From positions 709,001 through 773,000 of the forward strand of contig NZ_CP144212.1 of assembly GCF_041378895.1 (NCBI RefSeq): a stretch of 64,000 nucleotides of DNA. The letters run 5' to 3'. Shown here piece by piece: positions 1-64,000 of the stretch. The DNA is from Dechloromonas sp. ZY10. Lineage in GTDB: Bacteria > Pseudomonadota > Gammaproteobacteria > Burkholderiales > Rhodocyclaceae. The position numbers and the translations under genes were made by a program. Below the pieces are notes generated by a model, which was not told the origin of the DNA, ran no database searches, and saw nothing but the letters and a program-made list of their open reading frames with translations. Every line of letters begins with the position of its first letter. Within the stretch, counting starts at the first letter, position 1.

Positions 1-2
1 TT

Positions 3-725
3 CAGGCCGCGAGTGAGTGGCAGGCTTTGCAGGCACACAATGACCTGATCCGCCAGATCGCGCTGTTCGGTATCGCGGTTGGGATTCTGGTGGTGGTGGT
101 GGTTGGCCGTTTCTTCCTGCGCGACATCGTACAACCCCTGGAAAGCGCCATCGAAGGCTTTGACCGGATTGCCCAGGGCGATCTGACCGGCGAGGTCGAG
201 GTCTTTGGCAAAGGGGAAACCGGGCACCTGATTCGGGCCAGTGCGGTGATGCAGATGCATCTGAAGGTGATTACCGACGAAATCTCGACTTACGGCCGCA
301 ATATTCACGATCACTGCATGCGCCTGAATGGGGCCTTGTTTGAAATCAGCGATCACTCCGAGATCCAGCATGACCAGTTGAGCGAGGCGCGGAATTTCCT
401 GTCGCTCGATTTCGCCGCCGATCTCAAAAGCGGAATCGCCAACCTGCAACAGCAGCTGGTCTTGTTGCGTGTGACGGCGGGGGATCTGCCGGAACTCGAT
501 GCGGTGCAGGAGGAGCTTGATAAAATCGTCAATCTGAGCCACTTGCAGACTTTTGCGCTGGAGGATTTTGTCGGCAAGATCGACCAGATTCTCGATCTGG
601 TGGTCGAGAACCGCCAGGATACGCAGGAGGCTTACGCGATGTCGGAGCACCTGCAAGCGGCTGCGCATCAAATGAACGAACTGGTCAGCTATTTCACCAC
701 CCGCAAGGAGGCCGGAGGGAAATAG
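3..725 (+). CDS. HAMP-domain chemoreceptor-like protein, 5' end outside the window
   Basis: The frame is open from the left edge, so the gene starts upstream and only its C-terminal part is seen. A membrane segment (IALFGIAVGILVVVVVG) is followed by a clear HAMP domain (FLRDIVQPLESAIEGF ... GDLTGEVEV). The rest is helical and ends like a chemoreceptor signalling domain (AAHQMNELVSYF). After the HAMP domain only about 170 residues remain, and the conserved hairpin tip that contacts CheA and CheW is not recognisable. By family knowledge it is a membrane sensor related to methyl-accepting proteins. Loss of the tip suggests that it does not signal through the standard CheA complex, which is inference. 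It ends 28 bases before gph. Confidence 0.75.
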   Translation, partial: QAASEWQALQAHNDLIRQIALFGIAVGILVVVVVGRFFLRDIVQPLESAIEGFDRIAQGDLTGEVEVFGKGETGHLIRASAVMQMHLKVITDEISTYGRNIHDHCMRLNGALFEISDHSEIQHDQLSEARNFLSLDFAADLKSGIANLQQQLVLLRVTAGDLPELDAVQEELDKIVNLSHLQTFALEDFVGKIDQILDLVVENRQDTQEAYAMSEHLQAAAHQMNELVSYFTTRKEAGGK

Positions 726-753
726 CCGGCCGCTTTTCCGGCGGGAGCCCCTC

Positions 754-1428
754 ATGCAGTTTCAGTCCGTTACTTTCGATCTTGACGGTACCTTGCTTGA
801 CACCATCGCCGATCTGGCAGAGGCCTGCCGGCGGATGTTGCAGGAAGTTGCGGCACCGCCGCGCTCGCCAGAGGAAATCCACCGCTTCGTCGGCAAGGGC
901 ATGGCGGTGCTGGTCGAGCGTTGCCTGACCTGGGAGACCTCGCCCGCGCCCGAGTACTTGGCAGCGGGGATTGAGGCATTCAAAAAACATTACGCCACGG
1001 TCAACGGTGCCCAGGCGCAAATTTACCCCGGCGTGCGCGAAGGCCTCGACTTGTGGCAGGCGCATGGCCTCAAGCTCGGCGTCGTGACCAACAAGCCGGC
1101 ACAATTCACCGAGCCGTTGCTGCAGCGGAGCGGATTGGCCGGGTATTTTTCGGTGGTCGTTTCCGGTGATAGCACGGCCGAGAAGAAGCCCCACCCTGAG
1201 CCAATCCTGCACGCCTGTCGTTTGCTCGGGGTTGCGCCGCAGCGCAACCTGCACATCGGCGATTCGCTCAACGATGTGCTGGCTGCGCGGGCTGCCGGTT
1301 CGCTGGCGTATTGCGTGCCCTATGGTTACAACGAAGGGCGGCCCGTGGACAGTGCCGATTGCGATGCGCTAGTATCCGATCTTGTCGCTGCCTATCGGCA
1401 AGCGCTTTCCTCTTCTGCCCGCAAGTAA
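754..1428 (+). CDS. gph: Phosphoglycolate phosphatase (HAD family)
   Basis: This 224-residue protein is a HAD-superfamily phosphatase. Motif I is FDLDGTLLDT with the nucleophile Asp9 and acid/base Asp11. Motif II lies in VVTNKPA, the motif III lysine in AEKKPHPEP, and motif IV is HIGDSLNDV. The length and the cap insertion fit Gph, which removes phosphate from 2-phosphoglycolate made by DNA repair or oxygenase side reactions. In many beta- and gammaproteobacteria gph lies directly upstream of trpE, as here. The stop codon is two bases before the start of the Trp-rich leader peptide, so translation of the leader may be coupled to gph. Confidence 0.93.
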   Translation: MQFQSVTFDLDGTLLDTIADLAEACRRMLQEVAAPPRSPEEIHRFVGKGMAVLVERCLTWETSPAPEYLAAGIEAFKKHYATVNGAQAQIYPGVREGLDLWQAHGLKLGVVTNKPAQFTEPLLQRSGLAGYFSVVVSGDSTAEKKPHPEPILHACRLLGVAPQRNLHIGDSLNDVLAARAAGSLAYCVPYGYNEGRPVDSADCDALVSDLVAAYRQALSSSARK

Positions 1429-1430
1429 CA

Positions 1431-1487
1431 ATGACTTTTTCGCTGCTCTGGAACGATTGGCACGGTTGGCGTCGCTGGCGCCCGTAA
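1431..1487 (+). CDS. trpL: Trp-rich leader peptide of trpE (putative attenuator peptide)
   Basis: A short ORF reads MTFSLLWNDWHGWRRWRP. It has four Trp codons among 18, at residues 7, 10, 13 and 16, so every third codon from residue 7 is UGG. It starts two bases after the gph stop and ends 91 bases before the trpE start. Trp is normally a rare residue, so this density just ahead of anthranilate synthase fits a ribosome-stalling leader peptide of the classical attenuation type. No strong Shine-Dalgarno sequence is seen, so reinitiation after gph is possible. It is too short for usual gene calling. The codon content is seen directly; the function is inferred. Confidence 0.8.
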   Translation: MTFSLLWNDWHGWRRWRP

Positions 1488-1540
1488 ATTCATGCCCCCG
1501 GCGCCGGCAGGCGCCCGCGCAGCAGTCTGCTGCCCCTGTT
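1474..1540 (+). promoter_or_regulatory. Candidate trp attenuator: competing GC-rich stems
   Basis: Several short stems compete here. GCTGGCGCC (1474-1482, over the last Trp codon) can pair with GGCGCCGGC (1500-1508). GGCGCC at 1500-1505 can instead pair with GGCGCC at 1510-1515. A third stem, GCAGCA / TGCTGC (1519-1524 with 1528-1533), follows. Ribosome position on the Trp codons would decide which stem forms. The last stem is followed by CCCTGTTCCTG rather than a run of T, so intrinsic termination is not obvious. A Rho-dependent or translational read-out is possible. Confidence 0.5.
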
Positions 1541-1578
1541 CCTGAAGTTGTTCAAGCAAGTCATTTTCGAGGCTCATC

Positions 1579-3066
1579 ATGACCGAAACCGAATTCAACG
1601 CACTCGCGGCGCAAGGCTACAACCGCATCCCGGTTACGCTGGAAACCTTTGCCGATCTCGACACGCCGCTGTCTATCTATCTCAAGCTGACCACCGGGCC
1701 AAATGCCGGGCAATATACCTATCTGCTCGAATCGGTTCAGGGGGGCGAGCGCTTCGGGCGCTATTCGATCATCGGCCTGGCTGCCTCCACCCGGATTGTG
1801 GTCAATGGCCACCAGGTCATGGTTCTGACTGGCAACCGGATTGCCGAGCGGGAGGACGATACCAATCCGCTGGAGTTCATCGGCAAGTTCATGAGTCGTT
1901 TCCGCGCGCCGCCGAGCGCCGGCTTGCCGCGTTTCCTCGGCGGTCTGGTCGGCTGTTTCGGCTACGACACCGTGCGCTATGTCGAAACCCGGCTGACCCG
2001 CACCCAGCACCCGGACGAAATCGGCGCGCCCGACATTCACCTGCTGTTGTCCGAGGAAATCGCCGTCGTCGATAACCTCTCAGGCAAGCTGACGCTGATC
2101 GTTTACGCCGAGCCCGGTTATCCCGGTGCCTACCAGAAGGCGCGTGCCCGGCTCAAGGAACTGCTGGCCAAGCTGCGTCAGCCAGCCAACATTCCCGTCG
2201 AGCAGCCCTCGCATTCCGAGCCGGCGGTTTCGGTCTTTGGCGAGGCCCAGTTCAAGCGGGCGGTGCTCAAGGCCAAGGAATACATCACCGAAGGTGACAT
2301 CATGCAGGTGGTGTTGTCGCAGCGGATGACCAAGCCTTTCCACGCCAGCCCGCTGGCACTGTACCGGACCTTGCGCAGCCTCAATCCCTCGCCCTACATG
2401 TTCTATTTCGATTTCGAGGACTACCACGTGGTCGGTGCTTCGCCCGAAATTCTGGTCCGCCTGGAGGGCGACCGGGTAACGGTGCGGCCGATTGCCGGTA
2501 CTCGCAAGCGCGGGGCGTCGATCGAGGAGGATCAGGCATTGGCCGACGACCTGCTCGCCGACCAGAAGGAGTTGGCCGAGCATACCCAACTGCTTGACCT
2601 TGGGCGTAACGACTGCGGCCGGGTGGCGACGGTCGGTTCGGTCAAAGTGACTGAAAACATGAGCATCGAACGTTATTCGCATGTGATGCATATCGTGTCC
2701 AATGTGGAGGGGCGTTTGCAGCCGGGGCTGGATGCGCTCGATGTGCTCAAGGCCACCTTCCCGGCCGGAACCGTGTCCGGTGCGCCGAAGGTGCGGGCGA
2801 TGGAAATCATCGACGAACTGGAACCGGTCAAGCGCGGTATCTATGCCGGTGCGGTCGGCTACGTCGGTTTCCATGGCGACATGGATCTGGCAATTGCGAT
2901 CCGCACTGCCGTGGTCAAGGACGGACAACTGCATGTCCAGGCCGGGGCCGGCATCGTAGCCGACTCCAATCCTGAATCCGAATGGCAGGAAACCCAGAAC
3001 AAGGCCCGCGCCGTGCTGCGTGCGGCCGAACTTGCCGAACAGGGGCTGGATACCCGTTTCGATTGA
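1579..3066 (+). CDS. trpE: Anthranilate synthase component I
   Basis: This 495-residue protein makes anthranilate from chorismate with TrpG, the first committed step of tryptophan synthesis. The N-terminal region has the allosteric-type segment [19 protein letters not shown], which carries the Ser-rich tryptophan feedback site of the family. The C-terminal chorismate-binding domain shows [37 protein letters not shown] and a [16 protein letters not shown] end. The length is typical. The start has GAGG nearby (TTTTCGAGGCTCATC ATG). It lies behind gph and the Trp-rich leader. Unusually, trpG, trpD and trpC do not follow but lie about 16 kb away. Confidence 0.97.
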
Positions 3067-3070
3067 GGAA

Positions 3071-3120
3071 GGGCAACGGATGGCATTTCCCGATGCCATC
3101 CGTCCGTATCGCCGTTGCCC
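3071..3120 (+). terminator. Nested hairpin after trpE
   Basis: GGGCAACGG (3071-3079) pairs with CCGTTGCCC (3112-3120), and inside it GATGGCAT (3079-3086) pairs with ATGCCATC (3093-3100). It begins five bases after the trpE stop codon. There is no T-run, so it may be a transcript-stabilising or Rho-assisted 3' structure rather than a simple intrinsic terminator. Confidence 0.55.
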
Positions 3121-3171
3121 CTGGGGGGCGGATGAGCCATCGGTTGGCGGTGGTCTGTTTGGCTTATTTGT

Positions 3172-3185
3172 GTAAAACGTTTTAC
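3172..3185. promoter_or_regulatory. Perfect 14-base palindrome upstream of the HD-GYP gene
   Basis: GTAAAACGTTTTAC is a perfect palindrome in an AT-rich patch 46 bases before the chosen start of the HD-GYP gene. It is followed by CGCATAAAATGCG, a second short inverted repeat. Size and position fit an operator for a dimeric repressor or activator. The cognate regulator cannot be named from this window. Confidence 0.45.
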
Positions 3186-3231
3186 GCATAAAATGCGTGT
3201 TTTTCAGCATCAGTGCGGAAACGGGAAGAGC

Positions 3232-4377
3232 ATGCAGGCAGCGGTCGATCAGGGATGGTTTGCGCATGAGGACAGGTTGAGCGCGCTCGACAGCAGTCGC
3301 CCTTTTGCCGACAACCTGCGGCACATGCACACCTTGCTGCGTGAGTCACTGCCCTTCGTCGAGCGGATCGCCGTGGCGGTCTATGACCCGGGCGTCGATC
3401 TGCTCAAGACCTTTGCCAGTTCGGACGTGCATCAGACCGATCTGGTGCTCTACCAGGCCCGGCTGAGCGAAAGCCGAACGCTGCAGGAAATCGTCGCCCG
3501 GCGGCGGCCACGGGTGGTCAACGACCTGGAGTTGCTGGGCGGCGAAAAACGCCATGCCCGGACCATTCGCGGCGGTTTTGCTGCCAGCTACACGCTGCCG
3601 GTGTTTCGTGCCGAAAGCCTGCTTGGCTTTATCTTCTTCAATTCGACGCAGAAGCACTGCTTTGACGAAAAAAGCCTGCACCATCTCGATCTGGTGGGGC
3701 ATCTGCTGGCCTTGACCCTGAGCGAGCACCTGTCGACCAGCCGGACCCTGGTGGCCAGCGTGCGCAGCGCCTCGACCCTGGCCAGCCACCGCGATTTCGA
3801 GACCGGGGCGCATCTTGAGCGAATGGCGCATTATGCCCGCCTGATTGCGCGCAAGGTGGCGCCGATCTATGGCCTGGACGATGCCACGGTCGAACACATT
3901 TTCCTATTCTCGCCCTTGCACGACATCGGCAAGATCAGCATTCCCGACCGGATTTTGCAGAAGCCGGCCGCGCTTGACCCCGAAGAGCGTGCCGAAATGC
4001 AGCGCCACCCCGAACTGGGCGCCGGAATGATCGACACCCTGATCGGTCATTTCGGGCTATCGGACCTGCCGCATGCCGACCTGCTGCGCAATATCGCGCT
4101 CTATCATCATGAGCAGGTCAATGGTCAAGGCTATCCGGCCGGGCTGGTCGGCGAGGCGATCCCGGTCGAGGCACGGATCGCTGCGGTCGCCGACATCTTC
4201 GATGCCCTGACCAGCAGCCGGCCCTACAAGCGGGCCTGGAGCAATGACGAGGCCTTTGCCTTGTTGCAGAAACTCGCCGGCGACCAACTCGATGCGCATT
4301 GCGTCGACGCCCTGGTCGAGCAACGCAGCGAGGTCGAAAAAATCCAGAAGCTGTTCAGCGAGGATCCGCTGGGCTGA
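3232..4377 (+). CDS. GAF-like / HD-GYP domain protein, probable cyclic-di-GMP phosphodiesterase
   Basis: A GAF-like N-terminal half of about 180 residues is followed by an HD-GYP domain. The HD signature is seen in SPLHDIGKISIPDRIL and the GYP signature in HHEQVNGQGYPAGLVG. The downstream ADIFDALTSSRPYK motif is also present, so the metal ligands look intact and the enzyme is probably active on cyclic-di-GMP. No membrane segment is seen, so it should be cytosolic. An upstream ATG at 3193 is in frame, but the ATG at 3232 has GGGAAGAGC just before it and is preferred. The 3' end overlaps the convergent PAP2 gene by 23 bases. Confidence 0.85.
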   Translation: MQAAVDQGWFAHEDRLSALDSSRPFADNLRHMHTLLRESLPFVERIAVAVYDPGVDLLKTFASSDVHQTDLVLYQARLSESRTLQEIVARRRPRVVNDLELLGGEKRHARTIRGGFAASYTLPVFRAESLLGFIFFNSTQKHCFDEKSLHHLDLVGHLLALTLSEHLSTSRTLVASVRSASTLASHRDFETGAHLERMAHYARLIARKVAPIYGLDDATVEHIFLFSPLHDIGKISIPDRILQKPAALDPEERAEMQRHPELGAGMIDTLIGHFGLSDLPHADLLRNIALYHHEQVNGQGYPAGLVGEAIPVEARIAAVADIFDALTSSRPYKRAWSNDEAFALLQKLAGDQLDAHCVDALVEQRSEVEKIQKLFSEDPLG

Positions 4378-5071
4378 GCGGCGGTAGCCAGCGGCAGCGG
4401 CGGAAAATCCATTCGGTCAGCCACAGGCTGAAATAGGTCGCAAACCAGCCGAACAGGCAGTCGGATAAAAAGTGGCCGCCGGGGCTCATCCGCACCAGCG
4501 CCATGTAGCCGGCAAAGGTGATGCTGACGAGCAGCCAGCGGCGGCGCACGGCCGGCGCGCCGAGCCAGCCGAAGGCCATGACGAAGGCGGCGGTGGCGAC
4601 ATGGCCGCTGACGAAGGAGCAATTCTGCTGGCACTGGTCGGCTGGAATGAACGCCGGAGTAAAGCGCAACTGGCCGCCGAATTGCTCGATATTGACTGGC
4701 CGGGTGCGGCCCGAATGTTCCTTGAGCGTTGCATCGACCAGCAATACCGGGCCGAGCAGGGCGCCGGCGAGGAGAAAGGCAAAGTGGGCGCGACGTCTCC
4801 GCAGGCTGGCAAAGCGTGGCAGCAGACCGAGCAGCAGCAATAGCGCCAAGCCCAGCAGCAGGCCCTGGCCAAGGCGTGGCAGGCCGCGGTAGGGGATCGC
4901 CAGAATCAGGTCGTCGCGGCCGAACAGCCAGCGTCCGTCGCCCTGGTAGAACAGGCTGCTGGTCCAGAGGTCTAGCTGCGGAAAGGCGACGAAGAGAAGT
5001 GCCAGCAGCGTCGCCACGGCGAGCGCCCGGCGCAGTTCAGTAGCCCTTGAAGTCGCTGAGCAGCCAGACAT
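4355..5071 (-). CDS. PAP2-family membrane phosphatase
   Basis: This membrane protein of about 238 residues carries the PAP2 phosphatase motifs in order: KEHSGRTRP, CSFVSGHVA and RMSPGGHFLSD. They supply the Lys/Arg, Ser-Gly-His and His/Asp active-site residues. Hydrophobic segments surround them, so the active site should face the periplasm. Known relatives remove phosphate from undecaprenyl diphosphate or lipid A (LpxE/PgpB types). The start is uncertain: ATG 5071 overlaps the end of the upstream glycosyltransferase by 35 bases, and a longer frame reaches 5173. It is the third gene of a GT2-GT39-PAP2 operon, which suggests a role in lipid-linked sugar or lipid A chemistry. Confidence 0.8.
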   Translation of the reverse strand: MSGCSATSRATELRRALAVATLLALLFVAFPQLDLWTSSLFYQGDGRWLFGRDDLILAIPYRGLPRLGQGLLLGLALLLLLGLLPRFASLRRRRAHFAFLLAGALLGPVLLVDATLKEHSGRTRPVNIEQFGGQLRFTPAFIPADQCQQNCSFVSGHVATAAFVMAFGWLGAPAVRRRWLLVSITFAGYMALVRMSPGGHFLSDCLFGWFATYFSLWLTEWIFRRCRWLPPLSPADPR

Positions 5072-6515
5072 GCAGGTCTCGCGTGGTGTGGGCGTCGAGC
5101 GGCGCGCGCAGCGTCGCCAGTTTTTGTTGCCCGGTGACATAAGGCAGGAATTGCTCGCCCGGTTCGTTTTCACTGATCAGCAGCAGGTCACGGCCGCGAT
5201 AGGGGCGCAGGTCGGTACTTAGTTTGTAATGATCGCTGGCCTCGCCTTTGGGGTTCCAGCTGGCAGCCAGCGGTTTTTGGGCGCGCAGTTCGTAGAGCAT
5301 GTGCGCAAGCAAGGTCCGGTTGTCGGCGACCAGCACCGCTTGCGGATGCGCCGTAACCAGCGGCTGCAACTGGCGACCGAGTTCGTCCCAGCCTTGCGCT
5401 CGGGTGAAGGGGCTGGATTTTGCCGGGTTTGGGGCGTGGACCGTGGAAAGCACGAGCGGCCAGTGGTAAACCAGCCCGACCAGCGCCAGGTTGAGGCTCA
5501 GTGCGATGACCAGCAGCCGTTGCCGTTCGCGTGCCAGCAGCCAGGCGACGATGGCAACCAGGGCCGGAGCGAACGCCGGTGCAGCCCAGTTGGCGTTGGC
5601 GGTACTTTTCATTGCCTGCAGCGAAACCACCGCCCATAACGGGAGCGCGAACCATAGCAGCAGCCGGCTGCGCTCGTCTTGCCAGGTCTTTTTCGCCTGC
5701 GCCAGCAGAATGAAAAAGACCGAGCCGAAAATCGGACCGAAGGACAGCCATTGCGCGGCCCAGAACTCGGCCAGCGATTTGAGGCCGCCGGCCGCCTGGC
5801 GCTTGAGGGTGATGTCGGCGGTGTGCTTGAGGGTGGGGAAATCGTGGATGACGTTCCACCACAGATTGGGCGCCAGCAGCAGGATTGCAAGCAATGCGGC
5901 CAGCCACGGACCGGCCGTTTTCAGCCGGGCCCGGTGGAAACAGAGCAGGTGCAGGAAGGCAGCGCCGAGGAAGGCGGCCATCGTGTACTTCGAGAGCAGG
6001 CCGAAGCCGCCGATCAGGCCGAGCAGCAACCAGTCGGTCGGGGCGTTGCGGTCAAGCGCACGCAGGTAGGCCCACAGCCCGAGCGTCCAGAACAGCGTCA
6101 GCAGCGCATCGGTTGAGACGAACAGGCCGAGCCAGGAAAACATCGGCAGGGTCAGCACCGCTAGTGCCGACCAGGCGGCGACGCGGGCATCGTAGAGGCG
6201 GCGGGCAATCGCCCAGCAGGCGGAGGCAGCCAGCGGATAGCAAAGCATGGCCAACGCCTTGACGCCGAGAATGCCGTCGCCGAACAGTGCCGTCGAGGCG
6301 GCGATCAGCGCGGCGATCCCGGGGGGCTTGGAGAAATAGCCCCAGTCGAGCGCCTGCGCCCAGGTCCAGTACTGCGCTTCGTCGACGTAAAGGGTGATCC
6401 CGAGTTGCGGGATCACGGCCAGGCGCCAGGCCAGCAGCAGAAACGCTGCCAGCAGCAAGGCGCTGGCGGTGGGAAAGGATTTTTCCCCGTTTTTACGGTC
6501 GACCGTGAAAATCAC
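5037..6515 (-). CDS. ArnT/PMT-like polyprenol-dependent glycosyltransferase (GT39/GT83)
   Basis: The protein has 492 residues and many membrane helices. It has the family N-terminal loop with acidic residues, YVDEAQYWTWAQALDWGYFS, and the KPPG motif after it. Such enzymes move a sugar from a polyprenyl phosphate carrier to lipid A or another acceptor on the periplasmic face. Its start (ATG 6515) overlaps the stop of the upstream GT2 gene by four bases (ATGA), so the two are translationally coupled. The first codons lie inside the dispersed CACGGTCGACCGTG-type palindrome and encode MIFTVDR. The donor sugar cannot be told from sequence. Confidence 0.85.
   Translation of the reverse strand: MIFTVDRKNGEKSFPTASALLLAAFLLLAWRLAVIPQLGITLYVDEAQYWTWAQALDWGYFSKPPGIAALIAASTALFGDGILGVKALAMLCYPLAASACWAIARRLYDARVAAWSALAVLTLPMFSWLGLFVSTDALLTLFWTLGLWAYLRALDRNAPTDWLLLGLIGGFGLLSKYTMAAFLGAAFLHLLCFHRARLKTAGPWLAALLAILLLAPNLWWNVIHDFPTLKHTADITLKRQAAGGLKSLAEFWAAQWLSFGPIFGSVFFILLAQAKKTWQDERSRLLLWFALPLWAVVSLQAMKSTANANWAAPAFAPALVAIVAWLLARERQRLLVIALSLNLALVGLVYHWPLVLSTVHAPNPAKSSPFTRAQGWDELGRQLQPLVTAHPQAVLVADNRTLLAHMLYELRAQKPLAASWNPKGEASDHYKLSTDLRPYRGRDLLLISENEPGEQFLPYVTGQQKLATLRAPLDAHTTRDLHVWLLSDFKGY
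6494..6507. repeat. Dispersed palindrome, 13/14 match
   Basis: TACGGTCGACCGTG matches the 14-base core CACGGTCGACCGTG at 13 positions. It is flanked by T-rich and A-rich arms that extend the symmetry to about 22 bases (6490-6511). It covers codons 2-8 of the ArnT-like gene. Confidence 0.8.
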
Positions 6516-7531
6516 TCGTTTTTCAGCCAGCCGGCGTCGTCGGCGAGCGGTGCTTCCGGGCGGGCGGTGTAAGAACGCACGGCGCCCGATTCGAAGTAAG
6601 TGCGGGCCAGCAGTTCGGCGAGCACGCCGGTGGTGATGAAATGCAGGCCAGCGATCAGGCCGCCGATCCCGACGATCAGCAGCGGCCGGCCGCCGATCGA
6701 TTCGCCGAGGCCGAACTTGACCCAGGCCAGCCAGGTCAGGATCAGCCCGGACAGGCCGGTCAGGCCGAGGCCGATGCCGCCGAAGAAGTGGCCGGGGCGG
6801 GCGCGGAAGCGCATGAAGAAATACACCGCGATCAGGTCGAGGATGACGCGGAAGGTGCGCGAAATGCCGTACTTGGAGACACCGGCGGTACGCGCATGGT
6901 GCGTCGTCGGCTCTTCGGCGATGCGGCGCGGGGTGGTTACCGTCGCCATCCAGGCCGGGATGAAGCGGTGCATTTCGCCGTACAGGCGCACCCGCTTGAT
7001 CACGTCGGCACGGTAGGCCTTGAGGCTGCAGCCGTAGTCGCGCAGCTTGACGCCAGTGAGATGGGCAATCAGCTTGTTGGCAATCTTCGACGGAATCTTG
7101 CGCAGGAACAGGCCGTCCTGGCGATTCTTGCGCCAGCCGGCAACCAGATCGAGGTTTTCGTTGAGTAGCCGGGCAACCATGCGCGGGATGTCGATCGGAT
7201 CGTTCTGCAGGTCGCCGTCCATGGTCACGATCACGTCGCCGCGCGCCGCGTCCACGCCGGCTTGCATCGCTGCGGTCTGCTTGTAATTGCGCGTCAGTTC
7301 GACGATCCGCACGTGCGCGCCGTATTCGCCGGCGGCGGCCAGGCCGCGCTCAACGGTGGCGTCGCTGCTGCCGTCGTCGACCAGGACCAGTTCCCAGGGG
7401 TGGGCATAGGCGGCCAGCGCTTCGTGCACGCGCTTGACCAGCGGGAGCACGTTGTCTTCCTCGTTATAGACGGGGACCACCACGGACAGGCGGTGGGCGG
7501 GCATGGCAGGACAAGCGGGGAGTGCGGTCAT
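6512..7531 (-). CDS. Family 2 glycosyltransferase, polyprenyl-phosphate sugar synthase type (ArnC/DPM1-like)
   Basis: This 339-residue protein has an N-terminal GT-A domain with LSVVVPVYNEEDNV, LVDDGSSD and the metal-binding TMDGDLQNDP. Two membrane helices follow near the C-terminus (about residues 245-310). This is the layout of ArnC, GtrB and dolichyl-phosphate mannose synthase, which load a sugar onto a polyprenyl phosphate in the inner leaflet. The next gene is an ArnT-like transferase that would use the product. An alternative start at 7504 gives MPAHRLSVVVP and aligns better with the family. Confidence 0.87.
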   Translation of the reverse strand: MTALPACPAMPAHRLSVVVPVYNEEDNVLPLVKRVHEALAAYAHPWELVLVDDGSSDATVERGLAAAGEYGAHVRIVELTRNYKQTAAMQAGVDAARGDVIVTMDGDLQNDPIDIPRMVARLLNENLDLVAGWRKNRQDGLFLRKIPSKIANKLIAHLTGVKLRDYGCSLKAYRADVIKRVRLYGEMHRFIPAWMATVTTPRRIAEEPTTHHARTAGVSKYGISRTFRVILDLIAVYFFMRFRARPGHFFGGIGLGLTGLSGLILTWLAWVKFGLGESIGGRPLLIVGIGGLIAGLHFITTGVLAELLARTYFESGAVRSYTARPEAPLADDAGWLKNE

Positions 7532-7626
7532 GGTCGGCAGGGGGCGTGAGGCCGGAGAAGCAAAGCGCGGATTTTACCGTGAATCGGTGTCCGGCATCGC
7601 GGCGGCGAGGCTGGGGAGGTACTACC

Positions 7627-7655
7627 AAAGCAAACCGCCCGGACCAGCCGGGCGG
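7627..7655 (-). terminator. Intrinsic terminator of argJ
   Basis: On the minus strand, CCGCCCGG (7655-7648) and CCGGGCGG (7642-7635) form an 8-bp stem with a 5-base loop, followed by TTTGCTTT. It lies 17 bases beyond the argJ stop codon. Confidence 0.85.
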
Positions 7656-7671
7656 CTCAGGGGCTGCGGGT

Positions 7672-8898
7672 TTAGCTACGGTAGTCGGCGTTGATCTTGA
7701 CGTAATCGTAGGAGAAATCGCAGCTATAGACCTTGGCGGCGGCCGCACCGCGTCCGAGGTCGACGCGGACGGTGATTTCGGCCTGCTGCATCACGCGGGC
7801 GCCGTCGGCCTCCTGATAGCTGGCGGCGCGGCCGCCCTTTTCGGCGACCAGCACATCGTCGAGCCAGACCCGGATGCTGTCGACGTCGAGGTCGCCGATG
7901 CCGGCATAGCCGATGGCGGCGAGGATCCGGCCGAGGTTGGGGTCGGAGGCGAAGAAGGCGGTCTTGACCAGCGGTGAGTGGCCGATGGCGTAGCCGACCT
8001 TGCGGCATTCCTCGGCATCCTTGCCGCCTTCAACGGCGATGGTGATGAACTTGGTCGCGCCTTCGCCGTCGCGGACGATGGCTTGTGCCAACTCGACGGA
8101 CACCGCAATCAGCGCCGCCTTGACCTCGGCCCAGCCGGCTTCACTGCCATCGGCAAAAGCGAGGCCGGACTGGCCGGTGGCGATCATCACGAAGGAATCG
8201 TTGGTCGAGGTGTCGCCATCGACGGTGATGCAGTTGAACGAGGCGTCGGCGGCTTCCTTGACCAGCGCATCGAGCAGCGGCTGGGCGATGCCGGCGTCGG
8301 TGGCGAGGTAGCCGAGCATGGTTGCCATGTTCGGCTTGATCATGCCGGCACCCTTGGAGATGCCGGAAATCGTGATTTCCTGGCCGTTGACCGTGAATTT
8401 GCGCGAAGCGGCCTTGGCGACCGTGTCGGTGGTCATGATCGAGTGCGCGGCAGCATGCCAGTGGTCGGCGGCGAGGTCGGCACGGGCGGCAGGCAAACCG
8501 GCGATCAGGCGGTCGACCGGCAGCAATTCGAGAATCACGCCGGTCGAGAAGGGCAGCACTTGTTCCGGGGCGATGCCCAGCGTTTCGGCCACGGCGGCGC
8601 AGCTCGCTTGCGCTGCAGCCAGGCCGGGTTCGCCGGTGCCGGCGTTGGCGATGCCGGTGTTGATCACCAGCGCGCGGATTTCGCGGCCGCTGGCCAGGTG
8701 CTTGCGGCACAGCTGCACCGGCGCGGCGCAGAAGCGGTTCTGGGTGAACACGCCGGCCACCGTCGCTCCCGGTGCCAACTCGATCAGGGTCAGGTCGCGG
8801 CGGTTCTTTTTGCGGATTTCGGCTTCGGCGGTACCAAGACGCACCCCGGCGACCGGGAAAAGTTGCTCGGCGGAAGGCGTGGTGTAATTGACGGGCAT
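7672..8898 (-). CDS. argJ: Bifunctional glutamate N-acetyltransferase / N-acetylglutamate synthase
   Basis: This 408-residue protein recycles the acetyl group between N-acetylornithine and glutamate in arginine synthesis. The self-cleavage and nucleophile site is visible as [15 protein letters not shown], where the Thr in ATML becomes the N-terminus of the beta chain. [13 protein letters not shown] is a further family motif. The frame is open to 8961, but the start at 8898 ([16 protein letters not shown]) matches the usual ArgJ N-terminus. It lies downstream of secA on the same strand, 102 bases apart, and ends in an intrinsic terminator. Confidence 0.96.
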
Positions 8899-8999
8899 GT
8901 GAGGATCCAGAATCGAGTGGATAGGATCGAGGCCAGCGATTGGCTGGCCTCCGGGTTGCACAACAGTTAAAGACTGATCACCGCTGGCTGAACTGCGTG

Positions 9000-11711
<2,712 letters not shown>

Positions 11712-11819
11712 CGCGTGTTAAGGACAACGTGGTGCCAGAAGCGGCAAAGCGCCGATTCTAGCATGGCCCCGAGAGGCAAAAGGGCGATCCAGGTCAAGTC
11801 CGGGATCGCTGCGGTTGGC

Positions 11820-12734
11820 TTAGCGCAGGCTGGCGTTGGCCAATTTTGGCGGCAGCTTGAGCAGGATCGCCGGGTTTTGCGGAACCCCATGCATGCGGAC
11901 TTCAAAATGCAGGTGCGGGCCGGTCGAGCGGCCGGTGCTGCCGACTTCTCCGATCGGTTCGCCGCGGCGGACCAGGCGGCCGGCCTGAATTTTGAAGCGG
12001 GAGAGATGGGCGTAGCGGCTGATCAGGCCGTCGCCGTGGTCGATGTCGATCATGTTGCCGAAATCGCTGGCGTATTCGGCGGCGATCACCACGCCGTCGG
12101 CAGCTGCCACTACCGGGGTGCCGGTCGGAGCATTGAAATCCAGTCCTTCGTGCATCGCCAGGCGGCCGGCAAAGGGGTCGCTGCGGAAGCCGAAGTGTGA
12201 GCCGAGCAGTGCGTCCTTGACTGGAATGGTGGTGGGCAACAGGCGTTCCTTGACCTTTTTTTCCAGCAGGCGCGCTTCCAGTTCGGCGAATTCGCCATTC
12301 CGGTGCTCGACCTGGCTGGCCAAGGCGCTGATTTCCCGTTGCAGTTCGCCGGCCGAAAGCGGTGCTGGTATGTAGGGGCCGCCCTGCGCCGCAGTCTTGC
12401 GCAGGGTCTCGCGCTTGACGCCGGCAAGGTCGGAGACGCGTTCGCCGACATGGTCAAGCTGCAGGACCTGGGCTTGCAGTTCGCCAAGGCGATTGGCCAT
12501 CAACTCCAGATTGTTGTGGATGTACTCCTGGGTTTTGTGGATTTCCCGCTGGTGCAGGCTGACCATCAGTTCCTCGACCAGGGGGAGGCGGTAGCGTACC
12601 GACAGCCAGGAGAAGAAGGCCGAGGTGGCGAAGACCAGAACCATGAACGCCGCCAGCGCGGCGGCGAGATGCCAAGGCATAATGGTCAGTGTGCGCGCCT
12701 CTTTGAGGTGGCGCGATACCAGGATGATCTGCAC
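11820..12734 (-). CDS. M23-family peptidase with N-terminal anchor and coiled coil
   Basis: A membrane anchor (LAAALAAFMVLVFATSAFF) is followed by a coiled-coil stretch and a C-terminal LytM/M23 domain. The zinc and active-site motifs are present as MHEGLDFNAPTGTPV and GPHLHFEVR. The GTG at 12734 has an excellent ribosome site (GGAGGT TACAA GTG) and is preferred to the longer frame reaching 12830. Such periplasmic enzymes cut peptidoglycan cross-bridges or activate amidases. It lies upstream of secA on the same strand, and its start is 18 bases from the divergent DUF721 gene. Confidence 0.9.
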   Translation of the reverse strand: MQIILVSRHLKEARTLTIMPWHLAAALAAFMVLVFATSAFFSWLSVRYRLPLVEELMVSLHQREIHKTQEYIHNNLELMANRLGELQAQVLQLDHVGERVSDLAGVKRETLRKTAAQGGPYIPAPLSAGELQREISALASQVEHRNGEFAELEARLLEKKVKERLLPTTIPVKDALLGSHFGFRSDPFAGRLAMHEGLDFNAPTGTPVVAAADGVVIAAEYASDFGNMIDIDHGDGLISRYAHLSRFKIQAGRLVRRGEPIGEVGSTGRSTGPHLHFEVRMHGVPQNPAILLKLPPKLANASLR

Positions 12735-12752
12735 TTGTAACCTCCGTAAGCA

Positions 12753-13187
12753 ATGATTCAAAACCCCGAGCATTTCCTTGAACGCGATGGCGGCAGCGCC
12801 CAGGTTCTGGCGCACGCCCGCCTGTTGCATAAGCTTGCCCGCCGCTTCGAAGCGGTGGCGCCGCTGGCGTTTCGTCAGGCCGCCCGAGTGGCCAATTTCC
12901 GGTTGGGGGTAGTGGTTATCCTCGCCGAAAACGGCGCGGTCGCAGCCAAAATCCGGCAGATGAGCCAGCGTTTGTGCGACGAATTATCGAGGGGAGGGAC
13001 GCAGTGTAGCGGCATCGAAGTCAAAGTTCAACCCCGGCAAAGTCCTTTTCAATCAAGGTCTTCGTTGCCTAAAGGCTTGTCGGGCGCGGCTTGCGACCGG
13101 GTCGGGGCCTTGGCTGCCGGCCTGCCGCCGGGGCCTTTGCGCGAGGCGCTGGCGCGGCTTGCGCAAAGGCGTCAGGGCGGCAGTTGA
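12753..13187 (+). CDS. DUF721 / DciA-like protein
   Basis: This 144-residue protein has the short DUF721 domain near its N-terminus (LAHARLLHKLARRFEAVAP ... ARVANFRLGVVVILAENGAVAAKIRQ). Members related to DciA load the replicative helicase, and the gene is often found divergent from or next to an M23-secA pair. The match is moderate and the second half looks low-complexity and poorly conserved. It shares a very short control region with the M23 gene, so the M23 ribosome site lies within about 18 bases of this start. Confidence 0.65.
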   Translation: MIQNPEHFLERDGGSAQVLAHARLLHKLARRFEAVAPLAFRQAARVANFRLGVVVILAENGAVAAKIRQMSQRLCDELSRGGTQCSGIEVKVQPRQSPFQSRSSLPKGLSGAACDRVGALAAGLPPGPLREALARLAQRRQGGS

Positions 13188-13208
13188 GGCAGCTGTGTTC
13201 CGGCTCGG

Positions 13209-13997
13209 TCAGCGGCCGCAATAGACTGGCGGACGCTTCTGCATGAAGGCATCGATGCCTTCGCCGGCATCTTCGGTCATCATGTTGCAGGCCATCACTT
13301 CGGCGGCGTAGTCGTAGGCTTCGACCAGGCCCATTTCGAGTTGCCGGTAGTACATTTCCTTGCCCATTTTGACGGCGACGGCGCTCTTGCTGATGATTGC
13401 CTGCGCCAGACGTTCGACCTCGCTGTCGAGCGCATCGGCCGGGACCACGCGGTTCACCAGGCCTTTGGTCCGCGCTTCCATGGCGTCGATGAATTCGCCG
13501 GTGAGCAGCATTTCGAGCGCCGCCTTGCGTCCAAGGTTACGGGCCAGGCCGACCGCCGGGGTTGAGCAAAACAGGCCGACATTGATCCCGGAGACGGCGA
13601 AGCGGGCGACATCGGCGGCGACCGCGAGGTCGCACATCGAGACCAGTTGGCAGCCAGCGGCGGTGGCGATACCGTGTACCCGGGCGATGACCGGTTGTGG
13701 CATACGGGTGATGCTGAGCATCAGCTGGCCGCACTGGCGGAATAGCGCTTGCATGAATTCCTTGCTGTGGTTGGCGCGCATTTCCTTGAGATCGTGGCCA
13801 GCACAGAAAGCCTTGCCGGCGGCGGCAATGACCACGACGCGGATCGCCGGGTTGGCGGCAATGGCATCGAGTTCGGACTGTAGCGCGGTCAGCATTTCCT
13901 GTGACAACGAGTTGAACTGGCTGGGGCGGTTCAGGGTCAGGGTGGTCAGGCCGTTTTCACGGTCAACGCGCAAAACCGGCAAATTTTCTTCGCTCAT
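13209..13997 (-). CDS. Enoyl-CoA hydratase/isomerase family protein (ECHDC3-like)
   Basis: This 262-residue protein has the crotonase fold: the oxyanion-hole segment AFCAGHDLKEM and the core HGIATAAGCQLVSMCDLAVAAD. GINVGLFCSTPAVGLAR and the late RPPVYCGR are typical of the ECHDC3 branch. The Gly-rich loop carries AAGCQL where true hydratases have a catalytic Glu, so simple hydratase activity is doubtful. The start at 13997 has AAGGAGA eight bases upstream and is preferred over 14027. The role is unknown; acyl-CoA isomerase, hydrolase or non-catalytic are all possible. Confidence 0.85.
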   Translation of the reverse strand: MSEENLPVLRVDRENGLTTLTLNRPSQFNSLSQEMLTALQSELDAIAANPAIRVVVIAAAGKAFCAGHDLKEMRANHSKEFMQALFRQCGQLMLSITRMPQPVIARVHGIATAAGCQLVSMCDLAVAADVARFAVSGINVGLFCSTPAVGLARNLGRKAALEMLLTGEFIDAMEARTKGLVNRVVPADALDSEVERLAQAIISKSAVAVKMGKEMYYRQLEMGLVEAYDYAAEVMACNMMTEDAGEGIDAFMQKRPPVYCGR

Positions 13998-14124
13998 CGA
14001 GCAGTCTCCTTTTACAGTGCGCGGCACTCGGTGTATTAGCCGCTTGTTATGAAAGCGGACAATCTATCCCAGCCCGACGCAATTGAAAACCGTCGGCAGC
14101 GGCCGGCGCGGTAAAATCCCGCCG

Positions 14125-17100
14125 ATGAATTCCCCGCGCTACGTACACCTCCGCCTGCATTCCGAGTATTCAGTCACCGATGGCATTGTCCGGGTCGGTG
14201 ACGCGATCAAGAAAGCCGCTGCCGACGGCATGCCGGCCCTGGCCCTGACCGATCTCGCCAACCTCTTCGGGCTGGTCAAGTTCTACACCGGCTGCCGTGG
14301 TAAAGGGGTCAAGCCGATTGCCGGCGCCGACGCCTGGATTCATAACCCGGATGCGCCGGATAGTCCGTATCGTTTATTACTGCTGGTGCGCAACCGCAGC
14401 GGCTACCGGCAGTTGTCGGAGTTGCTGACCCGGGCTTATGTGGTCGATGCCCGGCGTGAGCATGCTGAATTGCGCCGCGAGTGGCTCTCCGAGGTTGGTT
14501 GCGATGGCTTGATCGCGCTGTCCGGGGCGCAGCATGGCGACGTTGGCGAAGCACTGAGCATGGGCAACTTCGACCTCGCCAGCGAGCGGGCGCGAACATG
14601 GGCGGCATTGTTCCCTGGAGCGTTCTATCTGGAAGTGCAGCGCTACGGGCAGCCGCAACAGGAAGCGATGGTGCAGCAGACCGCCGACCTGGCCGGTGAG
14701 ACCGGGATTCCGCTGGTCGCGACCCACCCGATTCAGTTCATGGCGCGCGATGACTTTCGGGCGCACGAAGCCCGGGTCTGCATCGCCGAAGGCTATGTGC
14801 TGGGCGACAAGCGGCGGCCACGTCCCTATACCGAAGAGCAGTATTTCAAGACCCAGGGCGAAATGGCCGAATTGTTCGCCGATCTGCCAGAGGCCCTGGA
14901 AAACAGCGTCGAAATCGCCCGACGCTGCAATATCGAGCTGACTCTGGGCAAGAACTTTCTGCCCGACTTTCCAACGCCGGCCGGGATGAGCCTCGACGAT
15001 TTCCTGGTCGCCGAAGCCAAGGCCGGTCTTGAACTGCGTCTGCATCAGCTCTATCCGGATGCGGTGGTGCGCGAGGAAAAGCGGCCGGAATACGAGGCCC
15101 GGCTGGAGTTCGAGTGCAATACCATCATCCAGATGGGCTTCCCCGGCTACTTCCTGATCGTGGCCGACTTCATCAATTGGGGCAAGCAGAACGGCGTCCC
15201 GGTCGGGCCCGGCCGGGGCTCCGGTGCCGGCTCGCTGGTCGCCTACTCGTTGGGGATCACCGACCTCGACCCGCTGGCCTACGCGCTGCTGTTCGAACGC
15301 TTCCTCAACCCGGAGCGGGTCTCGATGCCCGACTTCGACGTCGACTTCTGTCAGGACAACCGCTGGCGGGTGATCGAGTATGTCCGCCAGCGCTACGGTG
15401 CCGATGCGGTGTCGCAGATCGCCACCTTCGGTACCATGTCGTCGAAGGCGGTGGTGCGCGACGTCGGGCGCGTGCTCGACCTGCCGTACTCGATGTGCGA
15501 CCGGATTTCCAAGCTGATCCCGGTGCAGGCCAACAAGCCGGTATCGCTGGCCGAGGCACTGGAGCAGGAACCGGCGCTCAAGGATATGCTGAGCGACGAA
15601 CAGGACGGCGAGAGCATCCGCGAATTGTTCGACCTGGCTGGGCGCCTTGAGGATTTGACCCGCAACGTCGGCATGCACGCCGGCGGGGTGTTGATCGCCC
15701 CGGGGCGGATCACCGATTTCTGCCCGATCTACCAGGCCACCGGCGCCGACGCCTCGCCGGTTTCACAGTTCGACAAGGACGACGTGGAAAAGGCCGGTCT
15801 GGTCAAGTTCGACTTCCTCGGTCTGCGCAACCTGACGATTATCGAACTGGCACTCGACTACATCGAACGCATGACCGGGCAGCGCCTCGACCTGATGGCG
15901 CTCGGTTTCGAAGACCCCGGTGCCTACCAGATCCTGAAGGACGCCAACACCACCGCGATCTTCCAGGTGGAATCGGAAGGGATGAAGAAGCTGCTGAAAA
16001 AGCTGGCACCCGACCGTTTCGAAGACATCATCGCCGTGCTGGCGCTCTATCGTCCCGGCCCGCTTGGCTCAGGGATGGTGGACGACTTCATCCTGCGCAA
16101 AAAGGGCCAGCAGGCAATCGACTACTTCCACCCCGACCTGACCGCCTGCCTGTCGCCGACTTACGGCGTCATCGTGTACCAGGAGCAGGTGATGCAGATT
16201 TCGCAGATCATCGGCGGCTACACGCTCGGTGGTGCCGACATGCTGCGGCGGGCGATGGGCAAGAAAAAGCCCGAGGAAATGGCCAAGCACCGGACCACCA
16301 TCGCCGAAGGGGCGAAGGAGAAGGGCTACGATCCGGCGCTGGCCGAACAGTTGTTCGACCTGATGACCAAGTTCGCGGAGTACGGCTTCAACAAGTCGCA
16401 CACTGCCGCCTATGCGGTGGTGACTTATCACACCGCCTGGCTCAAGCGTTATCACTGCGCAGCCTTCATGGCGGCGACTCTGTCGTCGGACATGGACAAC
16501 ACCGACACGGTCAAGATCTTCTACGAAGACACCATCGCCAACAAGGTGAAGATGCTGGGGCCGGATGTCAATGCATCAAATTACCGTTTTGAGCCGGTCG
16601 ACCGTGAAACCATCCGCTACGGCCTCGGCGCGGTCAAAGGAACTGGCGAGCAGGCGGTGAACGTGATTCTTGAAGCGCGGGCCAAGGGCGGTCCGTTCAA
16701 GGACCTGTTCGACTTCTGCCAGCGTTGCGACAAGCGCCAGGTCAATCGCCGCACCATCGAGGCGCTGATCCGTGCCGGCGCCTTCGATAGTATCGATGCC
16801 GATCGCCACAAGCTGCTCGCCTCGGTCGGTGTAGCGCTTGAATTCGCCGAACAATGCGAACGCAATGCCTTGCAAACCAGCCTCTTCGACCTCGCCGATG
16901 TCGCCGAAGACCATGCGCCGGAATACATCAACGTGCGTCCGTGGGCTGAAAAAGAAAAGCTGATGCAGGAAAAGACCGCGCTCGGTTTCTTTTTCTCCGG
17001 CCATCCTTACAACACCTCGAAGGCTGAACTGTCGCGCTTTGTCCGGCGGCCGCTCAATCGCCTGGAGCCGGCCAAGGAATTGACCGTGCTGGCTGGCTTG

Positions 17101-17568
17101 GTGGTCGGTCTGCGCACCCAGATGACCCGGCGCGGCAAAATGCTGTTCATCCAGCTCGATGACGGGACGGCAATGGTCGAGGTCTCGGTATTCAATGAAC
17201 TGTACGATGCCGAGCGGCACAAGATCGTCACCGATGAGGTGCTGGTGGTCGAGGGTAAGGTCAGTTACGACGATTTTTCCGGCGGCAACCGCGTCGTGGC
17301 CGACAAGCTGCTGACCCTGGGCGAGGCTCGTGCCCGTTTTTCCAAGCATTTGCTGCTGAAAATGGTCAGCGGGCAGGACCCGCGCAAGCTGAAGGCCCTG
17401 TTGCAGCCCTTCGCACCCGGCCCGGCCGAGGTGCGAGTAAATTATTGCGGGCCGGCGGCGGAGTGTCAGTTCCGCCTGGGGCCCGGTTTACGGGTCCGGC
17501 TTGAGGATGACCTGCTGGAAGCCTTGGGGGCTTGGCTCCAGCCGGAAAACGTCAAGATCGTTTACTGA
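14125..17568 (+). CDS. dnaE: DNA polymerase III alpha subunit
   Basis: This 1147-residue replicative polymerase subunit starts at MNSPRYVHLRLHSEYS, which opens the PHP domain. The open frame reaches 14083, but this start matches the family. Polymerase motifs include VGPGRGSGAGSLVAYSLGI and the catalytic MPDFDVDFCQDNR. NVGMHAGGVLIAP, EYGFNKSHTAAYAV and the C-terminal OB-fold (TVLAGLVVGLRTQMTRRGK) follow. Its length is typical of DnaE1. It is divergent from the ECHDC3-like gene. Confidence 0.98.
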   Translation: MNSPRYVHLRLHSEYSVTDGIVRVGDAIKKAAADGMPALALTDLANLFGLVKFYTGCRGKGVKPIAGADAWIHNPDAPDSPYRLLLLVRNRSGYRQLSELLTRAYVVDARREHAELRREWLSEVGCDGLIALSGAQHGDVGEALSMGNFDLASERARTWAALFPGAFYLEVQRYGQPQQEAMVQQTADLAGETGIPLVATHPIQFMARDDFRAHEARVCIAEGYVLGDKRRPRPYTEEQYFKTQGEMAELFADLPEALENSVEIARRCNIELTLGKNFLPDFPTPAGMSLDDFLVAEAKAGLELRLHQLYPDAVVREEKRPEYEARLEFECNTIIQMGFPGYFLIVADFINWGKQNGVPVGPGRGSGAGSLVAYSLGITDLDPLAYALLFERFLNPERVSMPDFDVDFCQDNRWRVIEYVRQRYGADAVSQIATFGTMSSKAVVRDVGRVLDLPYSMCDRISKLIPVQANKPVSLAEALEQEPALKDMLSDEQDGESIRELFDLAGRLEDLTRNVGMHAGGVLIAPGRITDFCPIYQATGADASPVSQFDKDDVEKAGLVKFDFLGLRNLTIIELALDYIERMTGQRLDLMALGFEDPGAYQILKDANTTAIFQVESEGMKKLLKKLAPDRFEDIIAVLALYRPGPLGSGMVDDFILRKKGQQAIDYFHPDLTACLSPTYGVIVYQEQVMQISQIIGGYTLGGADMLRRAMGKKKPEEMAKHRTTIAEGAKEKGYDPALAEQLFDLMTKFAEYGFNKSHTAAYAVVTYHTAWLKRYHCAAFMAATLSSDMDNTDTVKIFYEDTIANKVKMLGPDVNASNYRFEPVDRETIRYGLGAVKGTGEQAVNVILEARAKGGPFKDLFDFCQRCDKRQVNRRTIEALIRAGAFDSIDADRHKLLASVGVALEFAEQCERNALQTSLFDLADVAEDHAPEYINVRPWAEKEKLMQEKTALGFFFSGHPYNTSKAELSRFVRRPLNRLEPAKELTVLAGLVVGLRTQMTRRGKMLFIQLDDGTAMVEVSVFNELYDAERHKIVTDEVLVVEGKVSYDDFSGGNRVVADKLLTLGEARARFSKHLLLKMVSGQDPRKLKALLQPFAPGPAEVRVNYCGPAAECQFRLGPGLRVRLEDDLLEALGAWLQPENVKIVY
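16593..16606. repeat. Dispersed palindrome, 12/14 match inside dnaE
   Basis: GCCGGTCGACCGTG matches the core at 12 of 14 positions and is followed by AAAC. It encodes PVDRE in a normally conserved part of DnaE, so a coincidental codon match is possible. Confidence 0.4.
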
Positions 17569-17573
17569 GCTTT

Positions 17574-17613
17574 CGGGCAACGGGCCGGGAGTCGTCAGCC
17601 GGTTGCCCGGTTT
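17574..17613. terminator. Terminator between convergent dnaE and the chemoreceptor gene
   Basis: CGGGCAAC (17574-17581) pairs with GTTGCCCG (17602-17609), with further GC pairing inside and TTT on the plus side. It lies six bases after the dnaE stop and ends just before the chemoreceptor stop, so it may serve both genes. Confidence 0.7.
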
Positions 17614-17615
17614 GC

Positions 17616-19133
17616 TTACTGCAGCATGTCGGTTTTGAAACCGATTCGCACCGCGCCCCAGTGGCGGCCGTTGATCACGATCGGCATCGACAGGTCGTTG
17701 AGGATTTCGCCGGTATCGCGAACATAGGTCTGGAACAACGAAGGCTTCTGATTCTGCGCCAGTTTGAGCCCAACCGGGTCGTTGAAAATCCGTTTGTGCC
17801 GGCACTTGACCAGGTCGACTGCCGGGTCGCCGGAGGGCTGGTTGGAAAACACGCTGTTGTGGGCCGGGGCGTAGCCTTTGTTATCGACTGCCAGGGCGTA
17901 GGTCAGTCCGGGCATTTCAGTCAGCAGGGCATCGTAAAGACGGGTCAGGTCCTTGTCGCACTGGCCGTCGTAACAGGTGGTGTAGCGCTTTGGATTGGAG
18001 CCAGGGATGTCCTTGTAGGCTTGGTCGAAAACATTGATGCCGCGGGCTTGCAGCGCTTGCAGGATCGCGCTGACGCGGTCGCGGAAGCTGGTGCAGCCGT
18101 CATGTACGGTGTCAAACTTGCTGTTCCCGGTGCGGAAGTCGGCCAGCGTGCATTGCAGGTCTTCGGTCGAGGTGCGCAGGGTCTTGCTCGAGTCGATGCA
18201 CTGCTTCATCCGTCCGGAAATATCCTGTGAGTGGTCCCGGATTTCCTCGACTTCGCGGTGGATGGCCTGGTTGCTCTCGCGCAGATTATGGATGGCGTCG
18301 GCAATCGTCGTCAGCTGGCTGGCCGTTTGCTGAAATTCGCCGACCATCGTCGTCAGATCGCTGGCCGAAGTTTCGACGTATTCGTTAGCGCGGGTGACTT
18401 CCTCGACAATGGTTTGTGTCTTCGACGAAGTGTCGGCCACCAGGTTGATCATCGACTGGGTATTCTGGCCGATGACTTGGGTCGCGGTCTTGACCTTCTC
18501 GGCCAGCTTCCTCACTTCGTCAGCAACCACGGCGAAGCCGCGCCCGGCTTCACCGGCCCGGGCAGCCTCGATGGCTGCATTGAGGGCAAGCAGGTTGGTC
18601 TGGTCGGAAATGTCGTTGATCAGCGAAACGATCTCGTTGATCTTCATCGAACTGGTGTGCAGTTCGCCAACCGTCGACGAGAAATGCTCGATGTGCTGGT
18701 TGGTCGAGCGCATCGTGGTTGCCACGGTCTCCATCTGGCTCAGCGAGCGCTGTGCAAGCTCCAGATTGCTCTGGGTCGAGCCTCGAATGGCCTCGGCGTT
18801 GCTTGCGACGTCGCCAACTGCCTGGTTGACCCGGTTGCTCAGTTCAAAAACTTCGCCGGCCAGTTGTTCCTGGCGCCTGACCGCATCGTCGGTCTGTTGT
18901 ACCAGATGATTCATGCGCGCAGCGTCAGCAGCGATACTGACGCTGCGCTCACGGGCATGAGAAATCAGGTCGCGGACCTTGGCGAAAAAGCGGTTGATGT
19001 TGGCCGAGATGCGGCCGGCAGCGTCATTGCCAGTGGCGCCAACAGCGAGTGAGAGATCGGCGCGCCCTTCGGCGATGGCCGTAATGTCGCGGTCAATCTT
19101 GTTGATTGCCGCGTTGTTGCCAAACAGCCCCAT
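17616..19133 (-). CDS. Soluble methyl-accepting chemotaxis protein with C-terminal sensor domain
   Basis: This 505-residue protein has no membrane segment. Residues 1-60 contain a HAMP-like helix pair. The signalling domain follows, with the near-invariant tip [20 protein letters not shown] and [16 protein letters not shown]. About 160 C-terminal residues after the signalling helices resemble a PAS/Cache-like ligand domain ([28 protein letters not shown]). Four Cys occur there ([18 protein letters not shown]). The start at 19133 has AGGAGA seven bases upstream, so the longer frame to 19193 is rejected. Cytosolic sensing of redox state, a metal or a small metabolite is inferred. Confidence 0.88.
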
Positions 19134-19257
19134 GGATAAGTCTCCTGCCTCTGCGATTTTGTATTTTTGGGGAATTCGTCGTTGCCGGATCATACCTTGC
19201 CGGCCGATGCCTTGCTACAGGCGCAGACTTATCCCTTTACCACTACTTGCAGCAAAC

Positions 19258-19286
19258 TTGAACGGGACGTGCGCCTGCTGGATAAT
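19258..19286 (+). promoter_or_regulatory. Sigma70-type promoter of trpGDC
   Basis: TTGAAC (19258-19263) and GATAAT (19281-19286) are separated by exactly 17 bases. They differ from the consensus by two bases and one base respectively. The start of trpG is about 100 bases downstream. This supports independent transcription of trpG-trpD-trpC. Confidence 0.75.
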
Positions 19287-19385
19287 CGGCGCCCTTAAGG
19301 TGCCGTCAGCACCCGGCCGCGATCGGCGTTTTCAGGGACGGCAGCAAGGGCGCGCGTGCCCGCTACTCCATAAAGGAAACGATTC

Positions 19386-19955
19386 ATGCTGCTCATGATC
19401 GACAACTACGATAGCTTCACCTACAACCTGGTCCAGTATTTCGGCGAGTTGGGGCAGGAGGTCAGGGTGTTTCGCAACGATGCGATCACGGTGGCTGAAA
19501 TCGCCCGTTTGGCGCCTCGATATCTGGTGATTTCTCCCGGGCCCTGCGCGCCGGCACAGGCTGGTATTTCGCTGGCAGCGATTCGCGAATTTGCTGGCAA
19601 GATTCCGCTGCTTGGCGTTTGCCTGGGGCATCAGTCAATTGGTGAGGCCTTCGGCGGCCGCATCGTGCATGCGCAGCAGTTGATGCATGGCAAGGTCTCT
19701 CCGGTGCATCACAAGGACGTTGGTGTCTTTCGTGGCTTGCCGAATCCTCTGACCTGTACCCGCTACCATTCGCTGGCGATCGAGCGCAGCAGTTTGCCGG
19801 AATGTCTCGAAGTGACGGCGTGGACGGACGACGGCGAGATCATGGGGGTGCGTCACAAGACCCTGGCGGTTGAGGGCGTTCAGTTCCATCCCGAGTCGAT
19901 CCTGACCGAGCGCGGCCACGATCTGCTCAATAACTTTCTTCTGGAGCACCAGTGA
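19386..19955 (+). CDS. trpG: Anthranilate synthase component II (glutamine amidotransferase)
   Basis: This 189-residue class I glutamine amidotransferase releases ammonia for TrpE. The nucleophile is Cys79 in [15 protein letters not shown], and the His/Glu pair is in [12 protein letters not shown]. The start has AAAGGAAACGATTC upstream. The same protein may also serve as PabA for folate synthesis, since its sequence does not separate the two roles. It lies first in trpG-trpD-trpC, overlapping trpD by one base (TGATG). Confidence 0.95.
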
Positions 19956-20980
19956 TGAGTCCGCAAGAGGCTTTGCAACGTGTCATCGAGCATCGCGAAA
20001 TCTTCCACGATGAAATGATTTCGCTGATGCGCCAGATCATGGGCGGCGAGGTGTCGCCGGTGATGATCGCGGCGATTACCGCCGGCTTGCGGGTGAAGAA
20101 GGAAACCATCGGCGAGATTGCTGCCGCAGCTTCGGTGATGCGCGAACTGGCGACGCCGGTCAAGGTCCCGTATGACCGACGGTTCGTTGATATTGTGGGT
20201 ACCGGCGGTGACGCGGCCCACAGTTTCAATATCTCGACTACGTCAATCTTCGTTGCGGCAGCGGCAGGTGCCAAGGTGGCCAAACATGGCGGGCGCAGCG
20301 TGTCATCCAGTTCGGGTAGCGCCGATGTGCTCGAAGCGCTGGGCGCCAATATCATGCTCTCGCCAGAGCAGGTTTCTGCATGCATCGAGGAAACCGGGAT
20401 CGGTTTCATGTTCGCGCCGAATCACCACAGCGCAATGAAGCATGTGGCGCCGGTGCGTCGTGAGATGGGAGTGCGGACACTATTCAATATTCTTGGTCCG
20501 TTGACCAACCCGGCTGCCGCGCCGAACACGCTGATGGGTGTATTCCACCCCGACCTGGTCGGGATTCAGGTGCGTGTGATGCAGCGCTTGGGGGCTGAGC
20601 GGGTGTTGGTCGTGCATGGCAAGGACAATCTCGACGAGATTTCGTTGGGGGCGGCAACGTTGGTCGGTGAATTGAAGGATGGGCAGGTGCACGAATACGA
20701 GGTGCATCCCGAGGATTTCGGGCTCCAGATGCTGTCGCTCAGGAACCTTCGGGTCAATGGCGCCGCTGAATCAAAGGCAATGATGCTCGGGGCACTGGAA
20801 AACCAGCCGGGGGCAGCGCGTGAAATCGTTTGCCTGAATGCTGGCGCGGCGCTCTACGTCGCCAATGTTGCCGATAGTATCGGCGACGGTATTGCCCGGG
20901 CGCGCGAGGCTATTGCCAGCGGTGCAGCGCGCACTAAGCTCGACCAGTTCGTGCAGTGTACGCAGCGACTGGCAGCCTAA
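19955..20980 (+). CDS. trpD: Anthranilate phosphoribosyltransferase
   Basis: This 341-residue enzyme joins anthranilate to PRPP, the second step of tryptophan synthesis. The PRPP-binding loop is [16 protein letters not shown], and [21 protein letters not shown] is the typical anthranilate/PRPP segment. The ATG at 19955 shares its A with the trpG stop codon. An upstream GTG at 19952 is also in frame but less likely. The gene is followed by trpC after 19 bases. Confidence 0.97.
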
Positions 20981-20999
20981 TTTCATTGAACGGAACAAG

Positions 21000-21788
21000 A
21001 TGTCGGATATTCTGAAAAAAATCGTCGCCACCAAGCACGAGGAAGTTGCTGCTGCGCTCGCAGTCAAGCCGTTGTCTGTGCTCGAAGCCGAGGCTGCGGC
21101 CCAGGCTCCAGCCCGCGATTTCGTCGCGGCGATTCGCAACAGGATTGCTCACGGTCAACCGGCGGTTATTGCCGAAATCAAGAAAGCCAGCCCGTCCAAA
21201 GGGGTGATTCGCGAAAATTTTCATCCGGCCGAAATTGCCCGCAGCTATGCACAAAACGGTGCTGCCTGTCTGTCGGTACTGACCGATCGGCAGTATTTCC
21301 AGGGGGCTCAGTCTTATCTCGAGGAGGCTCGCGCGGCTTGCCACCTGCCGGTCTTGCGCAAGGATTTCATGGTCGACGCCTACCAGGTGGTTGAAGCGCG
21401 GGCGATGGGGGCTGATTGCATTCTGTTGATCGCTGCTGCGCTGGATCTGCCGCAAATGCAGGCATTGGAGCAGGTTGCTCAGCAATTGGGTATGGCCGTG
21501 CTGGTCGAGGTGCATGATGGCGATGAGCTGACTGCTGCGTTGCAGTTGCAAACTCCGTTGATTGGCATCAATAACCGTAACCTGCGGACTTTCGAAGTGA
21601 CTCTGCAGACCACGCTTGACCTGCTGGCGAGAATTCCCGAAGGGCGTATCGTGGTGACTGAAAGCGGTATTCTGAAGCCAGAGGATGTGGCATTGATGCG
21701 GAGTCACCGGGTCGGCTCCTTTCTGGTCGGCGAAGCCTTCATGCGCGCAGAGGATCCTGGGCAGGAGTTGGCTCGGCTGTTTGCCTGA
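21000..21788 (+). CDS. trpC: Indole-3-glycerol phosphate synthase
   Basis: This 262-residue TIM-barrel enzyme closes the indole ring. The catalytic Lys motif is [17 protein letters not shown], the second strand shows [13 protein letters not shown], and the end carries [12 protein letters not shown] and [12 protein letters not shown]. The start is [16 protein letters not shown] at 21000; the longer frame running into trpD is rejected. It is the last gene of trpGDC and ends in a strong terminator. It is a single-domain protein, not fused to trpF. Confidence 0.97.
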
Positions 21789-21819
21789 AACGGTGGTGGC
21801 AAGCCGAGGGGGCGGGTTA

Positions 21820-21849
21820 AAGCCGCAAGCGCAAGCTGCGGCTTTTTTG
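21820..21849 (+). terminator. Intrinsic terminator of trpGDC
   Basis: AGCCGCA (21821-21827) pairs with TGCGGCT (21837-21843) across a short loop and is followed by a T-run. It lies 32 bases after the trpC stop. Confidence 0.92.
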
Positions 21850-22107
21850 TTACCCCTGTCCGTCCTGTAAGCGATTAGCGTCTTCTCCGGCAACAGAGAA
21901 GGGTAAATGGAGCCAGAGGAGGGTGGCTGTTGCGGGCCGGGTGTTGCGGGAATGCAACAGGGTCGGGGATGGAGTCTTGTTTTGCGGCAAATGGCGTTTG
22001 TGTTGCCAGAGGGGTATGCCAGAATCCCCCCAACTTCTCGATCCGAGAGGTAAAGCTTGGTTTTGCCCCCGGGGAAAACCAAAACTAACCACTAAGGAGA
22101 AATTTTG
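21850..22107 (+). promoter_or_regulatory. Control region and structured 5' leader of the porin gene
   Basis: No gene is seen between the trpC terminator and the porin. Near the porin start two hairpins stand out: CTTCTCG / CGAGAGG (22034-22050), and TTGGTTTT (22057-22064) paired with AAAACCAA (22075-22082). They are followed by a strong ribosome site (AAGGAGA) and the ATG. Such leaders often stabilise an abundant porin mRNA or expose it to small-RNA control. A promoter could not be fixed with confidence. A long antisense frame covering this region and the porin is a codon-bias shadow. Confidence 0.5.
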
Positions 22108-23175
22108 ATGCAGAAGAAACTGATCGCTCTGGCCGTCGCCGGCCTGGCCTCCACCGCTGCTTTCGCCCAAACCAACGTCACCGTTTACGGTGTCATGGAT
22201 GCAACCTTTGACTACGTTGGCGCCTCCCAGAGCACCGCCGCTACCAAGGTCAAGAACGACGCTCGCGTCTCCGCCAACAGCTCCTACCTGGGCTTCAAGG
22301 GCGTTGAAGACCTGGGCAACGGCCTGAAGGCTGTGTTCCAGATCGAAGGCGGCCTGACCAGCGACGCCGCTGGCGCTTGGGGCGGTGCAAACCGTGACAC
22401 CTACGTCGGTCTGACCGGTGGTTTCGGTACCGTTGTTGCTGGTAACCTGACCGCTGCTGGCCGCGCTCTGGGTGCCAAGGTTGACGTCAACTCCGGCGCT
22501 ACCGGCATCGGCTACCAAGGCGCCCTGTACGGCAAGATCGCCGGCACCACCTCCGGTGTTGATGATCGTACCGCCAACGCCATCGCTTACATCTCCCCGA
22601 ACTTCAACGGCTTCTCCGCTCTGGCTGCTTGGGGCGCTGGTTCCGAGCAGAAGGACACCGCTGCTCGCACCGACAACGTTTGGTCGCTGGGTCTGAACTA
22701 CGCTGCTGGCCCGTTCTACGCTGGCTACGCCTACACCCAAGTTGACAACGTCGTTGGCAACACCGATGCCAAGGCCAAGAGCCACCGTCTGGGCGGCACC
22801 TTCAACTTCGGCGCTGGCCAAGTTGGTCTGCTGTGGGATCGCACCGATGCCAACACCTCTGACAGCACCGACAGCGCCCGTAACGTCTGGTTGCTGAACG
22901 GTAAGTTCAACGTTGGTGCCAAGGGCGCCGTCATCGCCGGTTACGGCAAGGCTGGCGACGTCGGTAACGTCAACAACACCGGCGCTACCCACGCTTTCGT
23001 TGGTTACGAGCACAGCCTGTCCAAGCGTACCGTCCTGAAGGCCATCTACGCTCAAGTTCGTAACGAAGCTGGCGCTTCCTACAACTTCTACAACGCCGCT
23101 ACCGGTTCCGTCGGTGGTGTTGTTGCTGGCAACGATCCGAAGGGCTTCCAGTTCGGTATCCGTCACTCCTTCTAA
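22108..23175 (+). CDS. General outer-membrane porin (Gram-negative porin family)
   Basis: This 355-residue protein has a signal peptide (MQKKLIALAVAGLASTAAFA, cut before QTNVTVYGV). Its beta-barrel sequence is typical of betaproteobacterial OmpC-like porins: SYLGFKGVEDLGNGLKAVFQ near the N-terminus and a C-terminal FQFGIRHSF ending in Phe. It should form a trimeric channel for small solutes. Codon choice is strongly biased (CTG, GGC, AAC, GCT) compared with its neighbours, as expected for one of the cell's most abundant proteins. It has an AAGGAGA ribosome site, a structured leader and its own terminator, so it is a single-gene unit. Confidence 0.95.
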   Translation: MQKKLIALAVAGLASTAAFAQTNVTVYGVMDATFDYVGASQSTAATKVKNDARVSANSSYLGFKGVEDLGNGLKAVFQIEGGLTSDAAGAWGGANRDTYVGLTGGFGTVVAGNLTAAGRALGAKVDVNSGATGIGYQGALYGKIAGTTSGVDDRTANAIAYISPNFNGFSALAAWGAGSEQKDTAARTDNVWSLGLNYAAGPFYAGYAYTQVDNVVGNTDAKAKSHRLGGTFNFGAGQVGLLWDRTDANTSDSTDSARNVWLLNGKFNVGAKGAVIAGYGKAGDVGNVNNTGATHAFVGYEHSLSKRTVLKAIYAQVRNEAGASYNFYNAATGSVGGVVAGNDPKGFQFGIRHSF

Positions 23176-23203
23176 TCTGACTCGTTCAGTTTAGTTTGAG
23201 AAA

Positions 23204-23234
23204 AACGACCGCCTTTAGGCGGTCGTTTTTTTTT
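23204..23234 (+). terminator. Intrinsic terminator of the porin gene
   Basis: AACGACCGCC (23204-23213) pairs with GGCGGTCGTT (23218-23227) over a TTTA loop, and a run of nine T follows. It is one of the strongest terminators in the window. Confidence 0.96.
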
Positions 23235-23536
23235 GTCCCTGTTTTTGTGTCCCTGCCAGGGGGGCTCGATAGACAAAGTCATCGGCAACTTGGTGAAGTC
23301 TGTTTTGGCGAGAGGGTAGTTGCGGCGATTGGGTTGGCTCCTGCCTGACCCCTCATTCGGCGCCATCTCTACAAAGAGAAAAAATTGCGCTGAGCGGCAC
23401 ACTGCCCAGCCGAAAGAGTGCATCCAACCAACTAACCTGGTCTCAGCCTTAGCGGCACGGCACCTGCAACCGGAGGGTTTTAGGGGGGGGGCTGGTCTTT
23501 GGATCTTGTGTTTGGTGTTGGGCGCGAGGTCCGGGG
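23235..23536. other. Non-coding stretch between the porin and the IS element
   Basis: About 300 bases hold no gene I can support. A minus-strand frame of 125 codons spans it, but it reads through the porin terminator, has no recognisable domain and begins inside the IS end. Base use is less GC-rich than the neighbouring genes and includes a run of G near 23484. It may be remnant DNA from an older rearrangement, which is inference. Confidence 0.4.
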
Positions 23537-23564
23537 TGTATTGACCCAATAGAACCTGCTCAAC

Positions 23565-24415
23565 TTATCTCGCTAAAGCATACGCCTCGGCGGGGATTTT
23601 CATGCCAAGTGCCTGATGTGGGCGCTTTTGGTTGTAGAAATTAATCCAGTCTCCAATGACCCGACAGGCATGCTGCAGGGTCTCGAAACGGTAGCGATGG
23701 ACATACGCTCCTTCAGCGTCTGAATCAGTCGCTCAATCAAGCCGTTCTGCTGCGGCGTGTAGGGCGTGATGAATTCCTGCTGCAGACCATAACTCTTGAC
23801 CAGCGCCGTGTAGCTGCGACTAGTGAAGACCAAACCATTGTCTGAGCGGAGCAGGAAGGTTTGATCTACCTTGCCCAGCGTTCCGAATCGAGAGATCAGG
23901 GCTTGTTCCAAGGCAGACTCGGCCGTCCTGGATTTTCCGCTTCGGGATAAAGGCCACCCTAACAGTTTGCGACTACAGCAGTCAGCCACCAGCGCCAAGG
24001 TCACCCAGCCGTCTCGGCCTGTCCAGACCCGGCAGAGGTCCGTGGCCCAGCGCTCGTTCGGCTTCTCTGGCGCTGAAACCTTGGCTTCGATCCGTGGCGG
24101 GAAACCCACCGCCCGCTTCCTGACCCGCCAGCCCTTGATCTGGAAGATGCGCTGCACCGTATTCTTGTTCATCGACAGGAGATGCGCCACCGTCCGGTAG
24201 CCAAACGAGGGATTCTCCTCGATCATCGTCTTGATCTGTGCCACCAGCGATTCCTGAACTTTGGGTGGCGACTTCACCGGCCGGTAGTAGAACGTACGGC
24301 GTGACACTTCGAACTACTGCCACAGCTTGTTGATCGAGACTTCGATGCCGTCGAGTCCCTGGCGGATCATCTCGATCACTTCTCTTCCTCGCCCAGCAGG
24401 GACTGCGTTTTTTTT
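23565..24415 (-). pseudogene. IS3-family OrfB transposase, broken
   Basis: The DDE integrase core is clear: ERWATDLCRV, LLRSDNGLVF and QQNGLIERLIQTLKE supply the two Asp and the Glu. An in-frame TAG at 24314-24316 (after VSINKLWQ, before FEVSRRTFYYRP) cuts the N-terminal part. A single-base frameshift near 23705 moves the conserved C-terminus into another frame, where YVHRYRFETLQHACRV and NFYNQKRPHQALGMKI can be read up to the TAA at 23565. The element also holds a broken orfA. No active transposase can be made from this copy. Confidence 0.85.
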
Positions 24416-24690
24416 CGTGCACGTAGCTCCAGCATCGCTTCGCCGTAGGCTTCCTGAAGTGCTTTGATCTGCTTCTCGTACTGCTCCCGGATATCCAGCG
24501 GATTGGCTCTCAATGCGTTCTCCATGCCCCGCTTGGCTTCATCAACCCAGGTTTCAATCTCCGAGGGTGGCAAGTCAAAGGCTCGACTGGCCTCTGATAT
24601 CCTCGGCTTGCCTTACACAATCTCACTCACCAACGCGCTCTTGCGCTTGGCTGTCCAGCATTTGATTTCCTCATCCATGACCATGCTCAT
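24376..24690 (-). pseudogene. IS3-family OrfA, interrupted by a stop codon
   Basis: The frame starts at the ATG at 24690 (MSMVMDEEIKCWTAKRKSAL) and would continue through SEASRAFDLPPSEIETWVDE to the A8 slippage site. After VSEIV there is an in-frame TAA where related elements have a Gln codon, consistent with a C-to-T change. The helix-turn-helix DNA-binding segment is therefore split. An internal start could give only the C-terminal 65 residues. Confidence 0.8.
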
Positions 24691-24777
24691 CGTCAAACTC
24701 CTTCAAGGCTAACGCGTGAGCAGATTTTTACTGGGTCAATACAGGGAGGCATTTCCGAAGTGGCGTTTCACGGCAAC

Positions 24778-24803
24778 AAAAAGGCGATCCTTGGATCGCC
24801 TTT
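24778..24803 (-). terminator. Intrinsic terminator of the downstream phasin gene
   Basis: On the minus strand, GGCGATCC and GGATCGCC (24800-24783) form an 8-bp stem followed by TTTTT. It lies about 20 bases beyond the phasin stop and close to the IS right end. Confidence 0.92.
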
Positions 24804-24822
24804 GGTGTGGGTATTTGCCTAT

Positions 24823-25389
24823 TTATTTGCTGGTGCTGCTTTTCCGTGCTGCAGCTGCCGTGGCGCTTTTGGTTGGCGCGGTGGTTTGGCTGGCGGTGTT
24901 CAGGTTGGCTTCGGCGATGTCGCTCAATTGCTTGGCCATCGAGGTCATGCTGCCGAACGCCTTGTTCGATGCGTCGAGCAGAGATTGCATGCCGGCGGCA
25001 AAAATGTCGCCGCCCACCGGGGTATTTGCCTTGGCCTTGGCGACGGCTGTGTTGGCGTTTTGGGTGAAGCTGCTGTACTGCGCTTCCATCACTGCCGTGA
25101 CTTCCTTTTGCATCTCGCTACCCAGTTCATAGAGGCTGCGTGAATAGTCCATCCACTTGTCGAGATTCGGGCGGGCCAGTTCGCTATTGAGTTTGGCCAG
25201 GGTATTTGCATCCTTGGCGCCCATCAGCTGTTGGGTGGTGGCGACGGTGGTGTTGAAAAACTCGCGCGAGGCAGCCATGTTCAGCGCGGTCAGGCGCTCC
25301 AGGCCGTTGAAGGCAGTGCGCAGCAAGGCCATCATCACTTCGGTGTTGGCTTTCTGGGCGGCGGCCAGTTGATCCAGATTGTTGCTCAT
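24823..25389 (-). CDS. Phasin family protein (second of a tandem pair)
   Basis: This 188-residue helical protein has the phasin pattern: an N-terminal amphipathic helix (NLDQLAAAQKANTEVMMALL), a core with LMGAKDANTLAKLNSELARPNLDKW and SRSLYELGSEMQKEV, and an Ala/Lys-rich tail. Phasins coat polyhydroxyalkanoate granules. The start at 25389 has GGAGAACCCTC before it, so the longer frame to 25458 is rejected. It lies behind a second phasin gene on the same strand, with a terminator between them, so each may be partly independent. The two proteins are clearly related but diverged. Confidence 0.92.
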   Translation of the reverse strand: MSNNLDQLAAAQKANTEVMMALLRTAFNGLERLTALNMAASREFFNTTVATTQQLMGAKDANTLAKLNSELARPNLDKWMDYSRSLYELGSEMQKEVTAVMEAQYSSFTQNANTAVAKAKANTPVGGDIFAAGMQSLLDASNKAFGSMTSMAKQLSDIAEANLNTASQTTAPTKSATAAAARKSSTSK

Positions 25390-25422
25390 GAGGGTTCTCC
25401 AGTCTGGTTGCGGTGCGGATGG

Positions 25423-25452
25423 AAAAAAGCCCCTGCCCAAGGCAGGGGCTTT
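25423..25452 (-). terminator. Intrinsic terminator between the two phasin genes
   Basis: On the minus strand, AGCCCCTGCC (25450-25441) pairs with GGCAGGGGCT (25437-25428) over a 3-base loop, and TTTTT follows. It should separate most transcription of the two phasins. Confidence 0.93.
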
Positions 25453-25469
25453 CATCAATTTAGCCCAAA

Positions 25470-26024
25470 TTACTTCTTTTTGGCAGCAGCGGCAGAGGCG
25501 CCTACAGCCTTGACGGTGGCATTGGTCGCGGCGGCTACGTTGGCTTCGGCGATTTCGGCGACTTGCTTGGCAGCCTTGTTCATGTTGTCGAAGGCGGAGT
25601 TGGCGGCAGCGATGGCGCTCTTGACTGCAGCAACGGCAACGTCCGAGCCGGCGGGGGCGGACTTGGCGGCCTGGTCGAGGAGGCCGGCCACGGTCTTCTG
25701 GAACTCGCCGAACTGGGACTCAACCATCTTGGACAGTTCTTCCTGGGTCTGGGCGGAGATTTCGTAGACCGAGCGAGAGTAGGCGACGGCCTTTTCGACG
25801 TTCGGCTGAGCCAGTGAGGCCTGAATCGACAGGGCTTCCTGAACGTCCTTGGCGCCCATCAGCGCCTTGGCGCCGGAGACGGAGTCTTCAACGACCGAGC
25901 GGGCGGTGTTCAGGTTCAGAGCGGCGATGCGCTCGGCGGAAGCGAGGGCGGTGTTGGCCAGGGACAGCAGGGAGTCAACGGTAGCCTTGTTGGCGGCAGC
26001 GAATTGCTCGGGGGTGGTGAACAT
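25470..26024 (-). CDS. Phasin family protein (first of a tandem pair)
   Basis: This 184-residue phasin begins MFTTPEQFAAANKATVDSLL and has the conserved block LMGAKDVQEALSIQASLAQP followed by SRSVYEISAQTQEELSKM. It ends in an Ala/Lys tail (AAAAKKK). It should cover polyhydroxyalkanoate granules. CAGGAGATATCC precedes the ATG, so the start is firm. A near-perfect sigma70 promoter lies about 100 bases upstream, which fits strong expression when polymer is stored. It is followed by a terminator and a second phasin. Confidence 0.94.
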   Translation of the reverse strand: MFTTPEQFAAANKATVDSLLSLANTALASAERIAALNLNTARSVVEDSVSGAKALMGAKDVQEALSIQASLAQPNVEKAVAYSRSVYEISAQTQEELSKMVESQFGEFQKTVAGLLDQAAKSAPAGSDVAVAAVKSAIAAANSAFDNMNKAAKQVAEIAEANVAAATNATVKAVGASAAAAKKK

Positions 26025-26113
26025 GGATATCTCCTGAATGTAAATCATGTATTGCGGCGAAAACCGGCAGCACAGTCATTTATACTTCATGTTGCACTGC
26101 ATCATGAGACATC

Positions 26114-26141
26114 ATTATAGAGTTCGTTGCTATGCTGTCAA
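26114..26141 (-). promoter_or_regulatory. Strong sigma70 promoter of the phasin gene
   Basis: On the minus strand TTGACA (26141-26136) and TATAAT (26119-26114) are both perfect consensus hexamers with a 16-base spacer. A TGC-rich imperfect inverted repeat (TGCAGTGCAA) lies just downstream of the -10, where a repressor such as PhaR could act. The promoter is seen directly; the operator is inferred. Confidence 0.8.
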
Positions 26142-26213
26142 CCTCTTTTTTGTGCGCTGCAGCAAATCCTGTTTTTGCGTTACAAATCAGGGGGGTGGCG
26201 GCTTGTCAGCAAG

Positions 26214-26843
26214 CTACTCCGCGAGTGTTGGTGCCGGCGGTGTGATGCTGTTCGCTCCCCGCAGCTGCAGGCTGTCGCTACGTGGTGTCGGGGCAGCGGT
26301 GAGTTCCTCTGGCATGCTCTTGTTGCGCGGCTGGATAACCGCGCGGACTCGTGCGGCCGGGGTGCCGGGAGTTTTCCGGTCGCCGATGGTGGCCATGTAT
26401 TTTTCGCCGATTGCGTCATACCAGATGTAGTCGCCCTTGATTTCATCCTCGCCGCTGCGTACCCAGGCACGATGGAAGAGTTCGGCAATTTCGTCTCGGC
26501 TGCTGTACTCGATGCGTTCGGCCTGGCCCTCGACGTACTCGTCCCGTCCCTCGCGTTTCTGGCGGAAACGGGCCAGGCCGTTGCGGCTGCCGAAGGCGAT
26601 GCCTTTCTGGAAACCGTAGGCGTCTTCGCTGACGACGATGCGTTCGGCTTTGAGGACCAAGGTCCCTTTGGTCAGCACGACGTCACCTTCAAGGATTTGC
26701 TGCTTCTTGGCATCGTCGATGGTGACGCGGTTGGCTTCCAGCAGCATCGGCTTGTCGCGGTCGGCGCGTTCGGCATGGCCGGTGCTGGCGGCGAGCAGGC
26801 TGCCCAGGGTTGCGAGTAACAGGCAAAGGGGGCGCAGTTTCAT
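26214..26843 (-). CDS. lptA: Lipopolysaccharide transport periplasmic protein LptA
   Basis: This 209-residue protein has a signal peptide (MKLRPLCLLLATLGSLLAAS...GHA) and an OstA/LptA beta-jellyroll domain: MLLEANRVTIDDAKKQQILEG and VVLTKGTLVLKAERIVV. It forms the periplasmic bridge for LPS between LptC and LptD. The start at 26843 overlaps the lptC stop by four bases. The C-terminal tail is long and Pro/Thr-rich. In most Proteobacteria lptB and rpoN follow directly; here a phasin promoter follows instead. Confidence 0.92.
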   Translation of the reverse strand: MKLRPLCLLLATLGSLLAASTGHAERADRDKPMLLEANRVTIDDAKKQQILEGDVVLTKGTLVLKAERIVVSEDAYGFQKGIAFGSRNGLARFRQKREGRDEYVEGQAERIEYSSRDEIAELFHRAWVRSGEDEIKGDYIWYDAIGEKYMATIGDRKTPGTPAARVRAVIQPRNKSMPEELTAAPTPRSDSLQLRGANSITPPAPTLAE

Positions 26844-27421
26844 TGCGAATCTCGTTGACGGATGTGGCTGCCCTGAACTTGTGACAGCAGCGTAAAGGTA
26901 GCAGCGTTGTTGTCGAGGCGCATCCCGGTGCCCTGGAGCCATGAGCTGCCTTGGTCGATGCGCACTGGGCTGGCGGTGAAGCCGATGCCTAGATCGGGTT
27001 GAACCGTCAGGTCGGGCATCCGGGCGACCGTACCCGGTTGCCCAGGGCTGCCGGGGCGGGTGGCAGTAACCTCTCCCCAGAGATAAACGGTTTCGCCATT
27101 GCTGCTGGCGCGGGCGTTGTGAGCCCGGAGTTCAAGCGGCTCACCGTTGTCGCGCAGGGTGAGAAGGCGCGGCTGGCGCAATTCGGAGCTGTCGTCATCC
27201 GGGAAATGCACCAGATACGGGGCTTGCAGGCGGTACTTCAATTGACCACTTTCGCTGAAGCGGCGGATTTCGAAGTCTTCAGCAATCGCATCCGGATCGT
27301 GCCGCAATTTGCCGTTGTTGATCGGATTTTCATGGTCGACTGCGTTTTGCAGCAAAAAAGTCAGGCCGGCCAGCAAGGTCAGCAAGATCAGGGGAAAGAG
27401 CTGGTTGCTGGAAATTTTCAT
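26840..27421 (-). CDS. lptC: LPS export system protein LptC
   Basis: This 193-residue protein has one N-terminal membrane anchor (LFPLILLTLLAGLTFLLQ) and a periplasmic LptC-type domain (DPDAIAEDFEIRRFSESGQ, LLTLRDNGEPLELRA, GETVYLWGEV). It receives LPS from LptBFG and passes it to LptA. It overlaps kdsC upstream and lptA downstream by four bases each, so kdsD-kdsC-lptC-lptA is one tightly coupled unit. Confidence 0.92.
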   Translation of the reverse strand: MKISSNQLFPLILLTLLAGLTFLLQNAVDHENPINNGKLRHDPDAIAEDFEIRRFSESGQLKYRLQAPYLVHFPDDDSSELRQPRLLTLRDNGEPLELRAHNARASSNGETVYLWGEVTATRPGSPGQPGTVARMPDLTVQPDLGIGFTASPVRIDQGSSWLQGTGMRLDNNAATFTLLSQVQGSHIRQRDSQ

Positions 27422-27957
27422 GACCGGGTCGGCAGGTAGGGGGCCTGTGCGGCGCTCAACTTGTCTTGTGCGGCAAGGATGAATTCGGCTGCTTCGCGAA
27501 CTGCGCCCTGGCCTCCGCTTGCATGGGTCAGTAACTGGGCCTGCTCGCGGACCAACGGACGGGCATTGGCTGGTGCAATGGCGAGGCCGCAGGCGTGCAT
27601 CGCGCGCAGGTCGATCAGGTCGTCCCCCATGAAAGCGCAGTTCTCCCAGTCGAGTCCGAGTTCTTGACGCAGGTGATCGAGAACGCTGAGCTTGTCGCCA
27701 ACACCTTGGTAGACGTGCGAGATGCCGAGATCGGCGGCGCGCTTGGCGACGACCCCGGAGTTACGTCCGGTGATGATTGCCAGTTCCAGACCGACGCTTT
27801 GCAGCAATTTGAGGCCCAAGCCATCCTGAACATTGAATGTCTTTAGCTCATGCCCGTCATCGGTATAGTGCAGGCCTCCATCGGTCATCACCCCGTCGAT
27901 GTCGAAGGCAATCAGGCGGATGCGGGCGGCGCGGGCTTGCGCGAGTTTTTCTTTCAT
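27418..27957 (-). CDS. kdsC: 3-deoxy-D-manno-octulosonate 8-phosphate phosphatase
   Basis: This 179-residue C0-type HAD phosphatase without a cap domain makes free Kdo for lipid A. Motif I is FDIDGVMTDGGLHY (Asp19 and Asp21), motif II is IITGRNSGVV, and motif IV is FMGDDLIDL. Its length is typical of KdsC. It lies between kdsD, whose stop it touches, and lptC. Confidence 0.95.
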   Translation of the reverse strand: MKEKLAQARAARIRLIAFDIDGVMTDGGLHYTDDGHELKTFNVQDGLGLKLLQSVGLELAIITGRNSGVVAKRAADLGISHVYQGVGDKLSVLDHLRQELGLDWENCAFMGDDLIDLRAMHACGLAIAPANARPLVREQAQLLTHASGGQGAVREAAEFILAAQDKLSAAQAPYLPTRS

Positions 27958-28964
27958 CAGATGACCTTGGCGGTAAACAGGTCGTGCATATTGAGGGCGC
28001 CCACCAGGCGGCCGTCGCGGTCGGTGACCAGCAGGGCGTTGATGCGCAGTCGTTCCATCATTTCAACGGCCTCGACGGCCAGCTTTTCGGGGTGGATGGC
28101 GTGCGGGGCGGGGTGCATGACTGCACCGATCCGTGCTGTATGCAGGTCAAGTTGCCGTTCAAAGGCCCGGCGCAAATCACCGTCGGTGAAAATTCCTTGT
28201 GGCCGGTCGTCCTGATCGGTTACTGCGACCAGACCGAGTCCGCCGCGCGACATGGCGACAATCGCATCACCGATCAGGGTGTCACGGCTGACGCAGGGGA
28301 CCCGTGAGCGTTCGCGCATCACGTCGCGGACATGGGTCAGCAGGCGTCGCCCGAGCGAACCGCCAGGGTGTGAGCGGGCAAAGTCTTCCGGACCGAAGCC
28401 GCGGGCGTTGAGCAGCGCGACGGCCAACGCATCGCCCAGGGCAAGGGCTGCGGTGGTACTGGCAGTCGGGGCCAGATTCAGCGGGCAGGCTTCCTGCGCT
28501 ACTCCGGCGTCGAGATGAATGTCGGCTTCGCGGGCCAGGGTCGACCCCGGGGCTCCGGTCATCGCAATCAGCCGGGCACCCTGGCGCTTGACGGCCGGAA
28601 CGATGCGCAGCAACTCCTCCGATTCGCCAGAGTTCGAGAGGGCGAGCAGCACGTCGTCACGAGTGATCATCCCGAGGTCGCCGTGGCTGGCTTCGCCGGG
28701 GTGTACGAAGTAAGCCGGGGTGCCGGTGCTGGCCATGGTGGCGGCGATCTTGCGCGCGATATGGCCGGACTTGCCCATGCCGCTGACGATGACCCGGCCG
28801 GGGCTGTCGAGAATACACCCTACGGCGGCGACAAAACTGGCGTCAAGACGGGCTTCCAGCGCTGCGACGGCGGCCGCTTCGATGGCCAGGGTACGGCGCC
28901 CCAGGGCCAGGGCCTGATCGGGCGCAAAGCTCGGAGCGATGGGGGCGGACGGGCTTGGGTTCAT
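27957..28964 (-). CDS. kdsD: Arabinose-5-phosphate isomerase
   Basis: This 335-residue protein has an N-terminal SIS domain (VIVSGMGKSGHIARKIAATM, SNSGESEELLRIVP) and two C-terminal CBS domains (VMRERSRVPCVSRDT and VMHPAPHAIHPEKLA). It converts ribulose 5-phosphate to arabinose 5-phosphate, the first step to Kdo. The start at 28964 (MNPSPSAPIAPSF) is preferred to 29027, which would overlap the divergent antiporter. KdsC follows directly. Confidence 0.95.
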   Translation of the reverse strand: MNPSPSAPIAPSFAPDQALALGRRTLAIEAAAVAALEARLDASFVAAVGCILDSPGRVIVSGMGKSGHIARKIAATMASTGTPAYFVHPGEASHGDLGMITRDDVLLALSNSGESEELLRIVPAVKRQGARLIAMTGAPGSTLAREADIHLDAGVAQEACPLNLAPTASTTAALALGDALAVALLNARGFGPEDFARSHPGGSLGRRLLTHVRDVMRERSRVPCVSRDTLIGDAIVAMSRGGLGLVAVTDQDDRPQGIFTDGDLRRAFERQLDLHTARIGAVMHPAPHAIHPEKLAVEAVEMMERLRINALLVTDRDGRLVGALNMHDLFTAKVI

Positions 28965-29017
28965 GGACGGGCTGCGGTTATGATGGGCGAAGTATACCCG
29001 AATCGAAAAAATCACCC

Positions 29018-30970
29018 TTGAGCGCACTTTCTCTTGTCCTGCTGTTGCTGGGGGCTTCGGTCCTCGCTGTTGTTGTTTTCCGCCGTTTCAATCTGCCGCC
29101 GGTGCTCGGCTACTTGGCCGTGGGCAGTCTGATCGGGCCGCATGCGCTGAACCTGATGGGCGATGTGCAAAAGGCCTCGCATCTTGCGGAATTCGGTGTC
29201 GTTTTTCTGATGTTCTCAATCGGCCTCGAGTTCTCGCTACCGAAACTGTACGCGATGAAGCGCATCGTATTCGGGCTCGGGCTATTGCAGGTGGTGGTGA
29301 CCCAGGTGCTGGCCACCGGGGTGTTGATCCTGTTGGGTGTGTCCTGGCAGCACGGGATTGCGCTTGGCGGGCTGTTCGCAATGTCGTCGACGGCGGTGCT
29401 GACCAAGTTGCTGGCCGAACGGATGCAACTCGATTCGCCGCATGGGCGCGAGGTGCTGGGCGTATTGTTGTTCCAGGATTTGGCCGTGGTGCCATTGCTG
29501 GTGGTGATTCCGGCGCTGACCCAGCCGCCGGAAAAGCTGGCGATGTTGCTTGGTTTGGCCTTGTTCAAGGCGGTGGTGGTGCTGGCAGTGATTCTGGTCT
29601 TCGGCCAGCGGCTGATGCGCAAATGGTTCCATTTCGTTGCCCGCGCCCGCTCGCCCGAGGTGTTTGTTCTCAACGTGTTGCTGATTACCCTGGCTCTGGC
29701 TTACGTTACCGAACTGGCTGGCCTGTCGATGGCGCTGGGGGCTTTTGTCGCGGGAATGCTGATTTCGGAAACCGAGTTCCGCCTGCAGGTGGAAGAGGAT
29801 ATCAAGCCGTTCCGCGACGTGTTGATGGGGCTGTTCTTCGTCACCATCGGCGTCCGTCTTGATGTGCAGATTCTGGTCGGCCTGTGGTGGCAGGTGCTGT
29901 TTGGCTTGCTAGCGCTGCTGGTACTCAAGGCACTGGTGGTCGGCCTGCTTTCGCGTCAACTTGGAGCCAGCCCCGGCAATGCGATTCGTTCGGCCCTGTG
30001 GCTCTGTGCCGGGGGTGAGTTCGGATTCGTATTGCTCGGCGAAATTGCCGGCCTGCCGAAAAATGTCGAACAGGTGGCGTTGACCGTGTTGGTGCTGTCG
30101 ATGCTGATTGCGCCGTTCATTGTGCAATACAGCGAGAAGCTGGTGATGCGTTTTGTCGCTAGCGAATGGTTGATGCGCTCGATGCAGCTGACCCAGATCG
30201 CGGCGCAATCAATGACTACCGAGAAGCATGCGATCCTTTGCGGCTTCGGCCGCAATGGCCAGTACCTGGCCCGTTTCCTGGGGCAGGAAGGGGTTGGCTA
30301 CATTGCGCTCGACCTCGATCCGGACCGCGTGCGCGAAGCTGCCGCCGGGGGCGAGAGCGTGGTTTTTGGCGATGCAGGGCGCAAGGAGGCGCTGATGGCT
30401 GCCGGTCTGATGCGGGCCAGCGTGGTAATCGTGACCATGGCCGATACCAGTCTCGCCGAGAAAATCATGCATCACGTTCAGTCGCTGCGGCCGGAGCTGC
30501 CAGTGGTGGTGCGCACTGCCGATGACCGGGACATGGAGCGTCTGAGCAAGGCTGGCGCCGCCGAGGTCGTGCCGGAAACGCTGGAAGCCAGCCTGATGCT
30601 GGCTTCGCATGCGCTGGTGCTGGTTGGGGTGCCGATCAACCGGGTACTGAAAAGGATCCGGACCATTCGTGCCAAGCGCTATAGTCTGTTGCGTGGTTAT
30701 TATCGCGGGGTGACCGATCGCGATGAGGAGGAAGCCCGGCAGTCGCGGCTGCACTCGGTGTTGCTCACGCCGGGGGCCCGAGCCGTTGGACAAACCCTGG
30801 CCGAGATCGATCTGGTTCGACTGGGTTGCGAGGTCAGTGCGATCCGCCGCCGGGGCATCAAGGCAGTCGAGCCGGCTCCGGAAACCCGGCTGGAGGCCGG
30901 TGATGTGGTGGTTGTGCTTGGCGCTGCCGATGCCGTGGAGGCGGCCGAGCAACGTTTGTTGCACCAATAG
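29018..30970 (+). CDS. KefB/KefC-type monovalent cation:proton antiporter
   Basis: The CPA2 antiporter domain of about 12 helices (residues 1-390) carries VLGYLAVGSLIGPHALNL, VFLMFSIGLEFSLPKL and VLLFQDLAVVPLLVVIPAL. A TrkA-N/RCK nucleotide-binding domain follows (HAILCGFGRNGQYLARFLGQ), and the C-terminus has a TrkA-C-like domain. It should exchange K+ or Na+ for H+ under control of a cytosolic ligand. The preferred start is TTG 29018 (LSALSLVLLLLGASV), 54 bases from the divergent kdsD start; no good ribosome site was found, so the start is uncertain. Confidence 0.9.
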   Translation: MSALSLVLLLLGASVLAVVVFRRFNLPPVLGYLAVGSLIGPHALNLMGDVQKASHLAEFGVVFLMFSIGLEFSLPKLYAMKRIVFGLGLLQVVVTQVLATGVLILLGVSWQHGIALGGLFAMSSTAVLTKLLAERMQLDSPHGREVLGVLLFQDLAVVPLLVVIPALTQPPEKLAMLLGLALFKAVVVLAVILVFGQRLMRKWFHFVARARSPEVFVLNVLLITLALAYVTELAGLSMALGAFVAGMLISETEFRLQVEEDIKPFRDVLMGLFFVTIGVRLDVQILVGLWWQVLFGLLALLVLKALVVGLLSRQLGASPGNAIRSALWLCAGGEFGFVLLGEIAGLPKNVEQVALTVLVLSMLIAPFIVQYSEKLVMRFVASEWLMRSMQLTQIAAQSMTTEKHAILCGFGRNGQYLARFLGQEGVGYIALDLDPDRVREAAAGGESVVFGDAGRKEALMAAGLMRASVVIVTMADTSLAEKIMHHVQSLRPELPVVVRTADDRDMERLSKAGAAEVVPETLEASLMLASHALVLVGVPINRVLKRIRTIRAKRYSLLRGYYRGVTDRDEEEARQSRLHSVLLTPGARAVGQTLAEIDLVRLGCEVSAIRRRGIKAVEPAPETRLEAGDVVVVLGAADAVEAAEQRLLHQ

Positions 30971-30988
30971 CCGATTTGGGTCGCGGTT

Positions 30989-31032
30989 CACGGTTGACGC
31001 CGGAAAACCGGCTTTTCCCGGCGTCGACCGTG
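30989..31032. terminator. Hairpin formed by two palindrome half-sites, between convergent genes
   Basis: CACGGTTGACGCCGG (30989-31003) pairs with CCGGCGTCGACCGTG (31018-31032), with one G-T wobble, around a 14-base loop. Both arms are half-copies of the CACGGTCGACCGTG repeat pointing at each other. It lies between the antiporter and the convergent prepilin gene, where a bidirectional terminator is expected. No T-run follows on the plus strand. Confidence 0.7.
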
Positions 31033-31051
31033 GCAGGTGATGCCGGGGATG

Positions 31052-31723
31052 TCAAAAGGCCAGGCAAACGGTGTAAGGCTGGGCATCGATGATTTGTGCG
31101 GTAGCCACCGGGTTGGCTGCCGTATTCTGATTGATTCCCTGGTTGCTCATTGTCTGCAAGGCACCACCGGCGGTATTGCCGTCATCCATTGCAATATCCA
31201 ACTGGCGGGCGTGGCGGCCGAGAATGCCTTGCGAACAGACGACATGGCTGCCGCGCAAGCCATTGATCGGGGAGTTGGCGCCGCTGCTGATGCCGATGAT
31301 GCCGCTGTCGGCATTGCGTGGCAGGTAGTCGGCCGCAGCAGGATCGGTCGGGCCGGTAGCCAACCCGGCCAGGCGGATATGCTGCCAGAACAAGCGGCTT
31401 TCGTCTGCGGCGTTGCTGCTGTTCCAGGCGCCGTTGATCTGGCCGTTGCCGAGGCAGTTTTCGCAACTTGCCAGTATCGCACCGGAAACATGCTGCGGGG
31501 CCGCCGGATCGTCGCCAGGCAGGGACTTGAATTTATCCTGATAGCCGTAGAGATAGAGAGGGATGGTGCGGAAGTCTTGGGCAAAATTCTTGACTTTGGC
31601 GCTGGCGATCAATTCCTGCCCCTTGAAAACCCCGCCCAGGAGTAATCCGACCACCACCAGTACGATGGCGATTTCGACCAGAGTAAAGCCGGCTTGGCGG
31701 CGGAAAAACAGGATGGGGGACAT
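31052..31723 (-). CDS. Type IV / type II prepilin-like protein
   Basis: This 223-residue protein has a class III signal: a short basic leader, then G|FTLVEIAIVLVVVGLLLGG with Gly before the cut site and Glu5. After the helix comes YGYQDKFKSLPGDDPAA, a pattern widespread in pseudopilins, and a Cys pair (SCENC). It would be cut by a prepilin peptidase, none of which is encoded here, and packed into a pilus or pseudopilus. It is the last gene of the nine-gene secretion or pilus operon, 20 bases after the previous prepilin. Confidence 0.85.
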   Translation of the reverse strand: MSPILFFRRQAGFTLVEIAIVLVVVGLLLGGVFKGQELIASAKVKNFAQDFRTIPLYLYGYQDKFKSLPGDDPAAPQHVSGAILASCENCLGNGQINGAWNSSNAADESRLFWQHIRLAGLATGPTDPAAADYLPRNADSGIIGISSGANSPINGLRGSHVVCSQGILGRHARQLDIAMDDGNTAGGALQTMSNQGINQNTAANPVATAQIIDAQPYTVCLAF

Positions 31724-31743
31724 GACAGTCTCCAGTAAAGGCC

Positions 31744-32391
31744 TCAGGACAGCCGTCCGACTGCGGCCAGTCGGCTCTTGAGCAGGGCCGGGCTGAGCCA
31801 GAGCAGCAGGTCGTCAAAGTCGGGCGCGGGATCTCGGTGGATGAAAATCAGGTTGGCGTCGGCATTTTCGCCTTCATCGCTGCTGGCGCCGGGTATCTGG
31901 CGGCCGTCCCGCCACGCCCCGGCACTCCGCTGGCCGTGGCAGACGACGACCAGCGGCAGGTTGTCGGCAAGGTCGCCGCTGGCATTCTGAGCGGCTTTGA
32001 TCCGCGCGTTGCCGACGCTTTCCAGGGTGATCGCGCTGCCCAGCGGATCAACCGGCAGCTGGGTAAAGCGCCGATCTGCGTAATAAGTCAGCTGTTGTCC
32101 CCAAGGGTCGCTGGCTGGAAGCGCCAGTGTCGCCCAGGGGATGATGCCGTGTTCCCGGGTGCAATCCTCGCGCCCGCCCTCGGACGGTGCGGCGGGGCAG
32201 GGCAGGCGGCCTTCACTGAGGACGAAGCCGAGCAGGCTGTCGCGAACCTGGTCGAGCAACTGCCGGGCTTCCTGGCGGGCAGCGATTTCACGTTGAGTGC
32301 CGAGTAGCGGCAAGGAGGCTCCGGCGAGCAGTGCCAGCACAACCAGGACCAGCGAGAGTTCGAGCAGGGAAAAAGCGGCTTGGTGTTTCAT
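31744..32391 (-). CDS. Prepilin-like protein with Ala before the cleavage site
   Basis: This 215-residue protein starts MKHQAAFSLLELSLVLVVLA. The prepilin helix and Glu5 are clear, but the residue before Phe is Ala rather than the usual Gly, so processing may be slower or may need a special peptidase. The globular part holds GRLPCPAAP, DCTREHGIIPWATLALPASDPWG and LPLVVVCHG, motifs of a pilin-associated family shared with the large neighbour protein. The start overlaps the large gene by four bases. Confidence 0.82.
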   Translation of the reverse strand: MKHQAAFSLLELSLVLVVLALLAGASLPLLGTQREIAARQEARQLLDQVRDSLLGFVLSEGRLPCPAAPSEGGREDCTREHGIIPWATLALPASDPWGQQLTYYADRRFTQLPVDPLGSAITLESVGNARIKAAQNASGDLADNLPLVVVCHGQRSAGAWRDGRQIPGASSDEGENADANLIFIHRDPAPDFDDLLLWLSPALLKSRLAAVGRLS

Positions 32392-34811
32392 GGTGTGCTG
32401 CCCGATGGAGGTGATGCAGCAAAAAGGTCATTACTTACGGTCGACCGTGGCGAACGCTCAAAAACCACGGATGGATAGAGCCCCTGACCATCGCGTCCAG
32501 GATCGGCGTTGCGGCCTTCGAGGTAGTCGCCAATTCTCTGGCTGGGCCGGCTCTGCCCGGCCAGCGCACCGCCGGCGGCGACCACCACCAGAGGTAGGTC
32601 TTTGCGTGGGCCGAGATGTAGCCGCCCAGGGGCCTTGGCCTGGCGTTCACCGAGTTGATAAAACATGCTGTCCGACCAGCGGTTGCGAGCCCACCAGCCG
32701 GGGCTGTCGGAGGTTGCGCGCAGGAAATCGCAGGCGCGACTTCGCCAGGTGAGCGGCCAGGCTTGGGCGGCGGTGCTACCAATCGCCGGCATCAGGGTGG
32801 TAAGCAACGCCTGGCTGCGGACGAGAAGTTGCTCGCTGCTGGCGAGGGCCGCTGCCAGTGCTGCTTCGGCTTTTTGCTGGTTGCGCCGGGTCGGTGACTG
32901 CTCGGCGGTGCTGCGGGCATCGGCTGCGCGCTGTTCAAGTTCCAGTTGCGCGATGCTGCTCGCCAGCAGGCTGTCCTCACGGGGGAGCGGGCTGCTGCCA
33001 GGACTGGCTGGGGCACGAGCCTGGCGACTCAGCTGCTGGCTGTACGTTTCGATCACGTTGGCCAATTGCAGGAGGGGTGGCTCGCTGGCGGCGAGGGCTT
33101 GCGCATAGGGAGCAATCGCCTGCTGAAGCGGTCGGGGGGTGGCCTGGTCTTGGGCAATGAATGCAGCCAGTGTGCTTTGTCGATAATTCAGCCAATAATT
33201 CAGCGAACTGACACTGAGATTGTGCTCGACTTGTTCCAGTGCCTGCAGGCTATGCACCAGGTGCTGCAGGCTGGCCTGTGCGGTGGCCAGGTCGCCGCTG
33301 GCCAGGGCAAGCAGAGCCCGCTCCCGCTCGGCCAGAAGTCCCGGTGGGCCGCTATGCAACTGTTCGAGTAGTTCCCGGGTGAGTTGGCTTTCGGCTGGAG
33401 TCGCCTGCGGGTTGGCCAGGAGTTGTGTGCGGCGGGCTTCGAGATCGGCCGCGAGGAGTTCGCTGCGCCGGTTGCTCAGTGCCTGTTGCAGATGGTCACT
33501 GGCGGCCTGGGCCAACTGGGTGGATGCGGCAGTGCCCGTGCAGAGTTGGCCGATGCTATCGCTCGCAGCGGCCAGTGGTGCCGTCAGCTCCGGATGTTCG
33601 CTGTAACTCAGCGCCAGGTGACTGGCCAGTGTGCACAGCCGGGAAGTGCCGGGTGGGTCATTGGCGAAGCGAGGGAACTCGCGCAACTCGCCAATCAGGG
33701 TGGCGGCCCATGGATCCAGTCCGCTGTCTGCCAACAACCCGGGCAGGCGTTGCCAGAGCGGAGATGCGGCTTGCGCGGTGGTGGTGATCGCGCTGCCTTC
33801 GCTGCGACTGATCCGCTGATTGCTGCTGGCCCGGTCTACCACCTCGGCCAGTTGGGCGCTGGCCTGGCGTGCGTCGTAGGCGGCGAGAGCAAGTGGGCGA
33901 CTGCTGGTGAAAGTGGCTTCGGCAAAGTTGCGCAGGCTGGCAATCAACTCGCTGCGGGCAGCGTGCCAGGCTTGCTGCTCGCCGCTGGCTGGATTTGGCG
34001 GCAATGCCGCGCGGGTATCGGCGAGTTGTTGCCGGGAGGTCGCTAGGGTTTGCCACGGGGCAGGCTCCGGCTGGGTCTGTGGCACTCGGCCGAAACGGCT
34101 GCCGCTTTGCCCGCGTCCGTCAAGGCTGGCGAGAGGGGCGGGCCACGGGTAGTTGTCGGTGCCGGCATGGCGCTGCAGGCATCGATGGACCTGATTTACG
34201 ATCCGGGTTTCGACGGCAGCCATTAGTTCCCCTCGGCTAATCGCCAGCACCCGGTCGTTTCCGGAAAGCGCCTCTAGATAATCGCTAGCCTGTTGCGAAG
34301 GGCGTTGCTGGCCGGGAAGCGCTACCCCGGGGCCGATCAGCAGGGCGGCAATCTGCGACTGGCCTGCATGGCTGAGGCCGGTGGGCGTGTCGCTGTTGAT
34401 CGGCTCGGAGTTGTCGTCGTCGTAAAGGCCGGGGGCGACAACTAGCCACAGGCGTTCGCCGCTGCGGTCGCGCAAGGGGGGCTGTGCCAACGTTGCCCAA
34501 GGTAAGCGGCCAATATCGGTGGGGCAACGGTTGCGTGTCAGATTGTCGGATTTGCCGTCATCCGGGTAATTGCGTAAACCCGCATCGTTGGTCAGCAGGT
34601 CCGGACAAGGCAGGCTTCCGGGGCGGTTGTCGTCGCTCTGGGCCCGGGCAAGCAAGGCTTCGCGGGCTTGCTGCAGTGCCCGAGCCTCCTGCTCGACCAG
34701 GGTAAGGCGCCACTCTGGCGATGTGTTGCCAAGCCACAGGCCGCCGGCCAGCAGTGGAGGCAGGGTGAGGGGGAGCAGGCGTCCGGCCTGCCGTTTCAGT
34801 GAGCTTGCCAT
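32388..34811 (-). CDS. Large pilus-operon protein with pilin-associated domains and a long helical insert
   Basis: This 807-residue protein starts at MASSLKRQAGRLLPL with one membrane segment. Residues about 63-200 form a complete LPCP...IGRLPWATL...GPGVALPGQQRP domain like that of the neighbouring prepilin. A second copy seems to begin at NYPWPAPLASL...FGRVP (about 220-245). It then breaks for some 450 mostly helical, Ala/Leu/Gln-rich residues and resumes at WWARNRWSDSMFYQLGE...VVVAAGGALAGQSRP (about 706-807). No enzyme motif is seen. The domain layout is my reading. It may be an adhesin or tip protein of the pseudopilus. It overlaps the PilO-like gene by 16 bases. Confidence 0.7.
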   Translation of the reverse strand: MASSLKRQAGRLLPLTLPPLLAGGLWLGNTSPEWRLTLVEQEARALQQAREALLARAQSDDNRPGSLPCPDLLTNDAGLRNYPDDGKSDNLTRNRCPTDIGRLPWATLAQPPLRDRSGERLWLVVAPGLYDDDNSEPINSDTPTGLSHAGQSQIAALLIGPGVALPGQQRPSQQASDYLEALSGNDRVLAISRGELMAAVETRIVNQVHRCLQRHAGTDNYPWPAPLASLDGRGQSGSRFGRVPQTQPEPAPWQTLATSRQQLADTRAALPPNPASGEQQAWHAARSELIASLRNFAEATFTSSRPLALAAYDARQASAQLAEVVDRASSNQRISRSEGSAITTTAQAASPLWQRLPGLLADSGLDPWAATLIGELREFPRFANDPPGTSRLCTLASHLALSYSEHPELTAPLAAASDSIGQLCTGTAASTQLAQAASDHLQQALSNRRSELLAADLEARRTQLLANPQATPAESQLTRELLEQLHSGPPGLLAERERALLALASGDLATAQASLQHLVHSLQALEQVEHNLSVSSLNYWLNYRQSTLAAFIAQDQATPRPLQQAIAPYAQALAASEPPLLQLANVIETYSQQLSRQARAPASPGSSPLPREDSLLASSIAQLELEQRAADARSTAEQSPTRRNQQKAEAALAAALASSEQLLVRSQALLTTLMPAIGSTAAQAWPLTWRSRACDFLRATSDSPGWWARNRWSDSMFYQLGERQAKAPGRLHLGPRKDLPLVVVAAGGALAGQSRPSQRIGDYLEGRNADPGRDGQGLYPSVVFERSPRSTVSNDLFAASPPSGSTP
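32436..32449. repeat. Dispersed palindrome, 13/14 match
   Basis: TACGGTCGACCGTG differs from the core by one base. It lies in the last codons of the large pilus-operon gene, encoding PRSTV on the minus strand, in a tail with no conserved motif. Confidence 0.75.
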
Positions 34812-35326
34812 CGCGGCCAGAGCAACAGGCAGTGAGCGATCAGCGCCTCGGCGTCGGCTACGACCCGGCAGTGTTCCGGACGGGCCGCAGTTCCTTGCAG
34901 CCAGTCTCCTAAATGGGTGAGCAAGTCGCCAGCCTGGGCGATGCGAATTTCCAGTTCCAGGCGATGCCAGGTAGCGGTGCTCCGTTGTCCGGGCGTAAGG
35001 CTCGAGGGGGGGCTGGTCTCCGAGGCTGCAATGGTTAGCCATTGTCCAGAAGGTGGACGTTGGGGTGGGGCGGGAGGCTCAGGCAATTCCTGCTGGTGCA
35101 GAAAAAGACGTTCCTGCCGGTAGTCGGCGAGCAGTCGGGTGTGCCGCTCTCCCGTGGCAGCCAGAGTTTCCAGCATCCTCTCTTGTTGCAGGGCAAAAGC
35201 CTGGCTTGCCTGCTGCCAGGTGGTGGCCCCATCCAGTCGTTGCCCAGCGTCGGCGAACAACAGTGCGGCGGCAATCTGCAGCAGGACGCAGGCTAGCAGG
35301 CGTGGGCGAACTGGTCGCGGGGTCAT
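34796..35326 (-). CDS. PilO/MshJ-like inner-membrane protein
   Basis: This 176-residue protein has one N-terminal membrane segment (LLACVLLQIAAALLFADAG), then a coiled coil (QQASQAFALQQERMLETLAA) and a small periplasmic domain. This is the layout of PilO, GspM and MshJ, which align the inner-membrane platform with the secretin. The sequence match alone is weak; position after the GspL/PilN-like gene supports it. GAGGAGCAACC precedes the ATG at 35326, which overlaps the previous stop by four bases. Confidence 0.62.
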   Translation of the reverse strand: MTPRPVRPRLLACVLLQIAAALLFADAGQRLDGATTWQQASQAFALQQERMLETLAATGERHTRLLADYRQERLFLHQQELPEPPAPPQRPPSGQWLTIAASETSPPSSLTPGQRSTATWHRLELEIRIAQAGDLLTHLGDWLQGTAARPEHCRVVADAEALIAHCLLLWPRWQAH

Positions 35327-36588
35327 GGTTGCTCCTCGTTGAGGATTTGGAGTCGCCAAGAGGAGATTGGCTGATCGTGCGGTCCAAGCAGCGGAATACC
35401 GTGGGCGCAGTCGACATCGGGGGCGTTCCGGGCTGGTGCTGCGAGCCGAACCTGTAGTTCTCGCTGCGGCCAGCGCCAGCTGAGTTCCTGCAGACGAGCG
35501 AGGCAGGGCCCGGGCTGTTTCGCCCAGGTTGCCAGTGCCTGTCTGGCCGGTTTTCCATCGGCATGAGCGGTGAGCATTTCTTGCAGCAAATCGGCGGTTG
35601 CCGTTGGCAACAGACCATGCGGGTGGTGCTGGGAGGGAAGGCTGTTGCTGCTGATTGTTTGCCGGGCGGTATCGAACGCGGTTCTCGCATGCCAGTTGAA
35701 GCCCAGACTGGCTGCCAGCAACAGGCCGCTGGCAGCCAGTCCGATTCTTTCGCCACGGGCGCGCCGGGCTGCCCGGCGAAATTCCGGAGGAGAGAGATCT
35801 GCAGCAGGCCGGCTCCGGGCTGGGCACAAGGCATGCAGCAGCGCTTGTTCCCATTTTTCCGCCGTGCAGGGGCTGATCTGCCAATCCGTACCGCTTGAGC
35901 CCAGCTTCTGAGGCGAGAGTTCTTCGCTCAAAGTGGGCGGAATCAGGAGCAGCGGTGGGTCGGTATTCTCGTCGCTTGGATGGAGGCGTAGGTATTGCAG
36001 CAGGCGATCACTTTCGTCGAGGAGCAGGGGGATCGGCGGCTGATCTTCCGGGAGCGGGATTTGCCGGCTGAATCCGGGTTGTCCGTGGAAAAGAATGAAT
36101 TGCCGCAACACGCCATCGGCGAGGATTTGCAAGGCGCCACTGAAGCGCGCTGGAATCAGGCCGCTGGTGTCGAGCAGTGCGCTGAGTGGATGGATGCCCG
36201 TCGCCTGCTCGGCATGGAGTTGCAGGGTGCCTAGCCAGGGGTCAATCATGCGCGCATCGATTGAGGCAAGGCGCCAGGGGCCGTGATGACGGGATGCCGG
36301 GGGAGCGAATACGGTCCGCAATCGACGATCAGGAAAATTGTCGCGTAGTCGTTGCTGCAGGAAGGCCCGGCGGTCGAGCCAGGAAAGAGGTGTCGGGCTG
36401 GCCGGCAGTTCGGCATGCTCTTCTCCAGGCAGATCGAGCAATAGCCGCCACGATCTGCCGGCATGGCGACTCAGATAGGCAGCGAAAGCAGCATGGCCTT
36501 CGGGTGTCGGACTGAATACGCACGGGGGGCTGGTTGTTCGCTGCCAGGCGCGTAATTGCTTGGCAGTCAGCCATAGCCGCAGGGTCAT
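35323..36588 (-). CDS. GspL/MshI/PilN-like inner-membrane protein
   Basis: This 421-residue protein has a cytosolic part of about 285 residues that could take a PilM/GspL actin-like fold. One membrane helix (IGLAASGLLLAASLGF, near residue 290) and a periplasmic domain of about 120 residues follow. This is the GspL or fused MshI layout that links the ATPase to the inner-membrane complex. Direct motif evidence is weak, and the call rests on topology and gene order. It has a GGAGG ribosome site inside gspF, and ATGA overlaps at both ends. Confidence 0.62.
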   Translation of the reverse strand: MTLRLWLTAKQLRAWQRTTSPPCVFSPTPEGHAAFAAYLSRHAGRSWRLLLDLPGEEHAELPASPTPLSWLDRRAFLQQRLRDNFPDRRLRTVFAPPASRHHGPWRLASIDARMIDPWLGTLQLHAEQATGIHPLSALLDTSGLIPARFSGALQILADGVLRQFILFHGQPGFSRQIPLPEDQPPIPLLLDESDRLLQYLRLHPSDENTDPPLLLIPPTLSEELSPQKLGSSGTDWQISPCTAEKWEQALLHALCPARSRPAADLSPPEFRRAARRARGERIGLAASGLLLAASLGFNWHARTAFDTARQTISSNSLPSQHHPHGLLPTATADLLQEMLTAHADGKPARQALATWAKQPGPCLARLQELSWRWPQRELQVRLAAPARNAPDVDCAHGIPLLGPHDQPISSWRLQILNEEQP

Positions 36589-37802
36589 CGGAGTCCTCCG
36601 CCGGAAACCAGCAATTGTTGTAATGGCGAGATCACGCTCCAGGTGGTGGCGATCAGTACCAGGCCGAGCAACATAGTGAGTAGCGGTGGCAGCAGATCCT
36701 GCAGTTGTTGCATGCGGGCCTGGGTGTGCAGGGTGAAATGCTCGGCCAGGGTATGCAGGCTTTCGCCAAGGCGCCCGGCCTGCTCTCCGATGGCAAGCAG
36801 GCGCAGGAACAGGGTGGGGAAAGGCGAACTGAAGGAGGGGGCGGAGCGATTGGCAAAAGCAATGCTCAGGCTCTGGCCGCTGCTGATTTTTTCGATTGCA
36901 TGTGCACAGGTGGAGCGCAGGTGTGCGTTGCGCAGCACGTCGCGGCTGATGCTCAGAGCGGCCAGGAGTGGCAGCCCGGCAGCGTAAAGCAGACCCAGGG
37001 TGCGACAGAAACGGGCCAGTTCGAAATGCAGCCAGAGCGGACCCAGTAGCGGCAGGTCGAGCAGTTTGCGATGGAGAGGGCGGCGCAGGGTATCCAGGTG
37101 CAACAACAGGATGGCGCCGGGAAGCAGGATGCAGCCAAGGAGCAGCCAGGGCGTGGGTGTTTGTAGCCATGCCAGGGCGTGCAGCAGCCAGGTAGTCGAT
37201 GCCGGGAGTGCAGTCCCCTGGCGGTATGCGAATTGCTGTAATTGCGGTGCGGTGTGGAGAATCAGAAATCCGCAGGCAGCAAGACAGACCAAGCCGCTGA
37301 GCAGAGGCCCGGACAGGTTTTGCCGCAACTGCTGACGAAATTGTTCCAGCCAGCGGCGATAGCGATACTGGGAGGCACAGGCTTCTGCCAGATCGCCGCT
37401 GTATTCGGCGGCACGGATGCCCGCGATCAAGCCTGGGTCGAAATGCCGGGATTGCAACTGCAGTGCTTGTGATAGCGTCAGTCCGTGGCGCAGGTCATGG
37501 CCAAGCCGTTGCAGAATGCCTTTGAGTTGTCGGCTGGCGGATTCGCTGCGGCAGATTTCGATCGTTTCCAGTAGTGGCAGGCCGGCGCCCAGCAGTTGCT
37601 CCCACTGGAAGCACAGTTCGGTGACCTGGAGTGAGTTCAGTCGGGGTTCAGGCCATGGCATCGGGCAGGCGAATAGCAGTGTTGCCGCCTGCTCGGCAAG
37701 TAGTTGTTCGAGGTCCTGCCGGTCATGGGCTGGCAGCCTGCCGTGGCTGAGCCGGCCGTCGTTGTGCAGAGCGCGATAGAAATGGGGGCGGAGTTGGCTC
37801 AT
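36585..37802 (-). CDS. GspF/PilC/MshG-like inner-membrane platform protein
   Basis: This 405-residue protein carries two copies of the GspF domain: FQWEQLLGAGLPLLETIEIC in the first and FCRTLGLLYAAGLPLLAALS in the second. Three membrane regions, including LTMLLGLVLIATTWSVISP at the end, fit the family. It anchors the pilus base and turns with the ATPase. The start at 37802 overlaps the stop of the ATPase gene by four bases; the longer upstream frame is a shadow of that gene. Confidence 0.9.
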   Translation of the reverse strand: MSQLRPHFYRALHNDGRLSHGRLPAHDRQDLEQLLAEQAATLLFACPMPWPEPRLNSLQVTELCFQWEQLLGAGLPLLETIEICRSESASRQLKGILQRLGHDLRHGLTLSQALQLQSRHFDPGLIAGIRAAEYSGDLAEACASQYRYRRWLEQFRQQLRQNLSGPLLSGLVCLAACGFLILHTAPQLQQFAYRQGTALPASTTWLLHALAWLQTPTPWLLLGCILLPGAILLLHLDTLRRPLHRKLLDLPLLGPLWLHFELARFCRTLGLLYAAGLPLLAALSISRDVLRNAHLRSTCAHAIEKISSGQSLSIAFANRSAPSFSSPFPTLFLRLLAIGEQAGRLGESLHTLAEHFTLHTQARMQQLQDLLPPLLTMLLGLVLIATTWSVISPLQQLLVSGGGLR

Positions 37803-39400
37803 GGCTCGAGATCGATCACGCGAGCAGCCTCGGCGAGTGTGGTCAGTCCGGCCGCAGCCAATTGGCGGGCCGATTCGGCGAGTGGCCGGTAGCCATTGGC
37901 CGCCGCGGCCTGGCGCAGTTGTTCGGAAGGTGCTCCTGCTGCAATCAGGTCGGCAAGGGCTGGGGTCAGGCGCAGGATTTCCATGACCGCCAGTCGCCCA
38001 CGGTAGCCCTGCCAGTCGCAATCCTGACAGCCATGCGCCTGCCAGGCCGCATCCGGGTCGGCCAACTCGGCTACAGGGCAGAGCTGTCGGCAGTGTGGGC
38101 ACAGGCGGCGCAGTAAGCGTTGGCCGATGATGCCGTTGAGGCTGCTGGCCAGGGTGGCCCGCGAAATTCCGAGGTCAAGCAGCCGGGGGAGTGCCGCCAG
38201 CGCCGAGTTTGCATGCAGCGTGGTGTAGACCTGATGGCCAGTCAGGGCTGCGCAAAAAGCCATTTCGGCGCTGGCCGTGTCGCGAATTTCGCCAACCATG
38301 ATGATGTCCGGGTCCTGGCGCAGTAGCGAGCGAATCCCATTGGCGAAGTCGAGGCGAACTGCATCGCAAACCTGGGTTTGCCGGATCAGCGGTAAAGGGT
38401 GTTCGACCGGGTCTTCGAGCGTCATGGTGTTGACCCCGGTATGGCTGACCATGTCGAGCAGCGAATAGAGGGTGGTTGTTTTTCCGCTGCCGGTCGGGCC
38501 GGTAACGATCAAAATGCCTTCGGGGCGTTGGCGGACCCGCTCAAGCAATTGCTCGCTGGCAGTATCGAGTCCGAGTTGCCGCAGCGATAACAGGCTGCGC
38601 TTGCGATCGTGGATGCGCAGAACCAGGTTTTCGCCGTGCAGGGTAGGCAGGCTGGCGACCCGGAAATCAACCTCGCGCCCGGCGATGCGTTGAGTGAAAC
38701 GACCATCCTGGGCACTACGGCTGTCAGCGATGTCCAGGCCGGCCAGCAGTTTCAGACAGATCAGCAGCGGTTGCCAGATGCGCTCCGGGACTAGCCGGAT
38801 GACGCGAAGCCAGCCATCAATCCGGTAGCGAATCCGGGCAAAGCCGGCCTCCGGTTCGAAATGCAGGTCGGAGGCTTCGAGGCGGACGGCATCGGCAATC
38901 AGGGCGTCGAGCAGGGGGCGGATTGCCGGTCGCTCGCCGCGTACCGGCTTGAATGAGAGTTGCTGCTCGGCATCAAGTTGCGCCAGTAGGCGGTCAATTT
39001 CCTCGCTGTAGCCATAGTGCCGGTCAATGGCCTGCTCGATTTCGGCCAGGGAGGCAGCATGGAGCTGGATTTCGCTGCCGGCTGGCAAGTGCTGACGGAG
39101 TTGCTCGCGCAGACCGAGGTCGGCGGGATGTTCGGCAAGCAGGGAAAATTGCGCATTGTCCGGCGCGCTGGCAAAGGGAAATATTTTCAGGCGGACGGCC
39201 AGCGCTCTTGGTATCCACTGTTCGATGCGGCGGTCGTGGCGGTGTCGATGCGGATCGAAGCAAGGCGGCGCGGCGGTGGTTTGCGGCAGCTGAGTGTGCG
39301 CGGTAATCGGCGCAACGCCCGGGCCGGAGATAGATGCGGCGGCATCCGGGGAATTCCCGGTTTCAGTTGTCGACCGTGGGAAAAGGTGGTGTTCTTTCAT
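37799..39400 (-). CDS. GspE/PilB/MshE-type assembly ATPase
   Basis: This 533-residue ATPase has Walker A VTGPTGSGKTTTLYSLLD, the Asp box TLEDPVEHPLPLI, Walker B LLRQDPDIIMVGEIRD, and the His box GHQVYTTLHANSA. The tetra-Cys zinc site (CPHC and CQDC) follows near residue 450. It drives addition of pilin subunits. The N-terminal region of about 130 residues before the conserved core is less conserved. GGAGGTATGCG precedes the ATG at 39400, which overlaps the TPR gene stop by four bases. Codons 8-12 (PRSTT) lie on a half-copy of the dispersed palindrome. Confidence 0.94.
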   Translation of the reverse strand: MKEHHLFPRSTTETGNSPDAAASISGPGVAPITAHTQLPQTTAAPPCFDPHRHRHDRRIEQWIPRALAVRLKIFPFASAPDNAQFSLLAEHPADLGLREQLRQHLPAGSEIQLHAASLAEIEQAIDRHYGYSEEIDRLLAQLDAEQQLSFKPVRGERPAIRPLLDALIADAVRLEASDLHFEPEAGFARIRYRIDGWLRVIRLVPERIWQPLLICLKLLAGLDIADSRSAQDGRFTQRIAGREVDFRVASLPTLHGENLVLRIHDRKRSLLSLRQLGLDTASEQLLERVRQRPEGILIVTGPTGSGKTTTLYSLLDMVSHTGVNTMTLEDPVEHPLPLIRQTQVCDAVRLDFANGIRSLLRQDPDIIMVGEIRDTASAEMAFCAALTGHQVYTTLHANSALAALPRLLDLGISRATLASSLNGIIGQRLLRRLCPHCRQLCPVAELADPDAAWQAHGCQDCDWQGYRGRLAVMEILRLTPALADLIAAGAPSEQLRQAAAANGYRPLAESARQLAAAGLTTLAEAARVIDLEP

Positions 39401-40236
39401 CGCATACCTCCGCTAGCAAGTGCCGTCAGTCGTTGCCTGGCCTGCTCGAGTGGGAAGCGGTGAGGATGTGTCTGCGCCTGTCGCAGGGCTTCCTGGTATG
39501 CCGCTGCGGCTGCTTTCGGTTGGCCTTGATGGTCCTTGGCAACCGCCAGGTTGTACCAGGTGTCGGGAGCATCGGTGGCGCGTCGCAGGCTTTTTTCGAA
39601 GGCTTGGGCGGCAGTTTTCCAGTCGGCTTCCTCGCCGTGCGCAACACCTTCGGCAAAGTGCAGTGTCGGACTGTCCGGATACAGGGTGCCCAGTAACTGG
39701 AGCATTCGGGCCGATCCCCGCGTATTTTCTGCCAGCCAGCCGATGGCCTGGCTTTCCGGGGTTTCACCGGTGCCATGGTTGGCTTGGCGGTGACGCTCCC
39801 GGGCGCGATCAGTAGCGCCTTGAGCGCTGTCGAGCAGCGCTAGCGCCCGCAGGCTGGGCGCATGCCCGGGATACTCGCGTAGAAGTGTTTCGAGCATTTC
39901 TCGGGCAGTATCCAGGTCGTGCTGGCGCAATGTCTGGCGTACTCCTTCCCAGTGTTGCTGCAACCGGGCTTCCAGATTTGTTGGGGCCGGTCGTGGGCGG
40001 GGTGGCTCCGGTGCTTCGACGGTTTCTGGCTGTGACAAAGGCTGGGCTGGTGTGGCCAGCGGTAACGCTGGTAAGGTCAGTGTTGGTGCAGCCTGCGTAG
40101 GCCATGTGGGCGGTGGCATGGACGTGGGTAACTCGTCGCCAAAGTAGGCGACGCTTGCCGCACCGCAAGTCATTCCCGCCGCCGTCAGCAGCAGGGCGTG
40201 GCGCCAGGGCATCGCGATGCTTCCCGATCCGATCAT
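39397..40236 (-). CDS. TPR-containing pilus assembly protein (MshN-like)
   Basis: This 279-residue protein has an N-terminal membrane segment (HALLLTAAGMTCGAASVAYF) and a long Pro/Thr-rich linker. TPR-like repeats fill the second half (LRQHDLDTAREMLETLLREY, WYNLAVAKDHQGQPKAAAAA). MSHA-type operons encode a similar protein (MshN) between secretin and ATPase, as here. It probably spans the periplasm and helps secretin assembly or stability. It overlaps the secretin and ATPase genes by four bases each. Confidence 0.78.
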   Translation of the reverse strand: MIGSGSIAMPWRHALLLTAAGMTCGAASVAYFGDELPTSMPPPTWPTQAAPTLTLPALPLATPAQPLSQPETVEAPEPPRPRPAPTNLEARLQQHWEGVRQTLRQHDLDTAREMLETLLREYPGHAPSLRALALLDSAQGATDRARERHRQANHGTGETPESQAIGWLAENTRGSARMLQLLGTLYPDSPTLHFAEGVAHGEEADWKTAAQAFEKSLRRATDAPDTWYNLAVAKDHQGQPKAAAAAYQEALRQAQTHPHRFPLEQARQRLTALASGGMR

Positions 40237-41975
40237 GGGACGGTCCCCTTTTTTGGCTGGCTGGGTAGATGCTCCCGCCAGTCGCGGTAATCGCCTAGCA
40301 GGCTGGCTTGACGGATCAGTAGCGGGCGGAGAAAAACCACCAACTCGGTTTTCCGGCGTTGTTGCTGGCGATTTGTGAATATTTCGCCTATGGCCGGCAG
40401 TTCTCCCAGTCCCGGGATTCGCTTGTTGCGCTCATCGCTGGCATCTTCCATCAGCCCACCCAGCACTGCGATCTGACCGCTATCGATGCGCATGATGGAT
40501 TCAATTTCGCGGGTACGGATGACTGGTACCAAGTTTTCAATACCATTTTTGCGCAGGTCAGGGTTGGGGTCGGGAACTTCCCTGCCGATGCTGGTGATCG
40601 TTGGCCGGATGTTGAGAATGATTTGTCCGTCTTCGGCAATTTGCGGGGTTACCGCCAATGTCAAACCGACAGGAATGGTTTGGGGGGTCGTGGTGTAGGT
40701 TGTCGTCGTGCCGACATTGGCGGTGGCGATAGCATCTGCCTTGACCGTAAAGTAGACATAGTTTTCGACTACTTTCAGCAGTGCACTCTGGTTGTTCAAC
40801 ACAGAAAGGCGCGGGCTCGAAAGGACGCGGGTTTGACCAAAGCTGGCGAGCAGCGAAAGCAGGGCCTCCGGGTGCTCGTTACGGGTGAATTTCAGATTGA
40901 CCCCGGTACGCAACGGATTGCCGAGGAATTCGAATAGGCCGCCGGCTCCGAGTCGGCTCCAGTCAATCCCTTGCTCGTAACCATCGTGCAGGGCAACTTC
41001 GACTACTGTGGCTTCGATCAGAACCTGGCGGCGGGCGGCGAGCAGGACCCGCTGGATGAATTCGCGAATCTTGTCGTGCTGGCGCTGGTTGGCGCGCACG
41101 CCGATAACCCCGCTTTCCTGGTGAACGATGATGGCGGCAGCTTCGCGCACCGTACTGCGCCGGACGCGCAAATTGCTGCTGGATTGGCTGTCGGAAAATG
41201 CCGGAGCGTTTTGCTGGGGGCCAGGGGAGCGCTGGCGCGAGGCTGGACGGGGAGGGAAATGCGGCCCGTTGTTTTGCTGCACCTGTTGTTGTTCGACCTG
41301 GGTTTCGCTTGACCCATCCGGCAATGGCTGGTCATGTTCGCGCAGGATGTCTTTCAGGTTGCGCTCCAGGTTCTCCCAGAATTGATGTCGACTGCTATTT
41401 TCGATCCTGCTGCTGGACAGGTTGTTGCTGCTTGGTGCAGCACCCGGCAAGGGAGTTGTAGCCGGGAGGGTTGGGGGGCCGCCGGCTATCTGGGCGCTGC
41501 TGCCAACCAGGGTATTGGCGCTACGGCTGAGGTTGGGATAGTCCACCTGGTAGTAGGCGAGATAGGGTGAGTCCGGTAGTACCGACAGCGTGTTTTCGCT
41601 GAATTCAAAGCGCAATTCATGTTGTCGCGCCAGGCGTTCAAGAATCAAGGGAAGAGGTTGATCAACTGCATGCAGGCTGACCTTGCCGCTGATGGCCGGG
41701 TGTAAGTCAAGGTTTAGCCGTGCGTCGCGGGCGAGGGCCAGCAGCAATTCGGGCAGGTTTTGATTGTTGACCGTAATGCTGAGACGCAATTGTTCCTGCT
41801 TGGTCCGCAAGGGCGGCAACTCCAGGCTTTCCCGCAGGAGTGGCGGAATCCCCGGGGTGCTCGGCGCAGTCTCGGCGGCCGGCGTCAGGTGGCCACGACC
41901 GGAGCTTGCGCCGTATTGCGGCGCGCAGGCCTGGCAGCACAGGATCAATGTGATCAGGAGGGCGGGCTTGAACAT
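40233..41975 (-). CDS. Secretin of an MSHA-like / type II-like system
   Basis: This 580-residue protein has a signal peptide ending in a possible lipobox (LILCCQACAPQ). An STN/N0-type domain (LPELLLALARDARLNLDLHP) and an N1 domain (AAAIIVHQESGVIGVRANQR) follow. The C-terminal secretin domain has RVLSSPRLSVLNNQSALLKV, QTIPVGLTLAVTPQI and RIDSGQIAVLGGLMED. A Gln/Ser/Pro-rich linker of about 110 residues separates STN from N1. The layout is closest to MshL/PilQ-type outer-membrane rings. It is the first gene of the nine-gene operon. Confidence 0.93.
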   Translation of the reverse strand: MFKPALLITLILCCQACAPQYGASSGRGHLTPAAETAPSTPGIPPLLRESLELPPLRTKQEQLRLSITVNNQNLPELLLALARDARLNLDLHPAISGKVSLHAVDQPLPLILERLARQHELRFEFSENTLSVLPDSPYLAYYQVDYPNLSRSANTLVGSSAQIAGGPPTLPATTPLPGAAPSSNNLSSSRIENSSRHQFWENLERNLKDILREHDQPLPDGSSETQVEQQQVQQNNGPHFPPRPASRQRSPGPQQNAPAFSDSQSSSNLRVRRSTVREAAAIIVHQESGVIGVRANQRQHDKIREFIQRVLLAARRQVLIEATVVEVALHDGYEQGIDWSRLGAGGLFEFLGNPLRTGVNLKFTRNEHPEALLSLLASFGQTRVLSSPRLSVLNNQSALLKVVENYVYFTVKADAIATANVGTTTTYTTTPQTIPVGLTLAVTPQIAEDGQIILNIRPTITSIGREVPDPNPDLRKNGIENLVPVIRTREIESIMRIDSGQIAVLGGLMEDASDERNKRIPGLGELPAIGEIFTNRQQQRRKTELVVFLRPLLIRQASLLGDYRDWREHLPSQPKKGTVP

Positions 41976-42002
41976 GTCTGATGATTTGACTTTTATGTAC
42001 TT

Positions 42003-42031
42003 GTTTTATGACATTGTTTTAATTATTTCAA
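42003..42031 (-). promoter_or_regulatory. Candidate promoter of the pilus/secretion operon
   Basis: On the minus strand TTGAAA (42031-42026) and TAAAAC (42008-42003) are 17 bases apart in an AT-rich island, 28 bases before the secretin start. The -10 is weak. It is the only AT-rich promoter-like region ahead of the nine-gene operon. Confidence 0.4.
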
Positions 42032-42116
42032 GTTGATGCCCTTGGTCTTTTTGGCGTTGGTGCCGCGTGAGTCGGCTTCTGCTAAAATCGACAGCTTGCC
42101 TTTGGAGGGGACTGCC

Positions 42117-42929
42117 TTGCCCGCCGATATCCTGGTCGATATCGAAGACCTGCACTTTGCCTATGACGGCCGCCCGATCCTGCGCGGAATCAATATGAAG
42201 ATTCCTCGCGGGCGTGTAGTCGCGATCATGGGCGGGTCGGGGTGTGGCAAGACAACGCTGCTTCGTTGCATTGGCGGGCAGTTGCGGCCTTCTGCCGGCG
42301 AGGTCCGGTTTGGTAATGACGCGGTATCGGCAATGTCCGAGGCCGCGCTGTATCGGTTGCGGCGCAAGATGGGCATGCTGTTCCAGTTTGGTGCCTTGTT
42401 CACCGATATGTCGGTGTTTGACAATGTGGCCTTTCCTCTGCGTGAACATGCCGGTTTGCCCGAGAGCATGGTTCGCGACCTGGTCCTGATGAAGCTTGAA
42501 GCCGTTGGTTTGCGCGGCGCGCAACGCCTGATGCCGAGCGAATTGTCGGGTGGGATGGCGCGGCGGGTGGCGCTGGCGCGTGCGATTGCGCTGGATCCGA
42601 TGCTGGTGATGTACGACGAACCCTTCACTGGTCTCGATCCGATTGCTCTGGGCGTGATCGGCCAGTTGATCCGCCGGCTCAACGACGCCCTTGGAGCAAC
42701 TTCGATCATGGTGACCCACGACGTCCATGAGTCGCTGGCGATTGTCGATTACATCTATTTCCTGTCGGAAGGGCGGGTGGTCGCCGAGGGAACGCCGGAC
42801 GAAATTCGCGCCTCGCAAGACCCCTTTGTGCACCAGTTTGTTCATGCCGAGGCCGACGGCCCGGTGCGTTTTGACTATCCGGCGCCGTCGGTTGCCCGGG
42901 AATTCCTCGGTGGGAGGTCGCATGCCTGA
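42117..42929 (+). CDS. mlaF: Phospholipid ABC transporter ATPase MlaF
   Basis: This ATPase of about 270 residues carries Walker A MGGSGCGKTTLL, the signature LSGGMARRVALARAIA, Walker B MLVMYDEPFTGLDPI and the switch His in MVTHDV. It powers phospholipid movement by the MlaFEDB complex in the inner membrane. The TTG at 42117 has GGAGGGG eight bases upstream and begins LPADILVDIEDL; the frame to 42033 is not needed. It opens the mlaF-E-D-A-C-B cluster and overlaps mlaE by eight bases. Confidence 0.94.
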   Translation: MPADILVDIEDLHFAYDGRPILRGINMKIPRGRVVAIMGGSGCGKTTLLRCIGGQLRPSAGEVRFGNDAVSAMSEAALYRLRRKMGMLFQFGALFTDMSVFDNVAFPLREHAGLPESMVRDLVLMKLEAVGLRGAQRLMPSELSGGMARRVALARAIALDPMLVMYDEPFTGLDPIALGVIGQLIRRLNDALGATSIMVTHDVHESLAIVDYIYFLSEGRVVAEGTPDEIRASQDPFVHQFVHAEADGPVRFDYPAPSVAREFLGGRSHA

Positions 42930-43716
42930 CTTGCTGCGGCCATTGCGCCGGCTCGGACATGCCGCAGTTGAGCGCATCTGGCGCCTGGGGTTTGCCACCC
43001 GCTTCCTGTTTGCCATCCTGCGGCATTCTGGAACGGCCCTGCTGCGCTTGCCGTTGCTGCTGCGCGAAATCTATTTCAGCGGTGTGCTTTCGCTGGTGAT
43101 CATTCTGGTTTCGGGCCTGTTTGTCGGCTTGGTGCTTGGGTTGCAGGGTTACGAAACCTTGCAGCGCTACGGCTCGACCGAGGCGCTCGGGATTCTGGTC
43201 GCACTCTCGCTGACGCGCGAACTGGGGCCGGTGGTCGCTGGCCTGCTGTTTGCATCGCGGGCCGGGTCGTCGATTACTGCCGAAATCGGCCTGATGAAGG
43301 CCACCGAACAATTGAAGGCGATGGACATGATGGCCGTCAGCCCGATTGCCCGCGTGGTGGCGCCGCGCTTCTGGGGCGGCGTGATTGCGATGCCTTTGCT
43401 GGCAGCATTGTTTTCGGCAATGGGCGTGATCGGGGGCTGGCTGATCGGAGTGGTCTTCATCGGGGTCGATGATGGCGCCTTCTGGTCGCAGATGCAGGCC
43501 GGCGTCGATTTCCGCTATGACATAGTGAATGGCGTGATCAAGAGCGTGGTATTTGGTTTTGCCGTTGCATTGATCGCCGTTTTTGAGGGCTACGATTCGG
43601 CGCCTACCGCCGAGGGCGTGTCGCGGGCGATTACCCGCACCGTGGTGACCTCGGCGCTGGCCATCCTTGCGCTGGATTTTATCTTGACCTCGTTCATGTT
43701 CCGGGGAACTTCATGA
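42922..43716 (+). CDS. mlaE: Phospholipid ABC transporter permease MlaE
   Basis: This 264-residue permease has the MlaE/Ttg2B domain with RELGPVVAGLLFASRAGSSI, the GLMKATEQLKAMDMMAVSP coupling segment, and membrane helices up to the end. It sits in the inner membrane with MlaF, MlaD and MlaB. GGGAGGTCGC just before the ATG at 42922 marks the start, inside the end of mlaF. Confidence 0.95.
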   Translation: MPDLLRPLRRLGHAAVERIWRLGFATRFLFAILRHSGTALLRLPLLLREIYFSGVLSLVIILVSGLFVGLVLGLQGYETLQRYGSTEALGILVALSLTRELGPVVAGLLFASRAGSSITAEIGLMKATEQLKAMDMMAVSPIARVVAPRFWGGVIAMPLLAALFSAMGVIGGWLIGVVFIGVDDGAFWSQMQAGVDFRYDIVNGVIKSVVFGFAVALIAVFEGYDSAPTAEGVSRAITRTVVTSALAILALDFILTSFMFRGTS

Positions 43717-44183
43717 ATCGCACCGTACTCGACCTGTGGGTCGGTTTTTTTGTCGCCATCGGCTTGGGCGCCCTGTTGTTTCTGGCACTCAAGGTGGGCA
43801 ACCTTTCCTCGGCCCAGTTGTCCGATACCTACGTCCTGCAGGCCAAGTTTGATAATATCGGCGGCCTGAAGGTACGTGGCCCGGTGAAGAGTGCCGGGGT
43901 GGTGGTCGGGCGGATTGCCGAGATTCGTTTCGATCCGGCCAGCTATGAAGCCGTGGTGACGATGAATGTCGATGGCCGGTACCGTTTTCCCAAGGATACC
44001 TTTGCATCGATTTATACCGCCGGCCTGCTGGGCGAGCAGTACATCGGACTGGATGTCGGTGGTGATGAGAAAATGCTGAATTCCGGGGATACGATCGCGA
44101 AAACCCAGTCTGCCGTGGTGCTGGAGAAACTGATCAGCCAGTTTCTCTTCAACAAGGCGGCAGAAGGACAGGACAACAAATAA
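43713..44183 (+). CDS. mlaD: Phospholipid transport substrate-binding protein MlaD
   Basis: This 156-residue protein has one membrane anchor (LWVGFFVAIGLGALLFLAL) and a single MCE domain (YVLQAKFDNIGGLKVRGPVK, SAGVVVGRIAEIRFD, IYTAGLLGEQYIGLDVG). It forms the hexameric lipid channel on the periplasmic face. It overlaps mlaE by four bases, and its stop shares one base with the mlaA start. Confidence 0.95.
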   Translation: MNRTVLDLWVGFFVAIGLGALLFLALKVGNLSSAQLSDTYVLQAKFDNIGGLKVRGPVKSAGVVVGRIAEIRFDPASYEAVVTMNVDGRYRFPKDTFASIYTAGLLGEQYIGLDVGGDEKMLNSGDTIAKTQSAVVLEKLISQFLFNKAAEGQDNK

Positions 44184-44905
44184 TGCAGATCAGCACACAA
44201 CGATACGGAGATCATGGCTGGCGGGCCCTGCTCGTCGGCGCTGCCGCCATGGTCTGGAGCCTCGCTGCCGCAGCCGGGGATAATCCGCGCGACCCTTACG
44301 AGGGATTCAACCGGACCATGTTCGCGGTGCACGAAAGTCTTGACCAGGCAGTCATTCGCCCGGTTGCCAAGGGCTATGACCGCGCCGTTCCGCTGCCGGT
44401 CAAGGCCGGGGTTGGCAACTTCTTCGGCAATGTCGGCGATGCCTGGATCGGGGCCAACAACCTGCTGCAGGGCAAGGGGGGCGATGCCGGGATCGATTTG
44501 GGGCGCTTGCTGGTCAATTCGACCTTAGGCATCTTCGGGCTGTTCGATGTCGCCAGCGAACTCGGGCTGGAAAAGCACGACGAGGACTTCGGGCAGACTC
44601 TGGCCGTCTGGGGCGTCGGTGATGGCGGCTACCTGTTCTGGCCGGTGATCGGGCCGCGCAGCGTGCGCGATACCGCTGGTTTCGTGGCCGATGTTTCGGT
44701 TGATCCGGTCGGTCGGGTCGATCCAGTGCGCGTCCGCAACAGCCTGCGGGCGGTGCGTGTGGTCGATGTCCGGGCCAGTCTGCTGCCATCCGACAAGGTG
44801 GTCGACGAGGCCGCGCTCGACAAGTATGCCTATATCCGCGACGCCTATTTCCAGCGGCGCAAGAACCAGATTTACGATGGCCGTCCGCCACGCCAGGACG
44901 ATTGA
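44183..44905 (+). CDS. mlaA: MlaA/VacJ-family outer-membrane phospholipid protein, without a lipobox
   Basis: This 240-residue protein has the MlaA core: DPYEGFNRTMFAVHESLDQ, GNFFGNVGDAWIGANNLLQG, EDFGQTLAVWGVG and YAYIRDAYFQRR. It takes misplaced phospholipid from the outer leaflet and passes it to MlaC. MlaA is usually a lipoprotein, yet no Cys occurs anywhere here. The N-terminus looks like an ordinary signal peptide (LLVGAAAMVWSLAAAAGDN). Its position between mlaD and mlaC is usual for Betaproteobacteria. The start shares its A with the mlaD stop (TAATG). Confidence 0.92.
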   Translation: MQISTQRYGDHGWRALLVGAAAMVWSLAAAAGDNPRDPYEGFNRTMFAVHESLDQAVIRPVAKGYDRAVPLPVKAGVGNFFGNVGDAWIGANNLLQGKGGDAGIDLGRLLVNSTLGIFGLFDVASELGLEKHDEDFGQTLAVWGVGDGGYLFWPVIGPRSVRDTAGFVADVSVDPVGRVDPVRVRNSLRAVRVVDVRASLLPSDKVVDEAALDKYAYIRDAYFQRRKNQIYDGRPPRQDD

Positions 44906-44915
44906 GAGTCGATTC

Positions 44916-45527
44916 ATGATCAGAAAAATTGCTGCCACTCTGCTGGCTGTCCTCTCGTTTTCGGTGTTTGCTCAAGAAACGCCCGACGTGCTGGTGCACC
45001 GGGTGACCGAGGAAGTGCTAGAGATCGTCCGTAAAGACAAGGAAATCCAGAACGGCAATACGCAAAAGGCGATTGAACTGGTCGATGCCAAAGTCCTGCC
45101 GCATTTCAACTTTGCCCGGATGACTGCGCTGGCGGTTGGCAAGGACTGGCGCAAGGCCAGTCCGCAACAACAGCAGCAATTGACGCAGGAGTTCAAGACC
45201 CTGCTGGTGCGGACCTATTCGAACGCCTTGACTGGCTACAAAAACCAGAAAATGGTCTTCAAGCCGTTCAAGATGAACCCTGGCGACAGCGATGCACTGG
45301 TCCGGACCGAGGTCGTGCAGCCCGGCAGCAAGCCGGTACAGATCGATTACAGCCTGGAAAAGCAGGATGCCGGGTGGAAAGTGTACGACGTGGTGGTGGC
45401 CGGGATCAGTCTGGTGACCAATTATCGCGACCAGTTTGGCCAGGAGGTCCGCAACGGCGGTATCGATGGCCTGATCGGTGCGATCGCCGGCAAGAACAAG
45501 TCGCTGGCCGCGCAGCAAGGCAAGTAA
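44916..45527 (+). CDS. mlaC: Periplasmic phospholipid-binding protein MlaC
   Basis: This 203-residue protein has a signal peptide (MIRKIAATLLAVLSFSVFAQ) and the MlaC/Ttg2D fold: VLPHFNFARMTALAVGKDWR, EFKTLLVRTYSNALTGYK and YDVVVAGISLVTNYRDQF. It ferries phospholipid between MlaA and MlaD. The start lies 10 bases after the mlaA stop, and the longer frame into mlaA is rejected. Confidence 0.95.
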   Translation: MIRKIAATLLAVLSFSVFAQETPDVLVHRVTEEVLEIVRKDKEIQNGNTQKAIELVDAKVLPHFNFARMTALAVGKDWRKASPQQQQQLTQEFKTLLVRTYSNALTGYKNQKMVFKPFKMNPGDSDALVRTEVVQPGSKPVQIDYSLEKQDAGWKVYDVVVAGISLVTNYRDQFGQEVRNGGIDGLIGAIAGKNKSLAAQQGK

Positions 45528-45534
45528 GGTACCG

Positions 45535-45816
45535 ATGATCGACGTTCTGCCGGGCCGTTGGCGGGTGACTACCCCGATGCGCATGGAGCATGCAGCAGCG
45601 CTGCTTGCGGCTGGTTGCCGGGCGTTGCAGCCCGGCGAAGTGATCGTTGACCTGGCCGATGTTGCCGACGCCGATTCCTCGGCAATTGCGGTCATGCTCG
45701 GCTGGTTGCGGGCAGCCCCGAATTCACGGTCAACCCTGCGCTTTGCCAATATTCCGGCCGGCGTCGCCGCCTTGGCCGATTTGTATGGCGTCAGCGAACT
45801 GCTGCCGCGCCCCTGA
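45535..45816 (+). CDS. mlaB: STAS-domain protein MlaB
   Basis: This 93-residue single STAS domain shows GEVIVDLADVADADSSAIAV, with the conserved Asp-Ser-Ser patch, and the LYGVSELL end. MlaB binds and supports MlaF in the inner-membrane complex. Position directly after mlaC supports the call. Confidence 0.88.
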   Translation: MIDVLPGRWRVTTPMRMEHAAALLAAGCRALQPGEVIVDLADVADADSSAIAVMLGWLRAAPNSRSTLRFANIPAGVAALADLYGVSELLPRP

Positions 45817-45829
45817 ATCCGGAGTTTTT

Positions 45830-46549
45830 TTGTCTGCTGCTGTAGCCATTGAGGGAGTTGCCAAGCGCTTCGGTGCTTTGCAGGCACTGGCCGGGGTTTC
45901 GCTGGAAATCGCGGCCGGTGAGTTTTTCGCGCTGCTCGGTCCCAACGGCGCCGGCAAAACCACGCTGATTTCGACTCTGGCCGGGCTGGTTCGCCCCGAC
46001 GTGGGCAGCATCCGGGTGCTCGGTTACGACGTCATCCGCGATTTTCGCGAAGCCCGGCGGCGTTTGGGCGTGGTGCCGCAGGAACTGGTTTTCGATCCGT
46101 TCTTCAATGTCCGCGAAACCCTGCGCATTCAGTCCGGCTATTTCGGTATCCGCAAGAACGACGACTGGATCGACGAAATCCTGCATCACCTGGATCTGAC
46201 CAGCAAGGCCGAGGTCAATATGCGGCGCTTGTCCGGCGGCATGAAGCGCCGGGTGCTGGTCGCCCAGGCGCTGGTGCACAAGCCGCCGGTGATCGTGCTC
46301 GACGAGCCGACCGCCGGGGTCGATGTCGAATTGCGCCAGGGCTTGTGGCAGTTCATCCGTCGCCTGAATGGCGAAGGTCATACCATCATCCTGACCACCC
46401 ACTATCTCGAAGAGGCGGAAGCCCTGTGCAACCGGATTGCGCTGATGAAGCAGGGTAAGGTGCTGGCGCTTGATACCACGGCCAATCTGCTGGCGGCCCA
46501 CCCCGGTGCCTCGCTGGAGGAGGTTTTCATGCGCATGGTGCAGCAGTGA
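45830..46549 (+). CDS. ABC-2 type exporter ATPase (YadG-like)
   Basis: This 239-residue ATPase has Walker A LLGPNGAGKTTLI, the signature MRRLSGGMKRRVLVAQAL, Walker B VIVLDEPTAGVDVELRQG and the switch His in LTTHYLEEAEAL. The start is TTG 45830 with GGAG nearby (CCGGAGTTTTTT). It overlaps the permease by four bases. The pair follows mla genes in many Betaproteobacteria, but its substrate is not known. Confidence 0.9.
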   Translation: MSAAVAIEGVAKRFGALQALAGVSLEIAAGEFFALLGPNGAGKTTLISTLAGLVRPDVGSIRVLGYDVIRDFREARRRLGVVPQELVFDPFFNVRETLRIQSGYFGIRKNDDWIDEILHHLDLTSKAEVNMRRLSGGMKRRVLVAQALVHKPPVIVLDEPTAGVDVELRQGLWQFIRRLNGEGHTIILTTHYLEEAEALCNRIALMKQGKVLALDTTANLLAAHPGASLEEVFMRMVQQ

Positions 46550-47298
46550 TCGGCTTCCTGACCCTGTTTTACAAGGAATTCCTGCGTTTCTGGAAGGTGG
46601 CCTTCCAGACCGTGGCGGCGCCGGTGCTGACGGCCTTGCTCTACCTGTTGATCTTTGGCCATGTGCTCGATGGCCAGGTAAGGGTGCATGGCATTGAGTA
46701 CACCGCCTTCCTGATTCCCGGGCTGGTGATGATGCAGGTGCTGCAGAACGCCTTTGCCAATTCATCGTCCAGCCTGATCCAGGCCAAGATCACCGGCTCT
46801 ATCGTCTTCGTGCTGCTGCCGCCGATTTCCTACAGTGCCTTTTTCCTCGCCTACATCCTGGCGGCGACCCTGCGCGGCTTGATGGTCGGGGTCGGTGTGC
46901 TGCTGGCCACGATCTGGTTCGCCGACCTGCAGGTGGTGGCGCCGCTGTGGATTCTGGTCTTTTCCGTGCTTGGTGGCGCCTTGTTCGGTGCGGCCGGGAT
47001 GATTGCCGGGATCTGGTCGGAGAAATTCGACCAGTTGGCCGCTTTCCAGAATTTCCTGATCATGCCGTTGACCATGCTCTCCGGCGTCTTTTACTCGATC
47101 CACTCGCTGCCTGCGTTCTGGCAGCAGGTCTCGCATTACAATCCCGTTTTTTACATGATTGACGGCTTCCGCTATGGCTTTTTCGGCGTCTCCGACGTGG
47201 CGCCGCAGACCAGCCTGGGCGTGGTCGTCGTCTGCTTTGCCGCGGTCTCAGCCTTGACGCTGGAACTTTTGCGCCGTGGCTGGAAGTTGAGAGGTTGA
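46546..47298 (+). CDS. ABC-2 type exporter permease (YadH-like)
   Basis: This 250-residue integral membrane protein has six helices typical of ABC-2 permeases (VAAPVLTALLYLLIFGHVL, LMVGVGVLLATIWFADL). The late motif is FSEKFDQLA-like, here WSEKFDQLAAFQNFLIMPL, followed by MLSGVFYSIHSLP. It starts at GTG 46546, which overlaps the ATPase stop. The exported substrate is unknown. Confidence 0.9.
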   Translation: MIGFLTLFYKEFLRFWKVAFQTVAAPVLTALLYLLIFGHVLDGQVRVHGIEYTAFLIPGLVMMQVLQNAFANSSSSLIQAKITGSIVFVLLPPISYSAFFLAYILAATLRGLMVGVGVLLATIWFADLQVVAPLWILVFSVLGGALFGAAGMIAGIWSEKFDQLAAFQNFLIMPLTMLSGVFYSIHSLPAFWQQVSHYNPVFYMIDGFRYGFFGVSDVAPQTSLGVVVVCFAAVSALTLELLRRGWKLRG

Positions 47299-47303
47299 AC
47301 CCG

Positions 47304-48795
<1,492 letters not shown>

Positions 48796-48835
48796 TCTGA
48801 ACACTTGAGTTGCCGTGATGCGCGGCAGCGATTTT

Positions 48836-48874
48836 GGCCCACTTTCACGGTCGACCGTGCAAGTGGGCCTTTTT
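48836..48874 (+). terminator. Terminator of murA built around the dispersed palindrome
   Basis: GGCCCACTT (48836-48844) pairs with AAGTGGGCC (48861-48869). Between them lies an exact CACGGTCGACCGTG, so the whole 34-base stretch is self-complementary except for one central pair. TTTTT follows. It is a strong intrinsic terminator for murA, and its end touches the stop codon of the convergent transporter gene. Confidence 0.9.
48846..48859. repeat. Dispersed palindrome, exact copy in a terminator stem
   Basis: CACGGTCGACCGTG is an exact core copy, preceded by TTT. It forms the upper part of the murA terminator hairpin. Confidence 0.95.
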
Positions 48875-49905
48875 CATTGCGGGCAGTCGGGGCAGCGCTG
48901 GATTTCTACCGTCAGGTGCGCCACTTTGCCGTGGCAGGCCAGCGCCGCGCGCACGCTTTGGGGGCTCAGCTCCGGGTCATGGGTGAGCAAGCTCAGCGCA
49001 CAGGCATAGGCACCGCTGCCGACGCGCCAGACGTGCAAATCGGTGATTTCGCTACGGCCCGGCAGTTCGCCGACCAAGGTACGAATCTCATCCACAATCG
49101 GGTGATCCATCTCGCGGTCGAGCAGGATGCGGCCGCTGTCGCGCAGCAGGTTTTTGGCCCACAGCCCGACCAGCGCCCCGCCGAGCACCGCACAGGCCGG
49201 GTCGAGCCAGTCCCAGCCTAGCCACCAGCCACCGGCCAGCGCGGCAATCGCCATCAGCGAGGTCAGCGCGTCGGTCAGCACGTGGATATGCGCGGCGCGC
49301 AGGTTCAGGTCGTGCCCGGCTGCATGTTCATGGTCGTGCGGGTGAGGGTGCGAGTGGGTATGTGAATGTGCGTGATCGTGGCCGTGGTGCACATGCCCGT
49401 GTCCGGCATCGTCGGCGCGTTCGAGAATGAAGGCGCAGAGCAGGTTGACTGCCAGCCCGATGACGGCCACCAGCAGCGCTTCGCCGTAGCGGATCGGCTG
49501 CGGTGCCAGCAGCCGCTCGCCGGCGCTCCACAGCATCGCCAGCGCCACCCCGAGCAGCGCCAGGGCGCTGGTGTAGCTGGCGAGAATCTCGATTTTCCAG
49601 GTGCCGAAAGCAAAGCGCGGGTCGTCGGCATAACGTCGGGCGGCGGCGTAGGCCAGGGCGGCGAGGCCGATCGCCAGCGCGTGCGAACTCATGTGCAGGC
49701 CGTCGGCGAGCACCGCCAGCGAATTGAACCACCAGCCGGCGACGATTTCGCCAACCATGGTCAGCAGCGTCAGCCACAGCACCTGGCGGGTGCCGCGTTC
49801 GGCCGCTGCGCGCGGGCTGGCGAAGCGGTGTGCATGCCGCCAGCGCGACAGATCGTGGGCCGCCGGCAGGTCCGCTTCCGGTATGGGGGACGGGGTTACG
49901 CTCAT
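48874..49905 (-). CDS. Cation diffusion facilitator (DmeF-like divalent metal exporter)
   Basis: This 343-residue protein has a CDF domain with VLADGLHMSSHALAIGLAAL and ALTSLMAIAALAGGWWLGWD. The metal-site residues in the second motif are HVLTDALTS. Between helices IV and V lies a loop packed with His-Gly-His and His-Asp-His. The cytosolic C-terminal domain has the DLHVWRVGSGAYACALSL fold. DmeF members export cobalt and nickel, and some CDFs export zinc. The start at 49905 overlaps the aldolase stop by four bases, so the two are co-transcribed. Confidence 0.9.
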   Translation of the reverse strand: MSVTPSPIPEADLPAAHDLSRWRHAHRFASPRAAAERGTRQVLWLTLLTMVGEIVAGWWFNSLAVLADGLHMSSHALAIGLAALAYAAARRYADDPRFAFGTWKIEILASYTSALALLGVALAMLWSAGERLLAPQPIRYGEALLVAVIGLAVNLLCAFILERADDAGHGHVHHGHDHAHSHTHSHPHPHDHEHAAGHDLNLRAAHIHVLTDALTSLMAIAALAGGWWLGWDWLDPACAVLGGALVGLWAKNLLRDSGRILLDREMDHPIVDEIRTLVGELPGRSEITDLHVWRVGSGAYACALSLLTHDPELSPQSVRAALACHGKVAHLTVEIQRCPDCPQ

Positions 49906-50531
49906 TGCTGGCCGTAGCCCTTGAACTGTTCCAGCACCGCCGCCATTTCCGCTGCGTCGAGCAGAACCGGAGCGCCTAGCTGGCAAGCGCGCCAGTATTG
50001 CTCGCACAGTTCTTCCAGCTCGACGGCGAGGGCGAAGGCTTCGCCTAGGTCGCGGCCGGCGACGAGCAGGCCGTGGTTGGCGAGCAGGCAGGCCTTGCGG
50101 TTGTGCATGGCTCGCAGCGCTGCGGTCGACAGCGCTTCCGAGCCGAAAATGGCGTAGTCGGCGCAGCGGACGGTCTCGCCGCCGAAGCGCGCGATCATGT
50201 AGTGAAAGGGCGGAATCTCGCGGCGCAGGCAGGCCAGGCTGACCGCGAACGGCGAGTGGGCGTGCAGCACGGCACCGACTTCCGGCCGGCTGGCGTAGAG
50301 GTCGCGGTGAAAACGCCATTCCGACGACGGTTTGCGCTGGCCCTGCCAGCTGCCGTCGAGCGCCATCAGCGGAATGTCGTCTGCGGTCAGTGCGGCGTAG
50401 GGGAGGCCGGTCGGGGTGATCAGGAAACCGTCGCCGCTACGCACCGAGAGGTTGCCGGAGGTGCCCTTGTTGAGCCCGGCTGGCTGCATGGCGCAGGCGT
50501 TGGCGATCAGTTGCTTGCGGAGATCGTCCAT
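49902..50531 (-). CDS. Class II aldolase, L-fuculose-phosphate aldolase type
   Basis: This 209-residue protein matches the FucA fold closely. GLNKGTSGNLSVR binds the phosphate, Glu71 is the catalytic base in SSEWRFH, and His90, His92 and His153 match the zinc ligands of E. coli FucA (HAH and NHG). The C-terminus AVLEQFKGYG also matches. The neighbour mtnA suggests that the substrate is 5-methylthioribulose 1-phosphate or 5-deoxyribulose 1-phosphate, cleaved to DHAP and an aldehyde. That is inference from family and context; an MtnB-type dehydratase is the alternative. Confidence 0.85.
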   Translation of the reverse strand: MDDLRKQLIANACAMQPAGLNKGTSGNLSVRSGDGFLITPTGLPYAALTADDIPLMALDGSWQGQRKPSSEWRFHRDLYASRPEVGAVLHAHSPFAVSLACLRREIPPFHYMIARFGGETVRCADYAIFGSEALSTAALRAMHNRKACLLANHGLLVAGRDLGEAFALAVELEELCEQYWRACQLGAPVLLDAAEMAAVLEQFKGYGQQ

Positions 50532-50536
50532 TGCGC

Positions 50537-51094
50537 TCAGGCGTAAAGGGTGGTCAGCGGCAGCTGCAGGCCGAGGCTGGCGAATTCGGCGCAGTCGTCG
50601 TCGGTAAATGGCAGGTAACGCCAGCCGATGTCGCCTTCGCGGCGATAGATTTCGACGCTACGCTCGTCCTGGGCCACCAGCACGTATTCCTGGAGTGAGG
50701 GAATGCGGCGGTAGGCGGCCAGCTTTTCGCGGCGGTCGATGGCTTCGGTCGACGGCGACAGGACTTCGACGATCAGTGTCGGGTCGTCGATCACCCGCTG
50801 CTCGTCGGCCAGCGGTTGCGGCTGGCAGCGCACCACCAGATCGGGGTAGTAGAAGGCGTTGGCCGCTGCCGCGTGTACCTTGAGATCGGCGATGAAGGTC
50901 TCGCAAGGGCGCCCGGCGAGGTGCTGGCGGAGCACGACAAACAGGTTGCCGCTGATCCGGTTGTGCTTGGCCGTGGTTCCGGTCATCGCGTGGATTTCAC
51001 CATCGACGTACTCGTGCTTGAGCTCGGCGCTGGCGTCGAAGGCCAGGTATTCGGCGGGGCTGAGCAGGTGCGGCTTGCAGACAGGATTGGGCAT
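50537..51094 (-). CDS. Uma2-family PD-(D/E)XK nuclease-fold protein
   Basis: This 185-residue protein shows the Uma2 (DUF820) pattern: ELKHEYVDGEIHAMTG, YYPDLVV with Asp85, LIVEVLSPSTEA with Glu110, and REKLAAYRRIPSLQEYVLV with Lys124. These form a PD-(D/E)XK catalytic triad. The function of the family is not settled. It is common in cyanobacteria and patchy in Proteobacteria. It lies between mtnA and the aldolase with short gaps (5 and 38 bases), so it seems to ride in their transcript. Confidence 0.85.
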   Translation of the reverse strand: MPNPVCKPHLLSPAEYLAFDASAELKHEYVDGEIHAMTGTTAKHNRISGNLFVVLRQHLAGRPCETFIADLKVHAAAANAFYYPDLVVRCQPQPLADEQRVIDDPTLIVEVLSPSTEAIDRREKLAAYRRIPSLQEYVLVAQDERSVEIYRREGDIGWRYLPFTDDDCAEFASLGLQLPLTTLYA

Positions 51095-51132
51095 GAAAGT
51101 ACCTCAAGGTCGGCGGCGTTGCGCCCATTCTC

Positions 51133-52227
51133 TCATTTTTCGCCGGCCGCTTCCGGATACAGCGTGCGCAGGCCGGCGGCGCTGGCCGGGCAGACGCCGC
51201 GTTCGGTGATCAGCGCGGTGACGAGGCGGGCCGGGGTGACGTCGAAGGCCGGGTTGGCCACGGTTTCGCTGGCCGGCAATTGGCGTAAAGCGCTCGGCTG
51301 GGCGTGGTGGTCGAGGCCATGCACCAGGCGGAATTCGTCGCCGTCGCGTTCCTCGATCGGGATCGCATCGCCGCTGGCGCAGGCGAAATCGAGGGTCGAG
51401 CGCGGCGCCGCGACGTAGAAGGGAATGCCGTTGTCGGCGCAGGCCAGGGCCTTGAGATAGGTGCCAACCTTGTTGGCGACGTCGCCGTTGGCGGCGATCC
51501 GGTCGGCGCCGACGATCACCGCATCGACCTGACGGTTGCGCAGCAGGAGGCCGGCAGCGTTGTCGGCGAGCAGCGTGTGCGGCACGCCGTGCTGCGCCAG
51601 TTCCCAGGCGGTGAGCAGGCCCTGGTTGCGCGGCCGGGTTTCCGAGACCAGCACTTCGACCGGCACGCCGGCAGCGTGCGCGGCATAGACCGGCGACAGC
51701 GCGGTACCCCAGTCCACGGTCGCCAGCCAGCCGGCGTTGCAATGGGTCATGATCCGTAGCGGCTGGCCGTTGCGGACGGCGATCAGCTCGCCCCAGGCGG
51801 CCAGGCCGTGACGGCCGATGGCGGCGTTCTGGGCGACGTCCTCGTCGGCAATCGCCGCCGCTTCCTGCCAGGCGGCGGCGTGGCGGGCAGCCGGCGGCAG
51901 CGGGCGCAGGTGGCGGGCCATGCGCGTCAGTGCCCAGTGCAGGTTGACGGCGGTTGGTCGGGTCGCGCCGAGTAGCGCGATGGCGGCGTCGAGGCGGGCG
52001 TCGGAGGCTTCGAAATCGAGCGCGATGGCCAGGCCGTAAGCGGCGGTGGCGCCGATCAGCGGCGCGCCGCGCACCTGCATCGCGCGGATCGCGTGCGCCG
52101 CCTGGTCGAGGCTGGCGACGCGGACCCAGGCCAGCGCATGCGGCAGGCGGGTCTGGTCGATGATGTCGATGCAGTTCTGCGCCGGGTGGGCGCGTACGGT
52201 GCGGGTCGGGATGCCGTCGATGTTCAT
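51133..52227 (-). CDS. mtnA: S-methyl-5-thioribose-1-phosphate isomerase
   Basis: This 364-residue member of the eIF2B-related isomerase family converts methylthioribose 1-phosphate to methylthioribulose 1-phosphate. Conserved parts include VRGAPLIGATAAYG, MTHCNAGWLATVDWGTAL with catalytic Cys163, and VIVGADRIAANGDVANKVGT with catalytic Asp242. The length is normal. In the window it is followed by a Uma2 gene and the FucA-like aldolase, and lies divergent from a methionine aminotransferase. No kinase or phosphorylase for the preceding step is seen here. Confidence 0.95.
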   Translation of the reverse strand: MNIDGIPTRTVRAHPAQNCIDIIDQTRLPHALAWVRVASLDQAAHAIRAMQVRGAPLIGATAAYGLAIALDFEASDARLDAAIALLGATRPTAVNLHWALTRMARHLRPLPPAARHAAAWQEAAAIADEDVAQNAAIGRHGLAAWGELIAVRNGQPLRIMTHCNAGWLATVDWGTALSPVYAAHAAGVPVEVLVSETRPRNQGLLTAWELAQHGVPHTLLADNAAGLLLRNRQVDAVIVGADRIAANGDVANKVGTYLKALACADNGIPFYVAAPRSTLDFACASGDAIPIEERDGDEFRLVHGLDHHAQPSALRQLPASETVANPAFDVTPARLVTALITERGVCPASAAGLRTLYPEAAGEK

Positions 52228-52393
52228 GGTTTTGCGAGGGGTGAAGGGCGCTGGCCGGATGGCCGCAAGGCCCGGATTCTAGCAGCCCGGGCGGAGCGCT
52301 TCGCGGCCGGGGGCGGCGGGCGGCTTGTCAGCCCGGCATTTTTTGCGGATGATTTTTGCCGTTTTTCTGCTTTTTCACCCGTTGACCGTGGAT

Positions 52394-53560
52394 ATGCCCA
52401 TGCACACCCCGTTTCAGATTGCCTCCCGCTTCCCGCAGATGGGGACGACCATTTTCACCGTGATGTCCAAGCTCGCCGCCGACTGCGGCGCGGTGAACCT
52501 GTCGCAGGGCTTTCCCGATTTCCAGGCCGAGCCGGCGCTGTTCGACGCCGTGCATCGCCACATGCTGGCCGGCCGCAACCAGTACGCGCCGCTCGCCGGC
52601 ATGCCCGAACTGCGTGCTGCCGTCGCGGCCAAGATCGAGGCGCTGTACGGCGCCCGTTACGATGTCGACAGCGAAATCACCGTCACCGCCGGCGCGACCC
52701 AGGCCTTGTTCACCGCAATTGCCGCGCTGGTCCATCCAGGCGACGAGGTGATCGTCTTTGACCCGGTCTATGACTCCTACGTGCCGGCGATTGAAACCGT
52801 CGGCGGCAAGGCGGTGCATGCCCACCTGCGCTTTCCCGACTACGCGCCGGACTGGGACGAGGTCGCGGCGCTGATCACCCCGCGCACGCGGATGATCATC
52901 GTCAATACGCCACACAACCCGACCGGTAGCCTGTTATCCACGGTCGACCGGCAAAAACTGGCGAATTTGCTGCGCGGCACCGACATCGTGGTCCTTGCCG
53001 ACGAGGTCTATGAACACATCGTCTTCGACGGCGCCGAACACGCCAGCTTCTGCGCCGACCCGGAACTGGCGGCGCGCAGCCTGGTGGTGTCGAGCTTCGG
53101 CAAGACCTATCACATCACCGGCTGGAAAATCGGCACCATCGTCGGCCCGGCGGCGCTGATGGCCGAGTTCCGCAAGGTGCACCAGTTCAACGTGTTCACC
53201 GTCCATACCCCGTCGCAGCTGGCGCTCGCCGAATACCTGCAGGACGCTTCGCGCCACCTCGGGCTGGCGGCTTTTTACCAGCAGAAGCGCGACTTCTTCC
53301 GGCAACTGCTCGCCGACACCCCGTTCGAGCTGCTGCCCTGTCGCGGCACTTATTTCCAGCTCGCCAGCTACCGGCGGATTTCCGATCGGCCCGACCGCGA
53401 ATTTGCCGAATGGCTGACCCGCGAGATCGGCGTCGCGGTGATCCCGGTCTCGGTCTTTCACCACGACGGCCGCGACGACCGGGTAGTCCGTTTCTGCTTC
53501 GCCAAGCAGGAAGCAACCTTGCTCGCCGCCCACGAGCGGCTGCGCCGGCTGGGCGGCTGA
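52394..53560 (+). CDS. Methionine aminotransferase (YbdL-like, PLP class I)
   Basis: This 388-residue protein follows E. coli YbdL closely: FPQMGTTIFTVMSKLA, VNLSQGFPDFQAEP, ITVTAGATQALFTAI and INTPHNPTGSLL-like, here VNTPHNPTGSLL. The PLP Lys is in SSFGKTYHITGWKIG, and AKQEATLLAAHERLRRL closes the chain. YbdL prefers methionine and its keto acid KMTB, the last step of methionine salvage. The start at 52394 (MPMHTPFQIASRF) is preferred; a second ATG is at 52400. It is divergent from mtnA and ends in an intrinsic terminator. Confidence 0.93.
   Translation: MPMHTPFQIASRFPQMGTTIFTVMSKLAADCGAVNLSQGFPDFQAEPALFDAVHRHMLAGRNQYAPLAGMPELRAAVAAKIEALYGARYDVDSEITVTAGATQALFTAIAALVHPGDEVIVFDPVYDSYVPAIETVGGKAVHAHLRFPDYAPDWDEVAALITPRTRMIIVNTPHNPTGSLLSTVDRQKLANLLRGTDIVVLADEVYEHIVFDGAEHASFCADPELAARSLVVSSFGKTYHITGWKIGTIVGPAALMAEFRKVHQFNVFTVHTPSQLALAEYLQDASRHLGLAAFYQQKRDFFRQLLADTPFELLPCRGTYFQLASYRRISDRPDREFAEWLTREIGVAVIPVSVFHHDGRDDRVVRFCFAKQEATLLAAHERLRRLGG
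52939..52952. repeat. Dispersed palindrome, 12/14 match inside the aminotransferase gene
   Basis: CACGGTCGACCGGC matches the core at 12 of 14 positions and encodes STVDR in a surface segment of the aminotransferase. The left half is perfect. Confidence 0.6.
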
Positions 53561-53595
53561 GGCCGCCCAGCCGGCGCAGCCGCGGCGGATGAATG

Positions 53596-53623
53596 AAAAA
53601 GGGAAGCCGCTCAGGCTTCCCTT
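53596..53623. terminator. Bidirectional terminator between aminotransferase and EF-hand protein genes
   Basis: GGGAAGCC (53601-53608) pairs with GGCTTCCC (53614-53621) over a 5-base loop. AAAAA on the left and TT on the right give a good T-run for minus-strand transcription and a weaker one for the plus strand. Confidence 0.88.
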
Positions 53624-53649
53624 GGTTGCGGGCGGTTTTTGCCGCCGGG

Positions 53650-53663
53650 GCCGGTCGACCGTG
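53650..53663. repeat. Dispersed palindrome, 12/14 match, intergenic
   Basis: GCCGGTCGACCGTG matches the core at 12 of 14 positions. It lies just after the stop codon of the EF-hand gene, inside a further GC-rich inverted repeat (GGGCC ... GGCCC), so again it sits in a 3' hairpin. Confidence 0.75.
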
Positions 53664-53680
53664 GTAAGTGGCCCGCCGGC

Positions 53681-55831
53681 TTAAACGCTGCGCCCGACGT
53701 AGAGCAGCAGGCCCATGCCGATGGCGCCGAGCAGCAGGTAGAGCTTCCACGGCGTCTTCTTTTCGGCATAAGGGTCCGACAGCGCGCGTTCGGCGCCGTC
53801 GGGCAGGCGCGCGGTCTGGGTCAGCGCGGTGCCGAAGGGGATGTTGATGCGGGCGCGGGTATTCACCGCCCAGCCGTTGGCGTCGAGGATCGGTCCGAGG
53901 TTGCGGTTGCGCAGCTTGAAGAAGGCGATTGCCATCGCCGGCCCGGAAATCATCAGCATCAGCCCGGCCAGCGCTAGCGGCATCTGCCAGGCTTTGAGTC
54001 CGAGGAAGCCGGTGACCACCGAGGCCAGCGCGGTGCCGATGGCGCCAAGGGCGAGCCCGACGGCGGCGAAGATGCCGGCGAACTTGCCGGCGTCGAACGG
54101 CGTTGGGGCTGGGGCCGGAGCCGCTGGTTTGGCGCCGGCTTCGATCTTCTTGCCGGCATCGGTGACGGCGCTGGCGGCCAGGTCGTCGGCCGCCTTGGCG
54201 CGGGCCGAGGCGAGTTTCTGCGCCTGTTCGGCGACCAGCCGGACGATCTTCTTATACGGCGACCAGAAGGCCTGGCGGATGCTGATCGGGTGCTCGACGA
54301 TCTTGACGATGGTCGCGTCCCAGTCGCGGCCGTCGCGGTCGTAGAAGACGCCGTTGCGGCCGACCATCAGCTGGTCTGAATCGCCGGCGGTGAAGGCAGC
54401 GGCAACGGTCATCTTGTCGCCGCCACGGACGCAGTCGCAGTAGGCGAGATAGACGCCAGAAAGCCCGGCCAGCGCGGCGTGCTTGCCGGCGTCGAGGACC
54501 TTCACTGTCAATTCGCAGCTGCGGCCGTCGAGGTAGAGGGTGCCAGCCTGGAAGACTGCGCGGTCGCGGCGGGTGTAGAAGTCGGTGAAGGCGGCGAAGT
54601 TGTTGGCCAGCCGGGCCAGGTCGCGGGTGTAGCGGACCAGTCGGTCGACGTCGGCGATTGCTTCGGCTTCACCGGCCAGCGCCGCGTCGCGGGCAATCAG
54701 CGCGCTCAGGCGGACGGCGTGGTCGCCGGCGAGCAAGGTATCGAGGCGTTCCGGGGCCAGCGTTTCCAGCGCGGAAACCGGCTTGGCGGCAAGCCAGTCG
54801 CCATACGCCGCAAGTTGCCCGCGCAGTTGCTGCCATTCGGCATCAGCGAGTCGTTCGCGGGCGCCGAGTAGCGGGGTCACGGCCGCGTCGCGCAGGGCGG
54901 CGATGGCGGCGGCCCAGGCCGGGTTGAGTCCTTCGGTCAACGGCAGCGCCGCGCCTTTTTCAACCAGCGCTAGCGGCAAGGCGGCGACCGCATCGCCGGC
55001 ATCGGCCAGGTTGCGCGCGGCCAGGGTGCGCAGTTCGTCCTCGCTGCCGTTCATCAATAGTCCGGCGCGCGGGTCGAAGGCGGCCAGCCGGCAGCGGGTG
55101 AAAAAGTCGTCGATTTTGTCGCGGACGGCGATGAAAGCGGCGTAGGCGGCCGCACTCGCGGCTGGGTCGGCAAGCGGCCGTAGCGCCGGGTCGGCGTCGG
55201 GCGCGTGGCGCCAGGCGGCCAGCGCGGCGGCATCGGCAAAAAAGCGGTCGAGCGTGGCCTGGTCGATGCCGGGTTCGCCGCTGCGGTCGGCAACGCTGCC
55301 GCAAGCGGTCACGATTTCATCAAAGGTTTCGTTGAGGTCAGGGTCGAGCGCGCTGGCGGCGATCACGCCATCGCCGTTGAAGGGCATGCCGGCGAAGATG
55401 CGGGCGCTGTCGGCAGTGTCCTCGGCGTCGATGTGGCCGGCGTCGGCCTTGCCCTGGCTGTTGAGAATCTGGCGCGCCGAGGCAAGCAGCTGGCGGCCGG
55501 CTTCGTTGCTGTCGTCAATCGCCGAGAGCGGCAAGGCGCCGCCGGCGATCAGCGTGTCCGGGGTTTTCAGGCGGGCCACCGCCCATTCGATGGCGGCAAT
55601 CAGTTCCGGGGCGCGGATGTGGCCGTCGTTGTCGCTGTCGAGCAGCGCCAGCGTCCGGCTGTCGAACTCCAGGCCCTGGACCGGGCAGGACAGCGCGACC
55701 CACAGCTTCTGGTCGAGTTGGCCGAGGCGGGCCAGGTCTTCGCCGCGGTCGAGGCGGACCTGATCGAAGCCGCCGGCACTGAAAAAGCGCCAGCGGTGCG
55801 CGGTATTGGTGCTTGAACCGGGTGCAGTCAT
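53681..55831 (-). CDS. EF-hand membrane protein of unknown function
   Basis: This 716-residue protein has a canonical EF-hand loop near residue 65 (LDSDNDGHIRAPEL, with Asp at 1, 3 and 5 and Glu at 12). Weaker calcium-loop-like stretches follow (GKADAGHIDAED, FNGDGVIAASALD). A long helical middle leads to an Ala/Pro-rich linker. At the C-terminus come three hydrophobic segments: IFAAVGLALGAIGTALASVV, MPLALAGLMLMISGPAMAIA and LYLLLGAIGMGLLLYV. No enzyme motif was recognised. The soluble part precedes the membrane part and has no signal peptide, so it is probably cytosolic. Calcium sensing is inference. It lies 12 bases after glnE on the same strand. Confidence 0.8.
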   Translation of the reverse strand: MTAPGSSTNTAHRWRFFSAGGFDQVRLDRGEDLARLGQLDQKLWVALSCPVQGLEFDSRTLALLDSDNDGHIRAPELIAAIEWAVARLKTPDTLIAGGALPLSAIDDSNEAGRQLLASARQILNSQGKADAGHIDAEDTADSARIFAGMPFNGDGVIAASALDPDLNETFDEIVTACGSVADRSGEPGIDQATLDRFFADAAALAAWRHAPDADPALRPLADPAASAAAYAAFIAVRDKIDDFFTRCRLAAFDPRAGLLMNGSEDELRTLAARNLADAGDAVAALPLALVEKGAALPLTEGLNPAWAAAIAALRDAAVTPLLGARERLADAEWQQLRGQLAAYGDWLAAKPVSALETLAPERLDTLLAGDHAVRLSALIARDAALAGEAEAIADVDRLVRYTRDLARLANNFAAFTDFYTRRDRAVFQAGTLYLDGRSCELTVKVLDAGKHAALAGLSGVYLAYCDCVRGGDKMTVAAAFTAGDSDQLMVGRNGVFYDRDGRDWDATIVKIVEHPISIRQAFWSPYKKIVRLVAEQAQKLASARAKAADDLAASAVTDAGKKIEAGAKPAAPAPAPTPFDAGKFAGIFAAVGLALGAIGTALASVVTGFLGLKAWQMPLALAGLMLMISGPAMAIAFFKLRNRNLGPILDANGWAVNTRARINIPFGTALTQTARLPDGAERALSDPYAEKKTPWKLYLLLGAIGMGLLLYVGRSV

Positions 55832-55843
55832 GGATATTTTTCC

Positions 55844-58570
55844 TCAGGCAAAAACGGCCTGCCACAGCCGGTTGACCGTGGCAATGTGAGTTTCGATGCT
55901 GTCGAGCAACACGCGGCTCTTGGGCGTGGCCGAGAGGCGCTTGGCGTGTTGCAGGCGACGGTACTCGCGGTAGGCGTCGCCGCTGGCGGTGGCCAGTTCG
56001 CGGTCGATCAGACCCAGTTCGCCGGCAATCCGCAACAGCGCGATATTGCCGAGGTTGCCGACCAGTTCGGGGTGCTGGCGGGCGTGGCCGAGCACCAGGT
56101 ACTGGACGATGAATTCGACATCGATAATGCCGCCGCGATCGTGCTTCAGGTCGAATTCGGTCTCGCTGTTCGAGGCGTGCGCGTCGAGCATCTTCTGACG
56201 CATGCCGAGGACCTCCTGCTTGAGCGTCGCCAGGTCGCGCTCACGGCGCAGGATCTCGATCCGCACCGCTTCAAACGCATCGCCCAGCGCCGGGTCACCG
56301 GCGCAGAAGCGGGCGCGGGTCAGCGCCTGGTGTTCCCAGACCCAGGCGTTGTTGCGCTGGTAGTCGCGGAACGACGAGAGCGAGACCGCGAGCAGGCCGG
56401 CATCGCCGTTGGGGCGCAGGCGCAGATCGGTTTCGAACAGGATTCCGGCCGAGGTCTGGCTCGATAGCCAGGTATTGAGCCGTTGCGCCAGCCGGGTATA
56501 GTTCTCCGGCGCATCCGGGTCTTCGTCGTCGTAGAGGTAAACCAGGTCAAGGTCGGAGGCGTAGCCGAGTTCCTTGCCGCCGAGCTTGCCGTAGCCGACG
56601 ATGGCGAAGCGCGGGGTGGCGCAGTGCCGCTTTTTCACGGTCGACCAGCACAAGGGCAGGGTTTCGCGGAGCAGGGTGTCGGCGAGTTCGCTGAGGTGGT
56701 CGGAGAGTTTTTCGATGCTCTGCAAGCCGGCGATGTCCTGCGCCAGCAGGCGGAAGACCTGGGCATGGTGCATTTCGCGCAGGATGTCCATTTCCCGCTC
56801 GGTGTCGCCGGCATGGTCGGCCAGCACCCGGCGCAGGCTGTCGCTGAAGCCGGCCCAGTCGGTTGCCATCTCGTAGAGGCGAGGGTCGAGCAGTTCGTCA
56901 AGCAGCAGCGGATAGCGGTTGAGGTATTCGGCCGCCCAGCTGGAAGCGCCAACCATGTCGGCAACGCGGCGCAGCGCCAGCGGATATTGCTGCAGCAGCG
57001 CGAGATAGGCGCCGCGGCGGGCGATCCCTTCGAGAAAGGTGAGGGCGCGGGCCAGCGTGGTTTCCGGGGCTGGCGTGTTGGCTGCGGCTTCGAGCAGGCG
57101 CGGGCCGACCGCGTCGAAGCGACTGCGGTTGCTTGCCGGCAGTTGCTGGTAGCGGTTGGCGGCACGCAGGTCGGCAAGTCGGGCGATGGCCTCTTGCGGT
57201 CGCCGATAGCCGAGATTGCCGAGGGTTTCCAGCGCAGTGTCGTCGTCGCACTGGCCGAGCCAGATACCGGTCAAGGGATGTTCGCCGCCCTCAGGGTCGG
57301 AGAAGACTGCCTCGAAATGCTGGCTGACCCGGGCGCGGTGGGCGTTGAGCTCGCTGAGCAAGGCTTCCCAGTCGGCAAAGCCCATGTTGCGCGCAATCCG
57401 TTCGCGGTCGCCGCTGTCTTCCGGCAGCATGTGGGTCTGCTTGTCCTCGACGTATTGCAGGCGGTGTTCCAGCCGGCGCAGAAAGACATAGGCGCTGCGC
57501 AATTCCTGCTCGGTCTCGGCCGGCATCAACTGGCGCTCAACCAGGCGCTGGAGCACCGACAGGGTCGGACGAATCTGCAGGCCGGGGTCGCGGCCGCCAC
57601 GGATCAGCTGGAAAACCTGGGCCATGAACTCGATTTCGCGGATACCGCCGGGGCCGAGCTTGATGTGGTCGGCCTTGTCCTTGCGCGCCACTTCGCGGCG
57701 AATCTGCGCATGCAGGTCGCGCATTGCGTTGATTGCGCCGAAATCGAGGTATTTGCGGAAGACGAAGGGGCGCGAAATCCGGCGCAGGGCTTCCATCCAT
57801 TCGCCGAGCGCGGCACCTTCGGCGTTGGCGCCGGCATTCATTACCCGTGCCTTGATCCAGGCGTAGCGTTCCCATTCGCGCCCCTGGGTGATGAAATAGT
57901 TTTCCAGCGAATCGAGCGAGCAGACCAGCGGCCCGGAGTCGCCGTTGGGGCGCAGGCGCATGTCGACGCGAAAGACCTGGCCGTCGGCGGTGATGTCGCC
58001 CAGCGCCTGGATCACGCGCTTGCCCAGGCGGGTGAAGAAATCGAAATTTTCGATGCTGCGGCGGCCTTCGACGCCAGTGGTGTCGCCTTCCTCCGGGTAA
58101 ATGAAGATGTAGTCAACGTCGGACGAAACGTTCAGTTCGCGGCCGCCGAGCTTGCCCATGCCGATCACCAGCAGGCGTTGCGGCCGGCCGTTGCGGTCGA
58201 GCGGTTCGCCGTGGGTCTCGACCAGTTGTCGGTGGTAGTAATCGAGTGCGAAATTGGTGGTCAGATCGGCGAGCAAGGTCATGCTCTCGACCACTTCGGA
58301 CAAGGGGGCAAGACCGCACAGGTCGCGCAACGCGATGTGCGCCATTGCCCGCTGACGGACCTTGCGCAACGCGCTCTTGACCTCGTTATCGTCGCTGAAC
58401 GGGCGGCGCAGCGGCGCCAGCAGAAGGTCGTCGGAGAGCGGGTGCAGCCAGTTGGCGGCCAGTTCCGGAATCATTTCCGGGCGGGCCGACAGGGTTTGCC
58501 TGAGGTAGCGACTGAGTTCGAGCGCGGCTTGCCAGCGCGGATCGGGGAGCGGGTCGGGCAGCGTTTGCAT
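55844..58570 (-). CDS. glnE: Glutamine synthetase adenylyltransferase / adenylyl-removing enzyme
   Basis: This 908-residue protein has two nucleotidyltransferase domains. The N-terminal adenylyl-removing domain shows VIGMGKLGGRELNVSSDVDY, and the C-terminal adenylyltransferase domain shows IVGYGKLGGKELGYASDLDL. Each is followed by a helical GlnD_UR-type domain. It sets glutamine synthetase activity in response to PII. The start at 58570 (MQTLPDPLPDPRW) is preferred to the upstream frame. A half-copy of the dispersed palindrome (TTTTTCACGGTCGACC at 56631-56646) lies just before the second catalytic motif, encoding WSTVKK. Confidence 0.96.
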   Translation of the reverse strand: MQTLPDPLPDPRWQAALELSRYLRQTLSARPEMIPELAANWLHPLSDDLLLAPLRRPFSDDNEVKSALRKVRQRAMAHIALRDLCGLAPLSEVVESMTLLADLTTNFALDYYHRQLVETHGEPLDRNGRPQRLLVIGMGKLGGRELNVSSDVDYIFIYPEEGDTTGVEGRRSIENFDFFTRLGKRVIQALGDITADGQVFRVDMRLRPNGDSGPLVCSLDSLENYFITQGREWERYAWIKARVMNAGANAEGAALGEWMEALRRISRPFVFRKYLDFGAINAMRDLHAQIRREVARKDKADHIKLGPGGIREIEFMAQVFQLIRGGRDPGLQIRPTLSVLQRLVERQLMPAETEQELRSAYVFLRRLEHRLQYVEDKQTHMLPEDSGDRERIARNMGFADWEALLSELNAHRARVSQHFEAVFSDPEGGEHPLTGIWLGQCDDDTALETLGNLGYRRPQEAIARLADLRAANRYQQLPASNRSRFDAVGPRLLEAAANTPAPETTLARALTFLEGIARRGAYLALLQQYPLALRRVADMVGASSWAAEYLNRYPLLLDELLDPRLYEMATDWAGFSDSLRRVLADHAGDTEREMDILREMHHAQVFRLLAQDIAGLQSIEKLSDHLSELADTLLRETLPLCWSTVKKRHCATPRFAIVGYGKLGGKELGYASDLDLVYLYDDEDPDAPENYTRLAQRLNTWLSSQTSAGILFETDLRLRPNGDAGLLAVSLSSFRDYQRNNAWVWEHQALTRARFCAGDPALGDAFEAVRIEILRRERDLATLKQEVLGMRQKMLDAHASNSETEFDLKHDRGGIIDVEFIVQYLVLGHARQHPELVGNLGNIALLRIAGELGLIDRELATASGDAYREYRRLQHAKRLSATPKSRVLLDSIETHIATVNRLWQAVFA

Positions 58571-58724
58571 GGGATTTTCTCGTTGTTGTGGCGCCGCTGC
58601 CATTGTCCGGCTGCTGTCCGGCAGTGCCGGGCCGAACAGGATAAAATGGCAGTCTTGGCGATCTCCCGATTGTAGTGACCTATGACCCTTTCTGGCAAAG
58701 CAGTCTGACACATGAGTAGTGCGC

Positions 58725-61700
58725 ATGGATAAGCAGACGGCGCCGACCGGCGCCGGTGCCGCTTCTTTTCGTTCCCGGATCGCGCGGCGGATGCGGGCAT
58801 TTCTGGCCCGCCCGGCAGTCGACCGTGGACTTCGCTGGCTGGGCTGGGGGCTGTTTGCTGCCTGGCTGCTGTTCGTAGCTACCGTCCTTGCCCTGCGTTA
58901 TGCCGTGCTGCCCGGGATTGCTACCTACAAGAGCGAAATCGAGGCCGCCGCCAGCAAGGCCGTCGGGCTGCAGATCGGAATCGGGCGGATCGAGGCGCGC
59001 TGGCAGGGGCTCAACCCGGATCTGGTGCTCGACCGGGTCACGGTCGCGGATCGCGAGGGTCACCCGGTGTTTGCGCTGCACCGCGTCGAAGCGGTGCTGT
59101 CCTGGGAAAGCCTGCTCCGGATGCGGCTCAAGCTGGATTTGCTGGCCTTTGAGCAGCCGGTGCTGCATGTGCGGCGGGCGGTTGACGGGCGGATTTCGAT
59201 TGCCGGCCTGGAACCGGAGGGGGAGAGCGACCCGGCGGCGCTCGAATGGCTGCTCGCGCAGTCGCGGATTCGTATCCGCGACGCCACCCTGGTCTGGGAT
59301 GACCGGCAGCGGCAGGCGCCGCCGCTGGTACTCGAGGACGTTTATTTCGGTCTTGACAATCGCGGTCACCGCCATCGCCTCGGGCTTTCGGCGGTGCCGC
59401 CGGCGGCGCTGGCCGATCGTCTCGATCTGCGCGGTGAACTCAAGGGGGACCTGTTGCAGGCCTTGCAGTCCGGGGCCTTTGCCGAACTGGCGGCACGTCT
59501 CTACGTACAGCTTGATTATGCCGATCTGGCCGGCTGGCGGCGCTGGGTCGATTACCCGGTGCATCTCCCGCACGGGCGGGGTGCCCTGCGCCTGTGGGGC
59601 GAGATGCGCGATGGGAGCGGTCGTCTGACGGCGGACCTGGCTCTGGAAGAGTTGCGTATCCGCTTGGCGCAGAAATTGCCGGAACTCGATCTGGCCAGCC
59701 TGCGCGGCCGGGTTGAGGCGCGTTATCGGCCGGGCGAGTGGTCGCTGGCCGGCAAGCGGGTCGAACTCCAGACCGCCGACGGTTTGCGCATTGCACCGAG
59801 CGATTTCCGTCTCGACTGGCGCGACGATACCGCCAGCGGCACGGTCGAAGGGCGGGCCAGTGCCAGTTTCCTGGACCTCGGTGCGCTGGCGGAATTGGCC
59901 GGTCACATGCCCTTTGATCCGGCGACCCGCCGCCTGTTGCAAACTTATCGTCCGCAGGGCCGCATAGCCGAACTGAAGGCAAGCTGGGTCCTGCATGACG
60001 AAACCCTGCAGCGTTACGCGCTGAAGGCCTCGTTCGATCGTCTTGGTCTGCGCGCCGAGGCGTATTTTCCCGGGGCGGCTGGCTTGTCCGGGCAGATCGA
60101 CCTCAACGAGCGTGGTGGTGACCTGCTGCTCGATTCGCAGCAGGCGACCCTGGCGCTGCCGGCGGTGTTTCCGGTGGCCGAGATTCCGCTCGACCTGCTC
60201 AAGGCCCGGGCCAGCTGGCGCCTGCGTCCGCAGGGCGAGCAGCAGCGGCTGGAAGTTAACCTGGAACGGCTTGATTTTTCCGGTCCGGATGCCGCTGGTT
60301 CGGCCCGCGGTACTTATACCAATGCCGGCGACGGTCCTGGCGTCATTGACCTGGCCGCCCGCGTAGACCGGGCTGATGGCAAGGCGGTCTGGCGCTACAT
60401 GCCGCACGCAGTCAATGCTGATGCCCGGAACTGGATCCGGCGGGGCATCGTCAGTGGCCGGGGCTACGACGGGCGTCTGGTGCTGAAGGGAGACCTGCGC
60501 GACTTTCCATTCCGCGATCCGGCCCTTGGCCAGTTCAGCGTGACGGCCAAGGCGTCGGACGTGCGCATCGACTATGCGCCCGGCTGGCCTTTGATCGACC
60601 ATGTCGATGCCGAGATGAGTTTCGGCATCGGCATGAAAATCAACGCCCAGCGCGGCGAAATCCTCGGGGCTCGTTTGTCCGGGGTGCAGGTTGCGATTCC
60701 TGATTTCGAGTCGCACGACGAAATGCTCAAGGTGGCGGGCAGGGCCGAGGGACAGACTGGAGATTTCCTGCGGTTCATCAGCCAGAGTCCGGTGGCCGAC
60801 AAGATCGACCGGTTTACCGACGGGATGAAGGCCAGTGGCGAGGGGGCGCTCGACCTGCATCTCGACCTGCCGTTGCGGCGTCCGGCCGAGGCCAGGTTGC
60901 GGGCCGATTACGCCTTTCGCAACAACCAGCTGCAGGTAGTGCCGGGCTTGCCGCCGTTGGCACAGGTCAATGGCCGTTTGCAGATCACTGAAAGCAGCGT
61001 GCAGGCTCGCGACATCGAAGGCCGGGCCTTTGGGGGCGGCTTCAAGGTCCAGGTCCGCAGTCAGGGCCCCCGGGTTGGGGTGCAGGCTGCCGGCACGGCA
61101 GCAATTCAGGAAGTGAGCAAGCACTTTGGCTGGCCGCTGCTTGACCGGCTGAGTGGTTCGACTGGCTGGAAGGCGAATATCGACATTCGCCAGCGCAATG
61201 CCTCAGTGGTGGTCGAGTCCGATTTGCAGGGGATCAGTTCGCCGCTGCCCGAGCCGCTCAACAAGACTGCGGCCAGCGTCCTGCCGCTGCGCATCGAGCG
61301 TTCACTGCCCGATGCCAGTCGTGAGCAATACCGGGTGACCCTGGGCAAGGCAGCGCAGGGCGTGATCGTGCGCCGTGGCGAGCAGTGGGAAAAGGGCGTG
61401 TTCGCGATTGGCGACGGCGAATTGAAGTTGCCCGAACGCGGGCTGGCGGTGCGCGTTGGCGGCAGTTTCATCGACGCCGACGCCTGGCGCAGCCACCTGC
61501 CGGCAGACGCTGCCGGGGGCGACGGCGGGCATGGCGGGCTGGCTTTGAACGCAGTGACGCTGAAAGCCGCCACCTTGCGGCTGATGGAGCGCGACTACCA
61601 TCAGGTCGATGTCGCCCTGCGGCCACGCGACGGTGGCTGGCAGATCGGGATCAATACCCGCGAGGCGGTTGGCGACCTGTTCTGGAAGGGGGCTGGCGAG

Positions 61701-62696
61701 GGCTGGGTCGAGGGCAGTTTCCGGCGTCTCAGCGTGCAGCCGGGTGCCGAGGCCGAGTCCGGCGGCAACAGCCAGAACCTGGTCGACTCGCTGCCGGGGA
61801 TGAGTCTCGGGGTCGAGAATTTCCTGCTCGGCGATAAATCGCTCGGTCGTCTGACGCTGCGGGCGCGGAACGAAAAGGGGGCCTGGCGGCTGGAGCGGCT
61901 GGAGCTCAACAATCCCGACGGCAGCCTGCGCGGCCAAGGCGTTTGGGAAAAGCCCCGGCAGAAGGGCGGGGCGCACCATACCGGGCTGGAGTTCGATCTG
62001 CAGGCGCGCGATGCCGGAAAATTGCTTGAACGCCTTGGGTATCCCGAGGGGCTGCGCCGGGGGACGGCCAAACTGAGCGGTCAATTGCAATGGAACGGGC
62101 CGTTGACTGCCATCGATTACGGCAGTCTTTCCGGCCAGTTGCGGCTGGAGGCCGAGCGCGGTCAGTTCAACAAGCTGGAGCCGGGGGTGGGCAAACTGCT
62201 CGGGCTGATTTCATTGCAATCCCTGCCGCGTCGCCTGACGCTCGATTTTCGCGACATTTTCAGCGACGGCCTGGCGTTCGACAGCGTTGATGGGCGGTTT
62301 TCCGTGCGCCGTGGGGTGTTGCGCACCCAGGGCGTGTTGCAGATCAAGGCGCCGGCAGCGCAAATCCAGATCAGTGGCGAAACCGATCTGAAAAATGAAA
62401 CCCAGTCGCTCGACGTACTGGTACGCCCCGAACTGAGCACGCTGACGACGATCGGCGCGACGCTGATCAACCCCGTCGCTGGTGCCGTTTCGTTGATTGC
62501 CGGGGCGGCCGGGCAGAGCCCGCTCAATCGTTTGTTCAGCTACCGCTATCAGGTCACGGGAACCTGGAGCGATCCGCTGGTCGAAAAGAAAAGCGGCAGC
62601 GCGCCGCCGCCTTCCGGCGAAACCGAACGGGATGTTACCGCCGCGCCGGAAAAGGACCTCAAGGAAAGCCGGGAGCCAGTCAATGATGGGCAGTAA
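58725..62696 (+). CDS. YhdP/AsmA-like giant envelope protein
   Basis: This 1323-residue protein has one N-terminal membrane anchor (LGWGLFAAWLLFVATVLAL) and a very long periplasmic part of repeated beta strands typical of the YhdP/TamB/AsmA superfamily. The C-terminal AsmA-like region (LLGLISLQSLPRRLTLDFRD ... FDSVDGRFSVRRGV ... TDLKNETQSLDVLV) fits YhdP. Such proteins form hydrophobic grooves that carry phospholipid from inner to outer membrane, which links it in theme to the Mla and Lpt genes in this window. The ATG at 58725 is preferred to GTG 58719. It is divergent from glnE and overlaps the nitrilase gene. Confidence 0.92.
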   Translation: MDKQTAPTGAGAASFRSRIARRMRAFLARPAVDRGLRWLGWGLFAAWLLFVATVLALRYAVLPGIATYKSEIEAAASKAVGLQIGIGRIEARWQGLNPDLVLDRVTVADREGHPVFALHRVEAVLSWESLLRMRLKLDLLAFEQPVLHVRRAVDGRISIAGLEPEGESDPAALEWLLAQSRIRIRDATLVWDDRQRQAPPLVLEDVYFGLDNRGHRHRLGLSAVPPAALADRLDLRGELKGDLLQALQSGAFAELAARLYVQLDYADLAGWRRWVDYPVHLPHGRGALRLWGEMRDGSGRLTADLALEELRIRLAQKLPELDLASLRGRVEARYRPGEWSLAGKRVELQTADGLRIAPSDFRLDWRDDTASGTVEGRASASFLDLGALAELAGHMPFDPATRRLLQTYRPQGRIAELKASWVLHDETLQRYALKASFDRLGLRAEAYFPGAAGLSGQIDLNERGGDLLLDSQQATLALPAVFPVAEIPLDLLKARASWRLRPQGEQQRLEVNLERLDFSGPDAAGSARGTYTNAGDGPGVIDLAARVDRADGKAVWRYMPHAVNADARNWIRRGIVSGRGYDGRLVLKGDLRDFPFRDPALGQFSVTAKASDVRIDYAPGWPLIDHVDAEMSFGIGMKINAQRGEILGARLSGVQVAIPDFESHDEMLKVAGRAEGQTGDFLRFISQSPVADKIDRFTDGMKASGEGALDLHLDLPLRRPAEARLRADYAFRNNQLQVVPGLPPLAQVNGRLQITESSVQARDIEGRAFGGGFKVQVRSQGPRVGVQAAGTAAIQEVSKHFGWPLLDRLSGSTGWKANIDIRQRNASVVVESDLQGISSPLPEPLNKTAASVLPLRIERSLPDASREQYRVTLGKAAQGVIVRRGEQWEKGVFAIGDGELKLPERGLAVRVGGSFIDADAWRSHLPADAAGGDGGHGGLALNAVTLKAATLRLMERDYHQVDVALRPRDGGWQIGINTREAVGDLFWKGAGEGWVEGSFRRLSVQPGAEAESGGNSQNLVDSLPGMSLGVENFLLGDKSLGRLTLRARNEKGAWRLERLELNNPDGSLRGQGVWEKPRQKGGAHHTGLEFDLQARDAGKLLERLGYPEGLRRGTAKLSGQLQWNGPLTAIDYGSLSGQLRLEAERGQFNKLEPGVGKLLGLISLQSLPRRLTLDFRDIFSDGLAFDSVDGRFSVRRGVLRTQGVLQIKAPAAQIQISGETDLKNETQSLDVLVRPELSTLTTIGATLINPVAGAVSLIAGAAGQSPLNRLFSYRYQVTGTWSDPLVEKKSGSAPPPSGETERDVTAAPEKDLKESREPVNDGQ

Positions 62697-63501
62697 ACAG
62701 AACGCACGGGTGGCCGCAGTCCAGATGGTGTCGGGGCCGCGCGTCGAGGCAAACCTGACGACAGCCGCGCGGCTGGTTGCCGATGCCGTGCGGCAGGGGG
62801 CGCAATTGGTGTTGCTGCCCGAGTATTTTCCGATCATCGGTGCCGCCGATGCCGACCGGGTGCGTGCCCGCGAGGCCTTTGGCCACGGTCCGGTCCAGGA
62901 TTGGCTGGCGGCGACTGCGCGCCAGCATGGCATCTGGCTGATCGCCGGCTCGCTGCCGTTGACCGCACAGGCGGCCGACAAGATGTGCAACAGCACGCTG
63001 GTCTATAACCCGCAAGGCGAATGCGTGCAGCGCTACGACAAACTGCATCTGTTCGGCTTCGCCAAGGGTGACGAAAGCTACGACGAGGCTGCCTTCATCG
63101 AACCCGGCAACACGCCGGCCACGGTCGACACGCCGTTTGGCCGGATTGCGCTGTCGATCTGCTACGACCTGCGCTTTCCCGAACTGTATCGCGGCCTCGG
63201 GCCGGTCGACCTGATCGTGCTGCCGGCCGCATTTACCGAAACCACCGGGCGGGCGCACTGGGAAATCCTGTTGCGCGCCCGCGCCATCGAAAACCAGTGT
63301 TATCTTCTTGCCGCCGGCCAGGGCGGGCGTCATGAGAACGGTCGTCTGACCCATGGCAACAGCATGGTGGTCGACCCCTGGGGGGAGATTCTCGACCGCA
63401 AGTACAAGGGCGAAGGCGTGGTGGTTGCCGATCTCGACCACGCGCACATTGCCGAAATCCGCGAGAGCCTGCCGGCGCTCGCTCACCGCAAGTTACGCTG
63501 A
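62683..63501 (+). CDS. Nitrilase-family amidase (Nit1 / omega-amidase-like)
   Basis: This 272-residue CN-hydrolase has the Glu-Lys-Cys triad: Glu in LVLLPEYFPIIG, Lys in RYDKLHLFGF and Cys in IALSICYDLRFPELYRG. It is closest to the Nit1 branch, which includes deaminated glutathione amidase. Between YhdP and tldD this gene order is common in Beta- and Gammaproteobacteria. The start at 62683 has GGGAG seven bases upstream and lies inside the end of yhdP. Confidence 0.92.
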   Translation: MMGSKQNARVAAVQMVSGPRVEANLTTAARLVADAVRQGAQLVLLPEYFPIIGAADADRVRAREAFGHGPVQDWLAATARQHGIWLIAGSLPLTAQAADKMCNSTLVYNPQGECVQRYDKLHLFGFAKGDESYDEAAFIEPGNTPATVDTPFGRIALSICYDLRFPELYRGLGPVDLIVLPAAFTETTGRAHWEILLRARAIENQCYLLAAGQGGRHENGRLTHGNSMVVDPWGEILDRKYKGEGVVVADLDHAHIAEIRESLPALAHRKLR

Positions 63502-63517
63502 ATTTTGGAGTTATCCG

Positions 63518-64000
63518 ATGTCTTCCTCTGAGGCCCTGGCGCAAGCCGAATCCCTGCTGCTGGCGCCGTTTGCGCTGGGTGAATCCGACCTGGCCCGGAC
63601 CTTTGGCCAGATCATGCAGAAGCAGGTCGATTATGCCGACCTGTATTTCCAGTATTCGCGTTCCGAGGCCTGGAGCCTGGACGAAGGGATCGTCAAGTCC
63701 GGCAGTTTCAACATCGACCAGGGGGTCGGTGTGCGCGCCATTGCCGGCGAGAAAACGGCTTTTGCCTACTCCGATGACATTAGTGCGCGTGCGCTTGGCG
63801 ATGCCGCCGCAGCTGTACGGGCGATAGGTGCGGCGGGGCAGGCCGGGACGCTGGCAGCCCCGGGTTTTGGCCAGTTTTCACGGTCGACCGTGAATGCCGG
63901 GCTGTATCTCCCGCATGACCCGCTGGCCTCATTGCCGGCCGAAGCCAAGGTCAGCCTGCTCGAACGGCTGGAGTCCTTTGCCCGTGCGCTCGATCCGCGC
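63518..64000 (+). CDS. tldD: Metalloprotease TldD, 3' end outside the window
   Basis: The first 161 codons are seen: SLLLAPFALGESDLARTFGQ, VDYADLYFQYSRSEAWSLDE, GIVKSGSFNIDQGVGVRAIA and TAFAYSDDI are all TldD hallmarks. TldD with TldE processes small peptides such as microcin B17 and CcdA. The zinc site lies further on, beyond the window. GGAG precedes the ATG at 63518. The codons for QFSRSTVNAG carry an exact copy of the dispersed palindrome in a loop that is variable between family members. Confidence 0.95.
   Translation, partial: MSSSEALAQAESLLLAPFALGESDLARTFGQIMQKQVDYADLYFQYSRSEAWSLDEGIVKSGSFNIDQGVGVRAIAGEKTAFAYSDDISARALGDAAAAVRAIGAAGQAGTLAAPGFGQFSRSTVNAGLYLPHDPLASLPAEAKVSLLERLESFARALDPR
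63879..63892. repeat. Dispersed palindrome, exact copy inside tldD
   Basis: CACGGTCGACCGTG is exact, with TTTT before and AAT after, so the symmetry runs to about 20 bases. The codons give FSRSTVN in a variable loop. Confidence 0.95.

Follow-up and report, generated by a model that had tools for sequence, protein, structure and literature searches.

Type IV filaments serve in adhesion, secretion, DNA uptake and motility, and their accepted families form a short list: T4aP, T4bP, MSH, T2SS, Tad, Com and the archaeal filaments. Closest to the locus described here are MSHA (Vibrio/Shewanella/Aeromonas type), T2SS (Gsp/Xcp) and T4aP (PilB/C/D, PilMNOPQ). In MSHA an MshL-type lipoprotein secretin adjoins an MshN-like TPR protein, followed by MshE and MshG, the PilN, PilO and K genes stand before the secretin, and PilD is supplied from elsewhere. 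MshM is mandatory in the MSH model, and MSH loci are generally without a prepilin peptidase (PMC6668835). Concerning filament tips, GspK and ComZ have a pilin head that an inserted domain, helical in GspK, divides in two, and both have been argued to be tip pilins (PMC6561018).

The window analyzed here, a stretch of 64,000 nucleotides from the genome of Dechloromonas sp. ZY10, contains nine ORFs, all on the minus strand, that run from 41975 down to 31052. A recomputation of ORFs and junctions bears out the nine-gene operon, with its genes and gene order, that had been proposed from the letters alone (the sequence-only reading hereafter), as well as the six ATGA overlaps and the 16-base overlap reported with it. 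The 4-nt ATGA overlaps join secretin/TPR, TPR/ATPase, ATPase/GspF, GspF/PilN-like, PilN-like/PilO-like and giant/prepilin 1, the 16-nt overlap joins the PilO-like gene to the giant, and a 20-nt gap separates prepilin 1 from prepilin 2. The features are the following.

40233..41975, minus strand: secretin gene, the operon's first; MshL-type lipoprotein, 580 aa
39397..40236, minus strand: TPR protein, MshN-like, membrane-anchored, 279 aa; TPR families
37799..39400, minus strand: assembly ATPase of the GspE/PilB/MshE superfamily, 533 aa; PF00437
39002..39265, minus strand: remnant of the MshEN N-terminal domain; weak match at aa 46-133, first c-di-GMP half-motif gone
36585..37802, minus strand: inner-membrane platform protein, GspF/PilC/MshG-type, 405 aa, very divergent; PF00482
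35323..36588, minus strand: gene 5, GspL-type, 421 aa; PilM-like actin fold, long membrane-spanning helix, PilN-like tail (predicted)
35776..36588, minus strand: actin-like PilM/cyto-GspL domain of gene 5, aa 1-271
34796..35326, minus strand: PilO/GspM-like bitopic protein, 176 aa; assigned by position, size and relatives in the same slot
32388..34811, minus strand: 'giant' K-like prepilin, probable filament tip pilin, 807 aa
34077..34634, minus strand: LPCP pilin head of the giant, first half, aa 60-245; LPCPD...GRLPWATL motif, strands 100-192
32793..34058, minus strand: helical insertion domain of the giant, aa 252-673; all-helical in the AF2 model
32412..32696, minus strand: split pilin head of the giant, second half, aa 706-800; strands 716-799
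31744..32391, minus strand: prepilin 1, minor prepilin with an LPCP head, 215 aa; N_methyl above cut-off
31052..31723, minus strand: prepilin 2, candidate major pilin, GFTLVEIAIVLVVVGLLLGGVFKGQELI, 223 aa; N_methyl
41976..42032, no strand: site of an MshM-like AAA+SPOR ATPase in same-genus relatives, absent here; the divergent Mla operon is next

Pfam and NCBIfam recognize the secretin, the TPR protein, a T2SSE ATPase with a weak MshEN match, T2SSF and two N_methyl prepilins, and give no informative family for genes 5, 6 and 7; PHROGs and PDB sequence searches with the odd genes of the operon returned no match. GC3 of the nine genes is 0.62-0.75, near the values of the neighbouring genes, which is the pattern expected for translated genes. 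The operon stands isolated between the divergent Mla operon on one side and a convergent kefB-type gene, adjoining kdsD, on the other. The kdsD/kefB flank is common to the window and one same-genus genome, and the Mla flank to the window and Azonexus sp. GS9 (L178); as each flank thus recurs in a genome of the same genus or a near relative, the locus is inherited in place, and a horizontal import of the window copy is unlikely.

Maximum-likelihood trees were built for the ATPase, the platform protein and the secretin. In each of them the family of this operon, referred to below as the MSHA-sister family, is one 100/100 clade, and MSHA, PilB/C/Q and GspE/F/D also form separate clades; the ATPase clade is unchanged after addition of alphaproteobacterial and non-proteobacterial ATPases. 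The secretin clade is sister to MSHA MshL (100/99) and not inside it, a union of the platform protein with MSHA is recovered at 82/70, and for the ATPase such a union is not rejected (p-AU 0.206). The window copy sits on long branches, of 1.89 for the ATPase and 3.7 for the end branch of the platform protein. To judge by these three trees and by the MshM-like ATPase shared with MSHA (see below), the nine-gene system is a distinct type IV filament family, sister of MSHA and not a member. This agrees with the earlier description of the system as distinct yet MSHA-like, for which the ATPase and secretin trees had been named beforehand as the check: both proteins have their own clades outside T2SS and T4aP, and the opposite outcome was not seen. 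With T4aP the family shares the general machine plan and PilD; unlike T4aP, it is without PilT and has different pilins.

Besides its clades, the family differs from MSHA in that PilM and PilN are one fused gene, in that the PilN, PilO and K genes follow the platform gene, and in a prepilin set made up of LPCP heads and a K-like giant. The first four genes keep the MSHA pattern, and the TPR gene directly follows the secretin also in relatives. The window secretin matches PF00263 (E 1.4e-39), has by eye a lipobox LCCQAC and reaches 236.5 bits against TIGR02519 MshL, slightly under the cut-off of 250.2, which the secretin of one relative passes with 256 bits. The ATPase (PF00437, E 1.3e-113) keeps Walker A (GPTGSGKTTT), Walker B and the CxxC pairs, and the platform protein matches PF00482 (E 6e-39). 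The MshEN region was compared by aligning the window ATPase with its relatives and with the host's own MSHA MshE, using the described c-di-GMP motif as reference (PMC5013675). ATPases of the family retain the MshEN domain, in which motif II has lost the c-di-GMP-contacting Arg and Gln family-wide and the first half-motif is altered in many members; unlike in MSHA, the complete motif is absent from the family. The window ATPase has lost the domain's first half, and in the host's own MSHA ATPase the motif is nearly complete.

The host genome is one 3.57-Mb contig. At 1.054-1.071 Mb lies a canonical MSHA locus with its full set of genes: MshE, MshG, pilins, a LamG-like giant, MshO, MshP, MshI, MshI2, MshJ, MshK, MshL, MshM and MshN. 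Its MshL scores 275.8 bits, above the NCBI cut-off of 250.2. Hence, the nine-gene operon is an additional system. T4aP genes (PilB-PilC-PilD near 2.85 Mb, PilQ near 3.25 Mb) and Tad-type genes are also present. Prepilin peptidase is represented by a single PilD, adjoining PilB/PilC; its absence from the operon, rightly pointed out before, is ordinary, since the host has this one PilD and MSH loci generally carry none. Taken together, the assembly ATPase, the platform protein, prepilins with class III signals and a prepilin peptidase in the genome, which characterize the type IV filament superfamily, are all found.

The system is widespread. A search with the giant finds relatives in 157 of the 399 genomes of the host's taxonomic order, with the same gene order in all 20 loci inspected, and the secretin search adds named genomes of Azonexus, Dechloromonas, Zoogloea, Accumulibacter, Gallionella, Methyloversatilis, Sulfuricella, Pseudoduganella and others. 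Gene order is constant in 94 loci including the window, six seeming deviations being over-long ORF starts; its recurrence in the 93 others, all with both key genes, excludes chance and answers the search for the same order proposed beforehand. At a strict threshold (E at most 1e-200) the ATPase profile is positive in 189/399 genomes of the order and in 53/273 other sampled genomes of the class, one copy in each. This prevalence rules out a lineage-specific system, as which the sequence-only reading had put it forward, for it is spread over the host's order and other parts of the class. Family-profile scores are bimodal, both for the secretin (above 600 in the MSHA-sister family, about 230-300 in MSHA) and for the ATPase (mostly 800-1050 and about 440-540, respectively). 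Both systems occur together in G336, G092, G478, G484 and G552, separated by ~13 kb in G478 and ~23 kb in G552, and their loci adjoin in Pseudoduganella (L175). Neither a retraction ATPase nor a prepilin peptidase was found within loci of the MSHA-sister family.

Concerning gene 5, its AF2 model (pLDDT 77, the periplasmic tail being poorly modelled) matches PilM (5eou, E 6e-11) and EpsL (1yf5, E 2e-8) in Foldseek, with VIA Z values of 13.9 and 13.7. The actin fold takes up the first 271 residues and is followed by a long helix predicted to span the membrane. This PilM/cyto-GspL fold together with the predicted helix makes gene 5, as modelled, a PilM+PilN fusion like GspL. The counterparts are unfused, separate genes in the host's own MSHA locus and in the Aeromonas reference; BLASTP with the host's own MshI, MshI2 and MshJ matched none of 105 loci of the MSHA-sister family, and the same queries match 15, 11 and 14 MSHA loci, respectively. 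For the PilO-like protein, Pfam and NCBIfam gave no family match.

Key to the system are its prepilins. In relatives the giant opens with a GspK/PilX-like prepilin sequence, QRGVALWMLLVLL, with no Glu5; the window giant still has Gly ahead of the cleavage point, followed by an unusual segment (QAG-RLLPLTLPPLL). Its head is homologous to that of prepilin 1, with 99.9% in hhalign across 212 columns. The AF2 model of the giant (pLDDT 83, pTM 0.74) consists of an N-terminal helix, strands 100-192, helices 252-673 and strands 716-799, so that model and sequence both suggest a K-like prepilin with a helical insert in its head, the pilin core being unmatched to a solved pilin. Length in the family goes from about 290 to 1294 aa because the insert varies: it is predicted to have ~420 residues in the window, and the smallest relatives have a very short one or none at all. 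When the whole giant was used for a fold search, the helical domain filled the results, and all matches were generic helical bundles (from talin, receptors and pore formers, with a best Z of 13), which mean nothing for function. The model describes the giant as a GspK-like prepilin-type protein with an inserted helical domain, and its split-head plan, which matches that of GspK and ComZ, suggests by analogy a position at the filament tip; it differs from these tip pilins in its variable helical insert and its LPCP sequence family, and no solved relative was found. The giant and the LPCP prepilin had been placed outside the standard MSHA and T2SS sets, a claim which for the giant gives way to that of a GspK-like minor prepilin homologous to the LPCP one. 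Prepilin 2 has the classical start GFTLVEIAIVLV, finds full-length matches only at the MSHA-sister locus (8/8 genomes) and is present in some genomes as a tandem of two or three copies. It is likely, from its sequence and this restriction, the best candidate for the major pilin, which the operon had been thought to lack.

Combining these elements, we consider it probable that these genes make up a whole machine for assembling a type IV filament, which belongs to a family of its own, sister to MSHA. Prepilins 1 and 2, and probably also the giant, would be cleaved by the host's only PilD. Giant and prepilin 1, as LPCP-head paralogues, would form the complex that starts the filament at its tip, leaving the helical domain exposed at the filament end. 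Gene 5, with its GspL-like actin fold, would provide the docking site of the ATPase, which would drive the GspF-type platform, by which prepilin 2 would be added below the tip. The PilO-like protein would bridge inner and outer membrane and the TPR protein support the secretin, the MshL-type lipoprotein through which the filament would exit. Its likely role would be that of a surface filament, in attachment or contact sensing, with no c-di-GMP control via MshEN.

Alternatively, the machine could resemble T2SS in working, with the prepilins as a short periplasmic pseudopilus expelling proteins via the secretin. The GspL-type fusion with its predicted actin fold and the K-like tip prepilin with its predicted helical insert, both of them T2SS likenesses, keep this reading alive; also in its favour, the best NCBIfam models for ATPase and platform protein are GspE and GspF, far under their cut-offs, and a retraction ATPase was not found nearby. 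Against it, the family is without GspC or GspN-type genes (the absence of GspC from the operon had been noted correctly), the secretin is sister to MSHA and distant from GspD, the ATPase lies outside the GspE clade, the prepilin complement differs, and the prepilin 2 family exceeds GspG-type pseudopilins in size and has tandem copies in some genomes. We regard secretion as unlikely; a surface filament is the more likely function, given the affinity of the secretin to MSHA, the lack of GspC and a full-size pilin that is specific to the locus and in some genomes duplicated.

It should be noted that the window copy is reduced. Of the 89 loci with enough flank, 63 have an MshM-like AAA ATPase immediately upstream of the secretin, and an MshK-like gene stands between the PilO-like gene and the giant in 82/94. 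Same-genus relatives have both, the MshM-like ATPase of one relative with a weak C-terminal SPOR match and the MshK-like product being a secreted protein, and in addition a class III nucleotide cyclase (PF00211, E 1e-55) and a kinase-like protein between the last two pilins. The window operon has none of the four, and the host's only close MshM copy is in its MSHA locus. The reported lack of MshM and MshK is thus true of this copy and not of the family, for which a direct search rules out an absence of MshM. In the secretin tree the window copy is closest to L112 and L178, two loci of related Azonexaceae, which are also without MshM and the cyclase/kinase pair and keep the MshK-like gene, degenerate in L112. 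From these sequences, the missing MshM is a loss in the window's subclade.

These losses, together with that of the first MshEN half, the long branches and the degenerate K-like N-terminus, would fit a decaying relic that no longer produces anything in the window strain. A relic would hardly be expected to show nine intact, tightly coupled frames across 10.9 kb, GC3 close to that of the neighbours and preserved Walker A/B and CxxC motifs, and the operon is retained in L112 and L178, where several of the same losses are seen, hence the trimmed form has persisted; we see decay as a doubtful explanation. Since all frames and motor motifs are intact, we read the window copy as a trimmed, fast-evolving machine, which might be impaired, given its lack of MshM and MshK and its long branches. 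A rearranged but ordinary MSHA locus is very improbable, since the MshL, MshN, MshE, MshG-like order, the MshM- and MshK-like genes of relatives and the one MshL score above cut-off are outweighed by the trees, which contradict it with separate clades for three proteins, by the complete MSHA locus in the same genome, by the five genomes in which both systems coexist, by the fusion where sampled MSHA loci have separate MshI/MshI2, by the different prepilin set and by the lost MshEN motif II.

The system is probably one more family of type IV filaments, widespread, apparently undescribed and with an unusual predicted tip: we found no description in the open-access literature, to which the search was confined. 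Some of its loci may be among the 884 'generic' systems of PMC6668835, and automated annotation already labels some of its secretins MshL. On balance, we favour a separate filament family, present in nearly half of the order's sampled genomes and a fifth of the class's others, with its own major pilin and a tip of two LPCP prepilins, one of them with a helical domain that ranges from almost nothing to very large, and hidden so far behind 'MSHA-type' or 'GspE family' labels. Forms of one machine that have MshM, MshK and the MshEN c-di-GMP site could here be compared, as in a natural experiment, with forms that lack them. Its hosts include many environmental and activated-sludge bacteria (Azonexus, Dechloromonas, Zoogloea, Accumulibacter, Gallionella), in which, if the reading is true, a family coexisting with MSHA and T4aP would be a candidate for attachment and for the formation of flocs and granules.

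The host genome (G000) harbors, in addition to the window operon, a complete canonical MSHA locus at G000:C1:1054000-1071500 (loci L014 and L015), which includes both a LamG-like MshQ-type giant and MshM. Two more GspE/PilB-type ATPases, of about 594 and 775 aa, are encoded in this genome, remote from other filament loci:

G000:C1:2225426-2226583, extra GspE/PilB-type ATPase (locus L016)
G000:C1:2730777-2732015, extra GspE/PilB-type ATPase (locus L017)

Both show very long branches, and out to about 9 kb from each of them no GspF-type gene of the window operon's family turned up.

Concerning the same-genus relatives, the window-family ATPase gene of Dechloromonas sp. Dech2017 / G307 (loci L117 / L054) is broken across two frames; the gene may be inactivated, or the break may be a sequencing error. 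In same-genus relatives the operon's final two pilin genes are separated by a pair of genes that the window operon lacks, as in locus L052:

L052:6520-7863 (-), class III adenylate/guanylate cyclase
L052:4823-6508 (+), histidine-kinase-like protein, assigned by eye, with no Pfam match

Local cAMP/cGMP control of the filament is possible.

The largest giant homologue seen reaches 1294 aa (L070:6772-10656, genome G248), and the candidate major pilin occurs in two to three tandem copies in L061 (G023), L059 (G010) and L060 (G124), one of the L061 copies being truncated.

Finally, the window-type system and MSHA lie adjacent or at most about 25 kb apart in G478 (L189/L190), G552 (L187/L188) and Pseudoduganella (L175), a closeness that hints at an old tandem duplication.
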